This document shows positions 1 through 23,743 of a stretch of 23,743 bases of DNA, in pieces (positions within the stretch are counted from its first letter, which is position 1; every line of letters starts with the position of its first letter). Both the position numbers and the translations under genes were made by a program. The stretch covers positions 204 to 23,946 of IMG/VR virus record IMGVR_UViG_3300000525_000041. One strand, given 5' to 3'. The notes beneath the pieces are model-generated. The model was not told the DNA's origin, ran no database searches, and was given only the letters and a program-made list of their open reading frames with translations. The DNA is from a virus.

Positions 1-229
1 CGCCGCCTGTATGACCGCCAGAACCTCCGCCAGCAACTACAAGATAACTTACCGAATATCCAGCAGGTTGACTAAACTGTAGCCACGATGAGGTTGTGGC
101 GTCATACCATTCTGGGTTTGAAGTCGTGCTGTTCTGACGAATCATGCCTGACGCAGGGGTAATCGGACGCTGTGCCGTTGTACCCACGGGAAGTTTGAGA
201 TAGTCAACACCTTGTACGTCAAGAGCCAT
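1..229 (-). CDS. tail fibre / glycine-rich adhesin, 3' end missing
   Basis: This is the first 76 codons of a gene that runs off the left edge, translated by hand. The start is the ATG at 229-227, preceded by AAGGAAGC as ribosome binding site. Residues ~13-45 carry the connector module LPVGTTAQRP...NSTT...W, which also occurs in the genes at 599, 772 and 1797. It is followed by YLVVAGGGSGG, the beginning of a glycine-rich segment like the one in the 772-1797 protein. I infer a second glycine-rich receptor-binding fibre or tip protein. The stop to its left is outside the window, so total length is unknown. It lies 9 bases after the stop of the 115-aa gene and belongs to the distal tail cassette. 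Confidence 0.75.
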   Translation of the reverse strand, partial: MALDVQGVDYLKLPVGTTAQRPITPASGMIRQNSTTSNPEWYDATTSSWLQFSQPAGYSVSYLVVAGGGSGGHTGG

Positions 230-238
230 GATGCTTCC

Positions 239-586
239 TTATTCTGTAACTAATTCTTTCCACAATGTTGTGGCTTCATTCCATTCGTAACCTTTACCGT
301 CTGTAGGCATAGCAACAGGTGCTTCCCACAGGACATTGGCGCTTAGAATCCATGATGCGTAAGGCTTAGGCGCAATGAACGCATCGAGCTGTGCGTCATA
401 GTCGTAACCAATTCCGGCAAAGTTTCCTCTCAAAGGAGTGCTTTCAGGATGCTGATTACCGTGTGTTCGGTATGAGGTTTGTAGCCATTGACCGGGTGAG
501 CTATCCACAAACGTGTCAAAGAATTCAGCCTCTGCTACGATGACTTGAGTAACTTTACCGTCAACAATTTTGGCGTAATGAGCCAT
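239..586 (-). CDS. small phage protein of the tail-fibre region (115 aa)
   Basis: It encodes 115 aa with no signal peptide or membrane segment. The start is ATG at 586-584 behind AAAGGAAA, a good binding site. The N-terminus MAHYAKIVDGKVTQVIVA, a central block with AGIGYDYDAQLDAFIAPKP, and a Trp-rich C-terminal part (SWIL, LWEAPVAMPTDG, YEWNE) match my recollection of a small protein found beside tail-fibre genes in many aquatic phages. Its function is not established. The block around FIAPKP...SW suggests a small beta-rich domain. Position between fibre modules makes a role as fibre accessory, tip or chaperone plausible, but that is inference. It lies 12 bases downstream of the 53-aa gene and just upstream of the left-edge fibre gene. 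Confidence 0.75.
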   Translation of the reverse strand: MAHYAKIVDGKVTQVIVAEAEFFDTFVDSSPGQWLQTSYRTHGNQHPESTPLRGNFAGIGYDYDAQLDAFIAPKPYASWILSANVLWEAPVAMPTDGKGYEWNEATTLWKELVTE

Positions 587-598
587 TTTAAATTTCCT

Positions 599-760
599 TT
601 AAGCTAGTGTTACGCCAAGCCATGCGGAACCATTCCACACCTCTAAGCGACTTAATGTTGTATTCCACCCCAATTGCCCATTTAACGGGCTTGACGGTCT
701 ACCCGCTGTTGTCCATTGCGATGGGGCTATCCCTGTCGTACCACTAATTATTGTTGGCAT
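599..760 (-). CDS. minimal fibre connector-module protein (53 aa)
   Basis: This short gene was found by translating the otherwise empty stretch between the 115-aa and glycine-rich genes. ATG lies at 760-758, TAA at 601-599, and GGAATTGAC upstream can serve as a weak ribosome binding site. The protein begins MPTIISGTTGIAPSQW. Most of its length (residues ~16-48) is one copy of the connector seen in its neighbours: TTAGRPSSP, LNGQLGWNTT, LEVWNGSAW. It therefore resembles a free-standing version of the module that joins the base of the fibre to its tip. Its role is inferred from this similarity: a fibre component, or the remnant of a larger fibre gene. It sits 12 bases from the genes on each side, which supports it being a real coding gene. 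Confidence 0.7.
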   Translation of the reverse strand: MPTIISGTTGIAPSQWTTAGRPSSPLNGQLGWNTTLSRLEVWNGSAWLGVTLA

Positions 761-771
761 GTCAATTCCAA

Positions 772-1797
772 TTATGCTGTAAATGTGCCGGATGTTGTGA
801 AGGTATGTGCATAGTAAGTAAGCCCGTTATTAGTGTAAGAAGTTACAGTACCGCCAGAACCAAGTTGGGTTGCGTTTTGATAACTAACAATAACAATTCC
901 AGAGCCGCCAACACCAGTTGCGCCGCCTGAAGTTCCACCGCCACCACCTCCAGTATTAGCTGTGCCTGATGTAGCTGCATTGCCACCGCCACCAACACCT
1001 CCAGTACCGCCACCTATTCCAACACCACCCCCTGCGCCACCACCACCGTACAACACGGATGCGCCTGAAATAAAACTTACAATACCAGCACCGCCATTAC
1101 CGCCAGCACCAGAGGGAGCTAACCCTGCCAAATTTGCTCCGCCTCCACCACCACCCGCAGCAACACTACTCCCATTTGCAAAAGCTCCTGCACCGTTATT
1201 GCCTTGAGATGGAGATAATGAGGGTGTGTTTCCTGTTCCAGCGGCATATGTTGTACTAAAACTTGCACCCCCGCCACCACCAGAGCCGCCATTGCCACCT
1301 GACGGACCAACTGAGCCACCCAAACCACCACCAGTTGCAGTAATTAATGAACCAAATAGTGAATTCGACCCGTTAGCTCCAGCAGCGCCACCAGCGCCTA
1401 CAGTAGCCGTAAAAGCAGTCCCTGAAGATACTCTTGCCAAAAGGGTATACACACCTCCTGCTCCACCACCACCACCAGCACCAGTATTGCCACCACCACC
1501 GCCACCTGCTACCGTTAAAACTGAAACAGAATATCCGCCAACACCCCCCCAAGCCGTTCCGTTATAAACCTCAGTAGCCACAGTCGTGCTATTAAATCGC
1601 AATTGACCTGTCACAGGGATTGCAGGACGTTGTGCGGTCGTGCCTACGGGAAGTTGTGCTGCACCCGTAGCAGAGTCAGCATTAATCAGTACGCCAGCCG
1701 CCGCCGGTACATTCATCACAAAGTTACTCGCCGTATCAACAGCGTTTAATGTGACTGAGCCACCTGCGGGTGCGTTTAAACGTACGTTACCAGCCAT
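772..1797 (-). CDS. glycine-rich tail-fibre tip / receptor-binding protein (341 aa)
   Basis: The preferred start is ATG at 1797-1795, which overlaps the upstream stop as TAATG and follows AGGATGGG at good spacing. An in-frame ATG nine bases further upstream is less likely. Residues ~1-48 form a small beta-type N-terminal block, and ~49-83 the connector LPVGTTAQRP...LRFNSTT...EVYNGTAW. Residues ~98-299 are a long polyglycine-type segment with repeated GGGG runs, ending in GSGIVIVSYQ. The last ~40 residues are Thr/Tyr-rich. Glycine-rich domains ending in IVIVSY are known from phage tail-tip adhesins, where the glycine-rich sandwich displays variable loops for receptor binding. I infer the same role here. 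The N-terminal block closely resembles the whole of the neighbouring 81-aa protein. Confidence 0.82.
   Translation of the reverse strand: MAGNVRLNAPAGGSVTLNAVDTASNFVMNVPAAAGVLINADSATGAAQLPVGTTAQRPAIPVTGQLRFNSTTVATEVYNGTAWGGVGGYSVSVLTVAGGGGGGNTGAGGGGGAGGVYTLLARVSSGTAFTATVGAGGAAGANGSNSLFGSLITATGGGLGGSVGPSGGNGGSGGGGGASFSTTYAAGTGNTPSLSPSQGNNGAGAFANGSSVAAGGGGGGANLAGLAPSGAGGNGGAGIVSFISGASVLYGGGGAGGGVGIGGGTGGVGGGGNAATSGTANTGGGGGGTSGGATGVGGSGIVIVSYQNATQLGSGGTVTSYTNNGLTYYAHTFTTSGTFTA
901..1506 (-). repeat. low-complexity polyglycine-coding tract
   Basis: On the plus strand this stretch is dominated by irregular repeats of CCACC, CCGCC and GCACC, which are glycine codons (GGT, GGC, GGA) and alanine codons on the minus strand. 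It codes the Gly-rich part of the adhesin at residues ~98-299. The repeats are imperfect and do not have a fixed period, unlike a true tandem array. Such tracts are hot spots for recombination and for length change in receptor-binding proteins. They also produce misleading proline-rich open frames on the plus strand. Confidence 0.8.
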
Positions 1798-2042
1798 TAT
1801 TCCCATCCTGTGCCGTTGTAAACTTCTACGGCATTAGTTGTTGTGTTAAATCTCATCTGACCTGTCACACCCGCTGGACGCTGTGCTGTTGTTCCGCTAG
1901 GCAAGAATAATCCACCTGTTGCAGAATTTGCATAAGACAGCACGCCATTAGCAGCTTGTACGTTTACATTTACGTTTGAAGCTGTATCTAATGGGTTGAT
2001 GTCTATCGTCCCAAATGCCAGTGTTTTAAGTTTAAGTCCCAT
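1797..2042 (-). CDS. short fibre-module protein (81 aa)
   Basis: The start is ATG at 2042-2040, overlapping the stop of the 230-aa gene as TAATG. A GTG 15 bases upstream is possible but has no advantage. The protein starts MGLKLKTLAFG. Residues ~12-46 (IDINPLDTASNVNVNV, NGVLSYANSATGG) and ~47-81 (LPSGTTAQRP, GQMRFNTTT, EVYNGTGW) match, block for block, residues 1-83 of the next gene's glycine-rich fibre. It thus looks like a duplicated fibre base plus connector that lacks the tip, or a gene that has lost its tip. The stop overlaps the next start (TAATG), so the two are probably translated together. Function as a fibre segment is inferred from the similarity. Confidence 0.75.
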   Translation of the reverse strand: MGLKLKTLAFGTIDINPLDTASNVNVNVQAANGVLSYANSATGGLFLPSGTTAQRPAGVTGQMRFNTTTNAVEVYNGTGWE

Positions 2043-2734
2043 TACAAAACAACCCACGTTGAACCTGACGGAATAGTAACGGTTGCGCCCGAATCAATCG
2101 TAATCGGACCTGTAGACATAGCGTTAGATAAAACGGGAATCGAATAACTTGTTGTTACTGTTTGTCCGTTCTCAATAAAAATCTTATCTCCACCTGCGCC
2201 TGTCGCACCACCACCAAAACCTACAGATATAAGTTGAAAATATGTACCATCATACAATACAACAACAATGTTTCCTGCAATTAAATCACCGGCTTGCGTA
2301 GGTTCTGTAGCATTTCTAAGCACAGATTTAACGCCCAAACCATCAATATTTATCGTCACAGCGCCGGTATTGTCGTTCTGAACAATAAACGAATACATTG
2401 CACCTGTGACGTAAGCCACAATTGTTGGTGAAAGTGAACCCAACAAGGCATTTGTACCGGTTACTGTGATGTAGCTTAATGTATTGCCTTGCAGTTGAGA
2501 TAAACGCACAGCATCGCTTGCGCCAATTGCTGCACCAAGACCTGTAATCCTGAACCCACCCATTGGAATGTTTGATAATGGCGTACTTTGACCGTCTTTA
2601 GTAATAGCGTTGGTCAATCCATTAGCAATGTCAGTCATGAGCGCATTAAAGGTTGTTGCGCTGATTACCGTCCCCGGCACAACGGGCTGACCCGCTGTGT
2701 TTATGTTAAATACTCCATTCCCGTCGTAGCTCAT
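2042..2734 (-). CDS. tail-fibre protein with shared C-terminal beta cap (230 aa)
   Basis: The N-terminus (MSYDGNGVFNIN, GQPVVPGT, ATTFNALMTDIANGL) is typical of phage tail-fibre base proteins that attach to the tail. It is followed by NIPMGGFRITGLG and ASDAVRLSQLQG, a signature also widespread in fibre N-termini. The middle (~85-180) is beta-rich. The last ~45 residues hold an IENGQTVTTSYSIPV segment and then PITIDSGATVTIPSGS ending TWVVL, nearly identical in pattern to the end of the 461-aa protein at 15363. The start lies 3 bases after the stop of the lysozyme-domain protein. I infer a short trimeric tail fibre or fibre adaptor whose C-terminal cap is exchanged with other fibre genes. Confidence 0.8.
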   Translation of the reverse strand: MSYDGNGVFNINTAGQPVVPGTVISATTFNALMTDIANGLTNAITKDGQSTPLSNIPMGGFRITGLGAAIGASDAVRLSQLQGNTLSYITVTGTNALLGSLSPTIVAYVTGAMYSFIVQNDNTGAVTINIDGLGVKSVLRNATEPTQAGDLIAGNIVVVLYDGTYFQLISVGFGGGATGAGGDKIFIENGQTVTTSYSIPVLSNAMSTGPITIDSGATVTIPSGSTWVVL

Positions 2735-2737
2735 GAA

Positions 2738-5533
2738 TTACCTCTGTTCTTCTGGTTGATTTAATCTTTGACCAAGTTGTTGCATCAATTGTGGGTTTTG
2801 CAACAAACTACCATACAACACGGCTGGGTTAACTGTATCACCAAGTGATATACCGGGGACTCTATTGCTTAACGCTTCAGCTATTTTGAGTGCATCTTTT
2901 TGTGATGATGCTCCGGTTACATTCTTTAACGCTTTGCCACCAACATTTTTAAGCACAGGCACAGCTAAACTTGCGCCCACGCCCATTGGCGATATTCCCG
3001 CCATAGTCGCTACGCCATCAATCATAGTGCCAATTACCAAAGCGCCTGAATTGCTGTTGTTAACAGCCGTTCCAATAGGCTGATTAGTCATGTAGTTGCC
3101 AACACGCCCAATACGTTTTAATTCTTCAATCTCATCTTTATTAAAAAATACTTGTAGCTTTCTGTCACCAATTTTGTCTAGCTCTTTGTTAAAAGCCCTA
3201 GCCCCAAATTTGCCGGTTTCGTCTGTTTGACCTTTGCCAAGTGCCGTTTCTTTCAAATGCGACAAAATTGCATTTTTAGTAGCTGTTGGGTTTCCAGCCG
3301 TAGCTACCGCAGTAGCATCCGCAACAGTACCGCTTAATACAAATTTCTTAACAAAATTGTCTGGCTGTATGCCGTTAATTGTTGCTTCTACCGGAGCGGA
3401 TGATTCCTGCCAATCCATACGAGCTTTGTGAGACGCTCTGGCTTGGTTAAGTGCATCTAATAACTGCGCTGATTCTGCGTCTTTTGATTGCAAATACTTA
3501 GCGCCACCCTCAGTAACTAGCTGATTGCCGCCAAATTCATTTTTGATTGGTTTAATTTCAGTTTCATCAATAGCTTGACGAACAAGGCTAAGAGCTTGCT
3601 TTACGTTGCCATCACTTGTGCCTCGTTGCGCTTTAGCAATTGTGGTCATCAAGTTATCAATTGCGTTTGTATCAAAAGGAACGGGATACGTCTTGCCGTT
3701 TATTGTTGTTTCACCTTTAGAAATAGTGTTCAACATTGTCTTAATTTCTTCTGGCAAGAACGCTGCTTTATTGTTTGTAGCCAATAAAGTGTCAATGTTT
3801 TGCATTAAATCTGAACGATTAAGGGGAACGTCACCACCAGGCATATCTTGCGCTTGTTTATACAAAGCGCTTGTTTGTGTTTGCTTTGCTAAATCCTGAG
3901 CTTTTATGTTTGCAATACTTGCTTCACCTGCGTCAAATACGTCCGTCTTTCCCGCACCTTTAGCGTTCAAAGCATTAATAAGCGCTTGGTTGTTTGCGTT
4001 TTGTACGTTGCCCAATACCTGTAAATTTGGATTAGCAGAATTCATCCCGCTTTTTGCCAAATTCATTTCTTGTGTAATTTGTCTTGGGTCTTGCGTAATC
4101 ATGCCTTTTGTTGGCGTAGCACCCTCAATCATTCTAAAGTCTAGCAACCTACGTAAAGCATCGCCGCTTAGTTCCCCGCCAGTTTGCATTGCATTAGAAA
4201 CATCATTACGCAAAGTTCTTTGTAATTGGTCATCTAGTTTTGTAAAGTCTACGCCTGATTTACCCAAAGTAAGCGTAATCATTTGGTCAACTTGTGCGGG
4301 ACTTACTGGCGTTAAACGTTGCGTTGCAGCATTAATTACTGACTTTAATCCTAGCCCAGCCATAGGTGCAACAACACCACCAAGAATGCTTGCACCTAGC
4401 TCAAAGCCCGGACCTGCATTGTATTCCCTTGCTAAAGTTCCACCCGCACCTGCGCCAGCGCCCGAGAGCGTCTGTAATGCCGGATTAGCAGCTAACTGAC
4501 CAAGCACATTGTTGCTAACTTGGCTTGTGGCCAAAGGAGCTAATCTACCCGCCAATCCTACGCTTCCACCTGCACCCGCCATGGCTTTAGCAACATCAAA
4601 TCCCATTCTTTCAAAATTTACGCCAGATTCCATTACTGATTTTTCTTGTGGCTTTGGCAAACCAAGTAAATTAGCCAATTTTGAGGATAACTGTTCTGCT
4701 GACGAAACCTTTGGACCACCTAACGCTGTGCTAACAGACTCCATTGCCATACGAGTTGGTTCTAGTGGCATACCAATTAACGAACCCAACCCTTCAATAC
4801 CCGCCCTAGCCGTTAAGCCAAAAGGTCTTGCCAATGAGCTTGGATTAAAAGATTGTGTTGGTGTAGGTGCTACTGGCGCTTGTGTAATATTTTGAACCGG
4901 TCTAAGCGCAAATTCTTCCATTAACGCACTAAACGGGTTTGATTCGTTTGATGGTGCAACAACAGGTGCGCCAATTCTAAATTCTTCAATTAGGCTTGCA
5001 AAAGGGTTGTCTTGTTGGTTAATGCCTACAGGGTTAACGTCTGAAGTTGCCCCGCCACTTGCTACACGGTTATTTAGTTTGCTCATTACGAAATCCGATG
5101 ATTGTCGTGGCTGCGGATAAGGGCTACTTGGCAAACTTGCCCAAATTGGTCCAGACTTTTGCACAGCGGTTTGCCAATTTCCCGACAATACATCAGGCAA
5201 TATGCCTCGTTGTTTTAGTAAATTGACTGCTGCTAAGTCTTGGCTTCGTGGGCTAAAGTCCGGCAAACCTAAGTTTTTAGCTTGTTCGTCCCAAGTGTTA
5301 GATAAAAACTGATAACGCCCAGCCGCCGTTGTTTTGTTTGGCTTACCGGTTGTTTCAGTAAAGTCAAACAATTGCCTTGGATGGTCTGCTAAAGAATCTA
5401 CCTTACCGCCACCAAATAATGTGTTGTAGCCGTGTTGTGTAGTGCCTTCTGCCGCAGAAATCATGTCCAAAAAAGTACGAACATTAGGATTTTCTAATGT
5501 AGGTAATAAGTTGACAATTGCAGAATTATCCAT
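2738..5533 (-). CDS. internal virion protein with N-terminal lambda R-type lysozyme domain (931 aa)
   Basis: Residues ~16-155 match the lambda gpR / GH104 lytic transglycosylase family: AEG with candidate catalytic Glu29, HGYNTLFGG (34-42), DHPR (50-53), AAGRYQFLSNTWD (70-82), PDFSPRSQDLAAV (91-103) and WASLPSSPY (131-139). Lambda gpR itself is only ~158 aa, so here the enzyme is the head of a much larger protein. Two copies of NPFxxLxEEF follow (176-185, 199-208). Next comes a Gly/Ala-rich region (~290-400) with possible membrane-interacting segments, then a long mostly helical part. I infer a virion protein ejected at infection that opens murein, functionally like T7 gp16, rather than the lysis endolysin. 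It overlaps its upstream gene by TAATG. Confidence 0.85.
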   Translation of the reverse strand: MDNSAIVNLLPTLENPNVRTFLDMISAAEGTTQHGYNTLFGGGKVDSLADHPRQLFDFTETTGKPNKTTAAGRYQFLSNTWDEQAKNLGLPDFSPRSQDLAAVNLLKQRGILPDVLSGNWQTAVQKSGPIWASLPSSPYPQPRQSSDFVMSKLNNRVASGGATSDVNPVGINQQDNPFASLIEEFRIGAPVVAPSNESNPFSALMEEFALRPVQNITQAPVAPTPTQSFNPSSLARPFGLTARAGIEGLGSLIGMPLEPTRMAMESVSTALGGPKVSSAEQLSSKLANLLGLPKPQEKSVMESGVNFERMGFDVAKAMAGAGGSVGLAGRLAPLATSQVSNNVLGQLAANPALQTLSGAGAGAGGTLAREYNAGPGFELGASILGGVVAPMAGLGLKSVINAATQRLTPVSPAQVDQMITLTLGKSGVDFTKLDDQLQRTLRNDVSNAMQTGGELSGDALRRLLDFRMIEGATPTKGMITQDPRQITQEMNLAKSGMNSANPNLQVLGNVQNANNQALINALNAKGAGKTDVFDAGEASIANIKAQDLAKQTQTSALYKQAQDMPGGDVPLNRSDLMQNIDTLLATNNKAAFLPEEIKTMLNTISKGETTINGKTYPVPFDTNAIDNLMTTIAKAQRGTSDGNVKQALSLVRQAIDETEIKPIKNEFGGNQLVTEGGAKYLQSKDAESAQLLDALNQARASHKARMDWQESSAPVEATINGIQPDNFVKKFVLSGTVADATAVATAGNPTATKNAILSHLKETALGKGQTDETGKFGARAFNKELDKIGDRKLQVFFNKDEIEELKRIGRVGNYMTNQPIGTAVNNSNSGALVIGTMIDGVATMAGISPMGVGASLAVPVLKNVGGKALKNVTGASSQKDALKIAEALSNRVPGISLGDTVNPAVLYGSLLQNPQLMQQLGQRLNQPEEQR

Positions 5534-7062
5534 TATCGAATACCGTATTTTTGTGCCAAAGTATAAGTGTTTCCTGAACCGTCTTGTAAAGGCATTTCAA
5601 AAATAGAACCAGATATTTTGCCCCAATTTTCATTAATTGATGGCAAGTTGGAACGAATCCTTGGGTCAGTGGATGACATAGCCTTTTCGTAAAACCCTGC
5701 TTTTCTTTGATCTTGCATAGCTTTTGCTTGTGCAACATTAAGCAAGAACTGGTTTGCTTGTGGCGTATTCTTTAGCTGCGTGTAAGTCTTTTGAATGTTT
5801 TTAAAGTCATTCTCTGTTTGTGGTCCTTTTTGTTTAGAAAGAGTGTCAACTAGAGTTTCATAAACTTTTGATTCAAAAATTTGACCGTTTGTGGCAAACT
5901 TTTCAGCATCCTTAACACCTAAAGAACTTAACAAATTTGCACCTGCTAATTTAGCGTCCGTTCCAAATCCGGTTTGGAAGTTAAGACCTTGCATTATCTT
6001 AATATTTTCTAGCGAATTACCCGCCACCCTACCTGCTACTCTTGTAGGTTCTAAACTATTAGAAATCCAATCTTTATTAAGGTCTGTGTTAGTAGCCACA
6101 ACAACAGGGTTTTCAGCCGTAATGACAGGTTGATTTGTTCCTTGTGAACCGCCAACCCCCTGCGATGGTAGACCCATATTAGCGGCTTGTGTTGTTGCCT
6201 CTGTTCTGCCAGTAACGGGGTTATATCTTGTTGCCGGTGTTGTTTGCGCTTGCCCTGTGCCTTTACCAAAGGCTTCAGCTTGATTTATTGCGCCTACTGA
6301 CTGCGTGTAACCGGGCAACACGCTTGTTTGGTTTGTAATTGGGTTTGTTTGTATCCCGCCTTTTGGCGCAATAAAAGTTGGTCTGTTTGCTCCAGCAGGA
6401 ACAAGTGAACCACCTTCACTAACAACATTAGGCGCAATATAAGCATTTTTGTTAGCTAACCCTGCCGCAGCAGCACGATACTGAGGTGTTCCGGGCTGCA
6501 ACCCAGCAGCAATAAGCGCTTTCAATTCTGAACTTGGTGCTTGTTGTTCAACTAATGCTTTGGCGTATGCTTGTGGACCACCCATCGCAAACGTTAAATA
6601 ACTAAGTTTGGGGTCATTATTAATTAGTGGATAAGCAGAACCCGTACCTTGTGCAACGCCGTTCATACGGGTTGCATTGGTGTTTGTTGGTCCAACATCG
6701 CCTTGTACTGCACCACCTTGTAAAGCCAAATCTCTAGCTTTTGCAGGTTCTACGCCCCCACCCATACCAAACATATTCATCATGCGTTGGTTTTGAGCGT
6801 CAGACAAAGCAGCTTGTTTTTCAGGGATCAAATCTGATGACCTGCGTCCAATATACGCTTTAAGCAATTGGGAAAGTCCCTGTATTGGGCTAGGCGGTAC
6901 ATAATGACCCGAAACCATTTGCCCTTGAGGCTGTTCCATCAGGGCTTGTTGCATCATGATGTCAGCGTAGCGTTTGTTTTGTTCGAGCTCATATTGCTGC
7001 TTAAGAACATCGCCACCCATCATAGATGCTATTGGGTTCATCATATTTGATTGTTGTGCCAT
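5533..7062 (-). CDS. probable internal virion / structural protein (509 aa)
   Basis: I do not recognise a named domain. The N-terminus is rich in Met and Gln (MAQQSNMMNPIASMMGG) and holds a helical segment with HYVPPSPIQGLSQLLKAYIG, a motif I recall from phage genes next to internal virion proteins. The middle (~130-330) is rich in Gly, Asn, Thr, Pro and Gln and looks disordered. The C-terminal part (~330-500) is helical, with KDAEKFATNGQIFESKV and TQLKNTPQANQFLLNVAQAK. It lies between the S74-tailed protein and the lysozyme-domain protein, with TAATG overlap to the latter. In podoviruses this slot commonly holds the proteins released from the capsid to build the DNA channel; I infer that role. 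Confidence 0.7.
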   Translation of the reverse strand: MAQQSNMMNPIASMMGGDVLKQQYELEQNKRYADIMMQQALMEQPQGQMVSGHYVPPSPIQGLSQLLKAYIGRRSSDLIPEKQAALSDAQNQRMMNMFGMGGGVEPAKARDLALQGGAVQGDVGPTNTNATRMNGVAQGTGSAYPLINNDPKLSYLTFAMGGPQAYAKALVEQQAPSSELKALIAAGLQPGTPQYRAAAAGLANKNAYIAPNVVSEGGSLVPAGANRPTFIAPKGGIQTNPITNQTSVLPGYTQSVGAINQAEAFGKGTGQAQTTPATRYNPVTGRTEATTQAANMGLPSQGVGGSQGTNQPVITAENPVVVATNTDLNKDWISNSLEPTRVAGRVAGNSLENIKIMQGLNFQTGFGTDAKLAGANLLSSLGVKDAEKFATNGQIFESKVYETLVDTLSKQKGPQTENDFKNIQKTYTQLKNTPQANQFLLNVAQAKAMQDQRKAGFYEKAMSSTDPRIRSNLPSINENWGKISGSIFEMPLQDGSGNTYTLAQKYGIR

Positions 7063-7065
7063 GCT

Positions 7066-8496
7066 TTACACCATTGCGTAATTAACAGTTTTGTAGCCGC
7101 CAAACTCGCCAACGGCTTCAGGAGCAAACTTTTCAACTTCGTCTGCCATATAACCAATTTGTGCCGGTCCACCCCAAACATAATTGTATGAATAGATATT
7201 TAGACCGTTATCAGCAACAGCAATTTGCTTAATGTTTGTTTTCAATCGTCTGTCAGAAAATGTACCCGTTGGCGCTAACAAAGCAGCGCCACCCAATTGG
7301 AACAATCCTTGCGTCAATTGCGAGTTAGCGGCATTTTGTGCGTTTGCAGCACCTAATTGAGCTTGATAACCTGCTTGTGCGCCACCAAACGTTGGAGGAG
7401 GTGCTACTTGTGAGGGTGTATAACCCGTAAATTGTGGAAGTTGAACTTGTGAGCCGCCCATAATAGACGTTAGTTCGTTAATCGGTTGACTACGTAAAGC
7501 AAAGTCTTGTGCAAGCTGTTGTTGTTGAGCTTGGTTGCCAAATTGCGCTCGACCAAGTGCTTGTGAATAATCTTGATTAAGCGCTGTATTATATAAACCT
7601 GCTTTTTGCAACTGAGATTGATTCTCAAAATTACCAATACCAAGAGCTTCGTTTACAGATTGTTGTCGAGCGTTCATGTCCAAACCGATGCCTTGCAAAG
7701 CAGCTTGGGAATACAAGTCGTTTTTGCTCATCTCTCGATTACGAAATGCTGCATCGTATGCCGCTGTGCCAGGTGCTAACCCTTGATTTGCTAATGCTTG
7801 CTTAAAAGACGTATCCCCCGCTTGTATTGTTGGGTTCAGCCGTTGCAAAATCAAATCTTGTGCCGTTGTTCCTGCATTTATGGGCATATTGGCAAAATTA
7901 GACGTATCTATATTTGTAGTCAATGGCGCTTCACCGATTGATCTACCGTAGTTAGCAAATTCTTTATTTATTTGCGTTGTCGTAGGCGTAAATGGTGTCG
8001 ATAGCGTGTTTTGCACGTTACCCATAGCTGTCTCACCCAAAGCAGCTAAACGCTGTTGTACCCGCATTTGCGAATCAATAGCTGCTTGTGCTTCAGGTGT
8101 AAGTGTTTGAGTAACCGTTGGAACGCCACCACCAGACATATATGTTGAACGGTCAGGGGCTGTACCTGCTGATTTTCTTGCTGCGTCATATCCGGCTTGG
8201 TCAAAATAAGTACCATCAGAGACGCCAGCGTCTGCATTGCCGTAGTTACTATCATTCCGCATAAAATCATTGCGGTTAACGTTTTGACCTTTGTTAAATT
8301 GAGCTAAGTCAGCGTTATAGCGTGTTTCATCAAATACAGGGCTACTGTAATTAATAGTTTGCGTCCCAAATGGTGTAATCATATTTGGATTACTTAGGCG
8401 TGAACCTTGCTGCGCTGCGACTAGGTTTTGTTGACCTTGTTCTTTAGCTATAGCCGTGTAATCAGGTACTGGAGGCGTACTGACTGACTTACCCAT
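7066..8496 (-). CDS. structural protein with C-terminal mini peptidase S74 chaperone (476 aa)
   Basis: The N-terminus (VPDYTAIAKEQGQQN, SNPNMITPFGTQTINY) and the Gln/Asn/Ala-rich middle resemble phage virion proteins encoded before the internal-protein genes. At residues ~413-476 is an S74 intramolecular chaperone/auto-protease signature: FSDRRLKTNIKQI with candidate catalytic Ser414 and Lys419, then GYMADEVEKFAPEAV and VNYAMV at the very end. In endosialidase-type proteins the S74 domain helps trimerise a fibre and then cuts itself off before the Ser of the SD motif. Here the domain ends at once, without the usual helical tail. The start has GGGAGTTT upstream and is 2 bases from the GNAT stop. 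Whether it cleaves cannot be told. Confidence 0.78.
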   Translation of the reverse strand: MGKSVSTPPVPDYTAIAKEQGQQNLVAAQQGSRLSNPNMITPFGTQTINYSSPVFDETRYNADLAQFNKGQNVNRNDFMRNDSNYGNADAGVSDGTYFDQAGYDAARKSAGTAPDRSTYMSGGGVPTVTQTLTPEAQAAIDSQMRVQQRLAALGETAMGNVQNTLSTPFTPTTTQINKEFANYGRSIGEAPLTTNIDTSNFANMPINAGTTAQDLILQRLNPTIQAGDTSFKQALANQGLAPGTAAYDAAFRNREMSKNDLYSQAALQGIGLDMNARQQSVNEALGIGNFENQSQLQKAGLYNTALNQDYSQALGRAQFGNQAQQQQLAQDFALRSQPINELTSIMGGSQVQLPQFTGYTPSQVAPPPTFGGAQAGYQAQLGAANAQNAANSQLTQGLFQLGGAALLAPTGTFSDRRLKTNIKQIAVADNGLNIYSYNYVWGGPAQIGYMADEVEKFAPEAVGEFGGYKTVNYAMV

Positions 8497-8498
8497 TT

Positions 8499-8903
8499 TT
8501 AAACTCCCAAGAACCTACAGTTCTGTCTTTCTAATGTTAGAAATATCATATCGCCACTTGGCGTTGCGTCTTTAATTCTTGCTTCTTCAATAAAGCCCAT
8601 ATTCTTAACTAATTTTAAACTCTTATCGTGATTTTGAACCACAGGAACAATGATTTTTTCAACATTACATATGTTAAAAGGGTAATCAAATATAGCCCTT
8701 AGATAAGACTTTGTTAACCTACCTTCAATCGCTATATGACAAGTAATGCTTCTTTTGTTCCAGTTCTCATAAATCACGCCTGCAATTATCTTTTCGTCCC
8801 TACATAACCCAATAGCGCTACTTTGAGCCTCAAAATAAGCGCCTTGTATACGTTCAGCAACCCAATGACCCACTTCTGGGTCAGAAACTATATTCCAGCC
8901 CAT
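8499..8903 (-). CDS. GNAT-family acetyltransferase-like protein (134 aa)
   Basis: The start is taken as ATG at 8903-8901, overlapping the end of the nozzle gene by 16 bases. A TTG 33 bases upstream is a less likely alternative. The fold signature is that of short phage GNAT proteins: WVAERI (14-19), AIGLCRDEKIIAGVIYENW (30-48) as beta strands, and a C-terminal block NHDKSLKLVKNMGF (91-104) followed by EEARIKD and GDMIFLTL. GNATs use acetyl-CoA to acetylate an amine. The substrate here is unknown. Similar genes recur in phage tail modules, where they may modify a virion or host protein, but this is inference. The canonical acetyl-CoA loop Q/RxxGxG/A is not clear, so activity is uncertain. Confidence 0.78.
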   Translation of the reverse strand: MGWNIVSDPEVGHWVAERIQGAYFEAQSSAIGLCRDEKIIAGVIYENWNKRSITCHIAIEGRLTKSYLRAIFDYPFNICNVEKIIVPVVQNHDKSLKLVKNMGFIEEARIKDATPSGDMIFLTLERQNCRFLGV

Positions 8904-10435
8904 CCGGCTTGGTATACAAGGTCTGTTGATGCCCAAAGTATCGTTACGCCTTGGCTAGATGTTGAGAGTTGAGTAGAGCCACAGTAACCAATGCCTGTAA
9001 TGCCTTGCCAATTGTTTGTGATGATTGCGTCAGCACCCCAAAGACCTATGTCCCAAAGTGCGTTGTCCCACAATCCATAGTTACTAGGCGAAAAAGCTAA
9101 CGCTGCTCTAGTGTTTTGCAAATCAAAATCTACGTTCATACCTACAAATACTGACGGGCTGCCGTTAGTGAATATGCTTGGTCTTGCTCTCGTAAAGTAC
9201 TTTTTTACGCCACGGCTTTCAAAGTAATTAAAAGCTGTAAAGGCATTACTTTCAATATTTGCGCCATTGTCAGCATAAGACTCATCCCATGCGTGACCCA
9301 CAAAACCCGCTCCACCAAAGTAAGGCTCGTTTTCAAATATCTCCCAACAGCTTGCTTTCCAGCCCGTAAAGTTACACCACGATTTAGTAATGTTGTTCAT
9401 TACATACTGTTGTTGCTGATTTTGGGCTACTGGTACGTTTACAGTCAAAGCGTTGTGCTTTGGGTCAAATATCATTTGCCAACCAAAGTTATCACCGTAA
9501 CTCTGTGTTGCAGAAGCTAATGCGCCTTGTATTTTGTCTGATAAGGCTACTCTTGGGTCTAATCGTGACGATTGCAAACTAGCCGCTAGTGGATAAACAC
9601 CGTTGAAAGTTAAAACAAGGATGTCACCACCGTACTTAATTAAGCATCTGCGTCCTACTGGCTTACCAATGCGCCAAACACCAATCAATGCCCATTTAGT
9701 CGCATCAGATGGGTCTGTTCCTGCATAAACAATGACCTCACCATTACTGGTAACAAATACAAGGTTATCATCAACCCCGTATCCTGCGTCAATTGTCCAT
9801 GTGCCGACCGAAACAAGGTAGCCGCCCAATTGTGCAACAGAACTCATGTCTATGTAGGCAACAGTACCGGCAATAGACAATGTGGGCAAATACCAACCCT
9901 TAAGCGTATTGTTTTCAGTAAACCATACTTGGTTTTTAAAGATTGTGATGTTGCTTAAATCTGCGGCAGTAACGCCTGTAATCGTGGGGTTTGTCCAAGT
10001 AGAACCGTCATACAATAAAGGAGCATCAAAGCCGTTTACAGCGTATATAAAGCCACCAGCAGGGGTTGTGACGTTAGTGTATTCCCATCTACCGTTAGAC
10101 AATGAAGTAACCACAGGAGTGCCTACAGCGCCCGCAGCGGTTACGTTGTAAATTTGAGTACCGGCTATTGCAAACAGTTCGCTAGACGCGCCTGATGAAT
10201 AGCTCATCAATGTTTCGACTGTGCCAGAAATGCCTGTTGCGTGCTGCGTGTAGCCCGGTCTTAGCACTACGTTATTTACACTTGGAAACAAGTTTGTTAA
10301 CTGAACAGCGTCAGTTACTTCCATGTTTGCAATTGAATCCCTTGCGTTCCAACCACCAATCGGTGCAGGAACAGAAGCAACCCTAGCGGCTGTGCGTTGA
10401 GCAATTCTGTTTAGGTTTAAGCTACGAATCGCCAT
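8888..10435 (-). CDS. tail nozzle / tail tube beta-propeller protein (515 aa)
   Basis: The N-terminus (PAPIGGWNARDSIANM, DAVQLTNLFPSVNNVVLRPGY) and the repeated beta blades with IYNV, WFTENNTLKGWYLP and GDILVLTFNGVYPL are typical of the podovirus tail-nozzle family, functionally like P22 gp10 or T7 gp12. The C-terminal part has NYGLWDNALWDIGLWG and NWQGITGIGYCGS, a feature of this family as I know it. The nozzle extends the tail below the adaptor and closes the DNA channel. ATG lies at 10435-10433 with GGGAATATT upstream. It would normally follow the adaptor gene directly, but an HNH endonuclease gene on the plus strand lies between them. Assignment to a specific family is from pattern, not alignment. 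Confidence 0.8.
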   Translation of the reverse strand: MAIRSLNLNRIAQRTAARVASVPAPIGGWNARDSIANMEVTDAVQLTNLFPSVNNVVLRPGYTQHATGISGTVETLMSYSSGASSELFAIAGTQIYNVTAAGAVGTPVVTSLSNGRWEYTNVTTPAGGFIYAVNGFDAPLLYDGSTWTNPTITGVTAADLSNITIFKNQVWFTENNTLKGWYLPTLSIAGTVAYIDMSSVAQLGGYLVSVGTWTIDAGYGVDDNLVFVTSNGEVIVYAGTDPSDATKWALIGVWRIGKPVGRRCLIKYGGDILVLTFNGVYPLAASLQSSRLDPRVALSDKIQGALASATQSYGDNFGWQMIFDPKHNALTVNVPVAQNQQQQYVMNNITKSWCNFTGWKASCWEIFENEPYFGGAGFVGHAWDESYADNGANIESNAFTAFNYFESRGVKKYFTRARPSIFTNGSPSVFVGMNVDFDLQNTRAALAFSPSNYGLWDNALWDIGLWGADAIITNNWQGITGIGYCGSTQLSTSSQGVTILWASTDLVYQAGWAGI

Positions 10436-10472
10436 ACTATAATATTCCCATAGTTAACTTACGGGGATTATA
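10415..10472 (+). promoter_or_regulatory. candidate sigma70-type promoter and RBS for the HNH gene
   Basis: A perfect TATAAT lies at 10438-10443 on the plus strand, just before the antisense HNH gene and partly inside the start of the nozzle gene. The region 16-18 bases upstream (GTTTAAG, ~10415-10421) is only a weak match to TTGACA. A GGGGA at 10463-10467 is 5 bases from the ATG and is a good ribosome binding site. A free-standing endonuclease on the opposite strand needs its own transcript, which makes the site plausible. The AT-rich -10 alone is weak evidence. Confidence 0.4.
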
Positions 10473-10847
10473 ATGAAACAATGGCGTGATGTTTTGGGTT
10501 TGTGGAAAAACAACAAAGTAACAATTTGCCGACCACATAAACTTGTTATGGAAGCCTTTGTTAGTATTAAACCAGACGGAATGGAATGTTGTCATTTCGA
10601 TGGAAACCCACAAAATAATCATCTAAGCAATCTTAGATGGGATACTTCAAAAAACAATCATGCCGACAAAATTAGACAGGGGACAACTAACCGTGGTGAA
10701 AATTGCGACACTGCAAAATTAACATTAGAACAAGTTAAATCTATACGTAATGATAATCGACTTCAAAGACTTATAGCTGCTGATTATAAAATAGCCGAAA
10801 GCATGATTAGCAGAATAAAGTCTGGCAAACGATGGGCATATGACTAA
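10473..10847 (+). CDS. HNH homing endonuclease (124 aa), antisense between adaptor and nozzle genes
   Basis: This is the only convincing plus-strand gene. Residues ~10-62 form an HNH_3-type nuclease: GLWKNN, PHKLVMEAF (His22), GMECCHFDGNPQNN with His41 and Asp43, then LSNLRWDTSKNN (Asn53, Trp56, Asn61/62). After a short linker (RQGTTNRGENCDTAKLT) the C-terminus (~84-122) is a helix-turn-helix ending SMISRIKSGKRW, as in many free-standing phage HNH enzymes that bind an intron-less target. The N-terminal NUMOD4 part (usually WK...GF...YEVSN) is absent: only MKQWRDVL precedes the nuclease core. Its TAA at 10845-10847 overlaps the TAG of the adaptor gene on the other strand. I infer a selfish endonuclease that cuts uninvaded alleles near this junction. 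Confidence 0.9.
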   Translation: MKQWRDVLGLWKNNKVTICRPHKLVMEAFVSIKPDGMECCHFDGNPQNNHLSNLRWDTSKNNHADKIRQGTTNRGENCDTAKLTLEQVKSIRNDNRLQRLIAADYKIAESMISRIKSGKRWAYD

Positions 10848-11758
10848 TTGGATGTACCGCCGTAATTTCCGTCTGGGATGTTGTCGTAGCCAATCAAAAC
10901 CGTACCTGGTCTTGGGGCAAACGACAAGTTTGCAGAACTCATGTCTTGCGCCTGTACGGTCTCTAACTCAGTTAAGTAATTGCGGTACATCGCAGTCGTA
11001 TCAAAGCCCTTAGCTTCAAAGTACTTTAATTTAGTCATCAAGACCATTACACGGTCAGGATAGATGCAAACGTCAGAATCGTTCGTAAATGAGTTCTTAG
11101 GCGTACCGTCAGTGGCTTCTGCCCATGCTTGTGAACGGTATTCGTAGCCTAACAGTTCACCTGAACTAACGCCAGGCCAAATCTGGAAGTACTTACCCAA
11201 CAAACGCCAACGGATTCTTGGACCTGTTGAGATGTATCCAGACAACAGCCATTCCCATTGTTGTGGGTCAGATGGTCCCAGCATTTCCCAATGTTTACTA
11301 CGGTCCCAATGAGTTCTAGGGACTGTTGCATCGTAGTCAAAAGGTAGGTCATACTTTACCTTCTGAAAACTGATTGCACCGCCTACATACGTTCCTGTCA
11401 TTGGCTGATTAACCGTTACTTGCGTCAATGAATCTACGCTGACAATGTATGTAGCGTTTGATATGCCACTTCCAACGACTTGGTATGTAGTGTCTAAACC
11501 TGCCGTAGTGGGAATGTTAGTCACAACATAGGTGTTATCTAAAACATCACCAGTTGTTTCTATCGATTCCGTTGAAAAGGTATGCCGCCGAGTTAATCTG
11601 CGCCAATCATGCTTTTTGAGCAATTCATAGCCAGATGCGTTCATCAAAGCAAGGATTTGAATAACGTCTTGGTTAGTATTCCCTGCAACCGATGCGGGGG
11701 TTGATACACCTAACTCGTTTGTGACTTGCGTCACTAATTGCAGCATCGTTGATGACAT
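10844..11758 (-). CDS. head-to-tail adaptor / tail tube protein (304 aa)
   Basis: The protein has an N-terminal helical bundle (TMLQLVTQVTNELGV, NQDVIQILALMNASGYELLKKHDW) typical of podovirus adaptors such as P22 gp4 and T7 gp11, which bind under the portal. A beta-rich insertion follows (~65-130, with TYVVTNIPTTAG, TQVTVNQPMTG). The C-terminal half has DLPFDYD, WEWLLSG, RIRWRLLGKYFQIWP and a helical AKGFDTTAMYRNYLTELE. The start ATG directly follows the upstream TAA (TAAATG) behind AAAGAGGAA. It precedes the nozzle gene in order of expression. Function is by position and pattern; identity with a named family was not tested. Confidence 0.8.
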   Translation of the reverse strand: MSSTMLQLVTQVTNELGVSTPASVAGNTNQDVIQILALMNASGYELLKKHDWRRLTRRHTFSTESIETTGDVLDNTYVVTNIPTTAGLDTTYQVVGSGISNATYIVSVDSLTQVTVNQPMTGTYVGGAISFQKVKYDLPFDYDATVPRTHWDRSKHWEMLGPSDPQQWEWLLSGYISTGPRIRWRLLGKYFQIWPGVSSGELLGYEYRSQAWAEATDGTPKNSFTNDSDVCIYPDRVMVLMTKLKYFEAKGFDTTAMYRNYLTELETVQAQDMSSANLSFAPRPGTVLIGYDNIPDGNYGGTSN

Positions 11759-12286
11759 TTATTCCTCTTTCTTTGGTCTGCCAACCTTCTTTTCTGCCAT
11801 CAGACTCTGCATTTGCTGCTTGAGGATGTCGAGTTCTTTTCTCGTTTCTTCAAGTTCTGAAGCACTTTCAGATTGATTTTTGGTTAACAAATAACTTCTA
11901 GCACTATCTCTTAGTCCAGTACCGCCCATGCCCACTTTTTGCAATTGGGAATCGGTCGCTGTAGCTACTTGCTCAACCGTCTGAAACTTCAAAATCTGAA
12001 GCTCTGCCATTTGGTTAGCACTAAATTCTTTTGGTCTAGCTTTTTGCCATTCATCTAAAAGCGTTCCAATTACCGAACCTTCGCTATTTTTCATTTGGAA
12101 ATATAGCCATTGGCGTGGGAAACGCTCTTTGTGGTATTCCTTTACAGGTTCTTCAATGATGTTGGTCTTATCGCCCGGAACCATTATCCGAACAAAAGGT
12201 TCATCTTTAAATCGTGCATCCGTAAAATGATAAAACTCCACGTGCAAATGCGAATCCGCATTATGAACATCGCTATCTAACCCCAT
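11759..12286 (-). CDS. structural-region protein with HhH-like segment and basic tail (175 aa)
   Basis: Residues ~10-65 form a small acidic-aromatic region (HVEFYHFTD, VRIMVPGDKTN, WLYFQMK). Residues ~90-133 resemble a helix-hairpin-helix: AELQILKFQTVEQVATA, then LQKVGMGGTGLRDSARSYL with the hairpin GMGGTG. Residues ~139-165 are a short coiled coil, and the protein ends in KKVGRPKKEE, an AT-hook-like basic tail. Similar proteins sit between capsid and adaptor genes in many podoviruses, without established function. The DNA-binding look is seen; a role in DNA packaging or head completion is only inferred. It starts 15 bases after the T-tract of the terminator, with AAGGGG-type purines upstream. 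Confidence 0.7.
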   Translation of the reverse strand: MGLDSDVHNADSHLHVEFYHFTDARFKDEPFVRIMVPGDKTNIIEEPVKEYHKERFPRQWLYFQMKNSEGSVIGTLLDEWQKARPKEFSANQMAELQILKFQTVEQVATATDSQLQKVGMGGTGLRDSARSYLLTKNQSESASELEETRKELDILKQQMQSLMAEKKVGRPKKEE

Positions 12287-12300
12287 AACTATCCCCTTGT

Positions 12301-12338
12301 TAAATAAAAGTGAGAGCCGAGATTTTACCCCGACTCTC
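12301..12338 (-). terminator. rho-independent terminator after capsid/decoration genes
   Basis: Read on the minus strand, GAGAGUCGGG pairs with CUCGGCUCUC (10 pairs including two G-U) around a 7-base loop, and ACUUUUAUUU follows. It begins 8 bases beyond the stop of the 98-aa gene and ends 15 bases before the next start. It probably limits read-through from the highly expressed capsid genes into the tail genes. Confidence 0.78.
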
Positions 12339-12346
12339 GTACTACA

Positions 12347-12643
12347 TTATACCGATGCCTTGCCGAACCAAGCAAAATCACCTGATACCAAAGCAATTGC
12401 TGGGCTTGTGTAAGCGCCACCAGTTGCGGTAACGAGAAATGTTGTTGGGTCAACAGTACACACTGCGGTTGAAGCTGGGATTGAAGCGTTTGCTGTTGCC
12501 AAGACGTACAACTTACCGTCTGAACCAAACACTTGCAAACCAACAGGACCAGCAGTAGGAACTGCAACACCGGCTGAGTTTAGGTTAGTATCAACAGGAT
12601 CGTTGAGATCAACTCCAATGACGTGACTGACTGAATAAGCCAT
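12347..12643 (-). CDS. small capsid-associated (decoration-like) protein (98 aa)
   Basis: The gene starts 10 bases after the capsid stop, behind AAGGAAGC, and ends just before the terminator, so it shares the capsid transcript. The sequence is MAYSVSHVIGVDLND followed by short beta strands (VGLQVFGSDGKLYVLATA, TAVCTVDPTTFLVTATGG, IALVSGDFAWFGKASV). It has the size and composition of head decoration or cement proteins and of small proteins found directly after major capsid genes. There is no sequence motif that proves the role. I infer a capsid surface protein. Its leader shares 17 identical bases (12638-12654) with the leader of the left-edge fibre gene (224-240). Confidence 0.7.
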   Translation of the reverse strand: MAYSVSHVIGVDLNDPVDTNLNSAGVAVPTAGPVGLQVFGSDGKLYVLATANASIPASTAVCTVDPTTFLVTATGGAYTSPAIALVSGDFAWFGKASV

Positions 12644-12653
12644 GATGCTTCCT

Positions 12654-13655
12654 TTAATTAATTAAAACCCCAGAGAACTGTGGTCCAGAACTTGTCATAT
12701 TTCCCGCCCAACCAATGAGCTTCACAATAGCGTCTTGGTTGACAGCTTGACGCTCACCACCAATCGGCACAAAGTTACGATCAACATGAGGACGGAACAT
12801 CAGATACTTGGTGTTCAGCATAAACATATGGTTAGCAGTCGCTGCATTACCGATACCACCGTCTAGCACGACATCGGATGCCATACCAGCGCCGTAGTAC
12901 TTAAGTGACGCAAAACCTGCACCAACAGCAGAAGAACCAGAATCCGTAATACGCTGGATTGACTGCAATGATTGCAAATACAACTTATAGAAGTTGTTAT
13001 CGCAAACAATTAGGTCAGGCTTGTCTGTACCACGAATCAGTTGAACGGCTAGTGCATCCATGTAACCTTGGATGTTAGTAGCTGAGACAACGCCAGTACC
13101 GTCTGTTGCACCACTAAACACTTTGGACTGCCAGAACGGAAAGGAAGCACGATTAATGCCGCCGTAAGTTCCAGTAGTGGGTGCATCAGGAACTGCTGCG
13201 CCCAAACCAGTAATGTTCTTGCCGCTGTTGCCAGTACCGTTTAGGTAAATGTCACCACCGATACGGTTAGCCAATTGTGCTTCAGCCACTTGCATACGAC
13301 CATCTAGCAAGTCGATGATTGCTTCTTTGCCGCTGTTCTGAATCATTTCTAAGCCAGAAATCGACACAGCAGCCGCATATTGGGTGATGCTAAATTGCGC
13401 CGCCGAGATAGGCGAATTTTGGCTGACGTTTAAAACTTCATAACCACTATAGCTATTTGTGTTGTTAGTGTTTGCGTCTGTGTACATAATCTCTTGCAAG
13501 ATCACGTTACCGCCGCTAAAGGTCTTTACGTTGCCACGTTCTTTAAGTCGGCGCAGTAAAGCGTTGTTGTTTGTTACGTTATCAGCTAGTTCACCGGTGC
13601 GGCTTTGAATGTTAGTCGCAATGATGTCGCTGATCGAGCTATTGGCAAATGCCAT
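12654..13655 (-). CDS. major capsid protein (333 aa)
   Basis: The family pattern is that of a HK97-fold phage coat protein without a processed delta domain: SISDIIATNIQSRTGELADNV at the start, NNALLRRLKERGNVKTFSGG (29-48), QYAAAVSISGLEMIQNSGKE, LLDGRMQVAEAQLANRI, DAPTTGTYGGINRASFPFW, and a C-terminal block with ANHMFMLNTKYLMFRPHVDR. About 333 aa is normal for this group. The start ATG is 8 bases after a strong GGAGA. It follows the scaffold gene at 23 bases and precedes the decoration-like gene, the usual order. Coat subunits assemble around the scaffold and portal to make the procapsid. Confidence rests on pattern and position. Confidence 0.9.
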   Translation of the reverse strand: MAFANSSISDIIATNIQSRTGELADNVTNNNALLRRLKERGNVKTFSGGNVILQEIMYTDANTNNTNSYSGYEVLNVSQNSPISAAQFSITQYAAAVSISGLEMIQNSGKEAIIDLLDGRMQVAEAQLANRIGGDIYLNGTGNSGKNITGLGAAVPDAPTTGTYGGINRASFPFWQSKVFSGATDGTGVVSATNIQGYMDALAVQLIRGTDKPDLIVCDNNFYKLYLQSLQSIQRITDSGSSAVGAGFASLKYYGAGMASDVVLDGGIGNAATANHMFMLNTKYLMFRPHVDRNFVPIGGERQAVNQDAIVKLIGWAGNMTSSGPQFSGVLIN

Positions 13656-13678
13656 AATAGAAATCTCCGATTAGGTTA

Positions 13679-14599
13679 TCAAACACGTTCGCTGCTTGCG
13701 TCATCAAATTGTTTGACTAGCAATGAACGTCTATCTTGCGCGTTGGTAGCCGAGTTCACTCCGGGTGTAGAGCTTCTAACGCTAACCGCTGCCGCCCTCG
13801 CAGCTTTCGCTGCTTTGTTAGCTGAATCACGCTTAATTAAGTCTGCTTTGGCTTGTTGGCTTTGCTGAACTTTATTAAAAAGTGACTCGTCTAGGCGTAC
13901 TGCCTTATTGTATGCATCCTCTAAGTTCTGAGCCACTCCTGAATTAAGAAGTTGAATCATCGTTGGACGAGCATCCTCAAAAAGGTCATTCTTCTGTGCA
14001 AAACTATCAATTTCGCCTAAAAGAACTTGGTTCTGAGCTACTTCTTGCTGCTGTTTCCATGTCGATATTTCATTTTTAACGCTATACAACTCGTTTTGAA
14101 GCATCGACACAGTAGGGTCAACAGTTTGTTGTGGCAAATTGCTGATTCCATCTAAATTTACACCATAATTACGAGCAAGACTAGCGAAATATGCTGCACG
14201 CTCTTGCGGAGGACTAAATCGCAGAATTCTGTCGGCTTCCATCATGGCTTTAACAGCTTGGGTAGGTTCTACCCCAAGGCTTTTAATCGTATCCATGTAT
14301 GGGTCAATGGCTGATTGCATTTGGTCTGCAAACTGAGCCTTAGACATCAGCGGTTCTACGCCTCGGCGCATTTCTTCTTCACGCTGCCAGGCATATTCTT
14401 TTAGTTTAGGGTCAGCAGTCTGCCAAACTTCGTGGTAATCCTTCTTCCACGATGTTGGCGGTCTTGCCCAAACGGGTTCTTCAACAGGTTCAGCCACTAT
14501 TCCAGGCACAATATCTTGTGTTGGTTCTTGGCTATCATCAAACTGTTGAGCTAATAACTCTCGTCTATCTAGCTGCTCTGGCTTATTTTCAGCGTCCAT
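13679..14599 (-). CDS. head scaffolding protein (306 aa)
   Basis: It lies directly before the capsid gene. The protein is charged, Gln/Glu-rich and largely helical, with coiled-coil potential at ~165-205 (MLQNELYSVKNEIST, KQQQEVAQNQVLLGE). After an acidic N-terminus comes PVWARPPTSWKKDYHEVW, a motif I know from phage scaffold genes, then helices to ~245 and an Ala/Lys/Ser-rich linker. The ends carry matching motifs: DRRELLAQQFDD at 11-22 and DRRSLLVKQFDD at 289-300. C-terminal helices of scaffolds usually bind the coat protein, so both copies may be binding sites. The protein is expected to leave the procapsid before DNA entry. Confidence 0.85.
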   Translation of the reverse strand: MDAENKPEQLDRRELLAQQFDDSQEPTQDIVPGIVAEPVEEPVWARPPTSWKKDYHEVWQTADPKLKEYAWQREEEMRRGVEPLMSKAQFADQMQSAIDPYMDTIKSLGVEPTQAVKAMMEADRILRFSPPQERAAYFASLARNYGVNLDGISNLPQQTVDPTVSMLQNELYSVKNEISTWKQQQEVAQNQVLLGEIDSFAQKNDLFEDARPTMIQLLNSGVAQNLEDAYNKAVRLDESLFNKVQQSQQAKADLIKRDSANKAAKAARAAAVSVRSSTPGVNSATNAQDRRSLLVKQFDDASSERV

Positions 14600-14611
14600 T
14601 TTTACCCCTCT

Positions 14612-14935
14612 TTAAGTAAATTTCCGGCGAATTTGCGTCAAAATCTGGTTTGCTTCTTTGTGCGACATATTAGATAATTGATGCCTAAGCACCTCTTTTC
14701 TGTCGCTTTTGGTTACGGGAATGCGAGTTTCCATTTTTTCGTTACCAACCTCAATACATCCGTTGGCAAGCAAATGTTCTTTATGTACGGAACGACTTGT
14801 AATCATCCGACCGTCAATCATGGATTGATAGGGCTGAATGTCATTCATTACGAAAGGTCCGTAAACCTTATCTAAATGCTCGTCAGAACCTTTCTCTACG
14901 AGTTTGCCATCAACATAAACGTAGGTTTTTCTCAT
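14612..14935 (-). CDS. small conserved phage protein upstream of scaffold (107 aa)
   Basis: The start overlaps the stop of the 144-aa gene as ATGA (14932-14935). The sequence has VYVDGKLVEKG, FVMNDIQPYQSMIDGRMI, TSRSVHKEHLLANGCIEVGNE and a basic C-terminus (RKEVLRHQLSNM...IRRKFT). The central block looks like a small protein that I recall sitting beside scaffold or portal genes in podoviruses, with no known function. The N-terminal strands and the SRSVHKEHL helix suggest a compact domain, and the basic end could bind DNA or scaffold. Assignment to head assembly is by position only. Confidence 0.75.
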   Translation of the reverse strand: MRKTYVYVDGKLVEKGSDEHLDKVYGPFVMNDIQPYQSMIDGRMITSRSVHKEHLLANGCIEVGNEKMETRIPVTKSDRKEVLRHQLSNMSHKEANQILTQIRRKFT

Positions 14936-15366
14936 AAAAACACCAGCACTTCCTCATCGTCAAGTTCAATGTAAGCATCGTAAATCTGTTGTACTTTAAC
15001 TAGGTCTTTCAACAAAGCGTCAAAGTCTATTGATTTAAGATTACTTATTGTATCAACCTTTTCATAGTCAAAAACTATTTCTTCAATGATAGGTGCATCT
15101 TGCTTGCCTTCTACGACACGCTCGTAAATGTCGATAAGGAAATCACGTTGTTGTTGCTTCTTTTCGGCTTCTTTTCTTAGTTTCTCAGATAATTTCTTAG
15201 GCTTTGGACCGCCATCGTGCGTATCTATGTTAACTATAGGTGCTTGTTGGACAACACCAACAAATGCTCCTGTATCGTTTTCATCTGTAACACTTAAAAC
15301 GCCAGTAATAACAAGCGTTTGGAACGCATTAGGCTGAAACGCATTAAGCTGAAAAACTGCGGTCAT
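14932..15366 (-). CDS. unknown head-region protein with NAFQ repeat (144 aa)
   Basis: The start is ATG at 15366-15364, overlapping the upstream TGA as ATGA; longer in-frame extensions lack support. The N-terminus is FQLNAFQPNAFQ, a short repeat of NAFQ that I have seen at the start of similar small phage proteins. Residues ~55-82 are Lys/Glu/Gln-rich and helical (KLSEKLRKEAEKKQQQRD). The C-terminal part is acidic (FDYEKVD, FDALLKDLVKV, ELDDEEVLVFL). It contains no enzyme motif. It lies between the repeat-bearing fibre gene and the 107-aa gene, and couples to both by ATGA overlap. I can assign no function beyond a likely virion or assembly accessory. Confidence 0.72.
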   Translation of the reverse strand: MTAVFQLNAFQPNAFQTLVITGVLSVTDENDTGAFVGVVQQAPIVNIDTHDGGPKPKKLSEKLRKEAEKKQQQRDFLIDIYERVVEGKQDAPIIEEIVFDYEKVDTISNLKSIDFDALLKDLVKVQQIYDAYIELDDEEVLVFL

Positions 15367-16748
15367 ACGACAACCCAAGTACTGCCCGACGGTACAGTAA
15401 CCGTTACGCCAGAGTTAATGGTTATTGGTCCTGCGCTGATGGCATTGTTGCCCGTACCAATAGTGTAGTTAGCAGCAATAATTGCAGCGTTTTCATACAA
15501 GCCTTGCGCTGTGATGTTGCTGCCTACTGGTGCCTGGCTTACCCATATAGTGCCATTTGAGGTCAACACGTTACCGCTAGTGCCTACAGCCGTGACACCT
15601 GTGCCACCGTTAGCTACAGGTAGGGCAACGCCGCTATACGTTAAAGCTAGAGTGCCGTTTGTAGTAATTGGGCTACCAGACACGCTAAATACAGATGGAA
15701 CTGTTGCAGACACGCTTGTAACTGTACCTGTTGTAGTTGTTTCATAAGACAAGGTAGTGCCATTGCTAGTTAACACTTGTCCTGCTGTACCTACTGTTGA
15801 TAATCCTGTACCGCCATTGGCTATTGGTAACGCTGTACCGCTGTAACTAATGGCTAATGTGCCTGTAGTCGTTATTGGTGAGCCAGATACACTTAGAAAC
15901 GATGGGACGCTTGTGGCAACGCTAGTAACAGTCCCTGTGTTTGATGTTTTATTGTTAAAGGTATTCCAATCGGTGCTTGTTAAGTATCCATTTACCACTG
16001 ATCTAGCCGCAGCCATTGAAATAACAGGCGTTGTGCCACCAGTAGAAACAACTGGCGCTGTCGCTTTAACTGAAGTAACTGTGCCACCGCTCGATGGTGC
16101 GGTATTAGTAATTGTGAAATTAGGGTATGTGCCGCTAGTGCTGATGCCTGTTCCGGCTGTCAAAGCTACTGTTTGGTCTGGTGCTGCGTTAGTAATGACA
16201 CCCGTTACGCTGTCGTATGTGATGCCCGTTCCTGCACTATTAGACGCTCTTGCACGAACATCCGTGTAATAGAGTTTTGTACCTTCAGCTACGTCAGTAG
16301 TTGTTAATACGACACTCCCTGTAAAGCCGTTAACTGAGGTTACAGCGTCTGTGTTATCTATCTTTTGCCATGCTGTGCCGCTATAAACAGCCATGTCACC
16401 AATGTTCCAGCTTGTGATGCCATCAAGATTGGTAGAACCTGCAACGCTGACAATATAGTAATAACCTTTTGTGCCGACACCAGAAGCTAGGGTTGGCGTA
16501 TTTGTTGATGCGTTCCATGTGCCTTCATAGCTCAATGAACCTTGTATTGATGCGGGAATCTGACTAAGTGGAACTGTACCGCCACCGTCTAGCGTAGCAA
16601 CTCCACCGGCTACACCTGCGTCTAATGCAGCAGAAGTACCAAAGCCTGTAAGCGTGTGGTCTGAGTTCCAATCACTAGGGCGCACTAAACTTGTGTCAGC
16701 ACTATCAACAACAGCGCTAACTTTTGTGTGTTTGACAATAATAGCCAT
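15363..16748 (-). CDS. fibre-like protein with tandem 69-aa repeats (461 aa)
   Basis: The N-terminus (MAIIVKHTKVSAVVDSADTS, RPSDWNSDHTLTG) is of a kind found in phage fibre proteins, followed by GTVPLSQIPASI and a YEGTWNA...GYYYIVSVAG...W block (~74-128). VTSVNGFTGSVVLTT (136-150) and LYYTDVRARASN resemble collar or fibre repeats. Two near-identical 69-residue repeats lie at 271-339 and 340-408, each with GTVTSV, VSGSPITT, YSG, ANGGTG and VLTSNGT. The last ~30 residues (ISAGPITINSGVTVTVPSG, then STWVVV) match the end of the tail fibre at 2042. It is encoded between portal and scaffold genes, so it may be a head or neck fibre. The start overlaps the upstream stop as TAATG. Confidence 0.8.
   Translation of the reverse strand: MAIIVKHTKVSAVVDSADTSLVRPSDWNSDHTLTGFGTSAALDAGVAGGVATLDGGGTVPLSQIPASIQGSLSYEGTWNASTNTPTLASGVGTKGYYYIVSVAGSTNLDGITSWNIGDMAVYSGTAWQKIDNTDAVTSVNGFTGSVVLTTTDVAEGTKLYYTDVRARASNSAGTGITYDSVTGVITNAAPDQTVALTAGTGISTSGTYPNFTITNTAPSSGGTVTSVKATAPVVSTGGTTPVISMAAARSVVNGYLTSTDWNTFNNKTSNTGTVTSVATSVPSFLSVSGSPITTTGTLAISYSGTALPIANGGTGLSTVGTAGQVLTSNGTTLSYETTTTGTVTSVSATVPSVFSVSGSPITTNGTLALTYSGVALPVANGGTGVTAVGTSGNVLTSNGTIWVSQAPVGSNITAQGLYENAAIIAANYTIGTGNNAISAGPITINSGVTVTVPSGSTWVVV
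15525..15938 (-). repeat. two tandem 207-bp repeats in the fibre gene
   Basis: Unit 1 spans 15938-15732 and unit 2 15731-15525 on the minus strand. They encode 69 aa each with the same order of motifs (GTVTSV, SVSGSPITT, YSG-ALP-ANGGTG, VLTSNGT). The bases have diverged while the protein pattern is kept, so the duplication is not recent. A partial third copy (GGTVTSVKATAPVVSTGG) lies upstream at residues 221-238. Confidence 0.82.
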
Positions 16749-17140
16749 TATTGATTGTTCCTGATAATAATGCCTGATGTAATGCTTACTTGTTGGCCAC
16801 TAACGATGTCTACGCTATTAAGTATTAGGTCAGCAGCAGATAAGCCTACCGAACCGTCCATAACCACATCGCTACCAACCTTAATAATTCTGAAGAAACT
16901 TGCTGTGCCACTACTTCCTGCGTTAGAAGGGCTTACCGCACCAAGCGTCAATGTACCGTTTACATCTGTGCCAAACACACCGGCTATAGGCATACTGACC
17001 AACAACACTTGTGTAGTAATCGCTGTGTTTGCATTAGCCGGTTGTATGCCTGAATACAAGTTAAACACGCAGCCTATACCAGCATAAGTAATTAAACCCT
17101 CGTTTTGTGCATGACGAGTGCCGTTTGAGTATTCAAGCAT
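16748..17140 (-). CDS. small beta-rich head-region protein (130 aa)
   Basis: The protein has MLEYSNGTRHAQNEGL, then VFNLYSGIQPANANTAITTQVLL, FGTDVNGTLTLGAVSPS, SGTASFFRIIKVGSDVVMDGSVG and a strand-rich end with QQVSITSGIIIRNNQ. This order (an FYSG-QPA-AITTQVLL block followed by SGTA-FFRI and VMDG-VG) recurs in small phage proteins encoded next to portal or fibre genes. No function is established. The start overlaps the portal stop and its own stop overlaps the fibre start, both as TAATG, so it is made together with them. It may be a base for the neighbouring fibre, which is inference. Confidence 0.75.
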   Translation of the reverse strand: MLEYSNGTRHAQNEGLITYAGIGCVFNLYSGIQPANANTAITTQVLLVSMPIAGVFGTDVNGTLTLGAVSPSNAGSSGTASFFRIIKVGSDVVMDGSVGLSAADLILNSVDIVSGQQVSITSGIIIRNNQ

Positions 17141-19308
17141 TATTGAACAATCTCCACCCCTGCGGCTTTACCATCTGCACCACGAATAATGCGCTTAGGT
17201 GCGCTCATCACGGAAATCAGAGTGTTAAGCTGCTGCATAGTCTGACCCTGCATCTGGGCAAGCATTTCGATGCTTTGACGTACTTGATCGACTTGTTGCA
17301 TCGTGTTTTGTATGCCGCCACCTAAGCTACTAGAGATTTGTTCGGTAGCGGTTCGTTGTTGTTCAAGCATGGGGACATCGATGCCGGGGTTCGCTGAGAT
17401 GCGAGCAACCATAATCTTTGTTTCGTTTTCACTTTGTTGCATCTGCGCTTCAAAGCTAAGTTTGCTCTCATCCAACGCTAAACGCTTGTTCTCTAGCTCT
17501 AGCTCTGCTTGCATCTTCATCTGCTCCGCTTGTGCCTTAATTTCGTCCAGTGAAGGAGGAGGAGGTTCTTTGGGCTGTTGACTAGCTTGCTTCATTTCTT
17601 CCATAGCTGCGTCAATAGCGCCTTCTACAGACTCAGCTTGCTTGTACGCACTAACACCGTACTTAAGCAATTCAACAAGCATAGGCGTAAGCTGCGGCAC
17701 TTGCTGGCCAACTGGCAAGGCTTGAGCTAGGAAACCACCCATAGCGCCTAAGAACTCTGTTCTTTCACGCTTGCGCTCTGTCTCATCCAATTGCACCAGG
17801 CTGTCAGCATCGACCTCAATCCTAAAGTTGCGCAAAGGATTGTCTTGCAACAACATAAGCGCTTCAGGCACTAACGCTTGGTCTTGCTCAGACAATTGAG
17901 TAGCCGCTGCATACTGAAGGATTGTTGCTGGCTGAAACTTAGTGCAAATTACCTGTGCTTTGAGTCTGATAAGTTGCGATGCAAAGATAGCTACGTCCTC
18001 TTGCATACTGCGTAAGCGTAGGTTGGCGTATTGACCTTTAATCTGCTGCGCTGTCGCTGTCTCAGATGCTGCGGTTTGACCACGAACAATGTCCGAAATG
18101 CCCGTCAGTTCGTAGATTTGCCCTTTGATTTCACTTCTAGCCCGATAGCAGTTAAGCAATGCGTTAGCAATGTCATCAATGGGAAGAATGTCAATTGAGC
18201 CTTTTAAGCCACCTTTTTCACCGAATGCTAACCACTTATCAACAGGAATAAGCGTATTGTTATCGCCTTCAGTTAACAAACGCTGCAATGCGGGCTGACT
18301 AGCATCATAGACACCACGAATACGCAGAGCTTTGACTAAACCGTCAATACGGTCACTCAGGATGTCTAGTTCTTGCGCTTGGTCTTGATACAGTACAAAA
18401 TCAGGCACAGGGATAAGTGTGTCTGAAGTCATTGTTGCGTACAAAGGCTTGGCGCATGGGAAGAACCCTTGCAAACCTAATGGGTCATCACGTTCGTCAA
18501 TGATGACAGGCATAGATTTACTAAACCAATAAACCTTTTCAGTCTCGATGTCCCACAGCTCGCAAATCTTTGCTCTTGTGAAGTCTTTAGAGCTTTGTCC
18601 ATATTGCTTAAGGGTCTGAACACCTGCGTCCAAAGGTATGTCGTTGCCCTTTTCTTGGCCAAAACGCTCAATAAGCGCTTCACGGGTCATGTATACCCAA
18701 CGCCATACGCAAGTTACTTCGTCCCATGTTCGCGCAACTGAGTGTCCAAAGTCTTTCCAATGAACATAATCGGTAGGCGCACACTCGTATTCAATTTCTT
18801 CTGGAGTTTCTTCCATGCCAGCATCACCAGACTCCATTCCTTTGGGTGCATCGTTACCGTCATCTACATCTTCGGTAATCTGCAAACCATCTTCGGGAAT
18901 GTCTTGGTCTTTAACGTGCGGTTCATAGCGTACCCAACCGACGCCACGCCCACCTAAAAACCTATCTTCTACGGCATGACGCATTGTTGACCGAAAGTCT
19001 GTGTATTGCTCAATCTCATAGTCAATAGCACGACTAATAAGCATGGATGCAACACGCCCAATTGGGTCATTATCCCCAAACCTGCGTGAAACAGCAGCTT
19101 TTGGCAACCTGGCGTACACAGCAGGGATTAACGTCTGTATGTTAGACCACAGAATGTTAAATTTAGCTGTTTCGTTTGTATTCTGACTGCGGTTGTCGTC
19201 ACGATAACGCTTAACAATCTTTTGCGCTCTTGCCTCCCACTTCTTAAACTCGTTGTCATACTGCCCAACCGTGTTTAACCACTTTTGCACACTTGTTAAT
19301 TCGTCCAT
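17140..19308 (-). CDS. portal protein (722 aa)
   Basis: The N-terminal part (RAQKIVKRYRDDNRS, FNILWSNIQTLIPAVYARLP, VSRRFGDNDPIGRVAS) and AVEDRFLGGRGVGWVRYEP are typical of large P22-type portal proteins. The segment DQAQELDILSDRIDGLVKAL and the ELTGISDIVRGQ block (~406-417) fit the stem and clip regions. The C-terminus (~585-700) is a long Gln/Glu-rich helical coiled coil (EIKAQAEQMKMQAELELEN), comparable to the extended barrel of P22-like portals. A dodecamer at one capsid vertex would form the DNA channel and dock terminase and adaptor. Its length is within the P22 class. It is placed after terminase and before the capsid genes. Confidence 0.9.
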   Translation of the reverse strand: MDELTSVQKWLNTVGQYDNEFKKWEARAQKIVKRYRDDNRSQNTNETAKFNILWSNIQTLIPAVYARLPKAAVSRRFGDNDPIGRVASMLISRAIDYEIEQYTDFRSTMRHAVEDRFLGGRGVGWVRYEPHVKDQDIPEDGLQITEDVDDGNDAPKGMESGDAGMEETPEEIEYECAPTDYVHWKDFGHSVARTWDEVTCVWRWVYMTREALIERFGQEKGNDIPLDAGVQTLKQYGQSSKDFTRAKICELWDIETEKVYWFSKSMPVIIDERDDPLGLQGFFPCAKPLYATMTSDTLIPVPDFVLYQDQAQELDILSDRIDGLVKALRIRGVYDASQPALQRLLTEGDNNTLIPVDKWLAFGEKGGLKGSIDILPIDDIANALLNCYRARSEIKGQIYELTGISDIVRGQTAASETATAQQIKGQYANLRLRSMQEDVAIFASQLIRLKAQVICTKFQPATILQYAAATQLSEQDQALVPEALMLLQDNPLRNFRIEVDADSLVQLDETERKRERTEFLGAMGGFLAQALPVGQQVPQLTPMLVELLKYGVSAYKQAESVEGAIDAAMEEMKQASQQPKEPPPPSLDEIKAQAEQMKMQAELELENKRLALDESKLSFEAQMQQSENETKIMVARISANPGIDVPMLEQQRTATEQISSSLGGGIQNTMQQVDQVRQSIEMLAQMQGQTMQQLNTLISVMSAPKRIIRGADGKAAGVEIVQ

Positions 19309-19320
19309 GATAACGCCCGT

Positions 19321-19623
19321 TTACGAAAAGATGCCAACAGCAATAGCAGTAACCCCTGCGCCTGTCGTAACTTTCCAACCTGTAGTTTTCGACGCAGCAT
19401 TAACGTCAATGCTATAGACACCCGCAGGTGTTGAAGCTGGCATTAGTGCAATAGAAGTCACACCATCAACCAACGTAACGGTACTTGTAGCCGTTGTGTT
19501 GACCGTAACAATGATTCGATGCAAGTAATCACCTGCTGCACCTAAACCGCCTAACATTTGCGCTGTTTGACTGGCTGCAACTGTCTCGTATGGATAACTA
19601 TAATCTCTTGATACGCCACTCAT
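19321..19623 (-). CDS. small beta-rich virion protein (100 aa)
   Basis: The start overlaps the terminase stop as ATGA. The sequence has MSGVSRDYSYPYETVAASQTA, then MLGGLGAAGDYLHRIIVTVN, alternating strands (STVTLVDGVTSIALMP, YSIDVNA) and a last block TGWKVTTGAGVTAIAVGIF. A GDYLHR-IIVT core and a W-VTTG-GV-AI-IG-F end recur, as far as I recall, in small structural proteins encoded between terminase and portal genes. There is no enzymatic motif. I infer a minor virion or decoration protein, with function unknown. Confidence 0.72.
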   Translation of the reverse strand: MSGVSRDYSYPYETVAASQTAQMLGGLGAAGDYLHRIIVTVNTTATSTVTLVDGVTSIALMPASTPAGVYSIDVNAASKTTGWKVTTGAGVTAIAVGIFS

Positions 19624-20954
19624 ATTCGTTTACTCCTAGATGGTTGATGGGTTGCCCACATATCGTTTAATGAAACTTGGTTATCTGGTCCAACCATCAG
19701 AGGTTTAACAATGTCTGCTGGCTTAACTTTAGGTTCGTCTCTGTAGGCGATTGCCATCATTCTGAACGCATCAGCCGGATGTGATGTCCAATCGTGCCTT
19801 GGTGAAGCTCTAAACGCTTTCTTATCCTCGTCATACTCACGCTGATATTGTTTAAGTGCTTCAACACCTTCATAACACTTTTCGGCATCAAAGTAGCAAT
19901 AAGGCAAAGCCATACGAACGGCTTGAATACCATCTTGAACACTCAGATTAGGGACAATTGTCATGTTTCCAATGCCTAAAAAGTCTGCTAATTGCTCAAT
20001 TACGCTTCTTTCACTTGCCAATGTCTTTGCTTTCGCATCGTGTGGCAAATGATGAATACCGTATTTATATGGTTTATTTAACAAAACTTGTGCAATTTCT
20101 GCAATATTAGCACCAGAAATAGCAAAATAGTCGATTATATGTACTTCACCTCGGATTACTTGATACCACCAAATAGCCGTATCGTCTCGTCTACCTAAGT
20201 CCCAACTAGTGTGTACTGGAACATTACGGTCATGCGGTACAGATGTAATCCTGCCTTCTAGCTCTGCATCACGTAACTCATTGCCCCAATACGCTCCCAA
20301 TAGGGCTGCATCGAACGAGCATTCATACTCTTGTTGGTATTGGTCATCAGAAATTTGTGCAGCAGCAGCTTTAAGTTCGCTGTCTAGCAATAGTCCTGAT
20401 TGTGATGCTGGTAGCTTTAAGACAAACCATTCACCCTTAGACCTGTTAGCAGTCTCATAGATGCTCCAAAACTGGTTCTTGCCCTTTGGAGTACCACCAA
20501 AGACTGCCCAACCTTGTTTGTCAGATAATGTTGCACGAATGACGTTACCCCATACTGAGGGCTTGAAGTCACCATACTCATCGAGGTAAACACCATCAAA
20601 GCCTAGCCCTCGCATAGCGTCAGCATTGTCAGCACCAAATAGACGTATCTTTGCACCGTTGATTAGCTCAACCATCAAATCCGATTCATTAGATGATTTG
20701 ACTAGTGGCGCAGCAAAGTGCTTAAGGTAATCCCAAACCACAGACTTAGCTTGGCTGCGGTACGGGGCAATGTAACCAAACAGAGGATATTGGCTTTTGC
20801 TCATAATTGCTGCACGAATGATGTCGTTAATAGCCGCTACAGTCTTTCCTGCCCGTCTATGCGCGACTAAACACGCCCACCTTTGTGAACGGTTGTGGAA
20901 CGGCATAAAGGGACTGCGTGGGTCATACGGAAGCGTTACTTCTCGTTTTGCCAC
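19620..20954 (-). CDS. terL: terminase large subunit (444 aa)
   Basis: The protein carries a P-loop-type Walker A (AHRRAGKT, 31-38, Lys37), a Walker B (GVYLDE, 121-126, Asp125/Glu126) and the coupling motif GGTPKG (153-158). The C-terminal RNase H-like nuclease has Asp252 in SWDLGRRDDTA, Asp306 in HLPHDAKAK and Asp395 in HPADAFR. It drives ATP-dependent packaging and cuts the concatemer. The length is normal. The best start is GTG at 20954-20952 after TGGTGG, overlapping the small subunit gene by 19 bases. No break is seen. Terminase class (headful or site-specific) cannot be told from here. Confidence 0.95.
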   Translation of the reverse strand: MAKREVTLPYDPRSPFMPFHNRSQRWACLVAHRRAGKTVAAINDIIRAAIMSKSQYPLFGYIAPYRSQAKSVVWDYLKHFAAPLVKSSNESDLMVELINGAKIRLFGADNADAMRGLGFDGVYLDEYGDFKPSVWGNVIRATLSDKQGWAVFGGTPKGKNQFWSIYETANRSKGEWFVLKLPASQSGLLLDSELKAAAAQISDDQYQQEYECSFDAALLGAYWGNELRDAELEGRITSVPHDRNVPVHTSWDLGRRDDTAIWWYQVIRGEVHIIDYFAISGANIAEIAQVLLNKPYKYGIHHLPHDAKAKTLASERSVIEQLADFLGIGNMTIVPNLSVQDGIQAVRMALPYCYFDAEKCYEGVEALKQYQREYDEDKKAFRASPRHDWTSHPADAFRMMAIAYRDEPKVKPADIVKPLMVGPDNQVSLNDMWATHQPSRSKRI

Positions 20955-21256
20955 TTAACCACCAGTTCGATAGGTCCGTTGTCAGCACCAACGTGTTCTT
21001 GTCTTGCTAACTTAGGCACATGGTATTCAGCAACAGCCATGAAACAATCAAACGCTGTTTTTGGACCATATCGTTCATCCACAGCAATGGCTTCTAACCA
21101 CTCTTGGAGACGTTCTGCGTTTCCATCTACAAATGTAGCAATGGCTTCTCTAGCCTTCGCTGTAGACTTGTTGGGCGTTCCCTTGACTCTACCCTTACCA
21201 GCATTGGGCGGTATTACTCTACCATCAGCAGTTTTCTTTACTTTACTGTTAATCAT
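20936..21256 (-). CDS. terminase small subunit-like DNA-binding protein (106 aa)
   Basis: It lies just before terL and overlaps it by 19 bases. The basic N-terminus (GKGRVKGTPNKSTAKAREAI, residues 20-39) resembles the GRxKGxPNK DNA-binding start of small phage proteins encoded next to terminase. The helical rest includes FVDGNAERLQEWLEAIA, AFDCFMAVAEYHVPKLAR. It has GAGAAAGAT right before the ATG. The small subunit normally recognises the packaging site and recruits TerL. Assignment is by position and this basic motif; the family link was not tested, and it could be another DNA-binding protein. Confidence 0.72.
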   Translation of the reverse strand: MINSKVKKTADGRVIPPNAGKGRVKGTPNKSTAKAREAIATFVDGNAERLQEWLEAIAVDERYGPKTAFDCFMAVAEYHVPKLARQEHVGADNGPIELVVKWQNEK

Positions 21257-21291
21257 ATCTTTCTCAATTGTCGTAGATTTAAGATACGTTA

Positions 21292-21320
21292 ATTATAGTT
21301 TATTTCTATCAGTCTTTGCT
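21292..21320 (-). promoter_or_regulatory. candidate promoter upstream of the terminase genes
   Basis: A perfect TATAAT lies on the minus strand at 21297-21292, 36 bases before the small terminase start, in the only AT-rich gap of this area (21257-21308). No good TTGACA is present 16-18 bases upstream, so the site is weak on its own. A transcript start here would give a ~30-base leader that includes the GAGAAAGAT binding site. Confidence 0.4.
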
Positions 21321-21470
21321 ATTTGGTTGTTTGGCTGTCTTAGCTGCTTCTTTAAAGTCTTTAGCTGTAGGTGCGCCTTAGCTGCCTACTTTACGCATCT
21401 TTTCGCCGCTTCCGGCTTTGATACGTTTTTGTTTGGCAAGAATATTGGCGTAAAGTCCAACTTTGCTCAT
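21309..21470 (-). pseudogene. small conserved phage gene broken by an in-frame TAA
   Basis: Translated by hand: ATG at 21470-21468, one base after the stop of the Met/Gln-rich gene, gives MSKVGLYANILAKQKR, then IKAGSGEKMRKVGS, and TAA at 21380-21378. The same frame continues for 22 codons, GAPTAKDFKEAAKTAKQPNS and KD, to TGA at 21311-21309. The uninterrupted family, as I recall it, reads RK-GSKGAPTAKDFK-AAKTAK, so the TAA replaces a Lys AAA codon by one base change. It may therefore make a 30-aa truncated protein, or be inactive. A read-through or a base error remains possible. Function of the family is unknown; it is short and basic. Confidence 0.7.
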
Positions 21471-21471
21471 A

Positions 21472-21834
21472 TCAGTACATTGGCTTTTTGATTGGCATAT
21501 TAGCGCTGATTCCACGCTGCATAGGCATATTAGGGTTTGCTTGTGGTTGACGCACCATTGGTTGTGCTGCTTGCATCTGATCAGGTGTCATTTGACCCAT
21601 ACCGGCGGACGATTCTCTGCCCATCTGTGAAGTCATCATGTTGGGATTGCCTTGTGCCATTCCACCAATTGCTTGTTGTGCGCCCATTTGGTCTAATTGC
21701 GTCATTGCGCCCATGTTCTGTTGAATCATTTGTTCCATAGGAGACATTTGTTGTGCTTGCATACCCATTTGTTGCATAAACTTCAGACGTTGCTGACCTT
21801 CAAGCATTTGAGCTAACTTTCTTGCGTCATCCAT
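21472..21834 (-). CDS. Met/Gln-rich low-complexity protein (120 aa)
   Basis: The start is ATG at 21834-21832 (MDDARKLAQMLEGQQR), 7 bases after the upstream stop behind AGGT; a TTG 45 bases upstream in frame is unlikely. Residues ~1-25 form a charged helix. The rest is rich in Met, Gln, Pro and Gly (MQQMGMQAQQMSPMEQMI, and QGNPNMMTSQMGR) and is probably disordered, with a basic end (MPIKKPMY). Such proteins are common near terminase genes in some phages but have no assigned role. It may be a flexible assembly helper. There is no motif for enzymatic activity. Confidence 0.7.
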   Translation of the reverse strand: MDDARKLAQMLEGQQRLKFMQQMGMQAQQMSPMEQMIQQNMGAMTQLDQMGAQQAIGGMAQGNPNMMTSQMGRESSAGMGQMTPDQMQAAQPMVRQPQANPNMPMQRGISANMPIKKPMY

Positions 21835-21841
21835 GATTGAC

Positions 21842-22198
21842 CTATTTGAGATGTTTAAGTTTGTAAAGGGTTGAATCAATTAAACTACAAATCTCATCAA
21901 CAATGTTTTGTAATTGTGATTCACTAGGCAATTCTATACGAATGTCTTCAACAAAGTCTTTCATAGCCGTAATGTATTTTAATGGGTCTTTGGCTAATGG
22001 GAAGTCGCTTGGATAAGCCTTAATCACTTCATAGCACCCTTGATAGACTTCAGCGTATGTGTCAGCCAAGTCTACTATTTGCTCATAATACTTTTGTAGC
22101 GCCTTGTGTTTAGCGTAACTGTCTGTCTGTAGGTGCATAAAATGTGCGTTTGTTGCGCTATGCAGCAATGTGGCAACAAATGTCGCTGGGTAATCCAT
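21842..22198 (-). CDS. DUF5856-like, possibly ferritin-like helical protein (118 aa)
   Basis: The start follows AGAGGAATAAGC. The pattern ATLLHSATNAHFMHLQTDSY, then AKHKALQKYYEQIVDLADTY and AEVYQGCYEVI, matches my recollection of DUF5856, a phage family predicted to be a ferritin/Dps-like four-helix bundle. Several His and Glu residues lie at helix positions (His13, His19, His22, His31, Glu39, Glu50) that could bind metal, as in that fold. The second half is helical with two acidic helices. A role in protecting DNA from oxidation or in iron handling is conceivable, but unproven. Its leader is the end of the broken gene at 22201-22308. Confidence 0.68.
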   Translation of the reverse strand: MDYPATFVATLLHSATNAHFMHLQTDSYAKHKALQKYYEQIVDLADTYAEVYQGCYEVIKAYPSDFPLAKDPLKYITAMKDFVEDIRIELPSESQLQNIVDEICSLIDSTLYKLKHLK

Positions 22199-22200
22199 GC

Positions 22201-22308
22201 TTATTCCTCTGTGTAAATAACGACAGTACAGCCGCCTTTGGGCTTAATTTTGCCACGGGCTACCTGTATTTTATCAAATTGCTCGTCATTATCATAGACC
22301 CCAGCGTC
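22201..22308 (-). pseudogene. orphan 3' end of a gene split by the homing endonuclease
   Basis: Directly after the TAA of the endonuclease, and in the same frame, an open frame of 35 codons runs to TAA at 22203-22201. It reads DAGVYDNDEQ, then FDKIQVARGKIKPKGG and CTVVIYTEE. No ATG, GTG or TTG exists in this frame before the end, so it cannot be a gene by itself. The balanced composition and tidy stop, with the AGAGGAA binding site of the next gene inside its last codons, look like a real gene end. The 5' part is not found between 23167 and 23207. I infer that the endonuclease gene replaced or displaced it. Confidence 0.55.
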
Positions 22309-23166
22309 TTATTCCCAACCTTCGATTGTATTTTGATATTGTTTTTCTAATGCTTTATATTCTTTTGTATCTACTAACACTAAAGTTACGTTAGGGTGAT
22401 ATTTAGCCATGCGTTTAATTTTGGTTTTGCTTCTATCGTCCATCCATCCTTTGACTTCATGGTAGGTTTCTGTTCCGTCAATTTCTTTAACCTTAAAGTC
22501 TGGTAAGTAACTCATGCAACCACGCTTGATACCTTTAAACCAAAACGTATCAGGTTCATGTAGCCACCCTGCAATCAATCCTTGCGTTCTCATCCATTCT
22601 AAATATCTAGCATAATTTGCTTCCCACCTTGACCGATAGTATTTTTTGTAACCACCTATTTCACGCCACGCTGCTTTCCACGATGCGTTAGCTCTGTTCA
22701 TTGTTTGTTTACTACCATTAATTGACGCACGTTTAGAATAAGCATCTAATTGTTCTTCGCTCATAGATTGCCACATTTGTTTTGATTTTTCAGATAATAT
22801 TTTTTTGGTCGCTTCAGTATGTTTCATGCCCAAAGCTCCTTTTGGGTGTCCTTTCTCTACAAACCTTGCTTTAACTTTTTCAGAAAGGCTTTTTTTTCCA
22901 TCTTCAGTCATAACGCATAAATTTGTAACCCTAAAATTTTTCATAAAAACAGAATGTTCAGGTCTAATTTTTCCTGTCATTTTTTTAGAGTGTTGTTTTT
23001 GTTTTTCTTGCCAAGCAATGCTTACGCCTCTTGCCTGAAGTTTAAGTGTTGATGCTTTTGTTCTTATTTGGCTTTCTTTTAAACTCATAACCTCACAGCA
23101 CCAAACTTTACCGTATTTAGGGTAATTTTCAGTTAAAAATTGTATTTGTTCGTTTGTCCATTTCAT
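22309..23166 (-). CDS. free-standing homing-type endonuclease: HTH, NUMOD3, PD-(D/E)xK nuclease (285 aa)
   Basis: Residues ~1-45 (MKWTNEQIQFLTENYPKYG, then CCEVMSLKESQIRTKASTL) look like a Myb/SANT-type helix-turn-helix. Residues ~107-131 (HPKGALGMKHTEATKKILSE) are a NUMOD3 DNA-contact motif typical of homing endonucleases. Residues ~174-262 match a PD-(D/E)xK nuclease: RSRWEANYARYLEW (Glu182), SYLPDFKVKE (Pro222-Asp223) and YHEVKGWMDD (Glu237-Lys239). This combination implies a mobile endonuclease that cuts a chosen DNA site. It has no Shine-Dalgarno before ATG 23166. A promoter sits directly before it and a cut gene end lies after it, both signs of insertion. A non-mobile nuclease is the alternative. 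Confidence 0.85.
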   Translation of the reverse strand: MKWTNEQIQFLTENYPKYGKVWCCEVMSLKESQIRTKASTLKLQARGVSIAWQEKQKQHSKKMTGKIRPEHSVFMKNFRVTNLCVMTEDGKKSLSEKVKARFVEKGHPKGALGMKHTEATKKILSEKSKQMWQSMSEEQLDAYSKRASINGSKQTMNRANASWKAAWREIGGYKKYYRSRWEANYARYLEWMRTQGLIAGWLHEPDTFWFKGIKRGCMSYLPDFKVKEIDGTETYHEVKGWMDDRSKTKIKRMAKYHPNVTLVLVDTKEYKALEKQYQNTIEGWE

Positions 23167-23172
23167 TTGCTG

Positions 23173-23201
23173 ATTTTAACAAAAGACTTAAATCTTGTAA
23201 A
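23173..23201 (-). promoter_or_regulatory. sigma70-type extended -10 promoter for the endonuclease gene
   Basis: On the minus strand, TTTACA (23201-23196) and TAAAAT (23178-23173) are 17 bases apart, each a 5/6 match to consensus. TG stands one base before the -10, as in extended -10 promoters. The expected start point is the A of the ATG (23166), so the message may be leaderless, which agrees with the lack of a Shine-Dalgarno. Confidence 0.68.
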
Positions 23202-23207
23202 TGTTTT

Positions 23208-23480
23208 TTAATAACATAGTAGCGCCTCTGTTTGGGCTAATAAATCTTCTTCAGTTACGCCATAACGCTCTGAAAACGCTTTCTTGCCTAAACCATGTAC
23301 GCCACTATTACCCGTGTGATGCTCTGGGCATAGCGGAATTACTGGTGCGTTTATACGTTTCATGCCAAGTCTGCGGATGTGGTGAATGTGGCTTGGGGTT
23401 TCCCCATATTCCAAATGTCTGCACAAACTACAGCCTAGTTCCGCAATCTTTGCGTACTGTTCACGTTGTGCCTTTGTCAT
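23208..23480 (-). CDS. Ref-like HNH nuclease (90 aa)
   Basis: The pattern GCSLCRHL (Cys17, Cys20), HIHHIRRLGMKR (His31, His33, His34), VIPLCPEHHTGNSGVHGLG (Cys51, His54, His55, His62) and KKAFSERYGVTEEDLL is that of the Ref family, HNH-type nucleases first described in phage P1 that cut DNA within RecA filaments. The zinc-type Cys/His set and the HH pair are visible. The P1 protein is longer and has an extra N-terminal part; this one is a compact version. It starts in an ATGA overlap with the 69-aa gene. I infer a role in phage recombination or in making targeted breaks with host RecA. Confidence 0.85.
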   Translation of the reverse strand: MTKAQREQYAKIAELGCSLCRHLEYGETPSHIHHIRRLGMKRINAPVIPLCPEHHTGNSGVHGLGKKAFSERYGVTEEDLLAQTEALLCY

Positions 23481-23686
23481 TTTGTCAATCTTTCAATGTT
23501 TCTATTGTTTGCTTCTTGCGTTCTGTACGCTTCAAACCGCATTTTTGCCGATTCCAGCCGCCATTTAAGCGTCTCAGCGGCTTCTGTAGCCTCACCAATA
23601 GCTTTGCACAGGTTTTGGTATTCGTGGCTTGCGTAGGCTGATTTCTCTTGTCCACTAATAGTTGTTTCATCTGATTTGGTCATCAT
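23477..23686 (-). CDS. small helical protein upstream of the Ref-like gene (69 aa or longer)
   Basis: The protein is mostly one amphipathic helix (NLCKAIGEATEAAETLKWRL, then ESAKMRFEAYRTQEANNRNI) that suggests a coiled coil. Its stop overlaps the next start as ATGA, a sign of co-expression with the nuclease. The start is taken at the first of two ATGs (23686), with GAAAG 5 bases upstream. The same frame is open to the right edge (GRVAELDAYRHSLKAI up to residue 19 before the ATG), so the gene could begin outside the window and be longer. Its function is unknown. Confidence 0.65.
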   Translation of the reverse strand: MMTKSDETTISGQEKSAYASHEYQNLCKAIGEATEAAETLKWRLESAKMRFEAYRTQEANNRNIERLTK

Positions 23687-23743
23687 AATAGCTTTCAGAC
23701 TATGGCGGTATGCGTCTAATTCAGCAACTCTGCCCTTAGCCTT

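Follow-up and report, generated by a model that had tools for sequence, protein, structure and literature searches.

In the viral window, a stretch of 23,743 nucleotides that makes up most of a 23.9-kb virus record (IMG/VR IMGVR_UViG_3300000525_000041), the gene of a 285-aa PD-(D/E)xK nuclease occupies the place of rusA, the gene for a Holliday-junction resolvase. As read from sequence comparison with relatives, this slot once contained rusA, of which the 5' and central parts were replaced and the 3' end was kept, and the event is recurrent. The preferred reading, with a probability of roughly 0.6, is that rusA has repeatedly been displaced in situ by a nuclease, which probably resolves junctions in its stead. 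The features of the locus are listed in Table 1.

Table 1. Features of the displaced rusA locus, in coordinates of the window.
Feature	Position	Strand	Description
DUF5856 gene	21842..22198	-	PF19174 8e-24; downstream neighbour, anchor of the slot census
rusA remnant	22201..22308	-	last 35 codons (RusA residues ~82-116) and stop; without start codon
285-aa nuclease gene	22309..23166	-	HTH-like helices at the N-terminus, NUMOD3-like linker region, C-terminal PD-(D/E)xK domain
Nuclease leader	23167..23207	-	~40 bp, homologous to the leader of L002-L004
Ref-like RecA-dependent nuclease gene	23208..23480	-	PF16786 2e-9; upstream neighbour
ATG at the former rusA start-codon position (probable)	23215..23217	-	overlaps the end of the Ref-like gene; aligned with L104, L135 and L082

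The nuclease gene closes with a TAA at 22309-22311, followed in frame by 35 codons (22308-22204; DAGVYDNDEQFDKIQVARGKIKPKGGCTVVIYTEE) and a second TAA at 22201-22203. No ATG, GTG or TTG is found in frame within these codons, and the Shine-Dalgarno sequence GAGGA of the DUF5856 gene, which starts at 22198, lies within the final codons. This is the arrangement that an earlier sequence-only reading had described, and its labels for the Ref-like and DUF5856-like neighbours agree with the Pfam matches in Table 1. A 35-codon open stretch says little by itself, and the weight rests on its homology to RusA. Among PHROG profiles, the fragment matches the C-terminal part of phrog_34 (RusA-like Holliday junction resolvase, E=1.4e-3) and also phrog_1532, an unannotated family that matches intact RusA too. 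In a tblastn comparison with the intact RusA of locus L104, it is 67% identical over residues 83-115 (E=1.7e-11); it aligns to the intact rusA of relatives at the DNA level as well, scores 35.5 bits with our own RusA profile and includes the DDxQ region of the RusA C-terminus. By this homology, the orphan codons are the C-terminus of RusA (PF05866, phrog_34). Intact copies fill the slot in relatives, whereas the window gene is destroyed: residues 1-81, including those corresponding to D69 and D71 of intact relatives, are gone, and no complete enzyme is encoded.

A scan of IMG/VR for relatives of the DUF5856 gene yields about 80 loci. In many of them (L104, L108, L112, L119, L143 and others), an intact RusA of 116-120 aa precedes DUF5856 and ends at most 8 bases from it; its start often overlaps, by a few bases, a Ref-like gene immediately upstream. 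The longer intact homologue that the sequence-only reading had proposed to look for, ending at the same residues between these two genes, is therefore RusA. The companion suggestion, that the Ref-like gene and the nuclease travelled together, finds no support, since Ref precedes intact rusA in relatives; the Ref-like gene probably occupied its place already when the nuclease arrived, so that co-travel need not be assumed. In some relatives it is replaced by other genes.

By alignment, rusA in the window is replaced from about its start codon (codons 1-2) to about codon 81 by the nuclease gene and its leader, which arrived together. The ATG overlapping the end of the Ref-like gene is probably the 5' scar of the lost gene, as suggested by its alignment with three relatives. 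The split gene proposed earlier thus stands in that a 3' end is left and a 5' part is lost, but the gene has been replaced over this span, not merely split. The leader contains a promoter-like site, TTTACA-17-TAAAAT with a TG (23201-23173). Such sites are enriched before nucleases of the family (12/75 versus 37/1371), with AT-rich intergenic sequence as a confounder. In L002-L005, a nuclease of 70-72% identity occupies the same slot, and the RusA remnant behind its stop comprises only 14 codons (IKSGGGCTIVIAIL, then a stop), rusA being lost to codon 102. At the DNA level this tail differs very little from the intact rusA of L108, which indicates that the event there is recent and that its junction differs from that in the window.

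The replacement can be followed directly in a DNA-level before/after pair. L268, closely related to L015, has an intact rusA. The two match over a stretch of 94 bp ending at rusA codon 5 or 6 (94%), and the match resumes from about codon 74 onward (84%). Between these points, L015 carries an inverted nuclease gene in place of rusA codons ~6-73, so that an internal rusA segment is replaced. At one junction, a microhomology of ~10 bp, TTATTTT(T)CCC, falls on the terminal Trp-Glu codons of the nuclease.

RusA debris recurs beside this nuclease family. The PF05866 scan is too insensitive for fragments (it found L015 only), and our own RusA profiles were run instead against the regions flanking 79 non-redundant nucleases, with 1185 windows of the same contigs as controls. 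Debris scoring above 8.3 bits is present in 20 of 152 nuclease flanks and in none of the 1185 controls (Fisher p=4e-20). At least 19 of the 79 non-redundant lineages carry it, a count that includes L002 on DNA evidence, its profile score being just 5 bits; the remaining 60 are without debris at this strict threshold, and most of the records examined are fragments. In 19 of the 20 flanks the polarity is as expected on the coding strand, with RusA N-termini upstream and C-termini downstream; the exception is L015, where the nuclease is inverted. Tails are found in L006, L009, L017/L076, L039/L044, L049/L050, L079, L249 and L252, and heads in L046, L244, L027 and L028. Both ends surround the nuclease in L034 and in L245, which lies in a betaproteobacterial MAG and has the head MKLSFTVPGNPCGKGRPRFARKGNHMTAYT and the tail NGIVYRDDKQVVTLAVMKIYAEMPRVEVEV. 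The tails fall into at least two RusA subtypes, those of L049, L050 and L245 matching Pseudomonas phage RusA. Flank matches of 2-8 bits are not separated from chance by polarity, and cases that are RusA-like by eye, such as L058, L047, L052, L054, L066, L075, L164 and L225, are left uncounted. A scan with the gene downstream in L050 returned L050 and L049 only. Taken as a whole, the comparison shows that this nuclease family has displaced rusA on many independent occasions, affecting several RusA subtypes and inserting in both orientations.

In L018, a RusA head is fused in frame to the nuclease (4890-5852) and scores above the threshold; in L045 (315-1343) and L225, N-terminal RusA residues in frame with the nuclease are recognized by eye only. 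Such fusions would yield hybrid proteins. The tail of L039 (4885-4990) contains a nonsense codon, RQ*LRPGG, where the near-identical contig L044 (3063-3177) reads RQELRPGG, which indicates that the remnant is decaying.

The nuclease itself has the hallmarks of the PD-(D/E)xK superfamily, namely the E...PD...(D/E)xK motif and a restriction-endonuclease fold, with E182, P222-D223 and E237-V-K239 invariant in an alignment of 41 nuclease sequences. It matches PHROG_190, ‘Holliday junction resolvase’, at E=5e-21. The match to DUF1064 (PF06356) is weak for the window protein (20.5 bits against a curated cut-off of 24.7), and all 41 aligned nucleases match at E<=0.5, the best at 2e-9. A prediction from 2005 likened the DUF1064 family to TnsA and T7 endonuclease I (PMC1189080). 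The nuclease shares with DUF1064/PHROG_190 the catalytic core E...PD...ExK and differs in its added N-terminal HTH and NUMOD3-like parts; junction cleavage is predicted. The predicted structure has a mean pLDDT of 84 and a pTM of 0.47. Its best structural match is TnsA (E 9e-4), with weaker matches to VRR_NUC, FAN1 and T7 endonuclease I (E 0.27-0.74 for the endonuclease I structures); a phmmer search against the PDB gave coincidental cytochrome oxidase matches in the linker and nothing else. The resolvase label is thus a prediction from remote similarity of profile and modelled fold. Of the HTH-NUMOD3-PD-(D/E)xK architecture assigned earlier, the catalytic domain is borne out, and NUMOD3 is weak: the profile has no match in the window protein and matches 11 of the 41 homologues, with a best E of 0.0012. 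Among related nucleases, dN/dS is 0.05-0.16, indicating purifying selection and a gene that is maintained.

The slot before DUF5856 was examined across 78 loci (L081-L159 and L002-L005), a set that includes near-duplicate and unfinished contigs and whose counts ignore relatedness. It holds RusA in 49, an Hjc-like protein in 20, the nuclease in five and no recognized gene in four. The Hjc-like occupants are small PD-(D/E)xK proteins (phrog_93, phrog_5702, phrog_6591), and the three types of occupant are mutually unrelated nucleases of resolvase type. None of the 50 nuclease contigs tested contains intact RusA, which occurs in 22 of the 36 DUF5856-linked contigs that lack the nuclease; its absence from the former follows from the destruction of rusA as well as from functional redundancy. 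PF08774 (VRR_NUC) is negative or sub-threshold in both sets, and because it misses the Hjc-like occupants, its exclusivity is uninformative. Together, the census and the absence of RusA make the slot look reserved for exactly one junction-cutting nuclease. Takeover of the RusA function is the likeliest explanation, judging from these two observations, purifying selection, and the remote fold and profile matches.

The displacement can be reconstructed as follows. An ancestral phage carried rusA between the Ref-like and DUF5856 genes, and the gene of a PD-(D/E)xK nuclease, bringing a leader of its own, replaced it from the first codons to about codon 81, as comparison with relatives shows. The 3' end survived, in the window presumably because it holds the start signals of DUF5856. 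The nuclease would be a branched-DNA nuclease able to do the job of RusA, and this ability would explain why the phages survive the swap. Either the nuclease or its recombination route may be directed to rusA, via homing-like cutting or microhomology. Repeated landing inside rusA suggests such targeting, at a confidence below that for takeover. The full combination, in which a rusA-seeking mobile nuclease destroys the resolvase gene and supplies the lost activity, so that the invader becomes the functional replacement repeatedly in unrelated phages, is a tentative proposal that we hold to be possible.

Two rival explanations concern the history of the fragment. Its position in frame after the TAA would also fit a nonsense mutation inside a longer nuclease whose own C-terminus is the 35-aa segment, the alternative that the sequence-only reading had itself named. 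This is refuted: the 41 aligned homologues, down to 41% identity, end at a conserved Trp-Glu or a few residues beyond and all lack the segment, so that the nuclease does end at this TAA. The RusA tail lies in another frame in L006, L017, L044 and L034, and the segment is identified as RusA. A single early insertion into rusA that was passed on vertically while the rusA ends slowly decayed is largely refuted. The window and L002 cluster in the nuclease tree and those two could share an event, but the tails match the local RusA subtype, and in L002-L005 they hardly differ from the intact rusA of close relatives, yet the nucleases differ by 28-60%. On the nuclease tree, the debris label changes 14 times, with at least six changes forced by well-supported branches. 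These label changes, together with the differing subtypes and junctions and one inversion, make a single ancient insertion very unlikely.

Two further explanations accept the recurrence and dispute its cause. Untargeted illegitimate recombination, by which a nuclease with a role in defence, restriction or elsewhere entered a merely dispensable rusA via microhomology, is compatible with the microhomology in L015/L268 and with the variation of the junctions. Chance, however, fails to explain the excess of debris in nuclease flanks over the controls, and other dispensable genes should have been struck equally, yet no convincing Hjc-like debris lies beside the nucleases; we regard this account as improbable. 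Alternatively, a selfish homing endonuclease could cut rusA and be copied into the break, the loss of rusA being collateral and its function not replaced. Uninterrupted rusA is present in relatives, and several observations argue for homing: the NUMOD3-like segment in some members, the repeated landing inside rusA of several subtypes, tail junctions that commonly fall at RusA residues 79-91 beside the conserved DDxQ motif, the leader with its own promoter-like site, and the precedent of F-CphI, a homing endonuclease with a resolvase motif (PMC6083498). Against it, there is no fixed insertion site, the junctions ranging over about residues 74-103 on one side and 1-30 on the other; the insert of L015 is inverted; the central part of rusA is lost every time, unlike in clean homing; and the nuclease persists under purifying selection in place of rusA. 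We consider this account unlikely as a whole. The homing-type character assigned by the sequence-only reading is favoured by the repeated choice of rusA and the NUMOD3-like parts and disfavoured by the varying junctions, and homing-like targeting of rusA is a plausible conjecture. An intron-encoded endonuclease is rejected, as Rfam detects no self-splicing intron in the 14 sources searched (the window, L002, L006, L009, L015, L017, L023, L034, L044, L046, L049, L050, L218 and L249), a result that also counts against classical homing. Displacement of rusA with probable takeover of its function remains the preferred reading.

Other features of the window were noted. An HNH_3 endonuclease gene at 10473-10847 (+; PF13392 E 9e-7, phrog_59 E 8e-24) runs in the opposite direction to the virion genes around it and matches only the middle of the profile, and is thus apparently truncated at the N-terminus; it is possibly a second mobile nuclease of the same phage. 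At 772-1806 (-), a glycine-rich fibre-like protein of 344 aa is encoded opposite long proline-rich open frames, which are probably a composition effect. The terminase (19620-20954, -) has Rhodoferax phage P26218 among its nearest named isolates (45% identity), and this similarity points to a freshwater betaproteobacterium as a possible host.

As a rule, free-standing homing endonucleases that lie close to essential phage genes do not disrupt the adjacent gene. F-CphI is reported to act at an intron insertion site in psbA and not to take the place of a resolvase gene. Like the nuclease described here, F-CphI is a free-standing phage nuclease using a resolvase-type active site, which in its case is the T4 endonuclease VII motif and differs from PD-(D/E)xK (PMC6083498). 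The free-standing homing endonucleases of T4 and ICP1 likewise occur in replication or recombination regions and are lineage-specific in presence (PMC10448857, which does not mention RusA or resolvases); here, in contrast, the slot gene is destroyed and displaced. Among open-access papers, no report of a PD-(D/E)xK nuclease displacing rusA was found. Phage genes that harbour homing endonucleases, homing enzymes of resolvase type and exchanges of resolvase genes are already known; what appears new against this background is that one nuclease family has displaced rusA in place time and again and left legible scars.

Non-orthologous displacement, in which an unrelated gene takes over the same job, is usually inferred from patterns of presence and absence. 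In this family, by contrast, the scar of the displaced gene can still be read in many independent cases, and a DNA-level before/after pair is available. In conclusion, these loci make testable the idea that a homing-style nuclease, being itself able to resolve junctions, can spread by targeting a resolvase gene. They also provide a natural series of junctions for studying module swapping in phages.
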